From: an uncultured Dongia sp.
Lineage (GTDB): Bacteria; Pseudomonadota; Alphaproteobacteria; Dongiales; Dongiaceae
Assembly (NCBI RefSeq): GCF_936916975.1
Contig: NZ_CAKZGO010000014.1
Location: 1-64,000 of the forward strand
Length of the DNA stretch: 64,000 bases
Reading direction: 5' to 3'
Within the stretch, counting starts at the first letter, position 1. Each line of letters begins with the position of its first letter. A program made the position numbers and the translations under genes. Below, piece after piece: positions 1-64,000 of this stretch. The notes under the pieces are model-generated. The model was not told the origin of the DNA. It made no database searches and worked only from the letters and a program-made list of their open reading frames with translations.

Positions 1-31
1 CGCGATGCGGTCAGCTGCGGGGTGCCGGGCT

Positions 32-508
32 TTAACTCTTGGATTTGAGGTAGGTGACCATGCCGATGACGTCTTCGGCGACCAACCTGCCGATCGGTCC
101 GCTAGAATAAACTGCGTTCAAAACTTTGCCGTCCGGTGCCAACAAGAACCCCGTCGTCTGCAGATAGTTTGGCGCTTCATTGATGTACGCCCCAGTAATG
201 GCCGCCACCTTGTCGGCATCAGCGCTGTGCCCTACCGGAAAGCTCAGTTTGTACTTTTCGATCGTTTCGGCCGTCGTGGCTTCACTGTCCACGGAAAGTG
301 CTACGACCTTGATGCCGGCTTTCGCGAGTTTTTCGCTAGCGCGCTGAAACCCTGCGAGTTGCATTTGACAATAAGGGCACCACGATCCGCGATAGATCAA
401 TACGACGCCATACGAACCTTCAAGCGATTGAGGGACCTGGATCTTATGGGCGCCGGCCGCAGGGATTTCAAAGGCCGGGAAATTCTCACCGTTTTGCAAG
501 CGCTTCAT
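32..508 (-). CDS. Peroxiredoxin-like (AhpC/TSA-type thioredoxin fold) protein
   Basis: A 158-residue thioredoxin-fold protein of the AhpC/TSA type, expected to reduce peroxides in the cytoplasm. The redox site WCPYC lies at about residues 43-47 after the strand VVLIYRGS, giving cysteines at 44 and 47. The track ORF is 200 aa, but I start at MKRLQNG because GAGAG lies just upstream and the longer reading runs through two palindromic operator sites. The gene follows a TetR regulator on the same strand, and both carry the same TGGAC-N6-GTCCA dyad, so repression by that regulator is likely. No signal peptide or membrane segment is visible. The exact subfamily, a CxxC peroxiredoxin or a thiol oxidoreductase, is uncertain. 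Confidence 0.75.
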   Translation of the reverse strand: MKRLQNGENFPAFEIPAAGAHKIQVPQSLEGSYGVVLIYRGSWCPYCQMQLAGFQRASEKLAKAGIKVVALSVDSEATTAETIEKYKLSFPVGHSADADKVAAITGAYINEAPNYLQTTGFLLAPDGKVLNAVYSSGPIGRLVAEDVIGMVTYLKSKS

Positions 509-524
509 TTTGGGACTCTCATAA

Positions 525-544
525 AGTGGACCATATAGTCCACT
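525..544. promoter_or_regulatory. Putative TetR operator O1 (proximal to peroxiredoxin)
   Basis: An inverted repeat AGTGGAC-CATATA-GTCCACT with 7-bp arms and a 6-bp spacer, ending 17 bp before the peroxiredoxin start. The core TGGAC-N6-GTCCA recurs at 552-583 and 1347-1362. Operator function is inferred from this recurrence and from the adjacent TetR gene. Confidence 0.65.
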
Positions 545-551
545 CTCATAT

Positions 552-583
552 GACATGACTGGACGAATTAGTCCAGTCATGTC
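552..583. promoter_or_regulatory. Putative TetR operator O2 (13-bp arm palindrome)
   Basis: A perfect inverted repeat GACATGACTGGAC-GAATTA-GTCCAGTCATGTC with 13-bp arms and a 6-bp spacer. It shares the TGGAC-N6-GTCCA core with the site at 525-544 and lies between the regulator gene and the peroxiredoxin gene. It could also form a hairpin in RNA, but no T-run follows on either strand, so an operator is the better reading. Confidence 0.65.
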
Positions 584-688
584 GCACACATGCGCGTCTA
601 AGGCCCCTTTCAAATAGATAACTCGGGTGATCAATTGAGGAAGATTTCACAGAAACGCGCGCGGGATGGCCACCAGGATATCGGCCCC

Positions 689-1327
689 TTAGCGCCGCGG
701 TTGCCTCGCCGTCATGTGGCGCGCGACATGTTCCAGCGACATGTCCAATGCAACTTCGACGGGTCGGCTTGTGTGCATCGTTTTGGCTAAAAGAAGGCCG
801 CCCTGTAGAGCGGTCAGGATGGCAAGAGCCAAGTCGTGCGGGTTGGCTGAAGCAGCGAGTTCCCCGCGTTTTTGCATCTCACGTAAACCGCGTTCAATGC
901 TGCTGCGCCAAATCTCAAAGCTGCTGGCCAATAACGTGCGAGCATCCTCGGACCGATTGGCCAGCTCATTCGCGAGCGACCCAACAGGACAGCCACCCGC
1001 CCGGTGGCGCCCCTTGACGAGCTTCACTATGGCGTCGCGCCATCGTTGCAACGCCGGCAAGGAGTTCAGAGCCTCGAGATGAGGTTGCTGCAATCCCAAA
1101 ACACGTTGTGTCTGGATCTTGATAACGTCCAGGACGAGCGCATCCTTGTCAGTGAAGTAGTGGTAGAATTGCGATTTGCTCGTCTTGCTTTTCACCAATA
1201 CCTCGTCGACGCTCGTACGGTCTACCCCGTGTGCGTAGATCAGATCGGCGGCAGCATCTAAAATGTGCGAGCGCATTGCGGCGCCGCGGGGGGTGAGGTG
1301 GAGATTCGGCTGTTTGATGACCGGCAT
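689..1327 (-). CDS. TetR/AcrR-family transcriptional regulator
   Basis: A 212-residue TetR-type repressor. The N-terminal helix-turn-helix spans about residues 18-65 and shows the family pattern ILDAAADLIYAHG followed by SKSQFYHYFTDKDALV. The C-terminal helical half is the ligand and dimer domain and is not recognisable to a ligand class. The ATG is preceded by AAGG at good spacing. A TGGAC-N6-GTCCA dyad sits 20-35 bp upstream and two more lie before the next gene on the same strand, the peroxiredoxin. The simplest reading is autorepression plus control of that enzyme, perhaps in response to an electrophile or oxidant. The inducer is unknown. Confidence 0.88.
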   Translation of the reverse strand: MPVIKQPNLHLTPRGAAMRSHILDAAADLIYAHGVDRTSVDEVLVKSKTSKSQFYHYFTDKDALVLDVIKIQTQRVLGLQQPHLEALNSLPALQRWRDAIVKLVKGRHRAGGCPVGSLANELANRSEDARTLLASSFEIWRSSIERGLREMQKRGELAASANPHDLALAILTALQGGLLLAKTMHTSRPVEVALDMSLEHVARHMTARQPRR

Positions 1328-1346
1328 TGGGCTACCTTAGCGCGAT

Positions 1347-1362
1347 TGGACCTCACAGTCCA
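1347..1362. promoter_or_regulatory. Putative TetR operator O3 (autoregulatory)
   Basis: TGGAC-CTCACA-GTCCA, the same 5-bp arms and 6-bp spacer as the two sites before the peroxiredoxin gene. It lies just upstream of the TetR start codon, the usual place for an autoregulatory operator. Confidence 0.6.
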
Positions 1363-1515
1363 GTTCGGCGGATGACGGCGTTCGCGATATGCGGCGCGGG
1401 AACTTCTCAGGTAGTCGCCAGTTAATTCACCGTTATCGGACATCACGCTGTGCCACAGCCGCCGCAGGCGATGCGGCGGGGGTGCGGCTTTGACTCGAAA
1501 AGACGGAGAATTGAC

Positions 1516-1590
1516 ATGCGTTATGGTTTGTTGTGGCTCGTCGGTGTGCCGATTCCTGTGCTCATCCTGATCTGGTTCCTGTTCCGCTGA
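1516..1590 (+). CDS. Small hydrophobic single-span membrane protein (24 aa)
   Basis: A 24-codon ORF, too short for the supplied track. It encodes MRYGLLWL followed by an uninterrupted hydrophobic stretch ending WFLFR, as expected for one transmembrane helix with a positively charged C-terminus. GGAG lies 8 bp before the ATG. I believe similar tiny hydrophobic proteins with a central proline-containing VPIP-like segment are annotated as hypothetical in other alphaproteobacteria, but I could not verify this. Function is unknown. It stands alone between the divergent tetR gene and the next small gene. Confidence 0.5.
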   Translation: MRYGLLWLVGVPIPVLILIWFLFR

Positions 1591-1665
1591 GGAACCTATC
1601 CAGCTTGCGGTCGTTATGTTTCGGACGTGCTGCCACGACCGAAGCACACACATGCGGAGGAAGAG

Positions 1666-2022
1666 ATGATGCAGGACAAAGAATTCGACGCAGCGATGCA
1701 GGACGTGTCCAAGGCTTACGGCAGCCCTGCAGCCCTGCTTGCCGATGACGATCTCAGCCGCAAGCAGAAGCTGAAGCTCTTGCAGCAGTGGGATTATGAC
1801 CTGGGCCTGTTGCTGGTGGCAGCAGAAGAGAACATGGCAGGCCCCGGCTCGGGTGCCACGTCAGAACGTCTGCGCAGCGTACGCGATGCCATCAAGCGGC
1901 TCGGCGTTGAAATGCATCCGGAAGACACCGCCTCGTCACCCAACAAAATGGGCACGGCGAATATTCCGGAATCCGAGACCGGGTCAGATACTGGGGAACC
2001 AAAGCGCAAGGTCGCGCATTGA
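1666..2022 (+). CDS. Conserved hypothetical small acidic protein
   Basis: A protein of about 118 residues starting at MMQDKEF. GGAGG lies 5-8 bp upstream, which favours this start or the next ATG over the longer track ORF. The N-terminal 80 residues are predicted helical, with a conserved-looking segment LSRKQKLKLLQQWDYDL; the C-terminus is polar and probably disordered. No signal peptide or TM segment is visible. I do not recognise a named family. A strong terminator follows 55 bp downstream, so the transcript probably ends here. Confidence 0.65.
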   Translation: MMQDKEFDAAMQDVSKAYGSPAALLADDDLSRKQKLKLLQQWDYDLGLLLVAAEENMAGPGSGATSERLRSVRDAIKRLGVEMHPEDTASSPNKMGTANIPESETGSDTGEPKRKVAH

Positions 2023-2076
2023 TCCGATGAGATACCCCTCGAGATTACCTGATTTCGTTTGCCAGCCATGACCTTC

Positions 2077-2110
2077 AACCCCGCACCGGGTCTCCCGGGC
2101 GGGGTTTTTT
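2077..2110 (+). terminator. Rho-independent terminator
   Basis: AACCCCGC-A-CCGGG-TCT-CCCGG-GCGGGGTTTTTT: a nearly continuous 13-bp GC-rich stem with one bulged A and a 3-nt loop, followed by a run of T residues on the plus strand. It terminates the 1666-2022 gene. The convergent tdh gene ends 3 bp beyond it, so the hairpin may also slow transcription from the other side. Confidence 0.9.
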
Positions 2111-2112
2111 CT

Positions 2113-3138
2113 TCAGGGCCAGTTGAGGATCACCTTGCCGGACTGGCCGGACAGCATCGTCTGGAAGCCCTCGACATAAGCGCTCAGCGGAAATTGGTGG
2201 GTGAGGATCGGGTTAAGGTTGAGGCCCGATTGCAGCATCGCCACCATCTTGTACCAGGTCTCGAACATCTCGCGGCCATAGATGCCTTTGATCTCCAGTC
2301 CCTTGAAGATCACATTGTTCCAGTCGATCGCGGTGTTGCTGGGTGGAATGCCGAGCAGTGCCACCTTGCCGCCGTGATTCATCACCTCAAGCATGCTGGC
2401 GAAAGCCGTGGGCACGCCGGACATTTCCATGCCGACATCGAAGCCTTCCACCATGCCGAGTTCCGCCATCACGTCGGACAGCTTTTCCTTGGCAACGTTG
2501 ACGGCGCGCGTGGCGCCCATCTTGTGGGCAAGATCCAGGCGGTAATCATTGACATCGGTCACCACCACATGGCGCGCACCCACATGTCGGGCGATGGCGA
2601 CCGCCATGATGCCGATGGGGCCTGCGCCCGTGATGAGCACGTCCTCGCCGACCAGATTGAATGAGAGCGCCGTATGCGTCGCATTGCCATAGGGATCGAA
2701 GATCGCGGCGAGGTCGTCGGCGATGTTGTCGGGGATCTTGAAGGCGTTGACGGCGGGCAGCGCCAGGAACTCGGCAAAGGCGCCGGGCCGGTTGACGCCG
2801 ATGCCGAATGTGTTGCGGCAGAGATGCCGCCTGCCGGCGCGGCAATTGCGGCAATGCCCGCAGGTGACATGGCCTTCGCCGGAAACACGATCGCCGATCT
2901 CGAAGCCACGGACCTCCTGACCCATCGCTACGATCTCGCCGACATATTCGTGGCCGACATGCATACCGAGCGGAACGGTCTTTGCGGCCCACTCGTCCCA
3001 TTTCCAGATATGGATATCGGTGCCGCAGATCGCCGTCTTCTTGATCCGGATGAGGACGTCGTTATGCCCCACCTCGGGCTTGGGCACGTCGGTGAGGGTG
3101 AGACCGGGACCGGCTTTGTCTTTGACGAGTGCTTTCAT
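2113..3138 (-). CDS. tdh: L-threonine 3-dehydrogenase
   Basis: A zinc-dependent medium-chain dehydrogenase that oxidises L-threonine to 2-amino-3-ketobutyrate with NAD+. It shows the catalytic-zinc cysteine in TAICGTDIH near residue 38, the GHEYVGE motif, the structural-zinc cluster [15 protein letters not shown] near residues 92-106, and a Rossmann glycine motif GAGPIG. The track starts at a TTG; the ATG one codon later gives 341 aa, the usual length, with AAGGAA upstream. It lies 11 bp downstream of kbl, whose product uses the ketobutyrate, so the pair is the threonine-to-glycine plus acetyl-CoA operon. Confidence 0.96.
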
Positions 3139-3149
3139 CAATATGTTCC

Positions 3150-4349
3150 TTAAATCGCGCCGAGTTCTTTGCCGACTTTGGCGAAGGCGGCGATGACGCG
3201 GTCAATGTCTGCAATGCTGTGCGCAGCGGACATCTGCGTGCGGATGCGCGCCTGGCCCTTCGGCACCACGGGGTAGGAAAAGCCGATCACATAGATGCCT
3301 TCCTTGAGAAGCGCGTCGGCCATGGCGCTGGCAAGCTTGGCATCGCCCAGCATGACCGGGATGATCGGGTGCTCGCCCGGCACCAGTTTGAAGCCGAGCT
3401 TGCTCATCTGCTCCCGGAAATGGCGGCCATTCTTGGCCAGCTGTGCGCGCAGATCGGCACCTTCAGCGCTGTCGATCAACTGCAGGCAGGCGCTGGTCGC
3501 AGCGACGATCGCCGGCATCAGGGAATTGGAAAAGAGATAGGGGCGCGAACGCTGACGCAGGAGATCGATGACCGGCTTCTTGCCGGCGATATAGCCGCCC
3601 GACGCACCACCAAGCGCCTTGCCGAATGTGCCGGTGAAAAGATCGATCTTGTCCTGCACGCCGTTATGTTCGGCGGAGCCGCGGCCGGTCCTGCCCACGA
3701 AGCCGATGGCATGGCTGTCATCGACCATCACCTGGGCGTTGTAGCGGGCGGCAAGATCGGTGATGCCCTTGAGGTCGGCGATGATGCCGTCCATGGAAAA
3801 GACGCCGTCCGTGGCGACGAGCTTGAACCTCGCGCCGGCAGCATCGGCTTCCTTCAGCTTCGCCTCGAGATCGGCCAAATCGTTATTGGCGTAGCGGAAG
3901 CGCTTGGCCTTGCACAGGCGCACGCCGTCGATGATCGAGGCATGGTTGAGGGCGTCGGAGATGACTGCATCCTCTTCGCCCAGCACGGTCTCGAACAACC
4001 CGCCATTGGCATCGAAGCAGGAGGAATAGAGGATCGTATCCTCCGTACCGAGGAAGCAGGAGATGTCGCCTTCCAGCGTCTTGTGGAGATCCTGGGTCCC
4101 GCAGATGAAGCGCACCGACGCCATGCCAAAGCCGTGATCGTCGAGCCCGGCCTTGGCGGCCTTGATCAGCCGCGCGTCGTCGGCAAGGCCCAGATAGTTG
4201 TTGGCGCAGAAATTGAGCACCCGGGCGCCGCCCACCAGCGCGATATCGGCGCCCTGCGGTGTCGCGATGACCCGTTCGCTCTTCCAGAAACCGTCGGCCC
4301 GGATCGCTTCGAGGGTATTGTTCACATGTGCCAGGAAGTCTTGCGTCAT
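3150..4349 (-). CDS. kbl: Glycine C-acetyltransferase (2-amino-3-ketobutyrate CoA ligase)
   Basis: A PLP-dependent alpha-oxoamine synthase of 399 aa, matching the known ~398-aa length. It splits 2-amino-3-ketobutyrate with CoA into glycine and acetyl-CoA. The PLP lysine lies in [14 protein letters not shown], preceded by the cofactor motif DDSHAIGF. I start at MTQDFLAH, with GGAGAG upstream, rather than at the track start 41 codons earlier. It is the first gene of the kbl-tdh operon. The promoter probably lies in 4350-4487, shared with the divergent PAS gene. Confidence 0.95.
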
Positions 4350-4487
4350 CGATAGCTCTCCAATCAGCCGGCCGCCATGATCCCGCATCGCGACCCTGAT
4401 GCAAATGACTTTTGTGAAGTCCGGGGTTGCCGGGAACGATATCCCGCCCGATTGATCTCCGGCACTTGCCACGCTAAGACAGGCCGC

Positions 4488-4955
4488 ATGTATCCCCGTA
4501 CCACCGACATGGCCTTAATGCTGGGCCGCTGCCGGCCGCGCACCAAGGCGGTCTATGCCTATTGGGATTCCAAGCGGGCGGGGCGGCGCATGCCGGCGCG
4601 GCGGGATATCGATCCGGTCGAGATGAAGCCCTGGCTGACTGGTATACAGCTGGTCGATGTCAGCCATAACCCGCGCCGCCTGGTCTACCGCCTGGTGGGC
4701 GATCTCGACGTCAGTTTTCGTGGCTACAACCCCACCGGCCGTACGGTCGAAGAATGCAGTGTCGGCTTCAGCGCCGAAGAATCACTGCGGAATTACGATA
4801 TCGTCATCACCGAGCGCCGGCCGGTCTATGACTGGTCGGACTATGTTAGCCAGTCGGGCTATATGCGCAGCCAGGAAGGCCTGCTGCTGCCGCTCTCCGA
4901 TGACGACGATTTGGTCAACATGGTGATGACCTTCGCCGAAGTGGATGTGAAATAG
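4488..4955 (+). CDS. PAS-domain protein (PAS_5/DUF1488-like family of alphaproteobacteria)
   Basis: A protein of about 155 residues that is essentially one PAS-like domain. It has the pattern of short single-domain PAS proteins common in alphaproteobacteria: an N-terminal helix [16 protein letters not shown], then [19 protein letters not shown] and a C-terminal LLLPLSDD strand. No output domain is attached. The start MYPRTTD is chosen because the longer reading runs into the kbl promoter region; MALMLG seven codons on is also possible. It probably senses a small ligand or acts as an adaptor. The partner is unknown. Confidence 0.65.
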
Positions 4956-4983
4956 GCAGATATGAAGTAGGCAGATGGCCGCG

Positions 4984-7900
4984 TCAGTTCTCCCCGCCGC
5001 GGCCGAGACTCTTGGCCATCACCAGATAGAGTTTGCCGACATCGGCGGTGATAATGGCGGCATTGAGCACGGCCTCTGGATCGGCCTTGGCCGATTGGGT
5101 GAGCAGATCCTCGAACTTCTTGATGTAGCGGTCGACGATGTCGTGGAAACGCTCGTCGCGCTGATAGCGCTGCTCGATCGCGGGGATCACATAGCTGTCC
5201 TTGTTGCGGAACAGCCGGCGGGCGAAGATCGAGCGGTCACCTTCGCGATAGCGCTTCCAGATGTCCTCCGGGATCTCGTTGTCGAGCAGCGAATGAATAT
5301 CAAGTGCAAGGCCGTTGAGCTCTTCGATCATCACCGAAGCCGCACGGAGAAAGCTGTCGCGGGTCGAATTGTTCTGGGTCTCGCGCAGCTTGTCGATGCG
5401 CTCAAGCGCGATCTGCGAGGTCTTGGCAAGCTCCAGGCTCTGGCCCCGGAACACTTCACCGAGTTCGGCGGCCTTTGATTGCGCGAGATCGAGGGCGCGG
5501 CCGAAACCTTCCGCCTGCCGCTCGAAGCTCTGCCCGATGGCACCGACGCGGCCGGCAGCATTTTCAGCGGCCCGGCTCATCGAATCGATGCGCTTGTCGA
5601 TATCGGTGCCGAGGCCGGAGAGATGCTGGTTCATGCGGGCGGCGGCCTGTGCCAGCGATTCCACCTGGCGGTTCAAAATCTCGCTCGCCTGCTGTGCATC
5701 ACCGCGGGCGCCCTCGGCGCTGGCCTTGGCCGACAAGGCGGCGTCGGAGAATTCCTTGGCCTGGGCGCGCAGCTGGCCGCGCACTTGTTCCGCCATGTCA
5801 TGGACCTTGACCGAGAGGTCGGAGAGTTCGGTGATCTGTTCGGCCACCGCCGCCTTGACGCCGCTCACCTGCTGCGCGGCCTTCTTGGTAACCTGCGACA
5901 AAGCTTCGGCGCCATCGCGGAACAGCTGGATGGTTTCCTTGGCCTCGCGCGTGCTCTCCGTCGTTGTCGCGCGCAGGAACTCAGCGAGGTTCTGCGCCGA
6001 GATGTTGAGGGTGGAGAGCTGATGCTGGCCCTCCTTGCCCACCGCCGACAATTGCTCGACCCGCTGCCCCAGCGTGACATTCAACTGCTGCTGCCGGCCG
6101 ACGGCCTGGTCGGTGATGGTGGAAAGGATCTCTGCCTGCGCGGTGAGTGAGCGGCCCATCTGCTCCAGCTTGTCCCGGGCCATTTCGGAGGCTTCCGACA
6201 ATTGCCGGGCATGGCCTTCGTAAAGACCGGCCAGTTCCGCCGTGCGCTTGCCGCCTTCTTCGGTAGCGGCTTTGACCAATTCGCTCTGGCGCGTCACGTC
6301 CTGGTGCAGCAGTTCAGATTTTTCAAGCGCGCGGCTGGCGACAGCTTCCAGTGCCGAGAGACCTTCGCGCATCTGCTGCTGCAGTTCACCCGCAGTGCCG
6401 GACGCCTTGGTCGCCGCTTCGCGCAGCGTGTCGGCCTCGGTACGGAACACGGTGCCGATGACGCGGGCTTCGACCTCGACCTTTTGCGTGACGGCCGACA
6501 ATTCATCGATCTGGATCTGCAGCGCGTTGCGGATCTCACTGGTCGCGGCCTGGGTGCGCGTCAGCGCCACACCGAGATCGTCATTCTGCCGCATCAACGT
6601 CTGGCCGAGTTCAATGGCCTGCAGCCCCGCAGTCTCCGTGGCGGCTTTGAGATTGGCGGCATTCTTTTGCACGATCGCCTGCAGCGCATCGGCCAAATCG
6701 CTCGCCTGCCGCTGCATGACGCGGCCGGCTTCCAGGGCGCGTTCGTTGATTTCAAGACCGGCAAGATTGGATTGCTTGGCCTGGTCGGCGAGCGCGTCAC
6801 GCATGGCGATCGCAACCTGCGCCGCCTGTTCCGCGGCCTTGCCCAAGGTGATCGCCTGTTCGTCGGCGCTGGCATGGAGCCTGTCGCTATGCGTGATGAT
6901 GTCGCCAAAGCGGCGGTCGATCTCGGCATATTGATCGGCCAGACGCGCCCGCACGGTGTCGCCGGCACGTTCGCCGGCACCTGCCAGCGCTTCACCGTGC
7001 TCGGCGGTCACTTCCTCGAACCGCCTGGTGCTCTCCGCCATCATGGCGGCGAGATTTTCCGCCTGGACGCGGGCGGCGGCACCCAATCCTTCCGTCTGTT
7101 GCACGGCAGCCGCGGTCGCTGCGGCGATTTCCTGCGCCTGCAATCGGAGTGCGCCGGCGAAATGCTCGGCCGCATTCTTGGACGCAGCGATCAGCTCGTC
7201 GCGCTGGGCATGTGTGACACCTTCCAGCGCTGCCGACCGGCTGGCGACGGCTTCGGCGGCATTGACGAACTCATCAGCCTGGCGTCGCAGGATGTCACGG
7301 AAGCCTTCCGCGGCGGCGGTCGCCGATTCCACCAGCTGGTCGCGCTGGCTTAGAATCGTACCATCGAGCGCCGTCGTGCGTGTGATGAGCGTTGCGGTGA
7401 GGCCTTCCATGCCGGAGATCTGCCGCTCGATCTCGCCCTTCAAGCGGGCGATGGCACCATCGCCGGCACTTTGCACGGCGCCAGCCATGGCGAGGCTCTC
7501 GGCCGCCACCGCATCGCTGAGCTGCTTCACCTTGCCGGCAAGGTCTTCTGACATCTGGTGCAGGCTATCGCCATGGGCGGTGAGTTCGCCGCGGATGAGA
7601 TCGCTTGCCGCGATTCCGGCTTCGGCGAGGCGCGCGCGCTGGGCGGCCATCGCGGTCTCAAGCGCCGCGGCGCGCTCCAGCACCTCGGTCACATTGCCGG
7701 TGATGGCGGCTTCATTGGCGCGCAAGCGCACATCCACGCTATTGGCGTGGGTGTCCATCGCAGCTTGTTGGCGCTCGATTTCGGCGCGCAGTTTTTCCAG
7801 CGCCTGATCGGTGCTGGCCTGCAAGGCAGCCGAAAGGTTGTTGCTTTCCGAGCCGACAGTGGCGCTGAGCAGCGCCACCTTGGCGGCAAGGCCCGCGGCC

Positions 7901-10803
7901 ATCTCGTTGAGGCTGTCGCCATGGGTTGCAAGTTCGCGGCGAATAAGGTCGCTGGCTGCCAACCCGGCGTCAGCGAGACGTCCGCGCTGAGCCACCATGG
8001 CAGCTTCAAGGGCGGTGGCGCGTTCCAGCACCTCGTTCACATTGGCGGTTATGGCGGTCTCGTTGGCGCGCATGCGCTCGTCGACGCTGTCGGCATGCTG
8101 GCTCATCGCCGCCTGCTGACGCTCGATCTCCCCGCGCATTTTGCCGAGCGCCTGGTCGCCGGCGGCCTGTAGCGACCGGGTGAGGGCGACGCCCTCCGCG
8201 TCCACTGCCGCACTCAACAGCGCCACGTTGGCGGCAAGTCCTGCTGCCATCTCGTTGAGGCTGACGGCGTGCTTGTCCAATTCGCCGCGCACCATGCCGC
8301 TGGCTTCCGTGCCGGCCGCCAGCAACCGCTCGCGCTGGCTGGCGATGGTGTTATCAAGGGCCTTGGTCTCGGCGACGATGGCAGCGACGCTGGCAGTGAC
8401 GGCGGATTCATTCTCGCGCAGGCGCTGCGCCAGGCGTTCGGCGGCACGGTCGGCCGCCTGTTCGAGGAGATGGCCCTGCGCCTCAATCGATGTGCCAAGG
8501 CGTCGATTGGCGGCATCCTGCGCATCGGAGAGAACGATAAGTCGTTCTTCCTGGCGCTTTAGCAAGACGGCAAAGCGGTCCGCATGGCTTTCGGCCGCCG
8601 TATCGAGATGGCCGGTGGCAAGCTCGACCGCAGCCACGATCGCTGCCTGACGCTGGTCGTTGGCGGCGCCAAGCTCGGCGATCCTGGTCGTCTCGGCTTC
8701 GATATTTTGCTTCAGGCGCTGGGCGGCGGCATCGGCTGCCAGCGCCAGGCGCTGTGCTTGATGATCCACCTTGCCCACCAGCGCCGCTGTCTGCTCGCCG
8801 GTGGTACCGGCCACGGCCTCGATCTCCTTCAGCAGTTCGGCAAAGCGCAGGCCGATCTGTTCGCCGACACGGCCGGTCGAGTCCTGGAAATCGCTGGCCT
8901 CGGCGCGCAAGGCGGTCTTCACCGCCTGATTCTGTTCGCTGATCTTGTCCATGAGTGCACGGATCATGGTGGCGGTATCGCCCGACATGCGGTCCAGTGA
9001 CCCGCGGAATTGCTCGGCGGCGGTGAGGGCGGCACTGGTCAGGCGCTCGGCCTGGGTGCGGGTGGTCTCCTCCAGCGCCGCATTGTCGCTGCGGGCGCGG
9101 GTCGAACTTTCGTTGACGATGTCGCCGATGCGGGTGAGGGAGGTGACGAAATCCTCCGCCAGGGTCTTCGCGGCGGCAACCGACAGATCGCCTTCCTCGC
9201 GCATCTGGCGCTGGATCTCGGCGGTCTTGCGCATGACTTCGCCGACCGTGGCGGTGGCGGTGGCGGAGACCAGTTCGTGATGACGGCGGAGCGTATTGGC
9301 AAAACGCTCGGCACTCGCTTCCGCTTGGTCGTGCATCTCGCGACTCTGGCGTTCGATGGCGGCGAGCACCGCGCTGATGCGCGTCTCGGTGGCGGCGGTG
9401 GCGGCGGCGATGCTGGCCTGCTCGGCCTCGGAACGGGCACCCAGCGTATCGCCGGCGACTTCAAAGCTCCGATCGAGCGCGGAGAGATGGCCCGCCATGG
9501 TCTGGTCCAATTGGCGGTAACGCTCAGCAATCTTGTCTTCCGCCTGCTTCAGGCTGGAAATCTCGCCGGCGATTTCGCCGCGCATGAGGGCAAAGGCATC
9601 GGTGGTGCGCTCTGCCAGACGTGCTGCCTGCGCCGTCAGCGCTGCCTGCAATTCCTCGCCGGCATCGAGTGCCTGGGCTTTCGCGGCATTGATGCCTTGC
9701 AGCTGCAGCGCCAGGCCCTGCGCCACGTCATTGGCGTGACGCCCGGCCAGGGTAGTGATCTCGACGACCACCTGGCGCAGCGCACCTTCCGCATCGGCGG
9801 TGTTGCGCTTGCCGGCTTCGATCGCGTCGCCGGCTTCGCGCGCCAGGCGCTCGAGTTGCTGGTTGAATTCCTTGGTGGCACGGCCGACGATATCGCTGAT
9901 GGTGGCCAATTGCTGGTCGCCGGCTTCCGCGAGCGCGCGCCCTTCGCGCCTCGCCGATTCACCCGCTTCGTCCAGCCTGCGGCCGATACCGGTGAGTTCG
10001 TTGCGCAGGCCTGCTGTGGCTTTCTCTGCACTGTCGGCGAGAATCTCCGCCTGCCGCTCCACCGCATCGCGCACTGTGGCACCGTGGTCGAGCACGCGGT
10101 CGAGAATGGCCGTGATGTCCTGGCGCCGCGCTTCGAAGGCAGCCACAACGCGGTCGACTGACTCGGTGGCGATGCCCTCAAGGGCGGTACTTTCCTGCTC
10201 GCCAGCACGCTTCAAGGCATCCTTCTGCTCGGCCAGAGTGGCTTGCATCTCGCCCAGCAGTTGGCGTTGCGTGGCCAGTTGCGCCTCGACAGCGCGGGTC
10301 TCGGCGCGGGCGGCCTCAGCTACATGGTCGAGATCGCCGCGCTGGTGCTGGAAGCGGCCCTCGATCTGCGACAGGGCTGCAGCGGCACCCTCGGTCGCAG
10401 CCTTCAACTCGATGGTCTGGCGGCGGATGGCGTCGGCGACATTGCTGACGCGCTGCTCCGCCTGTGGGTTGGGATAGGTCAGCATGTTGAGCTGCTGGGC
10501 AAGCAGCGCCGTCTGGCGTTCGAGATCGCGGCCGCGCATGACATAGCCGATGACGACCCAGACGAAGACCGCCGGGGCAAATAGTGCGATGATGATCTGG
10601 GCGAGTTCCGAGGGCAGCAGATCCTGGAGGTTCTCGAGGCCGACGGCATCGGCCACATGCCAGCCATAGGTGACGAACCACGCCAATGTCAGGACCGCAC
10701 CGAGCAGGACCGCGCGATGATGGTGCTTGGTGCCGGGGTCGCCGCCCGCAGCCGCTTTCAGCAGGCCGCGCGCTGTCCCGGTTTCCTGATCCCCTTTACC
10801 CAT
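4984..10803 (-). CDS. Giant two-TM coiled-coil protein, TipN/GPR-like polar organiser candidate
   Basis: A protein of about 1939 aa. After a short cytoplasmic N-terminus it has two membrane segments (about residues 31-50 and 68-88), then RGRDLERQTALLAQQL, then roughly 1750 residues of Ala/Glu/Gln/Arg-rich predicted coiled coil. A compact conserved-looking C-terminus ends with a segment containing AVLNAAIITADVGKLYLVMAK. Residues around 850-1100 contain tandem 116-residue repeats. This layout matches Caulobacter TipN and the Agrobacterium growth-pole-ring protein GPR, both large membrane-anchored coiled-coil polar proteins. Orthology is inference. The second Met is chosen because GAGGGG precedes it. 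It is monocistronic and convergent with the PAS gene. Confidence 0.75.
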   Translation of the reverse strand: MGKGDQETGTARGLLKAAAGGDPGTKHHHRAVLLGAVLTLAWFVTYGWHVADAVGLENLQDLLPSELAQIIIALFAPAVFVWVVIGYVMRGRDLERQTALLAQQLNMLTYPNPQAEQRVSNVADAIRRQTIELKAATEGAAAALSQIEGRFQHQRGDLDHVAEAARAETRAVEAQLATQRQLLGEMQATLAEQKDALKRAGEQESTALEGIATESVDRVVAAFEARRQDITAILDRVLDHGATVRDAVERQAEILADSAEKATAGLRNELTGIGRRLDEAGESARREGRALAEAGDQQLATISDIVGRATKEFNQQLERLAREAGDAIEAGKRNTADAEGALRQVVVEITTLAGRHANDVAQGLALQLQGINAAKAQALDAGEELQAALTAQAARLAERTTDAFALMRGEIAGEISSLKQAEDKIAERYRQLDQTMAGHLSALDRSFEVAGDTLGARSEAEQASIAAATAATETRISAVLAAIERQSREMHDQAEASAERFANTLRRHHELVSATATATVGEVMRKTAEIQRQMREEGDLSVAAAKTLAEDFVTSLTRIGDIVNESSTRARSDNAALEETTRTQAERLTSAALTAAEQFRGSLDRMSGDTATMIRALMDKISEQNQAVKTALRAEASDFQDSTGRVGEQIGLRFAELLKEIEAVAGTTGEQTAALVGKVDHQAQRLALAADAAAQRLKQNIEAETTRIAELGAANDQRQAAIVAAVELATGHLDTAAESHADRFAVLLKRQEERLIVLSDAQDAANRRLGTSIEAQGHLLEQAADRAAERLAQRLRENESAVTASVAAIVAETKALDNTIASQRERLLAAGTEASGMVRGELDKHAVSLNEMAAGLAANVALLSAAVDAEGVALTRSLQAAGDQALGKMRGEIERQQAAMSQHADSVDERMRANETAITANVNEVLERATALEAAMVAQRGRLADAGLAASDLIRRELATHGDSLNEMAAGLAAKVALLSATVGSESNNLSAALQASTDQALEKLRAEIERQQAAMDTHANSVDVRLRANEAAITGNVTEVLERAAALETAMAAQRARLAEAGIAASDLIRGELTAHGDSLHQMSEDLAGKVKQLSDAVAAESLAMAGAVQSAGDGAIARLKGEIERQISGMEGLTATLITRTTALDGTILSQRDQLVESATAAAEGFRDILRRQADEFVNAAEAVASRSAALEGVTHAQRDELIAASKNAAEHFAGALRLQAQEIAAATAAAVQQTEGLGAAARVQAENLAAMMAESTRRFEEVTAEHGEALAGAGERAGDTVRARLADQYAEIDRRFGDIITHSDRLHASADEQAITLGKAAEQAAQVAIAMRDALADQAKQSNLAGLEINERALEAGRVMQRQASDLADALQAIVQKNAANLKAATETAGLQAIELGQTLMRQNDDLGVALTRTQAATSEIRNALQIQIDELSAVTQKVEVEARVIGTVFRTEADTLREAATKASGTAGELQQQMREGLSALEAVASRALEKSELLHQDVTRQSELVKAATEEGGKRTAELAGLYEGHARQLSEASEMARDKLEQMGRSLTAQAEILSTITDQAVGRQQQLNVTLGQRVEQLSAVGKEGQHQLSTLNISAQNLAEFLRATTTESTREAKETIQLFRDGAEALSQVTKKAAQQVSGVKAAVAEQITELSDLSVKVHDMAEQVRGQLRAQAKEFSDAALSAKASAEGARGDAQQASEILNRQVESLAQAAARMNQHLSGLGTDIDKRIDSMSRAAENAAGRVGAIGQSFERQAEGFGRALDLAQSKAAELGEVFRGQSLELAKTSQIALERIDKLRETQNNSTRDSFLRAASVMIEELNGLALDIHSLLDNEIPEDIWKRYREGDRSIFARRLFRNKDSYVIPAIEQRYQRDERFHDIVDRYIKKFEDLLTQSAKADPEAVLNAAIITADVGKLYLVMAKSLGRGGEN
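7216..8259 (-). repeat. Tandem 348-bp (116-residue) repeats inside the giant coiled-coil gene
   Basis: Three consecutive 348-bp units. The motif encoding LNEMAAGLAA recurs exactly 348 bp apart (minus-strand positions about 8259 and 7911, with a degenerate third copy near 7563). Each unit also carries GEIERQQAAM-like, LRANEAAIT-like and GRLADAGLAASDLIR-like segments. Units one and two are very similar and unit three diverges. This indicates recent internal duplication lengthening the coiled coil. Confidence 0.8.
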
Positions 10804-10955
10804 CACAAGCCCCTCACACGCCCTTGGCCGCCCGAACATGCTGCATGTAGAGCGCGACGCGGCCGCAACCCCAACCCATAGCTCAGGCAGTAAATGAAGG
10901 GATTACACTAAGCCATTGTTCCAACAGGTGCAATTGCCGGCGCGTGACAAGGCCG

Positions 10956-10993
10956 TAAAAACAACGGCCTCACCCGATCCGGGTGAGGCCGTT
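10956..10993 (-). terminator. Rho-independent terminator of the EF-hand gene
   Basis: AACGGCCTCACCC and GGGTGAGGCCGTT form a perfect 13-bp stem, extendable to 14 bp, around GATCC. Read on the minus strand it is followed by GTTTTT. It lies 43 bp after the EF-hand stop codon. The rest of 10804-10955 is the presumed promoter region of the giant gene, where I identify no specific motif. Confidence 0.88.
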
Positions 10994-11036
10994 GAGAATC
11001 ACTCACGTGGCGCAATGCGGGCGCTCGCGGCCGGGA

Positions 11037-11471
11037 TCAATTTCGGTCTTGGTCGCGGCCATCGGTCCGGCGGATGAAGGGATTTTTGTCGCCCCGATAC
11101 CGGTCGTCGTCCCAGTCTCGTTGATCCCAGCCGCCCTGGCTATTGCCGGTCTGGCTTTTGTGCCAGGACTTGCTCGTGTTGTAGCTCGCGTAGCGCCGAT
11201 TCAGATATTCATTGAGGTAGCTCTGGTATTCGGCCCGGGTGAGATGCTTCTTGGGCACGCCGTTCAGCCGATCATAGCCGTGCTTTTCGGCCCATTTCCA
11301 TTCCTTCTTGCTGATCAGACCGTCGCGGTTCTGGTCGACCTGAGCCCAAGCCTGTCTGTCGTTGTAGATCTTGTGTTCCTTGGCGGCGGCGGGGCTCGCG
11401 GTCGCCAGTGCGGCGCTGGCCACCACGGCCAAGACGGCGGCGAGGGAGCCAAAGCGCGTGGCAATCGACAT
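11037..11471 (-). CDS. Secreted EF-hand calcium-binding protein
   Basis: A 144-residue exported protein. The start MSIATRF is preceded by AAGGAA and begins a signal peptide (hydrophobic core LAAVLAVVASAALA, cleavage near SPAAAKE). One clear EF-hand loop, DQNRDGLISKKEW, follows at about residues 45-57. A possible second, degenerate hand lies around LTRAEYQSYLNEYLNRR. The C-terminus is Asp/Arg/Trp-rich and low in complexity. It probably binds Ca2+ in the periplasm; the role is unknown. A strong terminator follows. Confidence 0.8.
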   Translation of the reverse strand: MSIATRFGSLAAVLAVVASAALATASPAAAKEHKIYNDRQAWAQVDQNRDGLISKKEWKWAEKHGYDRLNGVPKKHLTRAEYQSYLNEYLNRRYASYNTSKSWHKSQTGNSQGGWDQRDWDDDRYRGDKNPFIRRTDGRDQDRN

Positions 11472-11588
11472 GATCGTTCCTTCCCTGAAGCAGCGCCATC
11501 CGGGCGCCGACATGAAGTTCCACGGTAGGAACAGACGAACCCCGCGACAGGGTTCGATCACGTTCAGGTGACGGTATCAGCCGACGAT

Positions 11589-13742
11589 CTACGCGGCCTT
11601 GCTGCCGTGTTTCTGCAGCAATCCCAGGATTTCCGCCGCGGCCTTGGGAATATTGGTGCCGGGGCCGAAAATGGCAGCGACACCGGCTTCGCGCAGCATC
11701 GGGTAATCCTGCGCCGGGATGACGCCGCCGCAGATGACGCGGATGTCGTCGGCACCCTGATCCTTCAAGGCCTGGATCAGTTGCGGCACCAGGGTCTTGT
11801 GCCCCGCCGCCTGTGACGAGACACCGATGACGTGGACGTCGTTCTCGATCGCCTGGCGCGCGGCCTCTTCCGGGATCTGGAACAGCGGCCCCACATCGAC
11901 ATCGAAGCCGAGATCGGCAAAGGCGGTGGCGATGATCTTGGCGCCGCGGTCATGGCCGTCCTGGCCCAGCTTCACCACCAGCATGCGCGGCCGCCTGCCT
12001 TCGGCGGTGGCGAAATCCTGGATGCTGCGCTGGATGGCGGCAAAGTCAGCGTCGTCGCGATAGGCGGCGCCATAGACGCCGGCGATCGAGCGGATCTCCG
12101 CCTTGTGGCGCGTGTAGACGACTTCAAGCGCGCTGGAGACTTCGCCCACGGACGCGCGGGCGCGCATCGCGTCGACCGCAAGTGCCAGCAGATTGCCACT
12201 GCCCTCCTTGGCGGCCTGGGTGAGGGCGTCGAGCGCTGCCTTTACCTTGACCGGGTCGCGCTTCGCCTTCATGGCGTTCAGCCGTTCGATCTGCGACAGG
12301 CGCACCTTGCTGTTGTCGATGTCGAGCACGTCGACATGGGTCGCCTCGTTGGATTGGTATTTGTTGACGCCGACGATGATGTCCTCGCCGCGATCAATGC
12401 GCGCCTGGCGCTTGGCGGCCGCTTCCTCGATGCGCAGTTTCGGCATGCCGCTTTCGACCGCTTTGGTCATGCCGCCCAATGCTTCCACTTCCGCGATCAG
12501 CTTCTCGGCATGGGCGACCAGGCTTGCGGTCAGGTTCTCGACGTAATAGCTGCCGGCCAAGGGATCGATGACGGCCGGAATGCCGCTCTCCTCCTGGATC
12601 ACCAGTTGCGTGTTGCGTGCGATGTTGGCGGAAAAGGGTGTCGGCAAGGCGATGGCTTCATCCAGCGCATTGGTGTGCAGCGATTGCGTGCCGCCGAGCA
12701 CCGCCGCCATCGCTTCGATGGTCGTCCGGATCACGTTGTTATAGGGATCCTGCTCCTGCAGCGAGACGCCGGACGTTTGACAATGCGTGCGCAGTGCCGA
12801 GGATTGCGGGTCCTTTGGGTCGAACTGCACCATCATCTTCGCCCACAGATAGCGCGCGGCGCGGAGCTTGGCGATCTCCATGAAGAAGTTCATGCCGATG
12901 GCAAAGAAGAAGGAGAGGCGCGGTGCGAATTCGTCGACCTTCAAACCCTTCGACAAAGCGGCGCGCACATATTCGAGACCATCAGCCAAGGTGAAGGCCA
13001 ATTCCTGCACCGCATTGGCTCCGGCTTCCTGCATGTGATAGCCGCTGATCGAAATCGAATTGAATTTCGGCATGTTCTGCGCGGTGTATTCGATGATGTC
13101 GGCAACGATGCGCATCGAGGGTGCCGGCGGATAGATATAGGTGTTGCGGACCATGAACTCCTTGAGGATGTCGTTCTGGATCGTGCCCGACAATTTCGCC
13201 GCCGGCACGCCCTGCTCCTCACCGGCGACGATGAAGGCCGCCAGCACGGGGAGGACCGCGCCGTTCATGGTCATGCTGACCGACATCTTGTCCAAGGGGA
13301 TGCCGTCGAACAGGATCTTCATGTCCTCGACGGAATCGATGGCGACGCCGGCCTTGCCCACATCGCCCATGACGCGCGGATGGTCGCTGTCGTAACCGCG
13401 ATGTGTCGCTAGGTCGAAGGCGACGGAAAGGCCCATCTGCCCGCGGCGCAGATTCTCGCGGTAGAAGGCGTTGGAATCCTCGGCGGTGGAAAACCCGGCA
13501 TATTGCCTGATGGTCCAGGGGCGGTTGGCATACATGGTGGCACGCGGGCCGCGGGTATAGGGTGCGAGGCCCGGCAGCGAGCCCAGGCTCTCCAGCCCCT
13601 CGAGGTCGGCTTCCGTGTAGAGCGCCTTCAGCGTGATACCTTCCGGCGTGGCGCGGTCGAGGCTTGCCGGATCGGCGCCTTTCAGGTCCTTTGCGGCCAG
13701 CTTCTGCCAGTCAGCCAGGGTCTTTTTCGGAAAATCCGCCAC
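11589..13742 (-). CDS. scpA: Methylmalonyl-CoA mutase, single-chain type
   Basis: An adenosylcobalamin-dependent mutase of 717 aa that interconverts (R)-methylmalonyl-CoA and succinyl-CoA in propionate, odd-chain and branched-chain catabolism. The N-terminal TIM-barrel carries the substrate-site segment [20 protein letters not shown]. The C-terminal B12 domain (about residues 585-715) has the cobalt-ligand motif [10 protein letters not shown]. The track starts at one GTG; a second GTG two codons later lies 7 bp after AGGAGG and is preferred. No small subunit or MeaB chaperone gene is adjacent. It could equally be named mcmA or mutB. Confidence 0.93.
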
Positions 13743-13865
13743 GTCCACTCCTCCTCAGGCATCTTCTGAGCTGCATTCTTTCGCAGTGCAGCATTTCGCG
13801 CAAGGTAGCAGAGCGGGGGCGGCGGAGTCCAGACGACCCCTCGGTCCCGGGTTCTCGGGTGGGGC

Positions 13866-14918
13866 TCAGCGCGGTGTCAGGTGCAGGATCTGGTCCTCGC
13901 CATTGGTGGTGGCGAGATAGAGGCTGCCGTCAGGCGCTTCAGCAATGTCGCGCAGGCGGCCGAAATCGTCGTCGATCAGAATCTCCGTCTTTGCGACCTT
14001 GTCGCCGTCGAGCTTGAGGTGATAAAGGCGCCCGGTTTTCAATGCCACGAACAGGATGTCGCCTTGCCAATCGGGGAAAGCATTGCCGCGATAGAAGATG
14101 AGATCCGAGATTGCGATGGTGGAATCCCGCTCGAACTCGGCGATGGCGGGATGGTAATCGGCAAGGCCGTTGCAGTCATTGATGCCGCGGCATGTCGGCC
14201 AACCGTAATTGCCGCCCTTCACGATGCGGTTGAGTTCATCCTGACTGTCCGGTCCATGCTCGGTCGACCAAAGATCGCCACTATCAGGACGGAAGGCGAG
14301 GCCCTGCGGGTTGCGATGGCCGAAGCTCCACACCGGCGACTTTGGAAACGGATTGTCGGCAGGGATTGTGCCATCTCGGTTCACGCGAAAGATCTTGCCG
14401 TGGGGCTTTGATGGATTCTGCGCGGCTTCGGCATCGGTCGCATCGCCCATGCTGGCATAGAGCATGCCGTCGGGCGAGACCTCGACGCGACAGCCATTGT
14501 GCCAGCGCGCGCCGGGCAGATCGTCGATCAACACCAGCTCGTCCTGCAGCGCGTTGTCCTGCAACGTGAAGCGCGACAGGCGATTGCCGGCGCGCAGCAT
14601 CGCGCCGGTGGAATAGCAGAGGTAGAGCTGGCCATTGGTGGCGAAATCAGGATCGAGCGCCATGCCCATCAGGCCGGCTTCGCTTTGGACACGTATATCC
14701 GGCAGGCCGCCAACGGTTTGCGCCTTGCCGGTCGCCGGATCGATGATCCGCAGACGGCCCGGCCGTTCGGTCACCAGCAGGCGACCATCCGGGGCGACCG
14801 CGATCGACCAGGGATATTCCAGCCCGTCCGTGAGGGTGGTGACCTTGAAGGACGTTTCAGCCTGTGCCTGCAATGTGAAGAGCATGAACGGCAGTAGTGC
14901 CAGCAGAAGTCGGCGCAT
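13866..14918 (-). CDS. PQQ-dependent soluble aldose-sugar dehydrogenase family protein
   Basis: A 350-residue exported six-bladed beta-propeller of the glucose/sorbosone dehydrogenase family (E. coli Asd/YliI type). It begins with a signal peptide (MRRLLLALLPFMLFTLQAQA). Family motifs include LEYPWSIAVAPDGRLLVTERPGR, GLMGMALDPDF and SFGHRNPQGLAF. It would oxidise aldoses in the periplasm using PQQ, passing electrons to the respiratory chain. AGGGAT precedes the ATG. It lies between scpA and a helical hypothetical on the same strand but with gaps over 50 bp, so cotranscription is uncertain. Confidence 0.88.
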   Translation of the reverse strand: MRRLLLALLPFMLFTLQAQAETSFKVTTLTDGLEYPWSIAVAPDGRLLVTERPGRLRIIDPATGKAQTVGGLPDIRVQSEAGLMGMALDPDFATNGQLYLCYSTGAMLRAGNRLSRFTLQDNALQDELVLIDDLPGARWHNGCRVEVSPDGMLYASMGDATDAEAAQNPSKPHGKIFRVNRDGTIPADNPFPKSPVWSFGHRNPQGLAFRPDSGDLWSTEHGPDSQDELNRIVKGGNYGWPTCRGINDCNGLADYHPAIAEFERDSTIAISDLIFYRGNAFPDWQGDILFVALKTGRLYHLKLDGDKVAKTEILIDDDFGRLRDIAEAPDGSLYLATTNGEDQILHLTPR

Positions 14919-14973
14919 GATCCCTCCACAAGATGATATCGAGATGTGGGCTGCCGTGGCGCGGGATCAAGCC

Positions 14974-15501
14974 TTATAGCTGCATCAAAGCGTCGATCTG
15001 CGCCTGGTCGATGACATGGTCGTCGCCATGGATGATGGCCGAGGCCTGGCCGATGAGGTCCTGCAGGTTCTGCGAGGCGCGGGCCGCGACGTGGCGGGTC
15101 TGTTCCTCATTACCTTCGGCGAGGATCACGTCGAGGCGCTTGATCGAGATGGCAATGAGACGGTTCATCTCGCGCACCAGCTGGTCGAAGGGCTCCTTGT
15201 ATTGCGGCGGCGAATGGGGATAGGCCTCGATCGCCAGTTCGCGGTCGGCAATACCGGAATGGCGGAAGTGGTCAGTGTATTCCAGCGGTTCCCAGGCCTT
15301 GCAATCATCGAGACATTCCGGCGCATCCGGCACGATCTCAAGCAGCATGACGATTTCGTTGATGTGGTTGAGATAGTCGGTCGCCAGCAGCGATCTTTCA
15401 TTGACGTTGGAGCCGACGGCCCGCGCGCAGAGCGCGCGATAACGCTGCTCAGCTTCGGCTGCTGCGGCCTGTGGTTGGGTGACGCTCATACCTTCCGTCA
15501 T
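14974..15501 (-). CDS. Helical conserved hypothetical protein
   Basis: About 175 residues, predicted all-helical and acidic, with no signal or TM segment. Visible segments include DYLNHINEIVMLLEIVPDAPE and FDQLVREMNRLIAISIKRLD, suggesting a four-helix-bundle fold. I do not recognise a family; the pattern of His and Glu residues is not a clear hemerythrin. The start is uncertain: the first ATG lacks a good SD, and an in-frame ATG at 15489 has GGAAGG too close upstream. It is downstream of and on the same strand as the adenylate cyclase, with a 69-bp gap. Confidence 0.6.
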   Translation of the reverse strand: MTEGMSVTQPQAAAAEAEQRYRALCARAVGSNVNERSLLATDYLNHINEIVMLLEIVPDAPECLDDCKAWEPLEYTDHFRHSGIADRELAIEAYPHSPPQYKEPFDQLVREMNRLIAISIKRLDVILAEGNEEQTRHVAARASQNLQDLIGQASAIIHGDDHVIDQAQIDALMQL

Positions 15502-15570
15502 GATCCAAAAAGAACCACTAAGTCAAGCTGATAGCGCCGATAACACACTGTGCTATGGTTAAATTCAGAT

Positions 15571-17370
15571 TTACGGTGTAATCCGATAGAAGGTGAGCGG
15601 CTCGGCAAAACCCTTGAGAGCGGCGCGGTCGGCCTGGGGTCGCAGGCCAGTGAGAGCGGGTGCCACGGTCGGATCGTCGACCATCTCCTGCGACAGCACG
15701 ATATCACCGCCGACGCTTTGGCCTTGCAGGCGCGCTGCCATGTTGACGGTCGAGCCGAAGTAATCGAGCCGGTCGTTGAGCGTCACGGCGATGCTCGACC
15801 CCTGGTGGAGGCCGAGCTTGATGATGATTGTCTTGTCGCTCCCAGCTGCGTCTCGTTCCGCAAGATCACGCTGGATGGCGAGCGCTGCCTGGAGCGCATC
15901 CTCCGGCTTGGCGAAAGCCGCCATCACCGCATCGCCGATGGTCTTCACCACGGCACCGTCATGATGGCGGATGATGTCGGCCATGAACGCGAAGTGATCG
16001 CGCACCAGATGATAGGCTGCAGCATCGCCGATCCTCTGATAGAGCGCTGTTGATGCCTTGAGATCCGAGAAGAGCAGTGCCACACGGCCGACGGCAACTT
16101 CATCGCCGGGACGCAAGACATCTTCGGAGAAGAGATCGCGGAACGCTTGCAAGGCGGTGATGCGATCTGCGGTCAGGCAATCTGCCACCCAGTGGCGGCT
16201 TTCGATGATGGCGATGCGCGGCCGGTTGCTGCGATTCTCGAAGCGCAGCAGGCCGGGCTGTGCCGCATCGCCTGCGCTAATCTCATCCGCCGTGATGATG
16301 TGCGTGGGAAAATTCAGGCCGTCATGCTGGATGTCGCATTCCGGTCCCGGCTCCAGCGTGCGCAAACGATAGGGGCCCGGCAAAAGCCTTCCCGGCACCT
16401 CGCGCACTTCGCCGGCCTTGAGATGAATCTGTGCGCGCACATGGGGCACCGACATCGGCCCCCACATGCAGTATTCACCTGATTCCAGCGACCGAATCGC
16501 TGCGGCCGGACGGAAGCTTGCCTCGACATTCTTCGAGAAGTCGCGGTCGTAATCGATGTTGCAGGACGAACAATGAGCACCCGTCGGCAGGCGGTCGAGA
16601 CCGCCCGACCAGGCTTTGGCGACACGGCAGCGCGGGCACAGAATATCCCAGCGCAGTTCGAGGAGCCCCGCCTTCACCGCCTGCAGACAGAGTTCGATCG
16701 CATGTCGTTCCGGCACCGCCCAATCGCGGGCGAGGCCGAGCGGCCGGATATGCCACAGATCCACTTCCTGTGCGGTGAGGACATGCTCGGCAAGACGCCG
16801 GGCGAGGCCATGGCCATTGGGCGTTGCCTCGATCTCCGCCACCATGCGGTCGATCTTGGTGCGCGTTTCGGCGCTTGTCTCCGGCGCGGCATAGCTGAAG
16901 ATGGTCGGCGCCTCGCCGGCGGCATAGCGATCGGCTTCCGCCACCATGCGGCCGAAGGTTTCACCGGAGGACGCGAAGAACTTTGTTGCCAGCAGCAGCT
17001 TGCCGAGCCAGTTGCGGGGCGCAGCACTCAGCGTATAGGTGCCGGTGGCGCCGCCGGTCGCTGGGTTGCCTTCGATCTTGAGATGCGCGCCGAGCAGGGC
17101 AAGCGGGCCGCTTGAAAAGTCGCGGATATGTTCGAAGAATTGCTCGGACACCCAATTGACCGGGCGTTCCTGCCATTTGATCTCGAACGGGCCGATCTTC
17201 ACTTCGCCGAAATAGGCGACGACGCCATCAGGACCAGCAATCTCCGTGATCTTGTGGCGCGGCAATCTGGCGGCCTCGTTGAAGCGAGCGGTGTCGGCAA
17301 GCAACGGCCAGATCGCTGCGGGTGGATTCTTAAAATCCCAAGTCCAAGATCTGCTTTGAAGATCGCTCAT
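15571..17370 (-). CDS. Class III adenylate cyclase with N-terminal DUF5939-type region
   Basis: A 599-residue soluble cyclase producing cAMP. Residues 1-160 look like an SRPBCC/START-like fold (SWTWDFKNPPAAIWPLL). The middle has a zinc-ribbon-like pair CPRC and CSSC near residues 247-273. The catalytic domain occupies about residues 415-597, with metal aspartates in LLFSDLKAST and IGDAVMAAF. The lysine in VVKTIGD specifies adenine and the asparagine in STVNMAARL stabilises the transition state. All catalytic residues are present, so it should be active as a homodimer. GGAG precedes the ATG. The N-terminal domains probably sense a ligand. Confidence 0.9.
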   Translation of the reverse strand: MSDLQSRSWTWDFKNPPAAIWPLLADTARFNEAARLPRHKITEIAGPDGVVAYFGEVKIGPFEIKWQERPVNWVSEQFFEHIRDFSSGPLALLGAHLKIEGNPATGGATGTYTLSAAPRNWLGKLLLATKFFASSGETFGRMVAEADRYAAGEAPTIFSYAAPETSAETRTKIDRMVAEIEATPNGHGLARRLAEHVLTAQEVDLWHIRPLGLARDWAVPERHAIELCLQAVKAGLLELRWDILCPRCRVAKAWSGGLDRLPTGAHCSSCNIDYDRDFSKNVEASFRPAAAIRSLESGEYCMWGPMSVPHVRAQIHLKAGEVREVPGRLLPGPYRLRTLEPGPECDIQHDGLNFPTHIITADEISAGDAAQPGLLRFENRSNRPRIAIIESRHWVADCLTADRITALQAFRDLFSEDVLRPGDEVAVGRVALLFSDLKASTALYQRIGDAAAYHLVRDHFAFMADIIRHHDGAVVKTIGDAVMAAFAKPEDALQAALAIQRDLAERDAAGSDKTIIIKLGLHQGSSIAVTLNDRLDYFGSTVNMAARLQGQSVGGDIVLSQEMVDDPTVAPALTGLRPQADRAALKGFAEPLTFYRITP

Positions 17371-17464
17371 GCTGCTCCATCCGGGACCCCAGCTTTACGT
17401 GGGCGCCATCCTGCCGGATCACCGCAAGGGCTGGCCAGGAATTTCTGTACCGGGAGTTTCTGTA

Positions 17465-18691
17465 TCAGGCAGATGCCGTGAACAGGGCGCGGAATTCGGG
17501 CTCGGCGATGATGCCGGCGGGCGCTGTGTCGGCGGCCTTCAGCCGGTCGCAGGCGACGCCGCTGAAATTTGTTTCGCCGAAGCGGCAGCCGCGCAGGCTG
17601 ACGGGGAATTCGCGTGTCATGCCATTGGGCAGATGCGCTGTCTGCATCTTCAAATCGGCGCCAGTGAAATTGGCGCGGCGCAGAATCGCTTCACTGAGAT
17701 TGGCGCCGCGCAGGTCGGCCTGCGCAAGATTGGCGCCGGTGAGATCCGCCATGGTGAAATCAGTCAGGTCGAGAATGGCCTTGTTGAACCTGGTCGAACG
17801 CAGGCGCGTATGGACGAAGAGGGCGGCACTCAGATTGCGGCCGGTAAAATCGACACCGGAAAGATCCATGCCGGAAAAATCGCCGCGCGCGCCGGTGGCG
17901 CCGGAACTTTCCACCCATTGCTCATGGGCCGTCACCAGATCGCTGATGCGCACCGCGGCCTCGGCGGAATCGTCGACGGCGATCGCTTCGGTGAGATCGA
18001 GATTGGTGTAGTTTGCCTTCTCGATCTCGACGCCGAAAATGTTGGCGTCCTTGAGGATGGCGCCGTCGAGCTTGGCGCCTTCGATGGCAGCACGGTTGAG
18101 CATGGCACCCGTGAGGTTGCAGCCGGCCAGATTGGCGCCGCGCAGGTCCGCATCCTTCAATGACGAGCCGGAGAAATCGGCTTGGCTGAGATCGGCGTTC
18201 CGCAAGATGGCACCGGAAAGATCGGCCTTGCGCACGACGGCGGCGTGAAGCTTGGCGCCTTCCAGATTGGCGCGCGTCATGCCCGTGCCGTCTTGTGCGG
18301 TGATGACATTGGCGCGTTGCGCCGGGCCGGTATTACCATCGACATTGACCATCAGTGAACCGTCGCGGAAATCGGCGCCGGTCAGCAGCGCTTCGCTGAA
18401 ATCGGTCCCCTGCAGATGCGCGCCACGGAAATCCGATCCGCGGCAATCCGCGCGCAGCAAGGTACTGCCGGCGAGATTGGCGGCGAAGAAATCAACCTCA
18501 TCGAGCTTGGAATCATTGAGATCGGAATTGAGGATCTGCACGCCGGTCAATTTGGCGCGGGTCAGCACGACACCCGGCAGGCCGAAATTCTCCAGCACGA
18601 CCAGCGAAAGGTCGCCGCGCTTGCCGCCGCGTTCCTGACGAAGCCAACGACGGTGCGCGACCAGCGTCGCGCGCAAGATGTCCATATCCAT
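17465..18691 (-). CDS. Pentapeptide-repeat protein with recurrent H-x-x-W motifs (paralogue 1)
   Basis: A 408-residue right-handed quadrilateral beta-helix protein built of A(D/N)LxxA-type pentapeptides in two blocks, about residues 25-210 and 275-360. Each block follows a short helical lead with a His-x-x-Trp motif (AHRRWL near residue 13, AHEQWV near residue 253). The paralogue at 60106-61143 has the same design. It has no signal peptide or TM. Pentapeptide proteins can mimic DNA (gyrase protection) or act as scaffolds; nothing here fixes the role. AGAGAA precedes the start; the Met two codons later is also possible. Confidence 0.82.
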   Translation of the reverse strand: MDMDILRATLVAHRRWLRQERGGKRGDLSLVVLENFGLPGVVLTRAKLTGVQILNSDLNDSKLDEVDFFAANLAGSTLLRADCRGSDFRGAHLQGTDFSEALLTGADFRDGSLMVNVDGNTGPAQRANVITAQDGTGMTRANLEGAKLHAAVVRKADLSGAILRNADLSQADFSGSSLKDADLRGANLAGCNLTGAMLNRAAIEGAKLDGAILKDANIFGVEIEKANYTNLDLTEAIAVDDSAEAAVRISDLVTAHEQWVESSGATGARGDFSGMDLSGVDFTGRNLSAALFVHTRLRSTRFNKAILDLTDFTMADLTGANLAQADLRGANLSEAILRRANFTGADLKMQTAHLPNGMTREFPVSLRGCRFGETNFSGVACDRLKAADTAPAGIIAEPEFRALFTASA

Positions 18692-18827
18692 GGTGATCGT
18701 TCTCTATAGTTCCCCAGCCCTGTTCCCCAACAGGAGCTGAAGCTTAACCATGGAAGTATTAACGAATCCAACAACGACGGCTGATTGGCGATGCTTCCGA
18801 AAGAAATAGTATAAGTAATATTAATGA

Positions 18828-19805
18828 CTACTTCCGCGCGCGATCATCCTGGGTGCGCTTATTCAGCGCCTTCGAGGAATTATTTCCCTTAGACGTTTCG
18901 GCCGCCAGTTGGGCTGCCGCCGCCTTCGCCGCCTTCGCCTTTCCCGCATCCACCGTTGGGAAGGCGAGGTTCATGCTCTCCAGCGCGTCGATGGCGATGC
19001 CGGCCACCACCAGCCGCGCATAGGGCTTGTCGTCGGCCGGCACCACGAACCAGGGCGCACGCTTGCTGGCGGTGGCGCCGATGGCCGCATCATAGGCCGC
19101 CATGAAATCCGGCCAGCGCTGGCGGTCGCGCAGATCGTCGGGCGAGAACTTCCACATCTTGTCGGGATCTTCGATGCGGGCCAGCAGGCGCTTCTTCTGT
19201 TCCTCCGGCGAGATGTTGAGGAAGATCTTGCGCACGATGATGCCGCTGCGCGCGAGATAGTCTTCATAGGCGGCAATGTCGGAAAGTCGCTCGTCCCAGA
19301 TCTGCTTGCCGACGACCTTTTCCGGCAGGCGTTGGCTGTCGAGATAGTGCGGATAGACGCGCACCGCCACGACCTCTTCGTAATAGGACCGGTTGAAGAT
19401 GCCGATGCGGCCGCGCCGCGGCATGGCCAGGCTGCAGCGCCACAGAAAATCATGTTCCAGTTCGGCGCCGGCCGGCGCCTTGAACGATGTGACATCGACG
19501 CCCTGCGGATCGACCCCTGACATCACGTTCTTGATGGCGCCGTCCTTGCCCGACGCATCCATGCCCTGGAGGATCAGCAGCAGCGACCAGCGGCCCTCGG
19601 CATGCAAGCGCTCCTGCAGGCTGCTCAGCTTTTTACTGCATTCCTTCAGCAGATCCTCGGCCTTGTCCTTGTCGAGCGTGCTGCTGACGTTGTTGGCGGT
19701 CGCATAATTCTTCAACCGGAATCCCTTGCCGCGCTCGATCCGATAGGGAGTGATGAGGTCTGCGGCACGCAGTTCCATCTTCTTGGCTGCTTCGTTCTTC
19801 TTCAT
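18828..19805 (-). CDS. ppk2: Polyphosphate kinase 2 family protein
   Basis: A 325-residue PPK2-family nucleotide phosphotransferase that moves phosphate between polyphosphate and nucleotides. It has the Walker A motif GMDASGKDG near residue 84 and the lid/Walker B region FNRSYYEEVVAVRV near residue 137. The C-terminal 50 residues are a Lys/Ala-rich tail. The single-domain length and motifs fit the short PPK2 group that includes class III enzymes phosphorylating AMP or ADP, but the exact class cannot be settled by eye. Its ATG overlaps the stop of the upstream MDR gene (ATGA), so the two are translationally coupled. Confidence 0.88.
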   Translation of the reverse strand: MKKNEAAKKMELRAADLITPYRIERGKGFRLKNYATANNVSSTLDKDKAEDLLKECSKKLSSLQERLHAEGRWSLLLILQGMDASGKDGAIKNVMSGVDPQGVDVTSFKAPAGAELEHDFLWRCSLAMPRRGRIGIFNRSYYEEVVAVRVYPHYLDSQRLPEKVVGKQIWDERLSDIAAYEDYLARSGIIVRKIFLNISPEEQKKRLLARIEDPDKMWKFSPDDLRDRQRWPDFMAAYDAAIGATASKRAPWFVVPADDKPYARLVVAGIAIDALESMNLAFPTVDAGKAKAAKAAAAQLAAETSKGNNSSKALNKRTQDDRARK

Positions 19806-20785
19806 GGCGTCACCACGACATTGCCCATCACTGTGCCGCTTTCGACCGCTTCATGGGCCATGGCGATGTCCTCCAGGGGATATGTCGCAGCAATGCTGTG
19901 CTGCAGCCGGTTGTTGCGCAGCATGTCGGTGAGCGCCGCGACGGCGCGGGCGCGCAAGGCCGGCGGCTGATTGTAGACGATGAAAAAGCGATAGCCGATA
20001 TTGCCCAGAATTGATGGGCCGAAACCCACCATCGCTTCCCGTGCGCTTGAGCCATAGATGGCGATCAAGCCGTAATCGGCCATCACGTTGGGCAGCCAAG
20101 CGATGTTGCCAGAAAAGTCGACCTCAATGGCGCGCGCGACACCCTTGCCTTGCGTGATCTCTTTAATCTTCGCCACAACGTCTTCCTGCTTGCGGTCGAT
20201 GATGATCTCGGCGCCAGCGGCGCTGGCATGGGCCGCCTTGGCGGCAGAGCTCACCGTGGCGATGACACGCGCACCTTTGGCGGCTGCCATCTGCACGGCG
20301 TAATGGCCGACGGCACCCGCCCCGCCATTGACCAGCACCCAATCGCCGGGCTGCACGCCGCCATCGGTCTCGACCGCCTGCCAGGCGGTAAGGGCCGGGA
20401 TGCCGAGGCAGGCGCCGGCGGCAAAATCGGTACCTTCCGGCAAGGGCACGGCCTGCATCGCCGGCAGGGTGACATACTCCGCCGCCGTCCCGAAAGGTCG
20501 GTTCCAGCGCGCATTCCAGACCCAGACGCGTTCACCGACGCGACTTTGCGGCACGCCGCTGCCGACCATGTCGACGATGCCGGCGCCGTCGCTATGGGGA
20601 ACGATGCGCGGATACTGGCTGGCGGCGGCACCGGTCCCCATCCGCATCTTCACATCGGACGGGTTGACGCCGGACGCGTGCACGCGCACTCGAATTTCGC
20701 CCGGCTGCGGCAGCGGGTCGGGCATGTCGGCCACCTGCAGAACCGCACGGGCCGGGCCCATTTTTTCATAGAATGCGGCTCGCAT
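19802..20785 (-). CDS. NADPH:quinone reductase-like zinc-free MDR oxidoreductase
   Basis: A 327-residue medium-chain reductase of the quinone oxidoreductase (QOR) type. It has the N-terminal GroES-like fold (VRVHASGVNPSDVKMRMG) and the NADPH-binding motif VNGGAGAVGHYAVQMA near residue 150, and lacks the zinc-ligand cysteine pattern. I start at MRAAFYEK, with GGAG upstream, instead of ten codons earlier. The stop overlaps the ppk2 start by 4 bp. The pairing with PPK2 is unexplained; a shared stress response is one possibility. Substrate is unknown. Confidence 0.85.
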   Translation of the reverse strand: MRAAFYEKMGPARAVLQVADMPDPLPQPGEIRVRVHASGVNPSDVKMRMGTGAAASQYPRIVPHSDGAGIVDMVGSGVPQSRVGERVWVWNARWNRPFGTAAEYVTLPAMQAVPLPEGTDFAAGACLGIPALTAWQAVETDGGVQPGDWVLVNGGAGAVGHYAVQMAAAKGARVIATVSSAAKAAHASAAGAEIIIDRKQEDVVAKIKEITQGKGVARAIEVDFSGNIAWLPNVMADYGLIAIYGSSAREAMVGFGPSILGNIGYRFFIVYNQPPALRARAVAALTDMLRNNRLQHSIAATYPLEDIAMAHEAVESGTVMGNVVVTP

Positions 20786-20889
20786 TTGCCACGTCTCCGG
20801 ACGGCCAGGGATCACTGAAATATCGCCTCTGGTGAGCCTAGCCGAGCCGGCCTGCCAGTGATAGTCTCCGCCGCCGATTCGGAGACAAG

Positions 20890-21558
20890 ATGCGGTCGCT
20901 CCATCATTTTTCGCTTCAGCCGCAATCGCGGCGCGTGCGCATTCAGCTGCGCGAGAAGAAGCTCGATTTCGACCCCGTGCCAGAGAAACCCTGGGAGCGG
21001 CGCGACGGCCTGCTGCAACTCAACCCTGCCGGTGAGACGCCGGTGCTGGTGGAAGAGGGCGGGGTGGTGGTCTCGGGCGCGTATGCGATCAGCGAGTATC
21101 TCGAAGACGTCTATGCGGAGAACCCGTTGCTCGGTCGCAACGCCGTTTCGCGGGCCGAGACGCGGCGGCTGGTCAGCTGGTTCGACGGCAAGTTCGAGCG
21201 CGAGGTGACGCAGAATCTGTTTCACGAGAAGATGCTAAAGCGCCTTCTGGGCCTTGGCGGCCCGGATTCAGGCGCCATCCGCGCCGGCAAAAGCAATATC
21301 CGCATCCATCTCGACTACATTTCCTGGCTGGCTGACCGACGCAACTGGTTGGCGGGGGACGATTTCAGCCTGGCCGACATTGCGGCCGCAGCCCAGATCT
21401 CGGCCATCGACTATTTGGGTGATGTTGCCTGGGATCAGCACCGGGAAGCTGCAGAATGGTATGCCCGGGTAAAATCCCGCCCCAGCTTCCGCCCGATCCT
21501 GGCCGATACCTGGCCCGGCACCCAGCCGCCGCCACACTACGCAGATCTGGATTTTTAG
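20890..21558 (+). CDS. Glutathione S-transferase family protein
   Basis: A 222-residue cytosolic GST. The N-terminal thioredoxin-like domain has the cis-Pro element NPAGETPVLVEEG followed by SGAYAISEYLED, which binds the gamma-glutamyl group. The C-terminal helical domain holds the N-capping motif DDFSLADIAAAAQI. GGAGAC precedes the ATG. It is divergent from the MDR gene and convergent with the glycosyltransferase. It probably conjugates glutathione to, or reduces, an electrophile; the substrate class is not determinable from sequence alone. Confidence 0.88.
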   Translation: MRSLHHFSLQPQSRRVRIQLREKKLDFDPVPEKPWERRDGLLQLNPAGETPVLVEEGGVVVSGAYAISEYLEDVYAENPLLGRNAVSRAETRRLVSWFDGKFEREVTQNLFHEKMLKRLLGLGGPDSGAIRAGKSNIRIHLDYISWLADRRNWLAGDDFSLADIAAAAQISAIDYLGDVAWDQHREAAEWYARVKSRPSFRPILADTWPGTQPPPHYADLDF

Positions 21559-21598
21559 AGGGGCTGGTTCTTCCCCCCAGGGGGCTAAGGGCAGGCTC

Positions 21599-22801
21599 TT
21601 AAGCCGCCTGGTGGGCGTTTACGAGGTGGTCGTAGAGCGACAGCATGTTGTCGGTCATGACCTGCCGGTCGGCCCGTTGGCGGACATTGTCGATGACCTG
21701 CGGGGTGCGGGCTTCGCGCTCGTCGAGGGGCAGCGAGAGGGCATCGCGGATCGCCCAGCCCAGCGCCATGGCATCATTGGGCGGGGTGACCCAGGCCATG
21801 GAACTGCCTTCCAGCACCTCCCGGGCATTGGGGAAGTCGCTGGCGACGACCGGCCGGCCCAGCGCCTGAGCCTCGATGATCACCCGGTTATAGGTGGCTG
21901 GCTCCAGATAGGGGGCGACGATGAGGTCGGCCAGCATCAGGGCGGCCGCCATGTCCTTGACCTCGTCAGCCATCAGGACCCGGTCCTGCAGCTGGTGATG
22001 GATAATTTCCTTCTCCAGCTGGGCCCGGTAGCTGCCGCCATCGGTTTCGGCGCCGACCAGGATGCAGCGCAGATCAAGATCGCGGATCAGCGCCAGGGCT
22101 TCCAGCAGCAGGGAATGGCCCTTGGCCCGCTCGAAGGCGGCCGGGGCCATGATCACCGGCAGGTCGTCCGGTACCCGCCATTGGTTGGCGAGCTGGACGA
22201 CGCGGGGCGCCGTCACCTGGGTGGGGTCGAAGCGGGTGAGGTCGATACCATAGGGAATGACGCTGAGCCGATGGCCGAGCGTCGGGATCGCCTTGGCGAT
22301 CTCCTGGCCCGTGCCGTTCGACAGCGTCACAACCAGATCGGATTCGGCAAAGGCGGTGAGGCTGCGCTTACTCAAGGCACCGACATTGGCCGGGCCATCA
22401 TGAAAGGTTGTGACCAGGCGGCAGCCCGCCTTCTTCGCCGCAGCATGGCCGATGACGGCGAGGCTGGCGCTTTGCGCGTGAATGATGTCGACCTTGTTTT
22501 CGATCGCGAATTTGGCGACGCGCCGGGCAACGTTGAACGTCGTCACCGGGTTGCGGCTGGCCAGTTTCATCTCGACCGGCTTCACGCCATAGCGCGGCAG
22601 CTCATGGGTCGACACGGTGGCGGTCTCAAAGCCGATAAACGCCTGGCCGCCCGCCGCCGTCACCGCACCGGCCAGTTCCAACGCCAGACGCGAGCCACCG
22701 CCGGCATCGAAATGCGGCACCAGCTGCAACACAGTTGGCGCCTTTCGATCCAAGGCAGGGGTAGTGTAAAGAGGAGGCGCGGAAACGGTGTCGATTGACA
22801 T
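21599..22801 (-). CDS. Glycosyltransferase family 4 (GT-B fold)
   Basis: A 400-residue retaining glycosyltransferase with two Rossmann-like domains. The N-terminal acceptor domain opens with VLQLVPHFDAGGGSRLALELA. The C-terminal nucleotide-sugar domain carries DLIVAPYLEPATYNRVIIEAQALGRPVVASD, a GT4 donor-site pattern with the two glutamates spaced slightly wider than usual. GGATAAGAG precedes the ATG. No other polysaccharide gene is nearby, so it may act in glycolipid or LPS-core synthesis; this is inferred. Its 5' end abuts the divergent hydrolase gene. Confidence 0.88.
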   Translation of the reverse strand: MSIDTVSAPPLYTTPALDRKAPTVLQLVPHFDAGGGSRLALELAGAVTAAGGQAFIGFETATVSTHELPRYGVKPVEMKLASRNPVTTFNVARRVAKFAIENKVDIIHAQSASLAVIGHAAAKKAGCRLVTTFHDGPANVGALSKRSLTAFAESDLVVTLSNGTGQEIAKAIPTLGHRLSVIPYGIDLTRFDPTQVTAPRVVQLANQWRVPDDLPVIMAPAAFERAKGHSLLLEALALIRDLDLRCILVGAETDGGSYRAQLEKEIIHHQLQDRVLMADEVKDMAAALMLADLIVAPYLEPATYNRVIIEAQALGRPVVASDFPNAREVLEGSSMAWVTPPNDAMALGWAIRDALSLPLDEREARTPQVIDNVRQRADRQVMTDNMLSLYDHLVNAHQAA

Positions 22802-22826
22802 CTCTTATCCGGGGAGAGCTTCGCCA

Positions 22827-23777
22827 ATGCAGTTCAAAAAGAACCCACAGGTCATCAGGTCACCATTATCAGGCCCCACCGCCGGATTGCAAGTGCCGCT
22901 GCATGCATCGGCAGCGCATCAGGGCCACGATGGCGTGATGTCCCAGGGAATGTTGGGGGGAGTAACAGAAGGGCCGATATCGGGGATTCCGCTCTCCCAA
23001 ATCGAGCGTTTGCCGCAGAGTGGCGGGCGTTTCATTGCCTATCACCGACGCAATCATGCTGCGAACGACGTCTCCGCCCATGGCAAGAATTTGCAAGGAC
23101 AGCTGCCAGGGATCGTATTCCTTGGCGGCTTCGCCTCCGACATGACGGGAACCAAGGCGCTGGCGCTCGATGCCTTTTGCGCCGCAACCGGTCGCGCTTT
23201 CGTCCGATTCGATTACAGCGGTCACGGACAATCTTCGGGAAAATTCACCGACGGTACGATCGGCGCATGGTGCGACGATGTGCTCACCGTGCTCGACCAG
23301 TTGACGCAGGGACCGCAGATCCTCATCGGCTCCTCGATGGGCGGCTGGCTCATGCTGCTCGCGGCACTCGCGCGGCCGCAACGCATTCACGCATTGATCG
23401 GTGTCGCTGCCGCGCCGGACTTCACCGAAGAGCTGATGTGGGACACGATGGACGAGACGATGCGCGCGCGTCTTATGAAAGAGGGTCGCATCGAAGAGCC
23501 GAGCGCCTATAGCGAAGAGCCCTACGTGATCACGCGGGCACTCATCGAGGACGGGCGCAATCATCTGCTGCTGAAAGGCGCCATCAACATCGATCGGCCA
23601 GTGCGACTCATCCATGGGCAGGTGGATGCCGATGTCCCGTTCAGTGTTTCGTTGCGCTTGGCCGATCATCTGGTCAGCAGCGATGTTGTGGTGACTCTGG
23701 TGAAGGATGGCGACCATCGCCTGTCGCGCCAGCAGGATCTCGACCGGATGATCATGGCGGTGGATGAGCTGTCGTAG
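22827..23777 (+). CDS. Alpha/beta hydrolase (carboxylesterase/thioesterase type)
   Basis: About 316 residues. Serine hydrolase motifs are the oxyanion-hole segment FLGGFASDMTG, the nucleophile elbow GSSMGGW, an acid in VDADVPF and the histidine in KDGDHRLS. Together these resemble the ABHD10/palmitoyl-thioesterase-like esterases of alphaproteobacteria. The track start at 22788 overlaps the divergent glycosyltransferase; the ATG at 22827 has GGGGAGAG at good spacing and is preferred. The first 80 residues before the catalytic fold are poorly conserved-looking, so a later start is possible. Confidence 0.82.
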   Translation: MQFKKNPQVIRSPLSGPTAGLQVPLHASAAHQGHDGVMSQGMLGGVTEGPISGIPLSQIERLPQSGGRFIAYHRRNHAANDVSAHGKNLQGQLPGIVFLGGFASDMTGTKALALDAFCAATGRAFVRFDYSGHGQSSGKFTDGTIGAWCDDVLTVLDQLTQGPQILIGSSMGGWLMLLAALARPQRIHALIGVAAAPDFTEELMWDTMDETMRARLMKEGRIEEPSAYSEEPYVITRALIEDGRNHLLLKGAINIDRPVRLIHGQVDADVPFSVSLRLADHLVSSDVVVTLVKDGDHRLSRQQDLDRMIMAVDELS

Positions 23778-23827
23778 GTCGGTTGCTCTCAGTCGTCAAG
23801 CCGGGGATGACGAAAACCAAACTACCA

Positions 23828-24739
23828 TTAACCACCTGAATCAAATATGTTTTTCAGGCCGGTCCGATAGCTCGGAAAGGCCAGTTCGATACCCAGTTCC
23901 TGCTTGATCAGATCGTTGCGCACGCGCTTGTTGTCGTCATAGAAGCTGCGCGCCATGGGCGAGAGGTCGGCGGATTCATAGGGCACTTCCGGCGGTGGAG
24001 CGACGCCCAGCAACTCGCAGGCATAGGTGACGACATCGGCAGGCGGTGCGGGATCGTCATCGCAGACGTTGTAGGCCGCACCCGGACGGGGCTGCGCCAT
24101 TGATGCCTCGAGGACGGCAGCAATGTCTGCCACATGAATGCGGCTGAAGACTTGTCCCTGTTTCACTACGCGGCGGGCTTTGCCATCGCGCACGGTGTCG
24201 AGTGCCGATGAGCCGGGGCCGTAGATACCGGCAAGGCGAAACAGATGTGCCGGTTGCGGCAAGGACAGCCACGCCTGCTCGGCATGCAGACGACGCCGGC
24301 CGCGTTCGCCGCTGGGTGTCAGCGCACTTGCTTCATCGACCCAGGCGCCATCGCGATCGCCATAGACACCGGTGGTGGAGAGATAGCCGATCCATGAGAG
24401 ATGCGACGCTGCCTGCGCGAGATCGTTCTTGTGCAGATCGATCACCGGATCGCCAGCGCTGTCCGGTGGCACGGAACTGAGCACATCGGTGACGCCCGCC
24501 AGCAATCCCACAAGGTCGCTGACAGGTCGGTCACGATCGAAAAGATGCGCGGTGATGCCGAGGGCTGCCAGCGCCTGCTGCTTTTCCGGACTGCGGCAGG
24601 TGCCGCTGACGCGCCACCCCCGCGCCAGCAATCTATCCGCGAGATACCGCGCCGAAAAGCCGAGTCCGAAACAGAACAAGTGGCCCGGCTGCAGGTCGCG
24701 CCCCAGGCCTCCATCACGTGGCGGATTTGTCGCCGTCAT
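23828..24739 (-). CDS. NAD(P)-binding SDR/epimerase-like protein (YeeZ type)
   Basis: A 303-residue extended SDR-like protein. The dinucleotide motif FCFGLGFSARYLADRL differs from the classical GxxGxxG and fits atypical SDRs such as YeeZ. A catalytic-like YLSTTGVYGD segment follows, then LFRLAGIYGPG and RIHVADIAAVLEA, typical of epimerase-like folds. It is predicted soluble. It is convergent with the hydrolase and divergent from the TPR gene. Substrate is unknown. Confidence 0.8.
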   Translation of the reverse strand: MTATNPPRDGGLGRDLQPGHLFCFGLGFSARYLADRLLARGWRVSGTCRSPEKQQALAALGITAHLFDRDRPVSDLVGLLAGVTDVLSSVPPDSAGDPVIDLHKNDLAQAASHLSWIGYLSTTGVYGDRDGAWVDEASALTPSGERGRRRLHAEQAWLSLPQPAHLFRLAGIYGPGSSALDTVRDGKARRVVKQGQVFSRIHVADIAAVLEASMAQPRPGAAYNVCDDDPAPPADVVTYACELLGVAPPPEVPYESADLSPMARSFYDDNKRVRNDLIKQELGIELAFPSYRTGLKNIFDSGG

Positions 24740-24844
24740 GAGACTTGCAAATTCCTTCCCGCGGTTCCATCAATCCTGCACGAAACTGGACAATGGTCGT
24801 AATGGGCCAGCGTGGAAACATCAATACTGGCGGAAACATCAACC

Positions 24845-25606
24845 ATGCGGCTTTTGGGTATTTCACTTGCGGTATTAACGATGGTCGCCAGCGCCGCTTG
24901 GGCGCAGGACACGCTGACCAGTGCCGAGAACGAGCAGCAATACTCGGCCTGCATGGTGCTGGTCGACAAAAACCCAGCCGAAGCCCTGGAAAGTGCCGTG
25001 GCGTGGGAAAAGCGCGGTGGTGCCGATGCGGCCCAGCATTGCCAGGCATTGGCCTTCATCGGCCTGCGCCAATACGAAGATGCCGGTGTGCTCCTCGAGC
25101 GTATCGCCGAAACGATGCCTCAGGTACGGGCGCCGATCGCCGCTGAGGTGTTCGGGCAGGCAGCCTATGCCTGGAAACTGGCCGGCAAGGACGAGCGCGC
25201 CCTGCACGATCTCAACCAGGGTCTCCTGCTGCAGCCCAAAAGCGGTGAGTTGCTGATCGACCGCGCTCTGCTTTATGGCGAGAGCGGCATGTATTTCGAG
25301 GCGCTCGACGACCTCAACGCGGCGGCCGATCTGCTGCCCGGCCGTCCCGATATCTTCGCCTATCGCGCCTCCGCTTATATCTCGCTGAGCCAGCTCGATC
25401 TTGCGGCCGACAATCTCGACCAGGCGCTGCTGATCGCCCCTGATTATCCGCAGGCGCTGCTTGAGCGCGGCAAGCTGCGGCAGCTCAATGGCGACAAAGA
25501 GGGTGCTCGCAAGGACCTGTTGCGCGTTCTCGAGGTGGCGCCCAAGACCGATGTGGCCGGCGCTGCACAGCAGCAGTTGGAAAAGCTTGATCTCAAGGCC
25601 GAATAG
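24845..25606 (+). CDS. Exported tetratricopeptide-repeat protein
   Basis: About 253 residues, starting at MRLLGIS with GGCGGAAA upstream, 11 codons inside the track ORF. It has a signal peptide (core ISLAVLTMVASAAWAQ). Several TPR-like helix pairs follow from about residue 100 to the end, for example YAWKLAGKDERALHDLNQGLLL and YISLSQLDLAADNLDQALLIAP. It is probably a periplasmic scaffold. No enzyme domain or partner is visible. A hairpin terminator follows. Confidence 0.82.
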   Translation: MRLLGISLAVLTMVASAAWAQDTLTSAENEQQYSACMVLVDKNPAEALESAVAWEKRGGADAAQHCQALAFIGLRQYEDAGVLLERIAETMPQVRAPIAAEVFGQAAYAWKLAGKDERALHDLNQGLLLQPKSGELLIDRALLYGESGMYFEALDDLNAAADLLPGRPDIFAYRASAYISLSQLDLAADNLDQALLIAPDYPQALLERGKLRQLNGDKEGARKDLLRVLEVAPKTDVAGAAQQQLEKLDLKAE

Positions 25607-25622
25607 CTAAGCCGCCACGGCT

Positions 25623-25658
25623 GGCCGACGATGGCGCGGGCGCCATCGTCGGCCGTTT
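25623..25658 (+). terminator. Rho-independent-type terminator between convergent genes
   Basis: GGCCGACGATGGCGC and GCGCCATCGTCGGCC form a perfect 15-bp stem around GG, followed on the plus strand by GTTT. It lies between the TPR stop (25606) and the stop of the convergent PAS-MCP (25664). The T-run is short, so efficiency is uncertain. Confidence 0.7.
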
Positions 25659-25663
25659 GGACG

Positions 25664-27166
25664 CTACATGGCCCGTACGCTGGCTAGGAATTGGTCGACG
25701 CGCTGTTCCAGCGTGCCCGCCTGTTTGGCCAAGGCCTGGGCATCGTTGAGCACCGAGTTCGAGGACTGCCCGGATTCCTGTGCCGCGATGGTGACACCGT
25801 TGATGTTGAGCGATACTTCTTTGGTTGCAGCTGACTGCTCTTCCACAGCGCCCGAGATCGAGGTGCTGATCTCGCTCACCTGCCCGATGATTTCGCCGAT
25901 CTGACGAATGACATTGGCGGTGGTGGCGCTCGATTCCTGTATGCCCTTGATCTGCAGGTCGATTTCTTCGGTGGCCTTGGCGGTCTGCGTGGCAAGGCTT
26001 TTCACCTCCGACGCCACGACGGCAAAGCCCTTGCCCGCCTCGCCGGCGCGGGCCGCTTCGATCGTTGCATTCAAGGCCAGCAGATTGGTCTGGCTGGCAA
26101 TCTCGGAAATGATCTTGGTGACATCGCCGATCTTTTGCGCGGCAGCAACCAGGTCGCTCACCATCACTTCGGACTTCCGGGTCTCGGCCACGGCGATGCC
26201 GACGACACGGGTCGATTCTGCGATCTGACGGGCGATCTCGTTCACCGATGCGGCCAGTTCTTCCGTAGCTGCCGAGACGGTCGAGGATTGCTGGTTGGTC
26301 TGTTCGGCCGAGGCTGCCAGGGATTGCGCCGTGCTTTCCATGTTGTGGGCGGACGAGGCGACCGTCTGCACCATCGACTTCACGCCACTTTCAAAATCAT
26401 TGGCGAGCGCCACATTCTCGGCCTTGCGCTTGGTGAGGTCGGTGGCGAATTTGACTACCTTCCACGGTCTTCCATTGAGATCCATGATCGGATTGTAGGA
26501 AGCCTCGATCCAGACTTCCTTGCCGCCTTTGCCGATGCGCTTGTACTGGGCTGCCTGGAATTCGCCGGCCCGCAGCTTTTCCCAGAACTGGCGATAATCT
26601 GCACTGTCCCGATAGGCAGGCTCGACGAACAGGCTGTGATGCTTGCCTTTGACCTCGGCTAACGTGTAACCCAGCGTCTTCAGAAAATTCTCATTGGCCG
26701 TGATGATGGTGCCGTCCAGTTCGAATTCGATCACGGCCTGCGAGCGGCCGATCGCATCGACTTTGCCGGCGAGATCGGCATAGGCCGATTTCTGCTGGCT
26801 GACATCGGTGGCATATTTCACCACTTTGAACGGCTTGCCGCTGCTGCCCATCAAGGGGTTATAGGAAGCCTCGATCCAGACCTCCTTGCCGCCCTTGCCG
26901 ACGCGCTTGTATTGCGCCGACTGGAATTCGCCGCGGTTTAGCTTGGCCCAGAACTCACGGTACTCCGCGCTGTCGCGATAAATCGGATCAACGAACAGGC
27001 TGTGATGCTTGCCCTTCACCTCTGCCAGCGTATAGCCCATGGCATTCAGAAAATTCGCATTGGCGGTGATGATGGTGCCGTCCATGTTGAATTCGATGAC
27101 CGCTTGCGACTTGTCGAGCGCCGAGAGCCTGGCCGCGGTATCGCCGTGGAACCATGGAAATTTCAT
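25664..27166 (-). CDS. Cytoplasmic methyl-accepting chemotaxis protein with two PAS domains
   Basis: A 500-residue soluble chemoreceptor with no membrane segment. Two PAS domains with PAC tails lie at about residues 12-120 and 134-242. They are closely similar to each other (both contain [14 protein letters not shown] and [14 protein letters not shown]), indicating an internal duplication. The signalling domain spans about 260-500 and has the conserved hairpin tip with [16 protein letters not shown] and [13 protein letters not shown]. The architecture resembles BdlA and other Aer-like energy or redox receptors. No CheR-tethering pentapeptide is evident. AAGGGG precedes the ATG. Cofactor (haem, FAD or none) is unknown. 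Confidence 0.92.
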
Positions 27167-27680
27167 GTGCTACCCCTTTTGCCTATGTCGTAAAACGCCC
27201 GGCTGATCCGGATGCCTATCGATGGATGACGAACGCAGGGAGGCTGCGGAATTCAGACAAGCGCCAGCGCGCCGCCAAATTACGGCGTGGTACGCAAAAT
27301 ATCGGGGCCTGGATCCATCCGATACGCGCTGGCCAAACTTCGACCGATGTACTGAAACAGGTGATCTCGCTGGACAACCAGCGCCGGCAGCAAACCCCGT
27401 TGGCCGCACCACAACCAGACGAAGCGTCTATCCTTTTGATCTTCAGGCCCCGCCGACTCGGGCCAGAATTTTATTATATAAAAGTATAATAATGATAATT
27501 ACTTGTCAATTAATGCCGTAGATAAGTAACAAATCCTGAATTCTATGATGATATTCCTGCATCTAATGAGATATTCAATATCGATTCCTACCATTCAAGA
27601 ATTGTTGCAATGGAGGAAGATCCGGTTGCCACCGGACGTTTCGAACACCTGGGCTGCGGGCGCCACGATTTTCAGCCGCG
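27167..27680. other. 514-bp non-coding stretch, AT-rich in its middle
   Basis: No convincing gene is visible; the short track ORFs here (27222-27521, 27545-27787) lack SD sites, recognisable domains and normal composition. The part nearest 27166 presumably holds the promoter of the PAS-MCP. The segment around 27465-27560 is markedly AT-rich compared with the surroundings and contains the perfect dyad TTATTATA-TAAAAG-TATAATAA at 27471-27492. Confidence 0.6.
27471..27492. promoter_or_regulatory. AT-rich perfect dyad, possible protein-binding site
   Basis: TTATTATA-TAAAAG-TATAATAA, with 8-bp arms and a 6-bp spacer, in a GC-rich genome and about 305 bp upstream of the PAS-MCP start. It could be a regulator or nucleoid-protein site. 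There is no direct evidence of function. Confidence 0.3.
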
Positions 27681-28208
27681 TTAGCGAGACGATTGAACGG
27701 GAGAGTCCCGCATTACATCGCACTTCGATTCGGCAAGGGTCAGCAACAGCGCATCAATCTGATCGCAGATCTGATCGAGCGTGTTGAGCACGCATTCCAG
27801 GGCCTCGTTGATCGGCAGGCGGCGAATCCGCTGCTGGCGCAAATTGACCAATGAGCCTTCTCGCACTGAGGTCTGCTCCAGCGCAGCGGCCAGCTGACGA
27901 CGCAAATGGCCACCCGCTAGGCCGACCGATACGGTAAGACTGCACAGGAATAGCAATTCATCGGCAACGAGTGCCGTCCTTTCCGCCACTTCCTTCGACA
28001 CCGACGTAAACAGCCGTGCTCGGCCCACATAAGCCTGATCGATGTCCCCGAGCCGGGCGCCTATTACCCACGCTGCCATCTCCTTTGACGGATCAAGCTC
28101 CCGCAAGCGCGCGAAAGCTCCCCGGACCGTCCGATTGGCACGGATGGCGCTCACCTTCAGCCGAACCAGCGTGGCGTGTGTCAGGTCTTTGGTCGAAATA
28201 TCTATCAT
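27681..28208 (-). CDS. Helical hypothetical protein in the chemoreceptor island
   Basis: About 175 residues from MIDISTKD, preceded by GAAGAGATC; the track ORF begins 15 codons earlier. It is predicted helical and soluble, with leucine-rich segments such as ALVADELLFLCSLTVSVGLAGG and ECVLNTLDQICDQIDALLLTLAE. I recognise no domain. It lies on the same strand as, and downstream of, the MCP1 operon, with a gap of nearly 200 bp. A signalling accessory role is only a guess from position. Confidence 0.6.
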   Translation of the reverse strand: MIDISTKDLTHATLVRLKVSAIRANRTVRGAFARLRELDPSKEMAAWVIGARLGDIDQAYVGRARLFTSVSKEVAERTALVADELLFLCSLTVSVGLAGGHLRRQLAAALEQTSVREGSLVNLRQQRIRRLPINEALECVLNTLDQICDQIDALLLTLAESKCDVMRDSPVQSSR

Positions 28209-28404
28209 GATCTCTTCGGAGAATACGGACATCGAATGGGGGTGTTTTTTCAATGACGGAAGTCAGCACAATGCACTTGCACTCGTCACCAGGCTTCGGT
28301 GATCCGATCGATCGTGTTGTTCCCATCAAGAACAGCAATTTCGTTGTGACCGGCGAGGGCAGGCACGATGATCCTTAGATGAGGCATGCTCAGGCTGTCA
28401 TACG

Positions 28405-30456
28405 TCAAAGAGCGCGCACGGTGTGCAGGAAGCTGTTCACTTCGCTGCGCAGGGTTTCGCCATAGCGGCTGAGTTCCGTGGCGGCGGCCAATACCTGGCT
28501 TGAGGCGGCACTGGTCATTTGCGAAGCCTGCGTGACACCCAGGACGTTGCTAGTGACTTCGCTGGTGCCAGCTGCCGCCTGCTGGACGTTGCGCGAAATC
28601 TCTTGTGTTGCTGCACCTTGCTCCTCGACAGCGGAGGCTATCGTGGTCGAGATTTCATTCACGCGGTTGATTGTATGCGTGATGTTCAGAATAGCACCGG
28701 CAGAACTCTCGGTAGATTCCTGAATTGAGCGAATCTGCGTGCCGATCTCCTCGGTCGCCCGCGCTGTTTGTGTTGCCAACTGCTTGACCTCGGACGCGAC
28801 GACGGCAAAGCCCTTGCCGGCCTCGCCTGCGCGCGCGGCCTCGATGGTCGCGTTGAGGGCGAGAAGGTTGGTCTGGCCAGCGATGTTGCTGATCAGGGTC
28901 ACCACATCGCCGATCTTCTGGGCCGCTTCGGCCAATGTCTTCACACGGGCATTGGTATCATCCGCCTGCTGGACCGCCTGGCCGACGATGCGGGTCGATT
29001 CCGAAACCTGGCTGCCGATCTCGTGGATCGAGGCCGTCAGTTCCTCGGTGGCGGAGGCCACCGTCGACACGTTCTGGGTCATCTGCTCTGCTGCCGCGGC
29101 GACCGTATTGGATTGCTGCGCCGTCTCCTCCGCGGTGGCAGCCAATGACTGCGCTGTACCCTGCAGTTCGGTGGCGGCGGAACCGACCGCATTCACCACC
29201 TCGGCGATCACCTTGTCGAATTTAGAGACCTCTTCGCCCATGCGACGGGCGCGTTCGACCTGCCGGTCCTGCTCGACCTGCTGTTCGGCCCGCAGCCGCT
29301 CGGCCGCGATCATGTTCTCCTTGAAGATCTGCAGGGCACCGGCCATATCGCCGACCTCGTCCTTGCGATTGGCGCCGACCACCGCCACGTCGCGCTCGCC
29401 ATTCGAGAGACGCAGCATGACAGCAGATAGCGATTGCACGGGCTTGGAGATGCCGCGACCGATGATCCAGGCAATGGACAGGCCGAGGACAAAGCCAACC
29501 AGACTGAAGCCGATCGACGTCCATTCACTCTGCAAGACGATACCTGTGATCTCCGCGGCGATGGCATTTTCATCGGCCTCCGCCTGGGATTTGATCTTCT
29601 CGGCCTCGCCGATGATTTCTTCGCTTGCTTCCGCGATTTCCTCATGCACCAGCTTCTCGATCTCCTCATCCAGCTTCTCGCCCGACTTGAAGGCTTCTTC
29701 ATAGGCCGGCACCAGAGTCTTTACGGAATCGAGTTCTGCCTTGAAGCCGCTATTGGTGGAAACCTTCTCCAGTTGCTCCATTGTTTTCAGAAGCGCGTGA
29801 AAGGCTGCCTCGGCCTGTTCCGCGGCGGCGGTTTCATGGCGGTCGAGCAGCATGTTGACATAAAGCCGTGCCGCCATCGCTTGTCGCGCGGCTTCACCGG
29901 CCAGGATCGCAGCGTTGCTGTTGCCATCCTTGACGGCCTTGGCGAGGATCGCTTCGAGATCTTTGGCGAGCTTCGGGCCAGCCACATTCAAGGTTTCGGC
30001 CGCGATTTTCTCCCGAGCAAGTTCAAGCTCGGTCGTCTTCTCAAAATCGTTGACGATCAGGGTGAGCTTCTCTCCCAACGCATTGAGTTCGGTGCGTTCC
30101 TCGTCATGCTCTGCGGCTTTAATGCCATCTTCGATATCCGCCGTAATGGTCTTTTCCAACTCCTGGACCACGCCGATTTGCGCCGCATCGCCGGTACGGA
30201 CATAGGTGTCGATATGGCCGCGCATCTCCAGCAAATCCCGCTCAATGGCCGCGGCATCACCGAACAACTCGACTGCCTTGATGTAGTGGGTGAGATCGGT
30301 GGCGACCCGGCTGAGGCCCACCACGCCGGCGACGGCGACGATGGTCAGCACGAGGAGGACGGCACCGAAGCCCAGCAGCGTCTTGGTCAGGATCTTCAGG
30401 TTCTGAAACCGACTGGCGGGAGCTTCGGAAAGCCCGGTGGCGGACATGACGGACAT
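28405..30456 (-). CDS. Membrane methyl-accepting chemotaxis protein, carbonic-anhydrase-linked copy 1
   Basis: A 683-residue transmembrane chemoreceptor. TM1 lies at about residues 27-48 and TM2 at about 313-333. Between them is a ~260-residue all-helical periplasmic sensor domain whose size fits a helical bimodular (HBM) type. A HAMP domain follows (about 334-390, [11 protein letters not shown]), then the signalling domain (about 430-680, with [16 protein letters not shown]). The gene starts 15 bp after the alpha-carbonic anhydrase stop, so the two form an operon. A paralogue of identical length is paired with a second carbonic anhydrase at 33764-36624. The ligand is unknown; the neighbour hints at bicarbonate, CO2 or pH. 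Confidence 0.92.
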
Positions 30457-30471
30457 GACAATTTCCTTGCG

Positions 30472-31266
30472 TTAGATCGATTCGAGCAGGAAGCGACGGT
30501 TGAGATTCTGGATCGGCCGCGCATTGAGGGGGAACAGGGCCGCGAACTGTGCGATCTGGGCCGGCGATGCCTCGATCGGGTCCTTGAACACGGTCCATAG
30601 GACGCCTTCGGAACAGGGCGGGGTGGTGAGCGATCCCTGGTAACGGAAGAAGCCGCGCCCGGCGGGCAGCAGGCTGTCGAGCGCGATCATCTGTCCGGCA
30701 TCGGCCTCGGGCGTGGTTTCCTTCGGCATGGCGGCCCAGATCGGCGTCAGGGCGGCATTGTCCGCACCATTGCGGATGAAGACACCCAGCACGGCCAATT
30801 GGCCGGCCGCCGATTTATGGACGAAGTGCAGTTCGAGATCGAAGCTCCGGCCGTTGAGCTTGTGCTCGCTGGGGTGATGGAAATGAAACTGCAGCAGCTC
30901 GAAGGGCTGGCCGTCGATCAACGTCTTCGACCCCGGCGCGCAATTGACCTGAATGGTATGGCCGTTATTGAGGATATTGAGCGGCGTCGCCTGGAACATC
31001 GGCTGCACACCGGTGAGCTGGCTGCGGATGCCGGCCTTGATATCGATCGGGGTCTGTTCGAAGCCCAGCTCGCAGACTTTGAAATCCGGCGACAGCGCGC
31101 CCCAATGTTCCGGTCCGCCTTCACCTTCATAGGTCCAATGCGGTCCGGCATGGGCCGTGGCGGTTTCGGCGCTGGCGCCTTTTCCGAGCAGCGTGGTGCA
31201 GATCGGGCAAAGCGCGCCGGTCACGGCCAGGGTCTGAATCAGGCGGCGGCGCGATAGTGTTTGCAT
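30472..31266 (-). CDS. Alpha-class carbonic anhydrase, exported (copy 1)
   Basis: A 264-residue periplasmic carbonic anhydrase that interconverts CO2 and bicarbonate. It has a Tat-like signal (SRRRLIQTLAV). The zinc ligands are the two histidines of [10 protein letters not shown] and the third in LELHFVH. The active-site threonine lies in [11 protein letters not shown] and the fold marker in QTPIDI. All catalytic residues are intact. It is first in a two-gene operon with the downstream chemoreceptor and is divergent from an AraC-family gene. It is closely similar to the copy at 35830-36624 throughout, which indicates duplication. Confidence 0.93.
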   Translation of the reverse strand: MQTLSRRRLIQTLAVTGALCPICTTLLGKGASAETATAHAGPHWTYEGEGGPEHWGALSPDFKVCELGFEQTPIDIKAGIRSQLTGVQPMFQATPLNILNNGHTIQVNCAPGSKTLIDGQPFELLQFHFHHPSEHKLNGRSFDLELHFVHKSAAGQLAVLGVFIRNGADNAALTPIWAAMPKETTPEADAGQMIALDSLLPAGRGFFRYQGSLTTPPCSEGVLWTVFKDPIEASPAQIAQFAALFPLNARPIQNLNRRFLLESI

Positions 31267-31621
31267 GGCGTTTGACTCCTCTCGATTCTAGCTGCGGCCC
31301 CGGCAGGGACGCCAATCACAGCACTTCAGATCGATTGGAATATGTGTGAACACCGGCGCAGCTGCTCCGCGCCGAATGCCATCATTGGGCGGCAACCGCC
31401 AAAAAAGACCTTGGTCGTGCGCTGGGAAAGTGGTCTCGCCGGATCGCGCTAACAGACCTCAAGCAATTGAAATAGAGCGCTCTGCGATAAGAATATAAGC
31501 CCCTGGAGTCGCTACCTATACGAATGCCTATACCAATGCACAGGTACTCAGTCGGCCTATTTAACGATTGTTAAGTAAAAAGCGGCCTATTGTTCAGTCC
31601 TCAGCGAAAGGAATTCTTACC
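31267..31621. promoter_or_regulatory. 355-bp divergent regulatory region between carbonic anhydrase 1 and AraC regulator 1
   Basis: No gene fits here. The half nearer the AraC gene carries repeated motifs. Two adjacent 12-bp direct repeats differ at one base (CCTATACGAATG then CCTATACCAATG, 31515-31538). Two copies of CGGCCTATT lie 30 bp apart (31553-31561 and 31583-31591). A dyad TTAAC-GATT-GTTAA lies at 31561-31574. AraC-family proteins commonly bind direct repeats, so these are candidate operators. A TTG at 31568 begins the longer track ORF, but the GTG at 31622 is the better start. Confidence 0.5.
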
Positions 31622-32635
31622 GTGCCAATTCTGAACAGACCGTTGGATGCGCACCCGGCCTTCGTTGCCAAAGATTTCGATTCGTTGGCGGGGATCCTCG
31701 AAACGCAGCTCTCCGCTCAGTTCACCCATCTGCCCAGGGATGGGCGGTCGATTGATGCCCGCGCCAACGCCGCGCGCCTGCCACAGAGTGAACTCTGGTA
31801 CTGCGCATATGGCATGCCGCTCACCGTTCAGTTCCCGGACAGCGATTACGTCAGGCTGCAGATGCCGCATAAGAGTGTGGGTGCCACCTGGGCGAGCAAT
31901 GACCAGATGACCGCGATTTCGTCGAGTCAGGCCTGTATCTCAACCGGTAAGATCGAAATCGATTTCGCAGAGGACTTCGAGCAGATCGTCTGGCGCCTGC
32001 CTAAGGGCAAGCTGGAACAAAAGCTGGCCCTGATGACCGGACGTCCGATCGGCTACGCGCTCGAATTTCCCACGACCCTTGATCTCGCGACGCCGCAAGG
32101 CGCAACGCTGTCTGCCATCTTCAACTGCCTTGTGCAGGCGGTCGGCGCCACGCCGACTCCGATGTCCAATCTCGTGGTCGCAGAACTCGAGCAGGCCATC
32201 ATCGCCAGCTTCCTTGCCACCGCCGATCACAATTGCCGGGGTCTGCTCGAAGGCGACGCGGCGAAACTGGCGCCCTGGCAGGTGCGGCGCGCGGAAAATC
32301 ACATCGAGGCCAATTGGGACAAGCCGATCACGATCGAGGATCTCGCCGCCGTGACCGGCGCCAGCTCGCGCAGTCTGTTTCGGACGTTCAAGGAAACCCG
32401 GGGCTGTTCGCCGCTCGACTTTGTCCGACGCCTGCGTCTGACGCATGCAAAGCGCATCCTGGAACGGGCCGCTGACAACATCACTGTCACGGATGTCGCT
32501 TTTGCCTGCGGCTTTGGCGATCTGGGTCGGTTTGCCAAGGAATTTCAGCGTGCTTTCGGTGAATTGCCCTCAGCTCTGCTGGCGCGGCGCCGCGGCGAGG
32601 CTGATGCCCCCGACCTGCGGCAATTCCGGCGATGA
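31622..32635 (+). CDS. AraC-family transcriptional regulator 1
   Basis: About 337 residues from a GTG start (MPILNRP) with AAAGGA upstream; the track start is a TTG without an SD site. The N-terminal ~200 residues form an AraC-binding-like effector domain. The C-terminal ~110 residues hold two helix-turn-helix units: EDLAAVTGASSRSLFRTFKE, and the second containing VTDVAFACGFGDLGRFAKEF. It is divergent from carbonic anhydrase 1 and followed 72 bp later by a paralogue on the same strand. It probably controls one or both carbonic anhydrase-MCP operons. Confidence 0.88.
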   Translation: MPILNRPLDAHPAFVAKDFDSLAGILETQLSAQFTHLPRDGRSIDARANAARLPQSELWYCAYGMPLTVQFPDSDYVRLQMPHKSVGATWASNDQMTAISSSQACISTGKIEIDFAEDFEQIVWRLPKGKLEQKLALMTGRPIGYALEFPTTLDLATPQGATLSAIFNCLVQAVGATPTPMSNLVVAELEQAIIASFLATADHNCRGLLEGDAAKLAPWQVRRAENHIEANWDKPITIEDLAAVTGASSRSLFRTFKETRGCSPLDFVRRLRLTHAKRILERAADNITVTDVAFACGFGDLGRFAKEFQRAFGELPSALLARRRGEADAPDLRQFRR

Positions 32636-32707
32636 CATAGCGCGGCTCGCGTGATGGCCGATAAAAATCTGTTTTGCCGAGCGCCGTAGCGCAAAGAGAG
32701 AGGGCCA

Positions 32708-33691
32708 ATGCCGAATACTCAAGAACCGCTCCGCAACTCGCGGGTATTTTCTGCGCACAGCGCCGAAGAGCTTGACGCCATGTTGCGCGCGAACAACGCG
32801 GCACGCGTGGTGCGGGCGGACGACAAGGCGCTCGACGTATTCGGCAATCATTGCTTTCTGCCGCAGGGCGAATTGTGGTTTAGCCGGTCCAGCCAGAATG
32901 TCACCGTGAGCTATCCGGATGACGACATTCTGCGTGTCCGGCTGTGGCATAGTGGTGCTGGTGCCCTTTGCCGAGGCAGCACGTCGCATCGGGTCGATAG
33001 CAATCAGGCATCTGTTTCAACGGCGGCCGCCGAAGTCGATTTTGACGCAGGCTTCGGGCAGATCTGCTGGCGTATCCACAAGGCGAAGATCGAACAGAAA
33101 CTGGCAATAGTGACGGGCCGACCGCTCGGGAGCGCCCTGCATATCGAGACGGCATTGGATCTCGCCGCACCGCAGGCCGGCACGCTTGTGCAGATCATGT
33201 CCTGCATGCTGCAACTTGCCGACAAGACGGAGGCCATGCCGTTGCCGATTGCCTTGGCGGAACTGGAGCAGGCATTCATGGTGGGCCTGCTCTCTTTGGT
33301 GTCGGTCGACGGCCGCAGCCTGATGGATGTGCCCGCTGCCAGCGTCGCGCCTTGGCAGGTCCGGCGGGCGGAACATCACATCGAGGCCAATTGGGACAAG
33401 CCGATTACAATCGAAGATCTCGCCGCCGTGACCGGCACCAGTTCGCGTAGCCTGTTTCGCACATTCAAGGCGAGCCGCGGCTGTTCGCCACTGGATTATG
33501 CCCGCCGGCTGCGATTGGATCATGCCCGGCGGATGCTGGAAAATCCGCAGCCGTCGACCTCGGTGACTGACGTTGCCTGTGCCTGCGGCTTTGGCGATCT
33601 TGGCCGTTTCTCAAAGGATTTCCTGCGCAGCTTCGGCGAGCGGCCCTCAGACGTCCTGGCCCGCAAGCGTGGCATTGTTGCTGCCGCCTAA
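32708..33691 (+). CDS. AraC-family transcriptional regulator 2 (paralogue)
   Basis: A 327-residue paralogue of the preceding regulator. The DNA-binding half is nearly identical (EDLAAVTGTSSRSLFRTFKA, and VTDVACACGFGDLGRFSKDF). The N-terminal sensor half is more divergent, suggesting a shared or overlapping target and a different effector. GAGAGAGGG precedes the ATG. It is tandem with regulator 1 and convergent with MCP copy 2, 72 bp away. Confidence 0.88.
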   Translation: MPNTQEPLRNSRVFSAHSAEELDAMLRANNAARVVRADDKALDVFGNHCFLPQGELWFSRSSQNVTVSYPDDDILRVRLWHSGAGALCRGSTSHRVDSNQASVSTAAAEVDFDAGFGQICWRIHKAKIEQKLAIVTGRPLGSALHIETALDLAAPQAGTLVQIMSCMLQLADKTEAMPLPIALAELEQAFMVGLLSLVSVDGRSLMDVPAASVAPWQVRRAEHHIEANWDKPITIEDLAAVTGTSSRSLFRTFKASRGCSPLDYARRLRLDHARRMLENPQPSTSVTDVACACGFGDLGRFSKDFLRSFGERPSDVLARKRGIVAAA

Positions 33692-33763
33692 CGGGCCACA
33701 GCGCGGCGCGACATTCGCCCCCGAAGAGGCGACGGGCTACTTCAAAGATGCCGTCCCCAGCCG

Positions 33764-35815
33764 CTAAAGGCTCCGCACCGTATGCAGGAAGTGGTCGACC
33801 TCGGAGCGCAGGGTGGCGCCGTATCTGCTGAGTTCGCTGGCGGCGGTGAGGACTTGGCTCGACGCAGCGCTGGTCTGCTGCGATGCCTCGGTAACACCGG
33901 CGATATTGCTGGTGACCTCGCTGGTGCCGGCGGCGGCTTGCTGCACATTGCGCGAGATTTCCTGGGTAGCCGCCCCCTGTTCTTCGACGGCTGCGGCAAT
34001 GGCAGAGGAAATCTCGCTCACCCGGGTGATGGTGTGGGTGATGTTCTGAATGGCACCGGCGGAACTTTCGGTCGAACTCTGGATGGCGCGGATCTGCGTG
34101 CCGATTTCTTCGGTGGCACGCGCGGTCTGCGTCGCCAGCTGTTTCACCTCCGACGCCACCACGGCAAAGCCCTTGCCGGCTTCACCGGCGCGGGCGGCTT
34201 CGATGGTCGCGTTCAAGGCGAGAAGATTGGTCTGGCCGGCAATATCGCTGATCAGGACCACGACGTCGCCAATCTTCTGGGCCGCTTCCGCCAGCTGTTT
34301 GACCTGAGCATTGGTGTCGCCCGCTTGGGTGACGGCCTGGCCGACGATCTTGTTCGATTCCGTGACCTGGCCGCTGATCTCATGGATCGAGGCGGACAGT
34401 TCCTCGGTTGCCGACGCGACAGTCTGGACGTTCTGGGTCATTTCCTCGGCCGCGGCGGAGACGGTGTTGGATTGCTGCGCGGTTTCTTCGGCGGTGGCTG
34501 CCAGCGATTGCGCGGTGCCCTGCAATTCCGTGGCGGCGGAGCTCACGGCATTGACGACCTCGGCAATGACCTTGTCGAATTTCGATACTTCCTCGCCCAT
34601 GCGCCGGGCGCGCTCGATCTGCCGGTCCTGCTCGATCTGCTGTTCCGCGCGCAGCCGCTCCGCGGCGATCATGTTCTCCTTGAACACTTGCAGGGCGTTG
34701 GCCATCTGGCCGACTTCGTCCCGGCGATTGGCGCCGACGACATCGACGTCCCGCTCACCATTGGACAGGCGCAGCATCACGCCGGCAAGTGACATGACCG
34801 GGGTCGAGATGCCGCGGCCGATCACCCAAGCGATGGCGACGCCCAGCACGAACCCGCCGATGCTGAAGCCGACCGAGGTCCATTCGCTCGTCGTGACGAT
34901 GGTGCTGATCTCTGCGGCGATACGCGATTCTTCGGCTTCGGCGTCGGATTTGATCTTCTCGGCGTCGCCGATGACTTCCTCGCTGCCCTCGGCCATTTTT
35001 TCATGAACCAGTTTTTCGATTTCTTCGTCGAGCGCTTCGCCGGTCTTGAACGCGGCCTCGTAAGCCGGCACCAGGGTCTTCGCTTCGTCGAGTTCCGCCT
35101 TGAAGCTGCCATTGCCGGCGACTTTCTCCAATTGCTCGATACTCTTGGTCAAGGCGTGGAAGGCGGCTTCCGCTTGTTCCGCTGCCGCCGCTTCGTGACG
35201 GTCGAGTAGCATGTTGACGTAGAGGCGCGCCTGTAGCGCTTCGCGCACAGCATCGCCGGCGATGATGGCCGCGTTGCTGTTACCTTCCTTGACCGCCTTG
35301 CGCATGATCACTTCAAGACCCGCGGTCAGCTTGGGCCCGACGACGCTGAGGGTTTCATTGGCGAGCTTCTCGCGCGCGAGTTCAAGTTCCGTCGTTTTCT
35401 CGAAATCGGTGACCAGCAGCTTCAGTTTGTCATTGATGGCAGCCAGTTCGGCACGTTCGGTGTCATTGCTGGCGGATTTGACGCCGTGTTCGACATCGGC
35501 AGACACGGCCTGCTCGAGCGCCTGCACCTTGGCGATCTCGCCGCTATCGCCGGTACGGACATAAGTGTCGACATGGCCGCGCAATTCCAGAAGGTCGCGC
35601 TCGATATTGGCGGCATCGCCGAACAGTTCGACCGCGGCGACGTAATGGGTGAGGTCACTTGCGGTCCGTTTCAAACCGACGATGCCGACGGCTGCGACGA
35701 TGACAAGCACGACCAGCACGCAGCTGAAACCGATCAGGATCTTGGTCAGGATCTTCAGGTTCTGGAACGTACTCGTGCGCCCCTGAACCGGCATCTTGTT
35801 CGCAGTGAGTGACAT
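33764..35815 (-). CDS. Membrane methyl-accepting chemotaxis protein, carbonic-anhydrase-linked copy 2
   Basis: A 683-residue chemoreceptor, the same length as copy 1 and similar over its whole length. TM1 is at about residues 23-45 and TM2 at about 313-333, with a helical periplasmic sensor domain between them, then HAMP and a signalling domain ending FLHTVRSL. The track ORF extends 47 codons upstream, but that part is the out-of-frame end of the carbonic anhydrase gene; the true ATG follows AAGGAC. The gap to the carbonic anhydrase stop is 14 bp. The sensor domains of the two copies differ by many small substitutions, so ligand preference may have diverged. Confidence 0.92.
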
Positions 35816-35829
35816 GATGAGGTCCTTGT

Positions 35830-36624
35830 TCAGAGAGATTCGAGCAGAAAGCGGCGGTTCAATCCCTGAACCGGCCTGGCATTCAGCGGGAACAATGCGG
35901 CGAATTGCTCGATCTGTGCGGGTGAGGCGTCGATCGGGTCCTTGAACACGGTCCACAACACGCCTTCGGAACAGGGCGGCGTGGTGAGCGACCCCTGATA
36001 GCGGAAGAAGCCGCGCCCCATCGGCAGCAGGTCACCGGGCGCGATGGTCTGGCCGGCATCCGCCTCCGGTGTTGCCTCTTTTGGCATCGCGGCCCAGATC
36101 GGTGCCAGGGCCGGATTGTCCGCGCCGGTACGGATAAAGACGCCCAGCACGGCAAGCTGGCCGGCTGCGGATTTGTGGACGAAATGCAGCTCCAGATCGA
36201 AGCTCTGCCCGGACAGCAGATGTTCGCTCGGGTGATGAAAGTGAAATTGCAGCAGGTCGAATTGCTGGCCGTCGATCATACTGTGCGAACCCGGCGCGCA
36301 ATTGACCTGAATGGTGTGACCGTTATTGAGGATCTTGAGCGGCATCGGCTGAAACATGGGCGCGACACCCGTGAGCTGGCTGCGGATGCCGGCCTTGATG
36401 TCGATCGGCGTCTGCTCGAAGCCCAGTTCGCAGACTTTGAATTCGGGCGAAAGCTGGCCCCAATCTTCCGGCCCGCCCTCCCCCTCATATGTCCAATGCG
36501 GCCCGGCATGTGGTGTTGCGGTCTCCGCCACGGCCGTGCTGCCAAGGAGCGACGAACAGAGCGGGCAGAGCGCGCCTGATACCGTCAGGGTCTGCAGCAA
36601 ACGGCGTCGAGTCATACGAGTCAT
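35830..36624 (-). CDS. Alpha-class carbonic anhydrase, exported (copy 2)
   Basis: 264 residues, the same length as copy 1 and closely similar throughout. It has a Tat-like signal ([11 protein letters not shown]), the zinc-histidine segments [10 protein letters not shown] and LELHFVH, and the catalytic-threonine segment [11 protein letters not shown]. Two starts are possible (MTRMTRRR: first or fourth residue). It is the first gene of the second carbonic anhydrase-MCP operon. It should hydrate CO2 in the periplasm. Confidence 0.93.
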
Positions 36625-37278
36625 TGTTATGAGTCCTCAATCCTCAAGGCATTGATATCCATCCTTGGGTTGTGAGAATTAAAGTTCAATTAACTCGGTA
36701 TAAGAGTTAAATCCTTTCATTGGTGCTGTGTTCGGCAGGGATAAGGATCATGCAGAAACTTCGCCTTTAGTTGGATAGGCAGGGTGCTGGCATCCGACGG
36801 CGAGAAATCCAGCATGGCACCACTTTTATATGTGCGTTCCGGAACGTGATGCGTTGAGTGGGGCGCCTTGCACGTGCAGGCGAATGGATTGCACCATGGT
36901 CACGTTGGCAACGATCTGTGGCGACTGCGTCGCGTCGCAAGCGTCTATGGCGCGGGCCGCACAATACCGGACAATTAATAAGATCAGGACGCGCCACCGC
37001 TCCAGGATTGCCACAGTGTCAATGAATTGCCGTATGGCAGGTAAAAATACCTCTGGGCCAGAATCTTTCCATCTTTGGTGCCAGACACTTCATTTCCCAA
37101 GGCTCATCTCCACGCGGGATTTCGCGGCGAAGTCGGGTATTGTCTTCCCCTCCTTGTAGTCCTGGGTGCTTGTCACCTTGGCGACCCGGCGGCGTCAGCA
37201 CCCTGTCATTGAAACCGGGCTAACTTTCCCGCACCCATCGCCCGATTCTTCATCGCCCGATCCTATGCCGAGCCCAAG
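36625..37278. other. 654-bp non-coding stretch upstream of carbonic anhydrase 2 and the ELM1 gene
   Basis: The longest gap in the window. Track ORFs here (for example 36830-37159) have no SD site and no recognisable domain, and I reject them. Near the carbonic anhydrase is a dyad TTAACTC-GGTATAA-GAGTTAA (36690-36710) in an AT-rich patch, a candidate operator or promoter element. A 12-bp perfect palindrome CGTTCCGGAACG lies at 36835-36846 and TGCACGTGCA follows near 36869. The ELM1 promoter presumably lies in the last part. Confidence 0.5.
36690..36710. promoter_or_regulatory. Dyad TTAACTC-N7-GAGTTAA upstream of carbonic anhydrase 2
   Basis: Seven-base perfect arms with a 7-bp spacer, 66 bp upstream of the carbonic anhydrase 2 start. 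It shares TTAAC/GTTAA half-sites with the dyad at 31561-31574 in the regulatory region of the first operon, though the spacing differs. It is a candidate regulator site. Confidence 0.4.
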
Positions 37279-38610
37279 ATGCCCAACTCCACCAGTCACC
37301 CAGCTGAACTACGACCCTCTCCAGTGACCTCGACTGTTGCGTCGCCGGTTGTCTGGCTGCTCCAGGGCGCGCGCCTGGGCGACAACCAGCAGGTTCTGGC
37401 GCTGGGGGCGGCGCTCGAAGCGCGCTTCGGCTGGCGGCTGGTGGTCAAGCGGCTCAAATTCCATTCCGGACCGATCCCCGGCGACGATATCGCGCAGGCG
37501 GTGGCGCACGTTAATGTCGCGCAAAGCGATTCCATCAGGGCAAACTCGGCCGATCCCTGGCCGGATCTGGTCATCGCCATCGGCCGCCGGGCGGCGCCGG
37601 TCGCGCGCTGGGTCAAGGCACGAGGCAATATGGGGGCGGAGCCCAAGGGCATCCATATCCAGCTCGGGCGATTCCAGGACCGCTTCGACAGCGTCGATCT
37701 GCTGGTGACCACCGCCCAATACGCGCTGCCGGCGGCCGCGAACGTGCTGCATCTCAGCCTGCCGATCACGGCACGTAAGCAGGCAGCGCTCGCCAAGGCG
37801 GCGCTGGCCTTTGCGCCGTTATTTGCTGCAATCGGCGGCCCGAAGATCGGCGTGCTGGTCGGCGGGCCCAGCAATCCGATGCAATTCGGCATCAATGACG
37901 GCCGCCGGCTGGTCGCTGAGGCGCTGGTTTTTGCTGAAGCACGCCAGGGAACCTTGCTTGTGGCGACGTCGCCGCGCACGCCGGCTGACGTTTTGGACGC
38001 GCTGATGCAGGGCCTGCCTTCGCCGCATCGCCTGTTTCCATTCGAGAGCAACGCCGGCGACCGCAATCCCTATCCGGCCTTGCTGGCGCTCTGCGACGCC
38101 TTCGTCGTCACCACCGACAGCGTTTCTATGGTGGCGGACGCCTGTCTCACAGGGCGAGAAACGAGACTGTTCGCTCTACCGGTGAGGCCACCGCGCCCGC
38201 TCTGGCAGCCGAGCTGGCCGCTCGTCGAATGGGCCGGCCGGCGACGCAATCAGCGCCTGTTCCGAACCGCGCCGATGGATGGGCTCGACCGCTGGTATGA
38301 AGGCGAGGTCCGCGCCGCCCGCGCCCAGCCGACGCGCTATGTGCCGATCATCATGAACCACTTGCTGCGCGAGCGGCATGTGACTCTGCTGGCGGATGCC
38401 GACGCGCCGCGCTTCGGCATCGCGCAGCTGGCACAGCAGGAATTGGATATGGTGGCGTCGCGCATCCTGGCGCTGCTTGCGCAACGCCGGGCCGGCGCGC
38501 TCCGTGACCAGCTGGCACTGGGCGGCGGCCTTGCTGCCAGGGCGGCGGCCCCGCGGCGGGGCACTGCCTCGGAGATGGGCCTTTCCGGCCTGGATCCGGC
38601 CACGCCCTGA
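37279..38610 (+). CDS. Mitochondrial fission ELM1 family protein (DUF1022)
   Basis: A 443-residue protein of the ELM1/DUF1022 family found in alphaproteobacteria and plant mitochondria. It has the characteristic opening VVWLLQGARLGDNQQVLALG, then WPDLVIAIGRRAAPVARW, GVLVGGPSN and FVVTTDSVSMVADAC. The fold resembles a GT-B glycosyltransferase, and the bacterial function is not established. The last 40 residues are low-complexity Ala/Arg-rich. Its neighbours give no functional clue. Confidence 0.85.
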   Translation: MPNSTSHPAELRPSPVTSTVASPVVWLLQGARLGDNQQVLALGAALEARFGWRLVVKRLKFHSGPIPGDDIAQAVAHVNVAQSDSIRANSADPWPDLVIAIGRRAAPVARWVKARGNMGAEPKGIHIQLGRFQDRFDSVDLLVTTAQYALPAAANVLHLSLPITARKQAALAKAALAFAPLFAAIGGPKIGVLVGGPSNPMQFGINDGRRLVAEALVFAEARQGTLLVATSPRTPADVLDALMQGLPSPHRLFPFESNAGDRNPYPALLALCDAFVVTTDSVSMVADACLTGRETRLFALPVRPPRPLWQPSWPLVEWAGRRRNQRLFRTAPMDGLDRWYEGEVRAARAQPTRYVPIIMNHLLRERHVTLLADADAPRFGIAQLAQQELDMVASRILALLAQRRAGALRDQLALGGGLAARAAAPRRGTASEMGLSGLDPATP

Positions 38611-38617
38611 AATTCGT

Positions 38618-39076
38618 TTAGCGTTCTTTGCCGGTCAGCTGAAAGATCAGCATCAGCAGGATACCGCCGGTGGCAAGTGCCGCACCCGCCAGCGCAAGGC
38701 CGTCGCTCTCCAATCCGAAGAAGCCGAGGAGGCCGATGGCGATTCCCAGCAGGACGTCGCAGCCCAGCAGGACCATGACCATGAGATTGTTGCGCTCGGC
38801 TTTGCTGCGTGGCCGCCCCCGCGCTGCCTGCGGCATCTCCGCCCGGTCCGACTTGCGTCGTTCCGGCGCCGGGTCTGCCCGCTTGTCATCCCCGTTTATA
38901 ACGCCCCGGATGGCTGCAAATATTTCGCGCAAGGTGGGCTCCGGCGGGCGATCGACGGCCGGTACATCCAGGCGTTGGTCGGCGTCCTTTTTGTCGCTAG
39001 ACGCCCAATCCTCCTCGAAACGGCGCACGGCACGGCGCGGCAGCAGGCGACGAAAGACGGTTTTTGAACTCCCCAT
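38618..39076 (-). CDS. Hypothetical protein with two C-terminal membrane segments
   Basis: 152 residues. The first ~95 are charged and probably disordered ([16 protein letters not shown], then an Asp/Pro/Arg-rich stretch). Two hydrophobic segments follow ([25 protein letters not shown] and [21 protein letters not shown]). No family is recognised. It is convergent with the ELM1 gene and divergent from dnaK. There is no clear SD before the ATG, so the start is tentative. Confidence 0.6.
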
Positions 39077-39193
39077 GCCCGCATTTTAACCGATTTTTGC
39101 CGTCCAAGCCATCTGCTGGGGTTAACGGCGGGTCTGATTGTCGCAAAAGCCGCCCCGGTAGGGCCGAATCGTTAAGATTCTTCCTTTCAATAT

Positions 39194-39222
39194 CTTGCGT
39201 GGTTTTTAGAACCGCCTATATA
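39194..39222 (+). promoter_or_regulatory. RpoH (sigma-32) heat-shock promoter of dnaK
   Basis: CTTG at 39194-39197 and CCTATATA at 39215-39222 are separated by 17 bp, fitting the alphaproteobacterial RpoH pattern CTTG-N17/18-CYTAT-T. The site lies about 180 bp upstream of the dnaK start. The rest of 39077-39399 is a GC-rich untranslated leader with no other feature seen. Confidence 0.8.
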
Positions 39223-39399
39223 TCCCCTCGAAACCAATGCCTAAGGACCGACCGAGCCGGCGACCTTGATCCTCAAGGACGCCGAAACCCGATCGCCGGG
39301 GCATTTTCTGATCAATGTTGTGAAGTCGGGGATCCCCCGGACGGGTGCTTCGCGTGGAAGGCCCAGGGCAGGGATTTGCCGCAAGAAAGGATGAAAACC

Positions 39400-41334
<1,935 letters not shown>

Positions 41335-41359
41335 CGCGTTGTTAAGGACGCTGCGATAG

Positions 41360-41402
41360 AGAGGTCGGGGCCGGTATCTGTGTGATACATGTCCCGGCCT
41401 CT
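41360..41402 (+). promoter_or_regulatory. Long imperfect stem-loop in the dnaK-dnaJ intergenic region
   Basis: Arms of 19 nt (AGAGGTCGGGGCCGGTATC with GATACATGTCCCGGCCTCT) can pair with two mismatches and two G-U pairs around a 5-nt loop. It sits between the dnaK stop and the dnaJ start without a clear T-run. It may attenuate read-through, stabilise the dnaK mRNA, or mark a processing site that sets the DnaK:DnaJ ratio. Function is inferred. Confidence 0.5.
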
Positions 41403-41441
41403 ACCTTTATCCAAAGATAACCTCATCCAGACGAAGTCATC

Positions 41442-42572
41442 ATGAAGCGCGATTATTACGAAACGCTTGGGGTCGAAAAGGGCAGCGACGCGGACGCGCT
41501 CAAAAAGGCCTTTCGTAAGAAGGCGATGGAATTCCATCCCGACCGCAATCCCGGAAACACTGAAGCCGAAGCCAAGTTCAAGGAATTGAACGAAGCCTAT
41601 GATGTGCTCAAAGACGAGCAGAAGCGTGCTGCCTATGACCGCTTCGGCCATGCCGCTTTTGAAAACGGCCATGGCGGCGGCCAGCGCGGCGGTGGTTTCG
41701 ACGCCGGCGGCTTTGCCGATATCTTCGACGAGATGTTCGGCGACTTCATGGGCCGTCGTGGCGGCGGCCAGACCCGTGGGCGCGGCTCGGACCTCCGCTT
41801 CAACATGGAAATCACCCTCGAGGAAGCCTTCCACGGCAAGCAGACCACCATCCGCGTGCCGAGCTCGGTCGCCTGCGAAGACTGCCACGGCACCGGCGGC
41901 GAAAAGGGTGCTCAGCCGATCACCTGCCCGGCCTGTCATGGCCATGGCAAGGTGCGGGCGACGCAGGGCTTCTTCACCATCGAACGCTCCTGCCAGCATT
42001 GCGGTGGCGCCGGCAAGGTGATCGAAAAACCCTGCAAGACCTGCCACGGTGCCGGTCGCACGGCGCGGGAAAAGACACTGCAGGTGAATGTCCCGGCCGG
42101 TGTCGAAGAGGGCACCCGCATCCGCCTCGCCGGCGAAGGCGAAGCCGGCATGATGGGGGCGCCGGCGGGCGACCTCTACATCTTCCTCGCCATCAAGCCG
42201 CATCGCCTGTTCGAACGCGACGGCGCCAATGTGCATTGCCGGGTGCCGCTCGCCATGACCACGGCGACGCTGGGCGGCCATATCGAAATCCCCACCATCG
42301 ATGGCGGCCGCGCCAAGGTGACGGTGCCGTCCGGCGCCCAGACCGGCCAGCAATTCCGCCTGAAGGGGAAGGGCATGTCGGTCCTGCGTTCTCAGGCGCG
42401 CGGCGACATGTATGTCGAACTCACCATCGAAACGCCGGTCAACCTCAACAAGAAGCAGAAGGAACTGCTGGCCCAGTTCGAGGCCGAGGGTAAGAAGTCC
42501 GGCAATCATTCACCCCAGAGCGAAGGCTTCTTCGCCCGCGTGAAGGAATTCTTCGACAGCAGCAGCAACTAG
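41442..42572 (+). CDS. dnaJ: Co-chaperone DnaJ (Hsp40, type I)
   Basis: A 376-residue type I Hsp40. The J domain (1-70) includes the HPD motif in FHPDRNPGN, followed by a Gly/Phe-rich linker and then the zinc domain with four CxxCxGxG-type repeats ([32 protein letters not shown]). The C-terminal substrate domains follow. Length is standard. It stimulates DnaK ATPase and delivers substrates. It is 107 bp downstream of dnaK on the same strand and probably read from the same heat-shock promoter. Confidence 0.98.
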
Positions 42573-42691
42573 GCCGATTAAAGGCGCTCAGGTTGATCTA
42601 CCCTTGACGAGGGGCCGATCAGGGCCTTTTCTGGCGAAAACAAATTGCGGACCATGCGGCGGGGGCGGCGCGGGAAATTAGGGGAAACGGC

Positions 42692-44248
42692 GTGTCGAAT
42701 GACGTCCATCCGGAACCGTCTGCTGGCGGCTCCATGAGCAGCCCCCCGATGCCTGAACTGCCGGCCGATTTTTCGGTCGCTCTTGCGGCTCGCCTGCGTA
42801 CCGCTTTGTGGATATTCGACATCGATCAGGCGCGTGTGATCTGGGCAAATCCCGCGGCCCTCCGCGTCTGGCGTGCCGACAGTCTTGAGGCGCTCTTTGC
42901 CCGCGACCTCCGCCGCGATATGTCGCCGGCGGTGGCAGCCAGGCTCCGGCAGTATCAGGAAGATTTCGTCAACAGTGGCGCCACCTTCTCCGAAGTGTGG
43001 ACGCTTTATCCCCAAGGCAAGCCGCAATCCCTGCGCTGCCTGTTCAGCGGCATCCGCCTCCGGGACGGCCGCATGGCGATGTTCTGCGAGGGCCTCGCTG
43101 AATACAACGACACGCCGGAGGCGCTGCGCAGCGCCGAAGCCTTGCTGCACAGCTCCGTCATGATCACGCTCTATGACCTCGACGGCCATATCCTCTACAG
43201 CAATCCGGCGGCGCGGAATGCGGCGGCCAACCATCATGTCGACCCGCGGGCACCCTTGGCCAAGCGCCTCGCGGAGCAGGAGGATCACCGCCGCTTGGTG
43301 CAGGCGCTGCAGGAATCCGGCGAGGTGCGCACCATTGCCCGCGTTCAGACCGCCGCCGGCGAGCGCTGGCACGAAATCACCGCGCGCAGCTGTTCCGACG
43401 CCGCCACCGGAGCACCGGCCTGGCTGGTGAGCGAGGTCGACGTCACGGAATCGAAGGAATATCAGGCCAAACTGGAAGACAGCCGCACCCGGCTGGAGGC
43501 ACAGGCCCGCGAGCTGCAGCTGGCGCATCAGGAAGCCGAAAGTGCCAACCGCGCCAAGTCGCGGTTCCTGGCGCATATGAGTCATGAATTGCGCACGCCC
43601 TTGAATGCCATCATCGGTTTTTCCGACGTGACGCGGCGCGGCACCTTTGGCGAAGTGCAGCCGGTGCGCTATGGCGACTATGCCGAACTCATTCACGAAA
43701 GCGGCCGGCTGCTGCTTGACCTCATCAACGACATCCTCGATCTCTCCAAGATCGAGGCTGGGAAATGGGAGTTGAAGCCGGCCCTGATCGACGCCCAGGA
43801 CTTGGCCGAGTCCAGCACGCGGCTCATTTCCGGGATGGCGCGGGAGGCGAGCGTCACCCTCCTCACCGATGTGAGTGCCGCCACCGAACCCGTCTATGGC
43901 GATGCGCGCACGATCAAGCAGGTGATCATCAACCTGCTCTCGAATGCGGTGAAGTTCACCCCGGCCGGCGGCAAGGTAAAGCTCGCGGTCGCAACCCAGG
44001 CCGACGGCAGCAGCGCCGTCCAGGTGTCGGACACCGGCATCGGCATGGCACCGGAGGAGATCGAGCGCGCCCTCCACCCCTTCAGCCAGATCGACAGCAG
44101 CATCGCCCACCAGCACCGCGGCACGGGCCTCGGCCTCGCCTTGGTCAAGGATCTGGTCGAACTCCATGGCGGCCGCCTCACCGTGGAGAGCCGGCCCCAT
44201 AACGGCACCCACATCACGGCGCTATTCCCCGCAGAGCCCGCCGTCTGA
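42692..44248 (+). CDS. PAS-domain sensor histidine kinase
   Basis: A 518-residue soluble histidine kinase from a GTG start (AGGGGAAA upstream). Two PAS-like regions occupy about residues 30-130 and 148-260 (the second with VMITLYDLDGHILYSN). A short coiled coil precedes the HisKA H-box FLAHMSHELRTPLNAIIGF near residue 290. The N-box (VIINLLSNAVKFTP), G1 (VSDTGIGMAPEEIE) and G2 (HRGTGLGLALVKDLVE) complete the ATPase. No membrane segment is present, so it senses an internal signal. No response regulator is adjacent. It sits between dnaJ and dapB on the same strand. Confidence 0.92.
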   Translation: MSNDVHPEPSAGGSMSSPPMPELPADFSVALAARLRTALWIFDIDQARVIWANPAALRVWRADSLEALFARDLRRDMSPAVAARLRQYQEDFVNSGATFSEVWTLYPQGKPQSLRCLFSGIRLRDGRMAMFCEGLAEYNDTPEALRSAEALLHSSVMITLYDLDGHILYSNPAARNAAANHHVDPRAPLAKRLAEQEDHRRLVQALQESGEVRTIARVQTAAGERWHEITARSCSDAATGAPAWLVSEVDVTESKEYQAKLEDSRTRLEAQARELQLAHQEAESANRAKSRFLAHMSHELRTPLNAIIGFSDVTRRGTFGEVQPVRYGDYAELIHESGRLLLDLINDILDLSKIEAGKWELKPALIDAQDLAESSTRLISGMAREASVTLLTDVSAATEPVYGDARTIKQVIINLLSNAVKFTPAGGKVKLAVATQADGSSAVQVSDTGIGMAPEEIERALHPFSQIDSSIAHQHRGTGLGLALVKDLVELHGGRLTVESRPHNGTHITALFPAEPAV

Positions 44249-44361
44249 CCCCTGTTTTCGGGCCGGTCATCGGATGATATTCCACACCTCTTGTCGTCCC
44301 TGGGTTGCCGTCCCTGGCAAACCTCGTCTAGATTTCGTTCAACTTTGGTCCAGGGGGAATT

Positions 44362-45495
44362 ATGGCGGGGAAGACACAGGCGAAGCGGCCAATGATTAAG
44401 ACCAGCCCGAAGGCTGCACCCAAGGCCGCCACCAAGACAGCGCCGGCAGCCGGCAGCAAGAATGCTGCGGCGAAGACCCCGCCTGCCAAGGGTAAGCCTT
44501 TGGCCGAAAACACAAAGAATCTCAAGGCGGCAGCACCCAAGATCGTTGCTGCACCTGCGAAGCCAGCGCCTGCCCCAACCGCCAAGCCGGCGCCCGCGGC
44601 GGCGAAGCCCGCAGCACCACTGGCCAAGGCGGGACCGAAACCCAAGCGTCAGCTGAGCGGCGCGACTCGTGTCGGCATCGCCGGCTGCGCCGGTCGCATG
44701 GGCCAGATGCTTCTCAAAATGCTGTCCCAGGCGCCGGGCGTCCTGGTCGTGGGTGGCACTGAACGCCGGGGTTCGCCGGCGCTCGGCATGGATCTGGGCG
44801 CCCTGGCCGGGACCGAACCCTTCGGCATCACCGTGGGCGACGATCCGGCGTTGCTGTTCGATTCCGCCGACGTGGTGATCGATTTCACCAACCCGTCGGC
44901 CACCGCGCTCCATGCCGGCTACGCCGCCAAGAACGGCACGGCCCATGTCATCGGCACCACCGGCCTCGACACCGACCAGCAGGCTGCAGTCGCCCGCGCC
45001 GCCCAGCGGGCACCCATCGTGATGGCCGCCAATATGTCGCTCGGCGTCAACCTCCTCGAAATGGTGGTCGAGCAGATGGCGCGCATCCTCGATACCGATT
45101 GGGATATCGAGGTGGTGGAAATGCACCACCGCCACAAGATCGATGCGCCGTCCGGCACAGCCCTTGCCTTGGGCGAAGCGGCGGCGCGTGGTCGTGGCAC
45201 CACCTTGCGCCGGGTCGCCAAGCGCGGGCGCGACGGCCAGGCCGGCCCCCGTGCCAAGGGCGAAATCGGCTTTGCCGCCTTGCGCGGCGGCGATGTGGTC
45301 GGCGATCACACAGTCATCTTCGCCGCCGATGGCGAACGGGTCGAGGTCACGCACAAGGCGTCGAGCCGCGAGCTTTTCGCCCGCGGTGCGGTGAAGGCCG
45401 TGCTCTGGGCCGCCGGCAAGGGCCCGGGGCTCTATACGATGAAAGACGTGCTGGGCTTCAGCGTGGGCGGCGGTACGTCGAACGGCGGGCAGTAG
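44362..45495 (+). CDS. dapB: 4-hydroxy-tetrahydrodipicolinate reductase with long N-terminal Ala/Lys/Pro extension
   Basis: 377 residues. From about residue 100 it is a normal DapB of the lysine/diaminopimelate pathway, reducing HTPA to tetrahydrodipicolinate. It has the nucleotide motif GIAGCAGRMGQ, the linker EMHHRHKIDAPSGTAL with the catalytic His-His and Lys, and the end segment VLGFSVGGG. The first ~98 residues are an unusual low-complexity Ala/Lys/Pro tract, histone H1-like. The ATG for the long form has GGGGGAAT at good spacing, and no ATG, GTG or TTG start is evident near the DapB core, so the extension is probably real. Confidence 0.93.
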   Translation: MAGKTQAKRPMIKTSPKAAPKAATKTAPAAGSKNAAAKTPPAKGKPLAENTKNLKAAAPKIVAAPAKPAPAPTAKPAPAAAKPAAPLAKAGPKPKRQLSGATRVGIAGCAGRMGQMLLKMLSQAPGVLVVGGTERRGSPALGMDLGALAGTEPFGITVGDDPALLFDSADVVIDFTNPSATALHAGYAAKNGTAHVIGTTGLDTDQQAAVARAAQRAPIVMAANMSLGVNLLEMVVEQMARILDTDWDIEVVEMHHRHKIDAPSGTALALGEAAARGRGTTLRRVAKRGRDGQAGPRAKGEIGFAALRGGDVVGDHTVIFAADGERVEVTHKASSRELFARGAVKAVLWAAGKGPGLYTMKDVLGFSVGGGTSNGGQ

Positions 45496-45499
45496 CCTC

Positions 45500-45796
45500 T
45501 CACGCGACCTCAACGGGATCGAGCAGCAGGGCCGTGCGCTCGGCGAGGTCAGTGACCTTCGCGAGATAGTTCTTGAAGTGCGGTGTCTGGCGATGCGCCG
45601 CGATGGCAGCATTGTCGGTGTAAAGCTCGTCCAGCACGAAGCGACCGGGCTCCGCCTGGTCCTGCCAGATATTCCAGAGCAGATTGCCAGGTTCCGCCCG
45701 GCACGGTACCACCATGCCTGATAGCAATGCCTTGAGTTCCTCGGCCTTGCCTGGCCGTGCGGTGAGGATCGCCGTGATCTTCACGGGTTTCGTCAT
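45500..45796 (-). CDS. Putative quinol monooxygenase (ABM fold, YgiN-like)
   Basis: A small 98-residue antibiotic-biosynthesis-monooxygenase-fold protein starting at MTKPVKI. Typical features are ITAILTARPGKAEELKALL, the central NLLWNIWQDQAEPGRFVLDELY strand pair and HRQTPHFKNYLA. Such proteins oxidise quinols or remove reactive small molecules as dimers. It is the last gene of a same-strand redox cluster (48570 down to 45500) facing a LysR gene. It ends 4 bp from the convergent dapB stop. Confidence 0.82.
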   Translation of the reverse strand: MTKPVKITAILTARPGKAEELKALLSGMVVPCRAEPGNLLWNIWQDQAEPGRFVLDELYTDNAAIAAHRQTPHFKNYLAKVTDLAERTALLLDPVEVA

Positions 45797-45878
45797 GGCC
45801 CTGTTCCTTTTCACAAAGCGGAAACGCTGGCGCGGCGGGTAAGCTGCGCTGGACCTCACGCCGCCGGTTGTCCTCGTG

Positions 45879-46058
45879 TTACGCTGTTGCCGTCGCACGG
45901 TCGAGTGCCCCCACGAACTTCGCTGCGATCGGATGATCCGAACGCGGATTCTGACCGGTGATGAGCTGGCGATCCTCGATGACCTTTTCCTCGGTGGCCG
46001 AGAAGACGGTCATCTTGTCGCCGGCATACTGCCAGCCTTTCGCCCACTCCTTGGCCAT
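45879..46058 (-). CDS. DJ-1/PfpI-like C-terminal fragment (59 aa), possible gene remnant
   Basis: A 59-codon ORF just under the track threshold. It starts MAKEWAKGWQYAGDKM with GGGAGA upstream and ends a few residues after VIEDRQLITGQNPRSDHPI. The LITGQNP segment is typical of the C-terminus of DJ-1/PfpI (class I glutamine-amidotransferase-like) proteins, but the catalytic Cys domain is absent. It is either a truncated remnant that kept a ribosome site or a genuine small protein. The overlapping track ORFs 45856-46191 (minus) and 45876-46115 (plus) look like shadows. Confidence 0.5.
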   Translation of the reverse strand: MAKEWAKGWQYAGDKMTVFSATEEKVIEDRQLITGQNPRSDHPIAAKFVGALDRATATA

Positions 46059-46138
46059 GATGATCTCCCTTGGTTGAGATGTTTTCTGATGGGCCGAAGG
46101 ATTCGCCAGGTGTGATGGTTGGTCGTGGTGATGCCCGC

Positions 46139-47245
46139 TCAGGCGCGCACGGTCGCGCCCAAGCTTGGGTAATCCGTGTAGCCTTTGGCACCGCCGCCGT
46201 AAAAAGTGGACTTGTCGTTCTCGTTCAGCGCCATGTTGCGGCGCAGACGGTCTACCAGATCGGGGTTACCGATATAGGGCTGGCCGAAGGCGATCATGTC
46301 GGCGTGATTCGACGCGACGGCATCGATCGCAAGTTGCCGGTCGTAACCGTTGTTGGCGATGTACCTGCCGCCGAACGCAGCGTGCAGCGCCTTGTAGTCG
46401 AAAGCCGCGGCCGCATTCGCCCCTCGTGTCTGGCCTTCGATGGCATGGAGATAGCCCAGGCCGAGCTTGCCGAGTTCACGGGCGAGATGGCCATAAGTCG
46501 CCTGCGGGTTGCTGTCCAGGGATGTGTCGCCGACCGCGCGCGACATGGGCGAGAGACGCACGCCGACACGATCGGAACCCCAGACCTCCGAGACAGCGGT
46601 GATGACCTCGACCGGTAGACGCGTGCGGTTCTCGACCGAGCCGCCATAACGGTCGGTGCGGCGGTTGGTGCTGTCGCGGATGAACTGGTCGAGGAGATAG
46701 GAATTGGCCGCATGCACCTCGACGCCGTCGAAACCGGCATGTTTGGCCATCAAGGCCGCATGCCGGTAATCGGCGATGATGCCCGGAATCTCGTCGGTCT
46801 CCAGAGCCCGCGGCATCGAGGGCGGCGCCTGGGTCTGGGATTCGAGGAAGACGAGCTCGCCGGCCTGGATCGCCGACGGCGCCACCGGTGCGGCACCATT
46901 CTCCTGCAAGGAGACATGCGACATGCGCCCTACATGCCAGAGCTGGGTGACGATCTTGCCGCCCGCCTGATGCACAGCGTCCGTCACGCGCCGCCAGGCG
47001 GCGACATGGGCGTCGGTATAGATGCCGGGGGTGAAGGCATAGCCGCGGCCCTGGCGCGAGATATTGGTGGCCTCGGTGATGATGAGGCCCGCGGTCGCGC
47101 GCTGGCGGTAATACTGGACGGCCAGATCCGAATGGACACCCGCCATGTCGGCGCGCGAGCGTGTCAACGGTGCCATGGCGACGCGGTTGGCGACATCGAT
47201 GGCGCCGATTTTCGTGGGTTGGAAAAGTGCCTGGTCAGCAGTCAT
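46139..47245 (-). CDS. Old yellow enzyme family alkene reductase (NemA-like)
   Basis: A 368-residue FMN-dependent ene-reductase from MTADQALF; AAGG lies upstream, and the longer track ORF reads out of frame through the preceding gene. Motifs are NRVAMAPLTRSRA, the substrate-binding HAAN in GVEVHAANSYLLDQF, RTDRYGGSVENR, and the FMN-phosphate end FGQPYIGNPDLV. It reduces activated C=C bonds or nitro-compounds with NAD(P)H and often responds to electrophile stress. It lies in the redox cluster between the exported ABM protein and the DJ-1 fragment. Confidence 0.92.
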   Translation of the reverse strand: MTADQALFQPTKIGAIDVANRVAMAPLTRSRADMAGVHSDLAVQYYRQRATAGLIITEATNISRQGRGYAFTPGIYTDAHVAAWRRVTDAVHQAGGKIVTQLWHVGRMSHVSLQENGAAPVAPSAIQAGELVFLESQTQAPPSMPRALETDEIPGIIADYRHAALMAKHAGFDGVEVHAANSYLLDQFIRDSTNRRTDRYGGSVENRTRLPVEVITAVSEVWGSDRVGVRLSPMSRAVGDTSLDSNPQATYGHLARELGKLGLGYLHAIEGQTRGANAAAAFDYKALHAAFGGRYIANNGYDRQLAIDAVASNHADMIAFGQPYIGNPDLVDRLRRNMALNENDKSTFYGGGAKGYTDYPSLGATVRA

Positions 47246-47291
47246 GGGTCGGTTGCCTTTTCTGGAATGACATCGAGTTGCATGGGCAGTC

Positions 47292-47702
47292 TTATTGGGA
47301 AGATCCGGCCAGAATCTCCATGCGCATGACCTTGACGCCGCCTTCGGCGAGGTCGGGGAGCTTCTCAAACCAGTCCAGCACATAGGGCATGGCGTTGTGG
47401 GCCTCGAAATCCGCCCGTGTCGCGAAGATCTCATAGAAGATGAAGTGACCGGGTGCCTCGCGGTCTTCCTGCAGGAAGTAGACGAGGTTCTTGGGGTCGC
47501 TGCGGACGAGGGCGATGAGCGGCAAGGTAACGGCACGCAATTCATCCTCCTTGCCGGCCTTCGCCTTGACCTCGGCGACAATCGAATAGGCGCCGGGCGG
47601 GATCGCGGCATAGCCTTTGCCCGGCCCTTCCCCGGCCAGTGCCGGTGTTGCCAAAGCGAGGCCGAGCAGGAGCGTGAGACCGTTCAGGGAAGACCGCGTC
47701 AT
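47292..47702 (-). CDS. Exported ABM-fold (quinol monooxygenase-like) protein
   Basis: 136 residues from MTRSSLNG, with GGAGG 5 bp upstream. The signal peptide has the core LTLLLGLALATPALA. The mature part is one ABM domain (YSIVAEVKAKAGKEDELRAV, YFLQEDREAPGHFIFYEIFA, VLDWFEKLPDL). It is a paralogue in fold of the cytoplasmic ABM protein at the end of the same cluster, but periplasmic. It starts 1 bp after the VOC stop on the same strand, so it is cotranscribed with the VOC and OYE genes. Confidence 0.82.
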   Translation of the reverse strand: MTRSSLNGLTLLLGLALATPALAGEGPGKGYAAIPPGAYSIVAEVKAKAGKEDELRAVTLPLIALVRSDPKNLVYFLQEDREAPGHFIFYEIFATRADFEAHNAMPYVLDWFEKLPDLAEGGVKVMRMEILAGSSQ

Positions 47703-47703
47703 A

Positions 47704-48570
47704 TCAGCCTCCCGTCGCTTCGCTGCGCTTGCGATGGGCCTCGAAGGCATCGGCGAAGCGCTTCTTCACCGGGCCCAACGCCTTGACGAATTCAAGCTGC
47801 TCGCCTTCCGGACCCTTCGCATAGATCAAGGTCCAACCGTCCGACAGACCTTCCGTGATCGGGTTGGAATTGGATTCCAACGGAGCAGCCAGACGTTCCT
47901 TTTCCGATGTCACGGTGACGATGCGGTTTGCCTTCACCTGCGTCATTCCGCGCTTTGCTGATTCCGCCTCGAGGTCCCGGATGAACTTGTTGAAGTCCAC
48001 ATCGTCACGCAGATAGAAGCAGATATGCATCGAGCGCGGAAAGGCCGGGCTCATATGATCGCGCGGTTCGGCGAAGCTGTCGCCGCTGCCCGCCGGTTGA
48101 TCGGCATCGCGATATTGCAGCAGCTCGATCACGACATTGTCGAACTGGATGAAGCGCACATCCAGGCGCTGCTCGCCGTCCTTGAGATTCGGAACGCCGA
48201 GCGTCAGCGGATTGACCTTGCGTTCGCGGGCGACGATCTCCTGGTCGGTGAGGAGCGTGTTGTGGATTCTCTCGCCCTGGAAATCGCCGTCGCGGAACAC
48301 CTCGGTGCCGCCCAGCACCTCGGTATAGAATTCATAGGCGCGGTCCATGTTCTGGACGGTGACGCCGAAATGCTGAACGCCCTGCAGCCGCGCACCCAGC
48401 GGCGCATCGTCACGCGCGACCATCACATCATTTGTCACGTTGGTCGCATTATCGGCAGAAGCGGGTGCTGCCAATGTCTGGGCGGCGATGCCGCCGACCG
48501 CAACGGCGCCCACGGCGCGCAAGACATCACGGCGAGTCGGCTCGGCCGGAGTTTCGATCTTTGTGCTCAT
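47704..48570 (-). CDS. Tat-exported VOC (glyoxalase/dioxygenase-fold) protein
   Basis: 288 residues with a twin-arginine signal (RRDVLRAVGAVAVGGIAAQTLAAP) and a vicinal-oxygen-chelate domain. Candidate metal ligands are the His of VQHFGVTVQ, Glu of VIELLQY, His of MHICFYL and Glu of GEQLEFV, so it is probably an active metalloenzyme. AGGAGA precedes the ATG. It is the first gene of the redox cluster and divergent from LysR, 126 bp apart. Export by Tat suggests folding with the metal in the cytoplasm. Substrate is unknown. Confidence 0.82.
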   Translation of the reverse strand: MSTKIETPAEPTRRDVLRAVGAVAVGGIAAQTLAAPASADNATNVTNDVMVARDDAPLGARLQGVQHFGVTVQNMDRAYEFYTEVLGGTEVFRDGDFQGERIHNTLLTDQEIVARERKVNPLTLGVPNLKDGEQRLDVRFIQFDNVVIELLQYRDADQPAGSGDSFAEPRDHMSPAFPRSMHICFYLRDDVDFNKFIRDLEAESAKRGMTQVKANRIVTVTSEKERLAAPLESNSNPITEGLSDGWTLIYAKGPEGEQLEFVKALGPVKKRFADAFEAHRKRSEATGG

Positions 48571-48696
48571 CTCTATCTCCTGTCTTTGGTGCGTCCGGCG
48601 GGGACACGGGTTGCTGGTGCACAGAAGATGAGGCGCCAGGAGATATTTCAGAAGTTTATTTATTTTATTTTAGATATTCATATGGCATTATAACTA
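48571..48696. promoter_or_regulatory. Divergent promoter region between the redox cluster and LysR
   Basis: 126 bp, with an AT-rich stretch near the LysR start (TTTATTTATTTTATTTTAGATATTCATATGG). It presumably contains the divergent promoters and LysR binding site. I could not define a T-N11-A site with confidence. Confidence 0.5.
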
Positions 48697-49611
48697 ATGC
48701 GTTACGATCTCAATTTGCTGCCTGTTTTCATTACCCTGATGGAAGAGCGCAACGTGACCCGCGCCGCCGCGCGGCTGGGCATCACGCAGCCGGCGCTGTC
48801 CAATGCGCTCTCACGCCTGCGCCTCACGATGCAGGACCAGCTTTTCATCCGGGCGCGCTATGGCATCGAGCCGACCGAGATGGCGCGTGACCTAGCCCCC
48901 GTGGTCGCCGCGGCACTGGCACAGATCGATGAATTGGTCATGCGCCAGCAGGCGTTCGATCCGGCAAAGGCCGAGCGGCTGGTGACGGTGGCGGCCAACT
49001 CCTATGTCGAATTCGGGCTGATCCCGGCGATCGTGGCCAAGCTCGGCGCGGTGGCACCGGGTATCAGACTGCGCCTGATGCCTTACGGCAGTGATCTGGC
49101 CGAGACGGGCGTCATCTCCGGCACGACGGAGATGGTGTTTGGCCGCATCGTCGGCGCACCCGATAATCTGGTCGTGCAGCATCTGATGGATGACGGCCTC
49201 GCTTGCGTCGTGCGCGCGGATCATCCGGAGGTCGGTGACAAGCTCACCCGCGCGCAATATGAGCGCCTCAAGCATGTCAACGTGATGCCGCCGGGGCGCC
49301 TGCGCGCCGGCCTCTACCAGAAGCTGGAACGCGAGGGCCTCAAACGCGAGGTGGTGGTATCGGTGACGCATTTCCTTGCGGTGCCGGAGCTGATCGCCGT
49401 CACAGATTACTGCACCATGCTGCCGCGCCTCATCTGCCGGCATCTTGCGCGCGATCCGCGACTGAAGGTGCTGAAGGCCCCGGTCGATCTCGGCACGTTT
49501 CCGGTCGAGATGGCCTGGCACGTCCGCTATCGCAACGACCCGGCGCATCGCTGGCTGCGGGCGCTGATCGTGAAGGTGGCGAAGGAGGTAGGGGGCGTTA
49601 CCGCTGCCTGA
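48697..49611 (+). CDS. LysR-family transcriptional regulator
   Basis: A 304-residue LysR-type regulator. The N-terminal winged HTH (NLLPVFITLMEERNVTRAAARLGITQPALSNALSRL) is followed by the periplasmic-binding-protein-like effector domain. Its opening MRYDLNLL resembles the NodD/LinR subgroup, which often controls aromatic or xenobiotic responses. No good SD precedes the ATG, so translation may be weak or leaderless. It is divergent from the VOC-ABM-OYE cluster, the likely target. Its 3' end overlaps the convergent DMT gene by 14 bp. Confidence 0.9.
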   Translation: MRYDLNLLPVFITLMEERNVTRAAARLGITQPALSNALSRLRLTMQDQLFIRARYGIEPTEMARDLAPVVAAALAQIDELVMRQQAFDPAKAERLVTVAANSYVEFGLIPAIVAKLGAVAPGIRLRLMPYGSDLAETGVISGTTEMVFGRIVGAPDNLVVQHLMDDGLACVVRADHPEVGDKLTRAQYERLKHVNVMPPGRLRAGLYQKLEREGLKREVVVSVTHFLAVPELIAVTDYCTMLPRLICRHLARDPRLKVLKAPVDLGTFPVEMAWHVRYRNDPAHRWLRALIVKVAKEVGGVTAA

Positions 49612-50554
49612 GCCGCGGCAGTGCCAGCCCCGCCAGGATCAGCGCGAGCGCCACCACAGCATTCACACCCGGCACTTCGCCATAGCCGAAGAAGCCCCAA
49701 CCCAGGCCCATCACCGGCACCAGGAAGTTGTTATTGGAGGCAAAGCTCGCACCCGATCGCCGCATCAGGGTGAAGAACAGCCAGTTGCCGAACGCGGTTG
49801 AGAGCAGCCCCAGCCAGAATGCCGCGAACAATGCGGACCCGGTGGGGTCGAGCGTCCAGGGCCGGTCGATGATCAGCCAGATCGGCAGGATGGAAAGCAG
49901 TCCCAGCCCCAGGATGATGCCGACCGTCATCTCGGCACCCATCTGCGGCAGGCGCCGCGCATTGACGCCGTAGAGCGAATAGCTGAGACAGCCCAGAATG
50001 ATGGCGATCTGGCCGATGACCTGTGCGCCGAGGCCCTTCAACGCATCGACACCCACCAGCACGACGACGCCAGCAAAGCCGCAGATGACCCCGATCACCT
50101 TGGGCGCCGTCAGCTTTTCATCATGGGTCATGACATGGGCGAGGATGAGGACGAGGAGCGGAATGGTCGCCATCAGGATGGCGGCCAGCTGCGATGTGGT
50201 GAATTGCTCGCCCCAGCCGATGAGGAAGAAAGGCAGCGAATTGCCGATGATGCCGAGGAAGGTGAGCCGCAGCCACAGCCGCGCGCCGCCCTGCTTGATG
50301 TCGTCCGGCCTGTCACCTGCTTGCGACCAGGACGGCCAGGACTGGCCGCGCCACCGCGCCAGACCCAGCAACACGGCAGCACCGATGGCAATGCGCGCGG
50401 TGGCAAGGGTCAACGGCGGTATTCCGTTGCTGACCGCAATCTTGATGAACAGGAAAGAAGAGCCCCAGACCAGCGCCAGCAACAGCAGCAGGGCGAATTC
50501 GATCAGGCCAGGATGGCGCAAGCTGGCGACCTGCGGCGGAGAAGTCTCGGTCAT
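49598..50554 (-). CDS. DMT-superfamily (EamA) transporter
   Basis: A 318-residue membrane protein with about ten hydrophobic helices in two EamA halves. The first half has LLLLALVWGSSFLFIKIAV and IGNSLPFFLIGWGEQ; the second has ILGCLSYSLYGVNARRL and FASNNNFLVPVMGLGWGFFGYGE. Such proteins usually export amino acids or metabolites. It ends inside the convergent LysR 3' end. It is 6 bp downstream of the DUF2244 gene on the same strand, so the two are probably cotranscribed. Confidence 0.9.
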   Translation of the reverse strand: MTETSPPQVASLRHPGLIEFALLLLLALVWGSSFLFIKIAVSNGIPPLTLATARIAIGAAVLLGLARWRGQSWPSWSQAGDRPDDIKQGGARLWLRLTFLGIIGNSLPFFLIGWGEQFTTSQLAAILMATIPLLVLILAHVMTHDEKLTAPKVIGVICGFAGVVVLVGVDALKGLGAQVIGQIAIILGCLSYSLYGVNARRLPQMGAEMTVGIILGLGLLSILPIWLIIDRPWTLDPTGSALFAAFWLGLLSTAFGNWLFFTLMRRSGASFASNNNFLVPVMGLGWGFFGYGEVPGVNAVVALALILAGLALPRLRQR

Positions 50555-50560
50555 GATGAC

Positions 50561-51094
50561 TCAGCTTTGCTGTGGCGCCGTGTGGTCGCTGCGATTTCGC
50601 TCCAGCACCCGGGTGAGTTCGCCGGCGAAATCGCACCGCTCGGGGGCGGACAGGAACGACCCGATCTCGACATGCTTGCCATGGGAGCGGAGATAAAGCG
50701 CGTTGTCCGGCTCGGCGCCGCGCATGAGGACCACCTGTAGCCAATAGGGCTGCATGGAAAACGCCGTGAACTTGCCCTTGGCATCCAGCCGTTCCAGCAC
50801 CAGGCGGTCATGATAGAGCCGCAGCCGCTCGGCGCGCCGGTCGCCGCGGTAATGGCGCGAGAACAGGAACCAGAACAGCAGCCATTCGGCACCGAGGAAG
50901 CCGAAGATCGGCCAGGCGCCGAGAGCCATGAAGGTCAGGCCGTAAAGCGCCATGATAACGCCGGTGCCGCTGATCAGAATCAAATAGCCGCGTTGCCCCA
51001 GCGAGCGATAGGGATAAAGCAGGGCCTCGAACACCGGCATCTCGTCGTCGGCATTTCCACTGTCCGGGCCCGGCATGGTGTCTTCCGCTTCCAT
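50561..51094 (-). CDS. DUF2244 domain membrane protein
   Basis: About 177 residues from MEAEDTM (the start is approximate; the track Met is 11 codons earlier). Two adjacent TM segments (about residues 35-52 and 58-75, GYLILISGTGVIMALYGLTFMALG and FGFLGAEWLLFWFLFSRHYRG) are followed by a cytoplasmic beta domain (YHDRLVLERL, FSMQPYWLQVVL, HGKHVEIGSFLSAPER). This matches DUF2244, which is widespread in alphaproteobacteria and of unknown function. It is divergent from nth, 67 bp away. Confidence 0.85.
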   Translation of the reverse strand: MEAEDTMPGPDSGNADDEMPVFEALLYPYRSLGQRGYLILISGTGVIMALYGLTFMALGAWPIFGFLGAEWLLFWFLFSRHYRGDRRAERLRLYHDRLVLERLDAKGKFTAFSMQPYWLQVVLMRGAEPDNALYLRSHGKHVEIGSFLSAPERCDFAGELTRVLERNRSDHTAPQQS

Positions 51095-51161
51095 GTCCCC
51101 GAGTATAGTCTCTGGCCGAATTGGCACAACCAGCCAGCCCTTCGCTCACAACAGGCCAGCC

Positions 51162-51797
51162 ATGCTATCCAAGGATCAGATCGAGACATTTTTTGCGCGG
51201 CTGCAAAAAGCCAATCCGGAACCCAAGGGCGAGCTCAATTACGTCAACCCCTATACGCTGCTGGTGGCCGTGGTGCTCTCCGCCCAGGCGACCGATGTCG
51301 GGGTCAACAAGGCCACCGAAAAGCTGTTCAAGGTCGTCGATACGCCGGAAAAGATGGTCCGCCTTGGCGAGGCCAAATTGAAAGACCACATCAAGACCAT
51401 CGGTCTCTTCAACACCAAGGCGAAGAACGTCATCCGCCTTTCGGAAATGCTGGTGGCGGACCACAACAGCGAAGTACCGCGCGACCGCGACATCCTCCAG
51501 ACATTGCCGGGTGTCGGCCGCAAGACCGCCAATGTGGTACTCAACATCGCCTTTGGCGAAGCGACCATCGCCGTCGACACACATATCTTCCGTGTCTCCA
51601 ACCGCACCGGCCTGGCGCCGGGCAAGGATGTCGTGGCGGTGGAACAACGGCTGGAAAAGCGGGTGCCGGAAAAATACAAGCAGCATTGCCATCACTGGCT
51701 GATCCTGCACGGCCGCTATGTCTGCAAGGCTCGCGCGCCGGCCTGCGCCGTCTGCGTCGTCAACGACATCTGCCAGTACAAGGCAAAGACGTTGTGA
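51162..51797 (+). CDS. nth: Endonuclease III
   Basis: A 211-residue DNA glycosylase/AP lyase, exactly the E. coli length, from MLSKDQIE; the longer track ORF is rejected. It removes oxidised pyrimidines in base-excision repair. It shows the helix-hairpin-helix with the catalytic lysine (LPGVGRKTANVVL), the catalytic aspartate in AVDTHIFRVSNR, and the [4Fe-4S] cluster C-x6-C-x2-C-x5-C at the C-terminus (CKARAPACAVCVVNDIC). Confidence 0.96.
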   Translation: MLSKDQIETFFARLQKANPEPKGELNYVNPYTLLVAVVLSAQATDVGVNKATEKLFKVVDTPEKMVRLGEAKLKDHIKTIGLFNTKAKNVIRLSEMLVADHNSEVPRDRDILQTLPGVGRKTANVVLNIAFGEATIAVDTHIFRVSNRTGLAPGKDVVAVEQRLEKRVPEKYKQHCHHWLILHGRYVCKARAPACAVCVVNDICQYKAKTL

Positions 51798-51845
51798 CGT
51801 GTTTGGGGATGGCGTTTGTGGGTGGGGAGTGCAGGTGGTGAGATA

Positions 51846-51969
51846 CCCCTCTCCCTAACCCTCCCCCACGTTGGGGGAGGGGATTCTAGCTAGCCTGAAC
51901 GCCATTGGCACAGCGAACTCGGTTGAACTCCCTCCCCCCAACGTGGGGGAGGGTGGGGGAGAGGGGGTG
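51846..51969. repeat. REP-like palindromic element, copy 1
   Basis: Two arms of about 36 bp in inverted orientation. The left arm is ACCCCTCTCCCTAACCCTCCCCCACGTTGGGGGAGG; the right arm is its near reverse complement ending GGGGGAGAGGGGGT, with about 50 bp between. Each arm is itself palindromic around CCCCCACGTTGGGGG. A second copy lies at 55580-55711. It fills most of the gap between nth and the DUF4139 gene and could also act as a bidirectional terminator. Confidence 0.85.
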
Positions 51970-51987
51970 TTACAACCAGTCCCGCTC

Positions 51988-53409
51988 TTACAACTTAATC
52001 CGCACGCTATACTTCAGCACCGTCGAACCCTCCGCCGGCACCTCGACCAGCCATTGCGCGGTGTTGGAATCGAGCTTCTGATGCGCCTGTGATTCGTCGA
52101 GCATCTTCCATTCACCGGGGAACGCTTCGCGCAGATCGACCGTCACTTTCTCCTTCTTCGCATTCTTGATCTCGACCTCATAGGCGTTCTCATAGAGATC
52201 GTCGGCGAGCTTGGTGTAGTTGGTCTGCTTGGCGCGCGCGGTGATGTCGAAGGCCTCGCCCAGAGTGAGGTCGACGCGCTCGTTCTTCGGCGTGTGGTCG
52301 ATGTGATCCTCGCCGACGAACAGCGCATTGCCGGCGTTGTCTTTCTTGTAGACGCGGATGATGCCCGAAGGTAGCGGCATGCCGAGATGGGATTTTTCCT
52401 CGTTCTTGAATTTCAACTTCACCTGCGCGTTCTGGCGCGGGCCTTCGCCGAAATTGTAACCGTAATTGCCCCAGACATTGGCGCTGTTGGTCAGCAGATA
52501 TTGCTTCTCCACCGGCACGTCGCTGGCCGCCAGCATGGCGACCTGCTTGGTCTGGTTTTCCTTCAGCGTGGTTGGCCGGTCGAGCGAGTAGAGGTGATAT
52601 TCGAACGCGGCCTGCTCCATCATCTTCGGCGCCTGGGCGACGGAATCCATGGCCATCACGCCACCGGCGGCGCGCTCCATATAGGGCTGCACCTGGTTGA
52701 CGTTGCCGGCCACCAGTTGCAGCTTGGCGTCCTTATAAGTAACGCCGCTCTGGTTGGTGAGCGTCACGAGGCCGTTGATGTTGACGGTCTTCTCGTCAGG
52801 CGACAGATCGACCACGTAGTCGGCTGACCAGGAGAGGCCACGGGTGAGGTAAGAAAGGTCGGCGGCGACATCGCCGGCCTTCTCGGCATTGGCCTTCACG
52901 ACCAATGTGGGGCGCGCGCGCAGATTGGCCGGCACGCCGGAATAAACCAGGCGGCCCGGCACTGCCGTCTCGATGCGATCGCCGATCTTCAGGACAGCCT
53001 GGCCGTCGGCCACCGACAGCACCTCGGCTTCTTCGCTACTGTCCTCGCCGGTTTCCGGATTGGTGCGGAACACGCGAATCATTTGGCCAACCGATTTCTC
53101 CAACAGCTTCTGCGCGGTGAGGAGATCGAAATCGAAATTCTGCTCCAGCACATCGAGGATGCCGCCGGCCGAATTGAGCAAGGCAGTCTCCGGCCGCATG
53201 GCGGCTGCCACGTCGATGAAAGCGATGTCGTTCTCGCCCGCGGTCACGGGGATCGTGCGCGAATCGCGGATCAGCGCCAGATCCTGGTTGTAGATCGTGA
53301 CCGCGACACCGGTCTGGCTGTCGGTGGTGACGGCGGTCTCCGCCCAGGCATGCGCGCTGGCGGTCAAAGCAAGGGCCAAGGCAGTGCCGGCGGCGAGAAG
53401 TGAGCGCAT
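51988..53409 (-). CDS. Exported DUF4139 domain protein
   Basis: A 473-residue exported protein from MRSLLAAG, with AAGGAT upstream; the track ORF extends 29 codons further. It has a signal peptide (GTALALALTASAHAWAE). DUF4139-type features include VTIYNQDLALIRDSRTIPV, YLTRGLSWSADYVVDLSPDEKTVNINGLVTLTN and the late IIRVYKKDNAGNALFVGEDHIDHTPKNE. These periplasmic beta-rich proteins have no settled function. No partner gene is adjacent. Confidence 0.85.
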   Translation of the reverse strand: MRSLLAAGTALALALTASAHAWAETAVTTDSQTGVAVTIYNQDLALIRDSRTIPVTAGENDIAFIDVAAAMRPETALLNSAGGILDVLEQNFDFDLLTAQKLLEKSVGQMIRVFRTNPETGEDSSEEAEVLSVADGQAVLKIGDRIETAVPGRLVYSGVPANLRARPTLVVKANAEKAGDVAADLSYLTRGLSWSADYVVDLSPDEKTVNINGLVTLTNQSGVTYKDAKLQLVAGNVNQVQPYMERAAGGVMAMDSVAQAPKMMEQAAFEYHLYSLDRPTTLKENQTKQVAMLAASDVPVEKQYLLTNSANVWGNYGYNFGEGPRQNAQVKLKFKNEEKSHLGMPLPSGIIRVYKKDNAGNALFVGEDHIDHTPKNERVDLTLGEAFDITARAKQTNYTKLADDLYENAYEVEIKNAKKEKVTVDLREAFPGEWKMLDESQAHQKLDSNTAQWLVEVPAEGSTVLKYSVRIKL

Positions 53410-53565
53410 GGGGAAATCCTTCATCGAATGGTTCCGGGCGTAGCCCGGTGGGGAGGGTCGTGAATGCCAACTACAAATGGCGATGGAATGCGGCAAGACT
53501 ATGACAAATGCGTGCGCGCGCTCAAGTAACGGCCATCACGTTTGCGTGCTAATGGCAGGAAAATA

Positions 53566-54213
53566 TCAGGGTTCGTCGGCTTCCCGGAATATGACCACGC
53601 GGACATGCGCGGCATCATCGGTACTGAGTCCCGTGCGGGCAAGCAAGGTGTCCGGCGCCCCGACATCGCGCAGGCGCTGCACCAAGGCATTGGCGAGCGC
53701 CATGCCCTTGTCCCAATTGTCGCCGGTGGCATCGGCCGGTATGTCGGCGCGCAGCGCGCTTTCATTCAGTGTCACCGCCAGCAAGCCGGCCAGCGCAAAG
53801 AGCAGATCCTCCTCGCGGGGCACGCTGGCATCGCTGCCGATGCGCGCCAGCGGCAGTTCCAGCGTCACCTCGTCCTGGAATGGAATCACGATGATATCGG
53901 CGAGGGCCGGCGCCGCGTCGATCTTGGTCTGCAGCAACGTCGCCAGATAATCGGTATCGCGCCCATCCGTGGTGGGTTTGGTCGCCATGGATTTGTCGGC
54001 GGCACCGGCTTCCTTGCCGGCCTCGGTTTCCGCCGTCGCCTCGATGCCGAACGCCGCCTGCATGCGCGCGCGATCGGTCTGCGCCAGGGAATAGAGCAGC
54101 ACGAAGCTCGCCAGCAGGCAGCCGGCGAAATCGGCAAAGCTCATCAGCCAGACCGGCTGCTTGATCTCTTCACGCGGCTGCTGGCCGGCGCGGATGAAAT
54201 TGTCCCCGGACAT
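53566..54213 (-). CDS. MotB/OmpA-like single-TM protein (with membrane Asp)
   Basis: 215 residues. The N-terminal segment PVWLMSFADFAGCLLASFVLLYS closely follows the MotB plug/TM pattern, including the proton-carrying Asp in FAD. After a Lys/Glu/Ala-rich linker the C-terminal ~130 residues look like a reduced OmpA-like periplasmic domain (NWDKGMALANALVQRLRDVG), without obvious peptidoglycan-binding residues. Its ATG overlaps the upstream stop as TAATG, so it is translationally coupled to the gene before it. No MotA partner is in the window. A Tol/Mot-type energised complex with an unlinked partner is possible. Confidence 0.72.
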   Translation of the reverse strand: MSGDNFIRAGQQPREEIKQPVWLMSFADFAGCLLASFVLLYSLAQTDRARMQAAFGIEATAETEAGKEAGAADKSMATKPTTDGRDTDYLATLLQTKIDAAPALADIIVIPFQDEVTLELPLARIGSDASVPREEDLLFALAGLLAVTLNESALRADIPADATGDNWDKGMALANALVQRLRDVGAPDTLLARTGLSTDDAAHVRVVIFREADEP

Positions 54214-54884
54214 TAGGGTGCCCCGCTGCCAGAAGTGGTCGGGGCGACTTGGGGATCCAGTCGCACCAGCAGGCTCAGCGTCTCCGGGGCACCCGGCCCG
54301 GTGCCGACGAATAGCTGCGCAGGGACAATGCCGCCGGCGCTGGCTGCGGTGGCGAGGATGCCGGCATAGGTTGATGCCACGGCGCCGTCGCTAAACCGCA
54401 ATTCCAATTCATAACGAAGATCAGCCGGCCTCTTCTCCAGGGCAGCGGCCATCGCCTGCAAGCCCCTCTCGAATTCGATCGTGGCGGTCTCCGCGGTTGT
54501 GTCGATGGCAGAGCTGATCGGCATGGTGAGGATCAGCCGGTTGCCACCACTCGCCGTCTCGACCTCGGTGAGGGGGATCGCCTGGCGGAAGCCGTTGGCG
54601 ACGGCGCCCAGCGTCTTGCTCTGGGCCTCGGCGCTGGCCGCCCCTTCGCCGGAGGTGAGGGCAAAAGTATCGCGGACGCCGGTGATGAGGGCGCGCATGC
54701 GGGTGTTCTCATGCAGCGAAATGCTGGTGAGGACGATCATGAAAGTGGTGATCATCAGCATCAGGCTGACGAAAGTCGGCAGGCTGGGATTGCCGGCCGG
54801 CACGAATTTCACCTCCGGCAACGGCAAGGGACGCCGATGGGCGCGCCTTTCCTTGCGTGGCACTGGTGGTTCGAGCTCGGCCAA
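54213..54884 (-). CDS. MotB-like partner protein lacking the membrane Asp
   Basis: 223 residues from a TTG start with AAGGGA upstream; no nearby ATG exists. A Pro/Arg-rich cytoplasmic N-terminus is followed by one TM at about residues 36-56 (PTFVSLMLMITTFMIVLTSI), a MotB-like position but with no Asp. A periplasmic region follows with an OmpA-like segment AALEKRPADLRYELELRF. It overlaps the next gene by 1 bp (TAATG). The pair probably forms a hetero-oligomer. It lies 78 bp after recR on the same strand, so it may belong to the same transcript. Confidence 0.68.
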   Translation of the reverse strand: MAELEPPVPRKERRAHRRPLPLPEVKFVPAGNPSLPTFVSLMLMITTFMIVLTSISLHENTRMRALITGVRDTFALTSGEGAASAEAQSKTLGAVANGFRQAIPLTEVETASGGNRLILTMPISSAIDTTAETATIEFERGLQAMAAALEKRPADLRYELELRFSDGAVASTYAGILATAASAGGIVPAQLFVGTGPGAPETLSLLVRLDPQVAPTTSGSGAP

Positions 54885-54962
54885 TGTCGCGGTCCCTTGC
54901 TTTCCGGCGGTTATCCTATCGGAAATGCAAGGATCAGGCCACTTTGGCCGGATTTAAGGAGT

Positions 54963-55550
54963 TTAGAGCTTCTGACGGGCTTTCATGGCCTGAATGAGGG
55001 TGCCGTCATCCAGATAATCGAGCTCGCCACCCACCGGGACACCATGGGCGAGGCGCGAAATGGTGAGATTGAAGGGCTGCAGCCGGTCGCCCAGGTAATG
55101 CGCCGTGGTCTGCCCGTCGACCGTGGCGCCCAGCGCCAGGATCACTTCCTTGACCTCATTACCCTCCAGGCGCCGCAGCAGCGGGGCGATGGTCAGCTGT
55201 TCCGGCCCGATCCCATCCAGCGCCGAAAGGACACCGCCCAGCACGTGATAGCGCCCCTTGAAGGTGGCGATGCGCTCCAGCGCCCACAGATCGCCGACAT
55301 CGGCCACCACGCACAGCATGCCGGCATCGCGGCCGGGATCGCGGCAGATGGTGCAGGGATCGGCGGCATCGAGATTGCCGCAGATGCTGCAGGTCTTCAC
55401 ATGCGCCGCGACATCGCCCAGTGCATTGATCAGCGGATGCAGCAGCACCTCGCGTTTCTTCAGAAGATGCAGCACAGCCCGCCGTGCCGATCGCGGCCCC
55501 ATCCCCGGCAGCCGCCCCATGATCTGGATAAGTTTGTCGATGTCGTTCAT
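54963..55550 (-). CDS. recR: Recombination protein RecR
   Basis: A 195-residue RecR of standard length. It has the N-terminal helix-hairpin-helix ([17 protein letters not shown]), the C4 zinc finger ([16 protein letters not shown]), the Toprim domain ([13 protein letters not shown]) and the C-terminal [15 protein letters not shown]. It works with RecO and RecF to load RecA at gaps. It lies downstream of ybaB and dnaX in the usual order, but a 130-bp palindromic repeat separates it from ybaB. Confidence 0.97.
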
Positions 55551-55579
55551 GGGATTTGAAACGGTGAGCTGGTGGAGAG

Positions 55580-55711
55580 ACCCCCTCTCCCCGACCCTCT
55601 CCCGCCGCCGACGAATGTCGGCATTCGCCGACTGCGGGGAGAGGGGGAAGAAGACAGAGCTCGTTCAAGTTCCCTCCCCCCAACGTGGGGGAGGGTTAGG
55701 GAGAGGGGGTG
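55580..55711. repeat. REP-like palindromic element, copy 2, inside the ybaB-recR operon
   Basis: The left arm begins CCCCCTCTCCCCGACCCTCTCCC and the right arm is CCTCCCCCCAACGTGGGGGAGGGTTAGGGAGAGGGGGT. The right arm is the same sequence as the arms at 51846-51969; the left arm has diverged. A smaller dyad (CGACGAATGTCGGCATTCGCCG) sits between them. It separates ybaB from recR and can form large RNA hairpins, so it may reduce recR expression. Confidence 0.82.
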
Positions 55712-55713
55712 CA

Positions 55714-56037
55714 TCAAAACGGCAGCTTGAATCCCGGCGGCAGCGGCAACCCGCCGGTGACCTTGCCCATCTCTTCGGAGATATACGCATCGGCCTTGCC
55801 GCGCGCATCGCGGAGCGCGGCGCTGATCAGATCCTCCAGCACTTCGACTTCGGCCGGGTTCACCAGCGACGGATCGATCTTCACGCGCTTGGGTTCGCCC
55901 TTGGCGGTCATCACGATGCTGACCATGCCACCGGCCGCCTGGCCGGTCACTTCGGTCTGTTCGAGGGCCGCCTGCATCTCAGCCATCTTCGACTGCATCT
56001 GCTGGGCCTGCTTCATCATCTGGCCAAGGTTTTTCAT
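55714..56037 (-). CDS. ybaB: YbaB/EbfC family nucleoid-associated protein
   Basis: 107 residues from MKNLGQMMKQAQQMQSKM, the family's opening coiled coil. The central strand region (GGMVSIVMTAKGEPKRVKIDP) and C-terminal helix (LEDLISAALRDARGKADA) follow. It binds DNA as a dimer. The track ORF is 92 codons too long and overlaps dnaX in another frame. The ATG overlaps the dnaX stop as TAATG, so translation is coupled. It is part of the conserved dnaX-ybaB-recR operon. Confidence 0.96.
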   Translation of the reverse strand: MKNLGQMMKQAQQMQSKMAEMQAALEQTEVTGQAAGGMVSIVMTAKGEPKRVKIDPSLVNPAEVEVLEDLISAALRDARGKADAYISEEMGKVTGGLPLPPGFKLPF

Positions 56038-57914
56038 TACGCATCGTCTCCAATCGGGAAATCTGTGTCTGCGCCGGCATTGTCCGCATCCGGCGCATCG
56101 GCGTCGACATCGGAGGTGGGTGTCGCCGCGGCATCTATCAAGTCGCGCACCTCGTCGATGGTGGCGCCGGGAAAAGCTTTGAGCACCGCCTGCACCAGCG
56201 GATGCTGCGACGCCTGGCGCTTGCGCTCGGCAACGGCGGCAGCTTCCTGCTGCTTCAGCGTTGCTTCGCCGGCGGCGTTCGACAGGGAGACCAGCCAGCG
56301 CTTGCCGGTCCATTCCAGCAGGCAGGCGGCAATGCGGTTGGCAAGGTTGGCGGGTGCGCGGTCCGACGGCCGGAACTCAATCCGCCCGGCCTCGAAATGC
56401 ACCAGATGCACGTCAGAGAGAAGATGCGTCAGCAGGATGGCTTCGCGCTTGGCGCGGAACAGCGACACGATCTCGTCGAAGCTGCGCGGATCGGCGAGCG
56501 TGTCGGCATCGGGTTTCGCGGCAGTATGGCCCATCGCGGGCGGCGCTTCCTGCGGCACCAGTTCCATGCGCGCGGCCGAACCCTGCGCGCCCACCTGCGC
56601 CCGTGGCCCGCCTGAATTACTGCTGCCGACATAACTGGAGGCAATCGCCGACGCCCCGGCACCATTGCCGTTACGCGTGCCATTGCCGGCCGATGTTGTT
56701 CCGCCTGGCGCTGTCATCTGGCCGGCGCTCAGCCGTTTCACCAGGTCACCCGGCGTCGGCAGATCGGCGACATGCATCAGTCGGATGAGTGCCATCTCGA
56801 CCGCGGCCAAGGCCTGCGGTGCGGCCTGCGCTTCGCCAAGACCCTTCAACAGCATCTGCCAGGTACGCGCCAGGACCGGCATGGAAAGTTTCTGCGCCAA
56901 CTCGGCACCGCGCTTGCGCTCGGCCTCCGGCAAGGTCGGTTGTGCCAACACGTCAGACGAGATCTTGGCGCGGGTCAGGAGATGCGTGAGATCGAGAAGA
57001 TCCTGCACCACCACAATGGGATCTGCGCCGGCGCGGTACATGACACCCAGCAGATCGAGTGCCGTCGCGGCTTCGCCACCCATCACCGCTTCATAAAGAT
57101 CGAACAGCTGCGTGCGGTCGGAAAGACCCAGCATCTCGCGGATCTGCGCCTCGGTGACGGCACCTTCCGCCATGGCGATCGCCTGGTCGAGCAGCGACAA
57201 GCCATCGCGCGCGGAACCGTCGGCGGCACGGCTGATGAGCGCCAGCGCATTGGGTTCGACCGTGACGTTTTCCGCAGCGACAATGCGCGCGAAATGCGCG
57301 GCGAGCACATCGGCCTCGATACGCCGTAAATCGAAACGCTGGCAGCGCGAGAGTACCGTCACCGGCACCTTGCGGATTTCCGTCGTGGCGAAGACGAACT
57401 TCACATGCGAGGGCGGCTCTTCCAGCGTCTTCAACAGCGCGTTGAAGGCGTTGTTGGAGAGCATGTGCACTTCGTCGATGATGTAGACCTTGTAGCGCGC
57501 ACTCACCGGACGATAGCGCACGCCATCAATGAGCTCGCGGATGTCGCCCACACCTGTGCGGCTGGCGGCATCCATCTCGATGACGTCGACATGACGGTCT
57601 TCGGCGATGGCGACGCAATGTTCGCACACGCCACACGGGCTGGCCGTGGGGCCGCCGCTGCCGTCAGGACCGACGCAGTTGAAGGCTCGGGCGAGAATGC
57701 GGGCGGTGGTGGTCTTGCCGACACCGCGCACACCGGTCAGCATGAAGGCATGCGCGAGGCGCCCGGCGGCAATCGCATTGGTGAGGGTGCGGACCAGGGC
57801 GTCCTGGCCGACCAAGCCGGCAAAATCGCTCGGCCGGTATTTGCGGGCCAGCACGCGGTAATGCCCATCGGCACTGCCACCGGCTGCTTGGATTGGCCCC
57901 TCGTTTTCACTCAT
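56037..57914 (-). CDS. dnaX: DNA polymerase III subunits gamma/tau
   Basis: A 625-residue clamp-loader ATPase. Visible motifs are ARKYRPSDFAGLVGQDALV, Walker A GVRGVGKTTTARILARAFNC, the four-Cys zinc element ending CGVCEHC, the DEVHML Walker B and the sensor-1 LSRCQRFDLRR. After the collar domain a low-complexity linker (about residues 395-440, Gly/Asn/Ala-rich) leads to a tau-like C-terminal domain. No obvious A-run slippage site was seen, so a separate gamma is not predicted from sequence. ffs lies just upstream. Confidence 0.96.
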   Translation of the reverse strand: MSENEGPIQAAGGSADGHYRVLARKYRPSDFAGLVGQDALVRTLTNAIAAGRLAHAFMLTGVRGVGKTTTARILARAFNCVGPDGSGGPTASPCGVCEHCVAIAEDRHVDVIEMDAASRTGVGDIRELIDGVRYRPVSARYKVYIIDEVHMLSNNAFNALLKTLEEPPSHVKFVFATTEIRKVPVTVLSRCQRFDLRRIEADVLAAHFARIVAAENVTVEPNALALISRAADGSARDGLSLLDQAIAMAEGAVTEAQIREMLGLSDRTQLFDLYEAVMGGEAATALDLLGVMYRAGADPIVVVQDLLDLTHLLTRAKISSDVLAQPTLPEAERKRGAELAQKLSMPVLARTWQMLLKGLGEAQAAPQALAAVEMALIRLMHVADLPTPGDLVKRLSAGQMTAPGGTTSAGNGTRNGNGAGASAIASSYVGSSNSGGPRAQVGAQGSAARMELVPQEAPPAMGHTAAKPDADTLADPRSFDEIVSLFRAKREAILLTHLLSDVHLVHFEAGRIEFRPSDRAPANLANRIAACLLEWTGKRWLVSLSNAAGEATLKQQEAAAVAERKRQASQHPLVQAVLKAFPGATIDEVRDLIDAAATPTSDVDADAPDADNAGADTDFPIGDDA

Positions 57915-58034
57915 GCACTGGTCTTTGCCCGGAAGGAAAAAGCGCTAGGAAGGTGGTACAAAAAATCGCGCACCGGCGCCAGCAATCTTAATGCCGCGAC
58001 CATGACGAAGAGAGGCATATGGGGACAAAGAAAG

Positions 58035-58137
58035 GGTGGGAGGCTGGCCTGCGACCCGCATGCAAACTCGTTACGGCTGCTTCCTTCCGGACCTGACCGG
58101 GTTGGCGAGACATACGTCCGCCACCAACCTCCCGGGC
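58035..58137 (-). ncRNA. ffs: Small signal recognition particle RNA (4.5S-like)
   Basis: On the minus strand the sequence GGTCAGGTCCGGAAGGAAGCAGCC, the invariant SRP domain IV core that binds Ffh, is followed by GTAACGAG. The 5' GGGAGGTTGG and 3' CCAGCCTCCC ends pair to close a hairpin of about 100 nt; a T-rich stretch follows. Exact ends are estimated from the pairing. Its place just upstream of dnaX is conserved in many proteobacteria. The track ORFs across it are spurious. Confidence 0.95.
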
Positions 58138-58276
58138 GAGCTTATAGCAAGAATCCACCCACCCTGCGCAACAGCTCAATTGCCGCAAGTAAATATCGTT
58201 ACGATTCAGAGTGTTGGTAGCTTGAGCGACAGCATCGTTCGCTGCGGCATGGTCGCGACCATGCAAAATCCAGACA

Positions 58277-59041
58277 TCAGGGACGATCGAGCAGTTCCTG
58301 GCGGATGATGGAGCCGTCCTTGGCTTTCATCTCGGCTTTCAGGATGACGCCGTCCGGTCCGTACCAGACATCGCGGTTGAGCTCACCGGTAAAGGCGAAA
58401 TGCCGCGCCGCGACCTCGCCCACCGGCAGCACCAGCGTGCCTTCGCCCTTGTCGGTCACGGTCACCTGATGCTGGCGCGCACGGACGGTGTCCAGCACCG
58501 ACTTCTGCTTGATGGCGTCGGGATGCCACAGGGTGCTGGGGATGAGATCGCCCGGCACGTCGCGATTCTTGGTGTTGTATTTGCCCTGCAGACGGTCACC
58601 CTTGCGGTGCAGATCGACCTTGCGTTCCTCGCCGTCATCAAGCGTGTCGGAGGAGATGGCCTGCAGGATGCCGTCCTGCCATTTCTCTTCGATATGCTGG
58701 GTGAAGGTGTAGAAGCTCAGGCCCAGCATCCGCACATCGATCTCGACATCGGTGATCACGGTCAGCTGGTCGTCGCCATCCGTCACGAAATCGAGCTTCT
58801 GCGTACCTATCGGGTTGCCGTCGCGGGTGATCGTGTAAATGAAGCGACCCAAGGGCGGCGCAAAGGGAAAGCCGGCGATGGCTGACGCGGATTGCGCGCT
58901 CGTGGCCAGTGAATCTGGCGCCAAGGAATCCGCCACGGCCGGGCTGCCACCAACGAAGGACATGGCACCGCCCGCGCCCGCTGCAACGACGAGCGTGGTG
59001 TGGGTCATGTTCAAGAGCAATTGCCGCCGCGTGATGCTCAT
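58277..59041 (-). CDS. Exported DUF6134-like protein
   Basis: 254 residues from MSITRRQLLLN; the track ORF begins 40 codons earlier. The start of the protein is a twin-arginine-like signal (TRRQLLLNMTHTTLVVAAGAGGAMS). The mature part is beta-rich: GRFIYTITRDGNPIGTQKLDF, RMLGLSFYTFTQHIEEKWQDG and VWYGPDGVILKAEMKAKDGSII. This fits a family of periplasmic DUF6134/DUF3108-like proteins of unknown function. It is divergent from nudC. Confidence 0.75.
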   Translation of the reverse strand: MSITRRQLLLNMTHTTLVVAAGAGGAMSFVGGSPAVADSLAPDSLATSAQSASAIAGFPFAPPLGRFIYTITRDGNPIGTQKLDFVTDGDDQLTVITDVEIDVRMLGLSFYTFTQHIEEKWQDGILQAISSDTLDDGEERKVDLHRKGDRLQGKYNTKNRDVPGDLIPSTLWHPDAIKQKSVLDTVRARQHQVTVTDKGEGTLVLPVGEVAARHFAFTGELNRDVWYGPDGVILKAEMKAKDGSIIRQELLDRP

Positions 59042-59219
59042 GGCAAGTATATCAACCTGATGTTCAAAAATTATCGCCGCATGATCGACTGAAGCGCCGA
59101 AAAGGTCAAACCCGGTAAATTGACCGTTACGGTAAATGTGTCGTGACAAGGTTACCGTCAAGACGTCACGCAGATATAAAATTTAATCACGCACGCCGGC
59201 AAATTAACGAATCCAGCAA

Positions 59220-60116
59220 ATGCACACTTACTTTTACGCCACCGGCGATTTCGATCGCAGCACCCAACACCGCGAAGACCACGGCTGGTTGAAGGCGCGC
59301 CTCGTAGACCCGACCAGTCGGCTATACCCAGTGTGGCGTTTACGACACTTGGTGTTGCAAGATCAGTCGCCCAAATTGCAACTGCTCGACCCCATTGCCC
59401 AAGCCGACCTCATTGCCCGCGCAGAAACGGTGATTCTGCTGGGGGTCGAGGGCGGTGTCGCGCATTTTGCCCTTGATCTCTCCGTGCTCGACGAGGATGC
59501 GGCCACCGAGCTCGGCGATTTTCAGGAATTGCGCGGCATCGGGCCGTTACTGCCGCAACGCGATGGTGCCCTGCTCGCTTACGCGCGCGGCCTTGCCTAT
59601 TGGCATCAGCGGCACCGTTATTGCGGCGTGTGCGGCGCACCTACCGAGGTGAAGGCAGCGGGCCATCAGCGGCAATGCACCGACCGGGATTGCGCCACAG
59701 TGCAATTTCCACGCACCGATCCTGCCGTCATCATGCGTGTCACCTGCGGCAACAAGATCCTGATGGCGCGGCAAGGCATGTGGCCGCAAGGCATGCATTC
59801 GGTGCTGGCCGGATTCGTGGAACCCGGCGAGGCGCTGGAAGACACGGTGGCGCGCGAAGTGTTCGAGGAAGTGGGCCTGCGGGTCCATGACATCCGCTAT
59901 TTCGGCTCGCAACCCTGGCCGTTCCCGGCTTCGCTCATGCTGGGCTTCACCGCCGAAGCGGAGACCGAGAAATTCGATCTCCATGACGGCGAGATTGAAT
60001 CGGCGCGCTGGATGACGCGCATGGAATTGCTGAACTCACCGGAAGACGAGAGCTTCCGCCTGCCACGCGCCGATTCCATCTCCCGCCGCTTGATCGAAGA
60101 TTGGGTCAAGCTTTAG
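59220..60116 (+). CDS. nudC: NAD+ diphosphatase NudC
   Basis: A 298-residue Nudix hydrolase that cleaves NAD(H) to NMN and AMP and can remove NAD caps from RNA. It has the zinc ribbon (CGVCGAPTEVKAAGHQRQCTDRDC), the Nudix box GFVEPGEALEDTVAREVFEEVGL and the downstream SQPWPFPASLMLGF motif that marks the NADH-specific subfamily. An N-terminal ~120-residue domain precedes it, as in longer NudC proteins. No clear SD precedes the ATG. The 3' end overlaps the convergent pentapeptide gene by 11 bp. Confidence 0.95.
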   Translation: MHTYFYATGDFDRSTQHREDHGWLKARLVDPTSRLYPVWRLRHLVLQDQSPKLQLLDPIAQADLIARAETVILLGVEGGVAHFALDLSVLDEDAATELGDFQELRGIGPLLPQRDGALLAYARGLAYWHQRHRYCGVCGAPTEVKAAGHQRQCTDRDCATVQFPRTDPAVIMRVTCGNKILMARQGMWPQGMHSVLAGFVEPGEALEDTVAREVFEEVGLRVHDIRYFGSQPWPFPASLMLGFTAEAETEKFDLHDGEIESARWMTRMELLNSPEDESFRLPRADSISRRLIEDWVKL

Positions 60117-61143
60117 CAGCGGTCCTGGCACTCAGGCCTTTTGTGATCAAGGCCGATCCCGGCAGCGCGCCGATGCGGCAGTTGCTGAGGTCGATATCCC
60201 GCTGATGTGCTGCGGTGAAATCGGCGCCGCGCAGATCCGCCTTGTTCAATTTGGCGCGAATCATATTGGCCTTGCGGAAATCCGCTGCCATCAGCCAAGC
60301 CTCTTCGAGCCGTGTCTCGGCCAGTTTTGCGCCGCTGAAATTGGCAGCAGCCAGATTGCGGCCGGAAAGATCCAGGCCGGAAAGGTCGATGCCGGCAAGG
60401 TCGGCGCGGCTGCCCTCTGCGCCCAGACTGAGTACCCAACGCGCGTGTTCATCCAGCACGATGCCCAGTTTCGCCGGATCCATTTTGGCGAAGGACGGGC
60501 CTGTCACGCGCGTGATGTCGATCTTGCCATCCATGTTCTTGTCGATGAGCGCGCCGGAAAAATCGCTGTCGACCATCATCGCGCCGGCCACGATGGCCCC
60601 GCTCATCTCTGCCTGACGGAAGGAAACGCCGCGCAGATCGGCATTGCTGAGATTGGTCTGCGCCAGGACTGCGCCGGAAAAATCAGCACCCTTCATCTTG
60701 GTGTCGGCGAAATTGGCGCGGGTCAGGATGGCCCCCTTGAAGGACGAGTGATCCTCGCTATGCGCGTCGCGCCGCATGTCGGATCGGCCCAGGCTGGCGC
60801 CGACCATGGTGGCATCCTGGAACGACGCGCTACGCAAATCGGCCCGTTGGAAATCCGCGTTGGTGAGATCGCAACGATCGAAGCTGCTGCTGCGCAGGAT
60901 CGCCCCGGTGAATTTGGCGCCACGTCCTTCGCCCCCATCGAAGTGGCATTGGGTGAACAGACCGTCACTGAAGTTCATATGGCTGAAATCGAGCCCGCTC
61001 AGATCGCACTTCTCCAGCATCGCACGCTTGCCGCTGGACCGGCCGACGACCCAATCGACGTGCAACTGATTGAGCCGCTGCAGTATCTCGCGGTTGATCC
61101 GTTTGTTTTTGATGATTCGGGTGTCGGGCGGCGGCGGTGCCAT
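60106..61143 (-). CDS. Pentapeptide-repeat protein with recurrent H-x-x-W motifs (paralogue 2)
   Basis: 345 residues. Two blocks of A(D/N)LxxA-type pentapeptides lie at about residues 40-200 and 245-330. Each follows a helix with His-x-x-Trp (LHVDWV near residue 28, EHARWV near residue 232). The design and order match the protein at 17465-18691, so the two are paralogues. It has no signal or TM. The C-terminal tail after the last coil (ALITKGLSARTAAKA) may be exposed. Function is unknown. It is divergent from the HerA-like gene, 200 bp apart. Confidence 0.82.
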   Translation of the reverse strand: MAPPPPDTRIIKNKRINREILQRLNQLHVDWVVGRSSGKRAMLEKCDLSGLDFSHMNFSDGLFTQCHFDGGEGRGAKFTGAILRSSSFDRCDLTNADFQRADLRSASFQDATMVGASLGRSDMRRDAHSEDHSSFKGAILTRANFADTKMKGADFSGAVLAQTNLSNADLRGVSFRQAEMSGAIVAGAMMVDSDFSGALIDKNMDGKIDITRVTGPSFAKMDPAKLGIVLDEHARWVLSLGAEGSRADLAGIDLSGLDLSGRNLAAANFSGAKLAETRLEEAWLMAADFRKANMIRAKLNKADLRGADFTAAHQRDIDLSNCRIGALPGSALITKGLSARTAAKA

Positions 61144-61343
61144 GAGCAGGTTCGTCCCAGCTGGTAAAAAGGGTGGTCAAAAGGCGCCGTTGACTATCAT
61201 TATGTTCCTAACGACACAATATTATGTGTTTTCTTTAAATAGGATTTAAATACTTGTCGGTATATGGTTGCCTGAGCTTTGCTACAGGCCAAAATTGCAA
61301 ACCGGCAAAGTTCTGAAACCGCCTCTCTTCAACGGAGCCCACC

Positions 61344-63008
61344 ATGACCGCCCAATCTCTCGTCACCGGGCCTTTGGTCGCCGTATCGGCGGCGACCGAA
61401 ACCGCCAGCCGAATGGGCCGCGTGATTGCGGTTTCTGGCGCGAAGGTCGTTGGGCTGCTGCAGCGGGACGGCGCCACGCGGGGGCCCCATATCGGCGAAC
61501 TCATCAAGATCGTGACCGACGACTCGACCGTGTTCGGCTTCGTAACCGGGATCAGCATCGATAATCCGCAGCAGCGGGATCAGGAACTGCGCCGCGTAGA
61601 GTTGGAACTGGTGGGCGAGATCGATCATCGCAGCGGCGCCAACGCAGCGTTCCAGCGCGGCGTCTCAAATTTTCCGGCGCTCGATGATGTGCTGGCACGC
61701 GCCACCAGCGATGATCTGCGGCGCGTCTTCACCCGTCCGCTGGATACTGCACAGCCCAATGCGCGTAATGGCGCGCGGATCGGCGCCCTGCATCAGGATC
61801 ACACCATCCCGGCCGAAATCATGCCGAGCGAATTGCTCGGCAAGCATTTTGCTGTCCTGGGCACGACCGGCGCCGGCAAATCCTGCGCCATCGTCACGAT
61901 CCTGCGCGCGCTTCTTGGCCAGCATGCCAACGCGCATATCGTCATCCTTGATCCGCACAACGAATATGCGGCCGCCTTCAAGGACCGCGCCGAAATCGTG
62001 ACACCGGCTGATCTCGAATTGCCCTATTGGCTGCTCAATTTCGAAGAGCTTCGCGAGATGGTGATCGGCACCGGCAGCCCGCAGCCCGATGCCGATGCGG
62101 TGCTGCTCAATCAGGTGGTGACGCAGGCCAAGCGCAACATGGTCCAGGATGCCGAGGCGGCATTGCAGGTCACCATCGATACGCCGACGCCCTATCGCCT
62201 CTCCGACATCGCCAAGATCATCGACGGCATCCTCGGCAAGCTCGACCGGCCCGCCGACATGGCGGCCTATCATCGCATCAAGGAACGCTTCGCGCATATG
62301 CAGGCCGACCGTCGCCTGGCGTTCATGTTTCCCGGTGGCAATAGCAGCGCGCTGCAGGGCATGGTCACGCGTGACAACATGGCAAAGATTCTCGGCCGCC
62401 TGTTCCGCGTGCCGGTCGGTGGCAAACCCGTGACCGTGCTCGATACCTCAGGCGTGCCGGCGGAAATTCTCAACGTCGTCGTCTCCTTGCTCTGCCGCAT
62501 GAGTTTCGACTTCGCGCTGTGGAGCGAGCAGAAGGCACCGGTGCTTCTGGTCTGCGAGGAAGCGCATCGCTATGCCCCCGCCGACACGAAGGCAGGTTTC
62601 GAACCCACCAAGCGCGCGCTCTCGCGCATCGCCAAGGAAGGTCGCAAATACGGCGTCTCGCTGTGCCTCATCAGCCAGCGTCCTTCGGAACTGGACACCA
62701 CCGTGCTGTCGCAATGCAGCACCATCTTCGCGCTGCGCATGACCAGCCAGAAGGACCAGGAATTCCTGGCAGCGGCCCTGCCGGAATCGAGCCTGGGGTT
62801 GATGAGCGAGCTGCCATCCTTGCGCAACGGCCAGGCGATTGCGGTGGGCGAGGGTGTCCCCTTGCCGACCCGGATCGATTTCGATCGGCTGGCCGAAGAA
62901 CACCAGCCGCACAGCCGCACGGCGCCTTTCGCCACGGCCTGGCAGCAGGACCAGCTCTCCGCCGCCGACCTCACCGAGATCGTCAAGCGCTGGCGCCATC
63001 AGCCCTAG
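61344..63008 (+). CDS. HerA-like DNA translocase/helicase ATPase
   Basis: A 554-residue ATPase of the HerA/FtsK superfamily. An N-terminal HAS-barrel-like domain (about residues 1-100) precedes Walker A GTTGAGKSCAIV (near residue 174), the motif VILDPHNEYAAAF, Walker B PVLLVCEEAHRYAP and the late segment KEGRKYGVSLCLISQRPSELD typical of HerA. ACGGAG precedes the ATG. No NurA nuclease or Sir2/DUF defence partner is adjacent. It probably forms a hexameric DNA pump; the role may be repair or defence. Confidence 0.88.
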   Translation: MTAQSLVTGPLVAVSAATETASRMGRVIAVSGAKVVGLLQRDGATRGPHIGELIKIVTDDSTVFGFVTGISIDNPQQRDQELRRVELELVGEIDHRSGANAAFQRGVSNFPALDDVLARATSDDLRRVFTRPLDTAQPNARNGARIGALHQDHTIPAEIMPSELLGKHFAVLGTTGAGKSCAIVTILRALLGQHANAHIVILDPHNEYAAAFKDRAEIVTPADLELPYWLLNFEELREMVIGTGSPQPDADAVLLNQVVTQAKRNMVQDAEAALQVTIDTPTPYRLSDIAKIIDGILGKLDRPADMAAYHRIKERFAHMQADRRLAFMFPGGNSSALQGMVTRDNMAKILGRLFRVPVGGKPVTVLDTSGVPAEILNVVVSLLCRMSFDFALWSEQKAPVLLVCEEAHRYAPADTKAGFEPTKRALSRIAKEGRKYGVSLCLISQRPSELDTTVLSQCSTIFALRMTSQKDQEFLAAALPESSLGLMSELPSLRNGQAIAVGEGVPLPTRIDFDRLAEEHQPHSRTAPFATAWQQDQLSAADLTEIVKRWRHQP

Positions 63009-63093
63009 GTGGACTAGCACCCGTGGATTACCCCTTGGCATCGATCCTGGCCGTCGCCATATAGCCAAAAGCCGCTTCCGCGCCCTTTGGGGG

Positions 63094-63993
63094 ATGACCT
63101 TGCCAAATTGGTTAAAGCTTATGCGCCGTGCCGCGCGGCGCGCCGTTCTCGGTTTTATGGCCCTGCTGCCGTTTGCCGGGGCTGCTGCTGCCGAACCTGC
63201 TCTCTGGGTGGTGAAGGATTCCGACAGCACGATCTATCTCTTCGGCACTGTCCATCTCCTCAAGCCCGACATGAATTGGCGGTCCGACAAGGTCAACGCT
63301 GCCCTGCAGTCCAGCGACGATCTGTGGCTGGAACTGGCTGAAGGTGGCAAGGGCGCCATGACCGAGGCGCAGCTTTGGAAGTTCGGCAAGGACCCGGCGC
63401 ATCCCCTCTCCACCAAATTGGAACCCGAGGAATGGAAGCGCCTGCGCGAGGCCGCCAAGCGGGTCGGCGTGCCACCCGTGTCACTGGAATCCATGCGGCC
63501 GTGGCTTGCCTCGATCGTGCTCGGGACGGCGCCGATGGAACAGGCGGGCTACAAGACGGAACTTGGTGTCGATAACCAATTGCGCATGACGGCGAAGGCG
63601 GCTGACAAGCCGGTCAAGGGATTGGAGACGGTCGAGCAGCAGTTCGGATTCCTGGCTGGGCTGCCGCCGGAAATGGAACTCGCCATGCTGTCGCAAACGA
63701 TCGACATGCAAATGGAGGGTGCTGCTCACCTCGACAAGATCGCCGGCGCGTGGCTCGCGGGCAACGTCGATGAGCTCAGTATGCTGCTCGTCGCCGAAAA
63801 CCAGACGATCCATGACAAGGCCTTCTACAATCGCCTGCTCGTCGATCGCAACAAGCAATGGGCGACGCAGATCACCGAGATGTTGAAGACGCCCGGCACG
63901 CATTTTATTGCCGTCGGTGCTGCACATCTCGCCGGCGCTGATTCCGTTCAAACCATGCTGCTGAAACGCGGCCTCACTGTCGCGCGGCAGTGA
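63094..63993 (+). CDS. TraB/GumN family protein
   Basis: About 299 residues from MTLPNWLK (an internal start at MRRAARRAV is possible); the track ORF begins 85 codons early inside herA in another frame. It has a signal peptide (RRAVLGFMALLPFAGAAAA). TraB/GumN motifs are TIYLFGTVHLLKPD near the N-terminus and HFIAVGAAHLAGADSV near the C-terminus, with candidate metal-binding histidines in both GxxH segments. Related proteins are proposed metalloproteases. It lies 86 bp downstream of the HerA gene on the same strand. Confidence 0.88.
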   Translation: MTLPNWLKLMRRAARRAVLGFMALLPFAGAAAAEPALWVVKDSDSTIYLFGTVHLLKPDMNWRSDKVNAALQSSDDLWLELAEGGKGAMTEAQLWKFGKDPAHPLSTKLEPEEWKRLREAAKRVGVPPVSLESMRPWLASIVLGTAPMEQAGYKTELGVDNQLRMTAKAADKPVKGLETVEQQFGFLAGLPPEMELAMLSQTIDMQMEGAAHLDKIAGAWLAGNVDELSMLLVAENQTIHDKAFYNRLLVDRNKQWATQITEMLKTPGTHFIAVGAAHLAGADSVQTMLLKRGLTVARQ

Positions 63994-64000
63994 TAGCGCT

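Follow-up and report, generated by a model that had tools for sequence, protein, structure and literature searches.

TipN of Caulobacter is a new-pole protein that acts with ParA (PMC10127582) and has a published length of 882 aa (PMC13170164). In the Rhizobiales, GPR of Agrobacterium (Atu1348; 2,115 aa) and its S. meliloti homologue RgsE (SMc00190; 2,089 aa, 42% identical to GPR; PMC7327166) are polar, cytoplasmic proteins with a two-TM membrane anchor (PMC7327166, PMC8262873), and the C terminus of GPR is essential (PMC8262873). TipN, a landmark, and GPR/RgsE, which form a growth ring, have been studied as separate systems. The similarity of GPR to TipN has already been published (PMC8546619), and the two have been called 'analogous' (PMC13170164), without their common parts being named; the comparison made here names them. 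Distant RgsE homologues were reported in Rhodospirillales and Emcibacterales by Krol et al. in 2020 (PMC7327166), and a homologue in Dongia is thus not wholly new for the lineage. New here are the explicit common end modules, their range across the class, forms that are nearly rodless and a pairing with Hpt-domain genes.

The Dongia gene encodes a three-part protein

We analysed a window of 64,000 nucleotides of Dongia DNA, in which a reading frame with zero internal stops on translation specifies a protein of 1,939 aa (Table 1). The gene is present in a single copy in this genome (5.48 Mb). Alternative upstream starts (ATG/GTG) lie at 10839 and 10806. The ATG at 10803 was taken as the start because the alignment with the nearest relative shows similarity beginning at MGKGDQ and because GAGGGG lies just 5' of this codon. 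Many genomes carry homologues of the same three-part layout, and a chance long open reading frame in GC-rich DNA is therefore excluded. A first-pass annotation had described a protein of about 1939 residues with two N-terminal TM segments, a long Ala/Glu/Gln coiled coil and a compact C-terminal domain, arranged as in TipN and GPR. The length and the TM pair proved exact, the compact domain was recovered as a helical unit and the likeness in layout is supported by homology at both ends; the description of the central region required revision, as set out below.

Table 1. Coordinates of the Dongia locus and of the Hpt-domain genes at related loci
Feature	Position	Strand	Basis or remark
CDS, TipN/GPR/RgsE family: TM hairpin, helical rod and C-terminal domain, 1,939 aa	4984..10803	-	translation; same-layout homologues across the class
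C-terminal domain, residues 1812-1939, seven helices	4987..5370	-	family alignment
Helical rod, residues ~131-1810	5374..10413	-	no proline; apolar period 3.61 (heptad/hendecad mixture)
Tandem duplication within rod, 348-bp (116-aa) unit, 2.1 copies	7528..8263	-	TRF
N-terminal TM hairpin, residues 27-90	10534..10725	-	hydropathy; alignment; profile matches to RgsE and TipN relatives
Strong intrinsic-terminator-like hairpin: 15-bp stem, 3-nt loop, T-run	10962..10994	-	between upstream gene and rod-protein gene
Methylmalonyl-CoA mutase gene	11589..13748	-	conserved upstream neighbour; 8 loci, two families
PAS_5 single-domain protein gene	4488-4955	+	convergent with organiser gene
Small EF-hand protein	11037-11474	-	between mutase and organiser genes
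Hpt-domain genes at related loci	L029 5087-5455; L030 5652-5945; L040; L045; L046; L113; L114; L115; L118		

The C-terminal domain is shared with TipN and RgsE

Scans of the whole protein against Pfam and NCBIfam returned only noise and no family for the C-terminal domain. A PDB sequence search with this domain found no relative, and in PDB fold searches neither the Dongia nor the TipN domain gave a significant match. AlphaFold2 confidently predicted a bundle of seven helices for the Dongia domain (~128 aa; pLDDT 90.3, pTM 0.85) and a similar helix order for that of TipN (pLDDT 92.6), from an alignment that excluded the RgsE and Sphingomonas rows.

For the comparison with TipN, HfaD, a holdfast protein, served to locate 79 Caulobacteraceae genomes, and the C-terminal profile matched in 56 of them. 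In one of these genomes PleD is 100% identical to Caulobacter PleD, whose solved structure is in the PDB, and the matching open reading frame is exactly 882 aa from the first ATG. We identify this frame as Caulobacter TipN on the basis of species, length and layout. In S. meliloti the matching CDS, annotated 'kinesin', was assigned as RgsE because its 2,089 aa are the published RgsE length. The relationship to GPR rests on the published homology between RgsE and GPR (PMC7327166), RgsE being the protein compared directly here.

Queried by tblastn, the Dongia C-terminal domain matched RgsE at 5e-20, with 37% identity over 111 aa. An HMM built from the Dongia family only reached TipN at 1.3e-5 and most Caulobacteraceae relatives at 2.5e-11 to 1e-5, with one of them (L112) at only 0.13; the wider family HMM reached TipN at 1.3e-9. 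Profile-profile comparison of the Dongia-family and TipN domains gave 98.5% probability (E 1.4e-15), with the TipN domain diverged in its middle. The Dongia-only profile matches fell on the exact C-termini of TipN and its relatives, and the tblastn match likewise on that of RgsE. The conserved domain falls within the part of the protein whose importance has been established for GPR. Rods such as these yield many weak spurious HMM matches, and the similarity to TipN and GPR might accordingly reflect nothing beyond the common composition of long coiled coils. This explanation is largely refuted and we regard it as highly improbable, since the C-terminal domain is not a coiled coil, the matches just described link it to both TipN and RgsE, and the TM profile found no match among reversed decoys.

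A TM hairpin and an adjoining block are conserved at the N terminus

Hydropathy maxima were found at residues 32-50 (1.57) and 71-89 (2.47). The hairpin consists of TM1, a short loop predicted to be periplasmic, TM2 and then a basic stretch, RGRDLER; both ends of the protein are predicted to be cytoplasmic, a topology drawn from the charge pattern only. The alignment shows a conserved block after the TM segments, approximately LPHELG...P...WL..Y..RG..L...L..L.YP...AE.RV..I...LRRQ.

A Dongia-family-only HMM of the TM segments and this block matched RgsE at 2.3e-8. The family-wide N-terminal HMM, which includes the next helix, matched TipN at 4.5e-7 and Caulobacteraceae relatives at 4e-8 to 2.5e-16. 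With most of the following helix removed, TipN itself was marginal (0.02) and most relatives scored 1e-6 to 1e-9, and the hairpin part by itself gave only weak values against RgsE (0.05-5). Profile similarity beyond coiled-coil bias, which the first-pass annotation had proposed as a check, was thus present in both the TM region and the C-terminal domain. As judged from sequence, the Dongia protein is homologous to TipN and RgsE at both ends, the hairpin itself being marginal for TipN, and has the same overall layout. RgsE is similar in size, with two N-terminal TM segments and a helical rod of ~1,700 residues. TipN also has two TM segments followed by a long helical region, but its rod is much shorter and it carries a proline-rich N-terminal extension of ~150 residues.

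The central region is a helical rod of mixed periodicity

The rod has 0 Pro, 0 Cys and 0 Trp and consists of 20.7% Ala, 10% Leu, 10% Glu and 7.5% Gln. Its hydrophobic period is 3.60-3.61 residues (power 7.8, against a maximum of 1.7 in shuffles); at 3.5 the power reaches just 1.7. We prefer 'helical rod' to classical coiled coil because the 3.61 period is intermediate between the hendecad (3.67) and the heptad (3.5). The long Ala/Glu/Gln-rich helix of the first-pass annotation therefore stands, but not as a canonical heptad coiled coil. Self-BLAST of the rod returned no rows, although TRF did detect the internal repeat listed in Table 1.

Rod periodicity varies with lineage. The Dongia family has a period of 3.61, TipN types have 3.58-3.60 and many other proteins 3.57; RgsE and four further RgsE-like loci show a hendecad period of 3.64-3.66. 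The RgsE rod itself is a near-pure hendecad (3.65) with 17 prolines. This difference is consistent with GPR bearing an apolipoprotein label and the Dongia protein none; PF01442 (apolipoprotein) had no match in the latter even at E 1. Because of this and of the period of 3.61 rather than 3.65, we filed the protein in the broad TipN/GPR/RgsE family and not in the GPR subtype.

The hendecad component in so long an amphipathic helix, together with the finding that Caulobacter becomes more sensitive to envelope stress when TipN is lost (PMC7403779), would fit a structural or lipid-binding rod, tethered to the membrane, that lends stability to the envelope but does not mark the pole, as the label on GPR might suggest. 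The missing PF01442 match speaks against this, as does conservation, which among the parts compared was best in the two end modules and lower in the rod. We consider such a role improbable, slightly more so than the growth-pole ring discussed below.

The family extends across the Alphaproteobacteria

With the last 126 aa as query, 34 of 61 related genomes gave matches, located at the C-termini of long open frames. Nearly all full proteins from the matching loci had two N-terminal TM segments, a rod and the same end. Among 387 evenly sampled Alphaproteobacteria genomes at least 155 carried the C-terminal domain, and 149 of these 155 had a single copy, which fits one gene known under different names. 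All 138 matches in a phylum-wide sample fell in Alphaproteobacteria, the number of genomes of other classes in that sample not being given. The new profile thus detects the family class-wide.

Protein lengths in the family run from ~330 to ~2,750 aa, the longest open frame being 2,752 aa. Near-rodless proteins of 330-377 aa, in which the C-terminal domain follows the TM hairpin almost directly, were seen at six loci. Four of them (L134, L135, L136 and L137) belong to family f23, which is probably Rhodobacteraceae; the other two (L138 and L139) appear to be short second copies, extended at the C terminus.

We tentatively propose a wider reading, one that we would not yet put on an equal footing with its denial. 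Hundreds of unnamed proteins, together with TipN and GPR/RgsE, may represent a single ancestral pole organiser of the Alphaproteobacteria, whose defining parts are the TM hairpin and the C-terminal helical domain that no catalogue yet lists. Between these parts the rod would be a freely variable spacer, from almost none to ~2,400 residues, and lineages could have tuned this anchor-and-dock device by altering how long the rod is and how its helix repeats, with a landmark (TipN) at one extreme and a growth ring (GPR) at the other.

A TipN-like role at the pole is favoured in Dongia

The Dongia genome encodes PopZ, MipZ and MreB (MreB E 8e-150), with a second ParA-family match in addition to MipZ. 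Because of these MreB, PopZ and MipZ genes we prefer to see the protein as a TipN-like scaffold of the pole and not as a growth ring. The preference is strengthened by Krol et al., who reported that MreB and the Rhizobiales Rgs set are mutually exclusive, the host group of RgsE being without MreB, and who suggested that RgsE homologues do something else outside the Rhizobiales (PMC7327166). The roles of RgsE and GPR are Rhizobiales-specific, so that function may differ between orders. Across the class, co-occurrence with PopZ was not significant (135 of 155 genomes with a TipN/GPR-like gene against 185 of 232; p = 0.07), which weighs against the reading as a pole scaffold.

A ring of the GPR/RgsE type at the growth pole, driving polar elongation in Dongia, would accord with a length nearer to GPR and RgsE than to TipN and with the presence of both end modules in RgsE. 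Length is, however, a poor guide in a family where it varies so widely, and both the MreB gene and a rod period outside the range of RgsE-type loci count against a ring, which we judge unlikely.

The gene is, in our assessment, probably the Dongia orthologue of Caulobacter tipN and Rhizobiales gpr/rgsE, its product a clustered membrane rod for which a TipN-like role at the pole is likelier than a GPR-like ring. The two TM helices would anchor the protein in the inner membrane and leave both of its ends in the cytoplasm, and the rod, up to ~250 nm long if it is a single extended helix (0.15 nm per residue), may self-associate into bundles through its apolar face. Many copies could then cluster at one pole, where the seven-helix C-terminal domain might gather or dock partners. 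A protein so placed would mark the pole and serve as a scaffold in segregating the chromosome, placing the flagellum or keeping the pole stable.

Gene neighbourhood

The methylmalonyl-CoA mutase gene lies upstream of the organiser gene in 8 loci from two families. This synteny of orthologues, the other check that had been proposed, supports orthology; the linkage is probably a synteny anchor and not a functional one. No recognised polarity genes were found in the gene neighbourhood, a point against the pole-scaffold reading.

The organiser gene has a divergently transcribed Hpt-domain gene on its upstream side in nine loci (Table 1), among them S. meliloti rgsE and Sphingomonas, and this pairing suggests a link to a phosphorelay. 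The divergent Hpt gene is absent at the Dongia and Caulobacter loci, and its absence in Dongia is a further point against a growth ring of the RgsE type. The S. meliloti locus with this pairing (L029) comes from CP090106.1, a 3.7-Mb sequence labelled as plasmid pSymB; given its rgsE, folate and cytochrome bc1 genes, it looks like a mislabelled chromosome.

The PAS_5 protein scored 59.5 bits with the MopJ model, far short of the cut-off of 200, and its identity as MopJ was rejected. The EF-hand protein is apparently secreted, having a signal-like N-terminus, and shows a weak resemblance to lanmodulin, below the cut-off (E 0.02).
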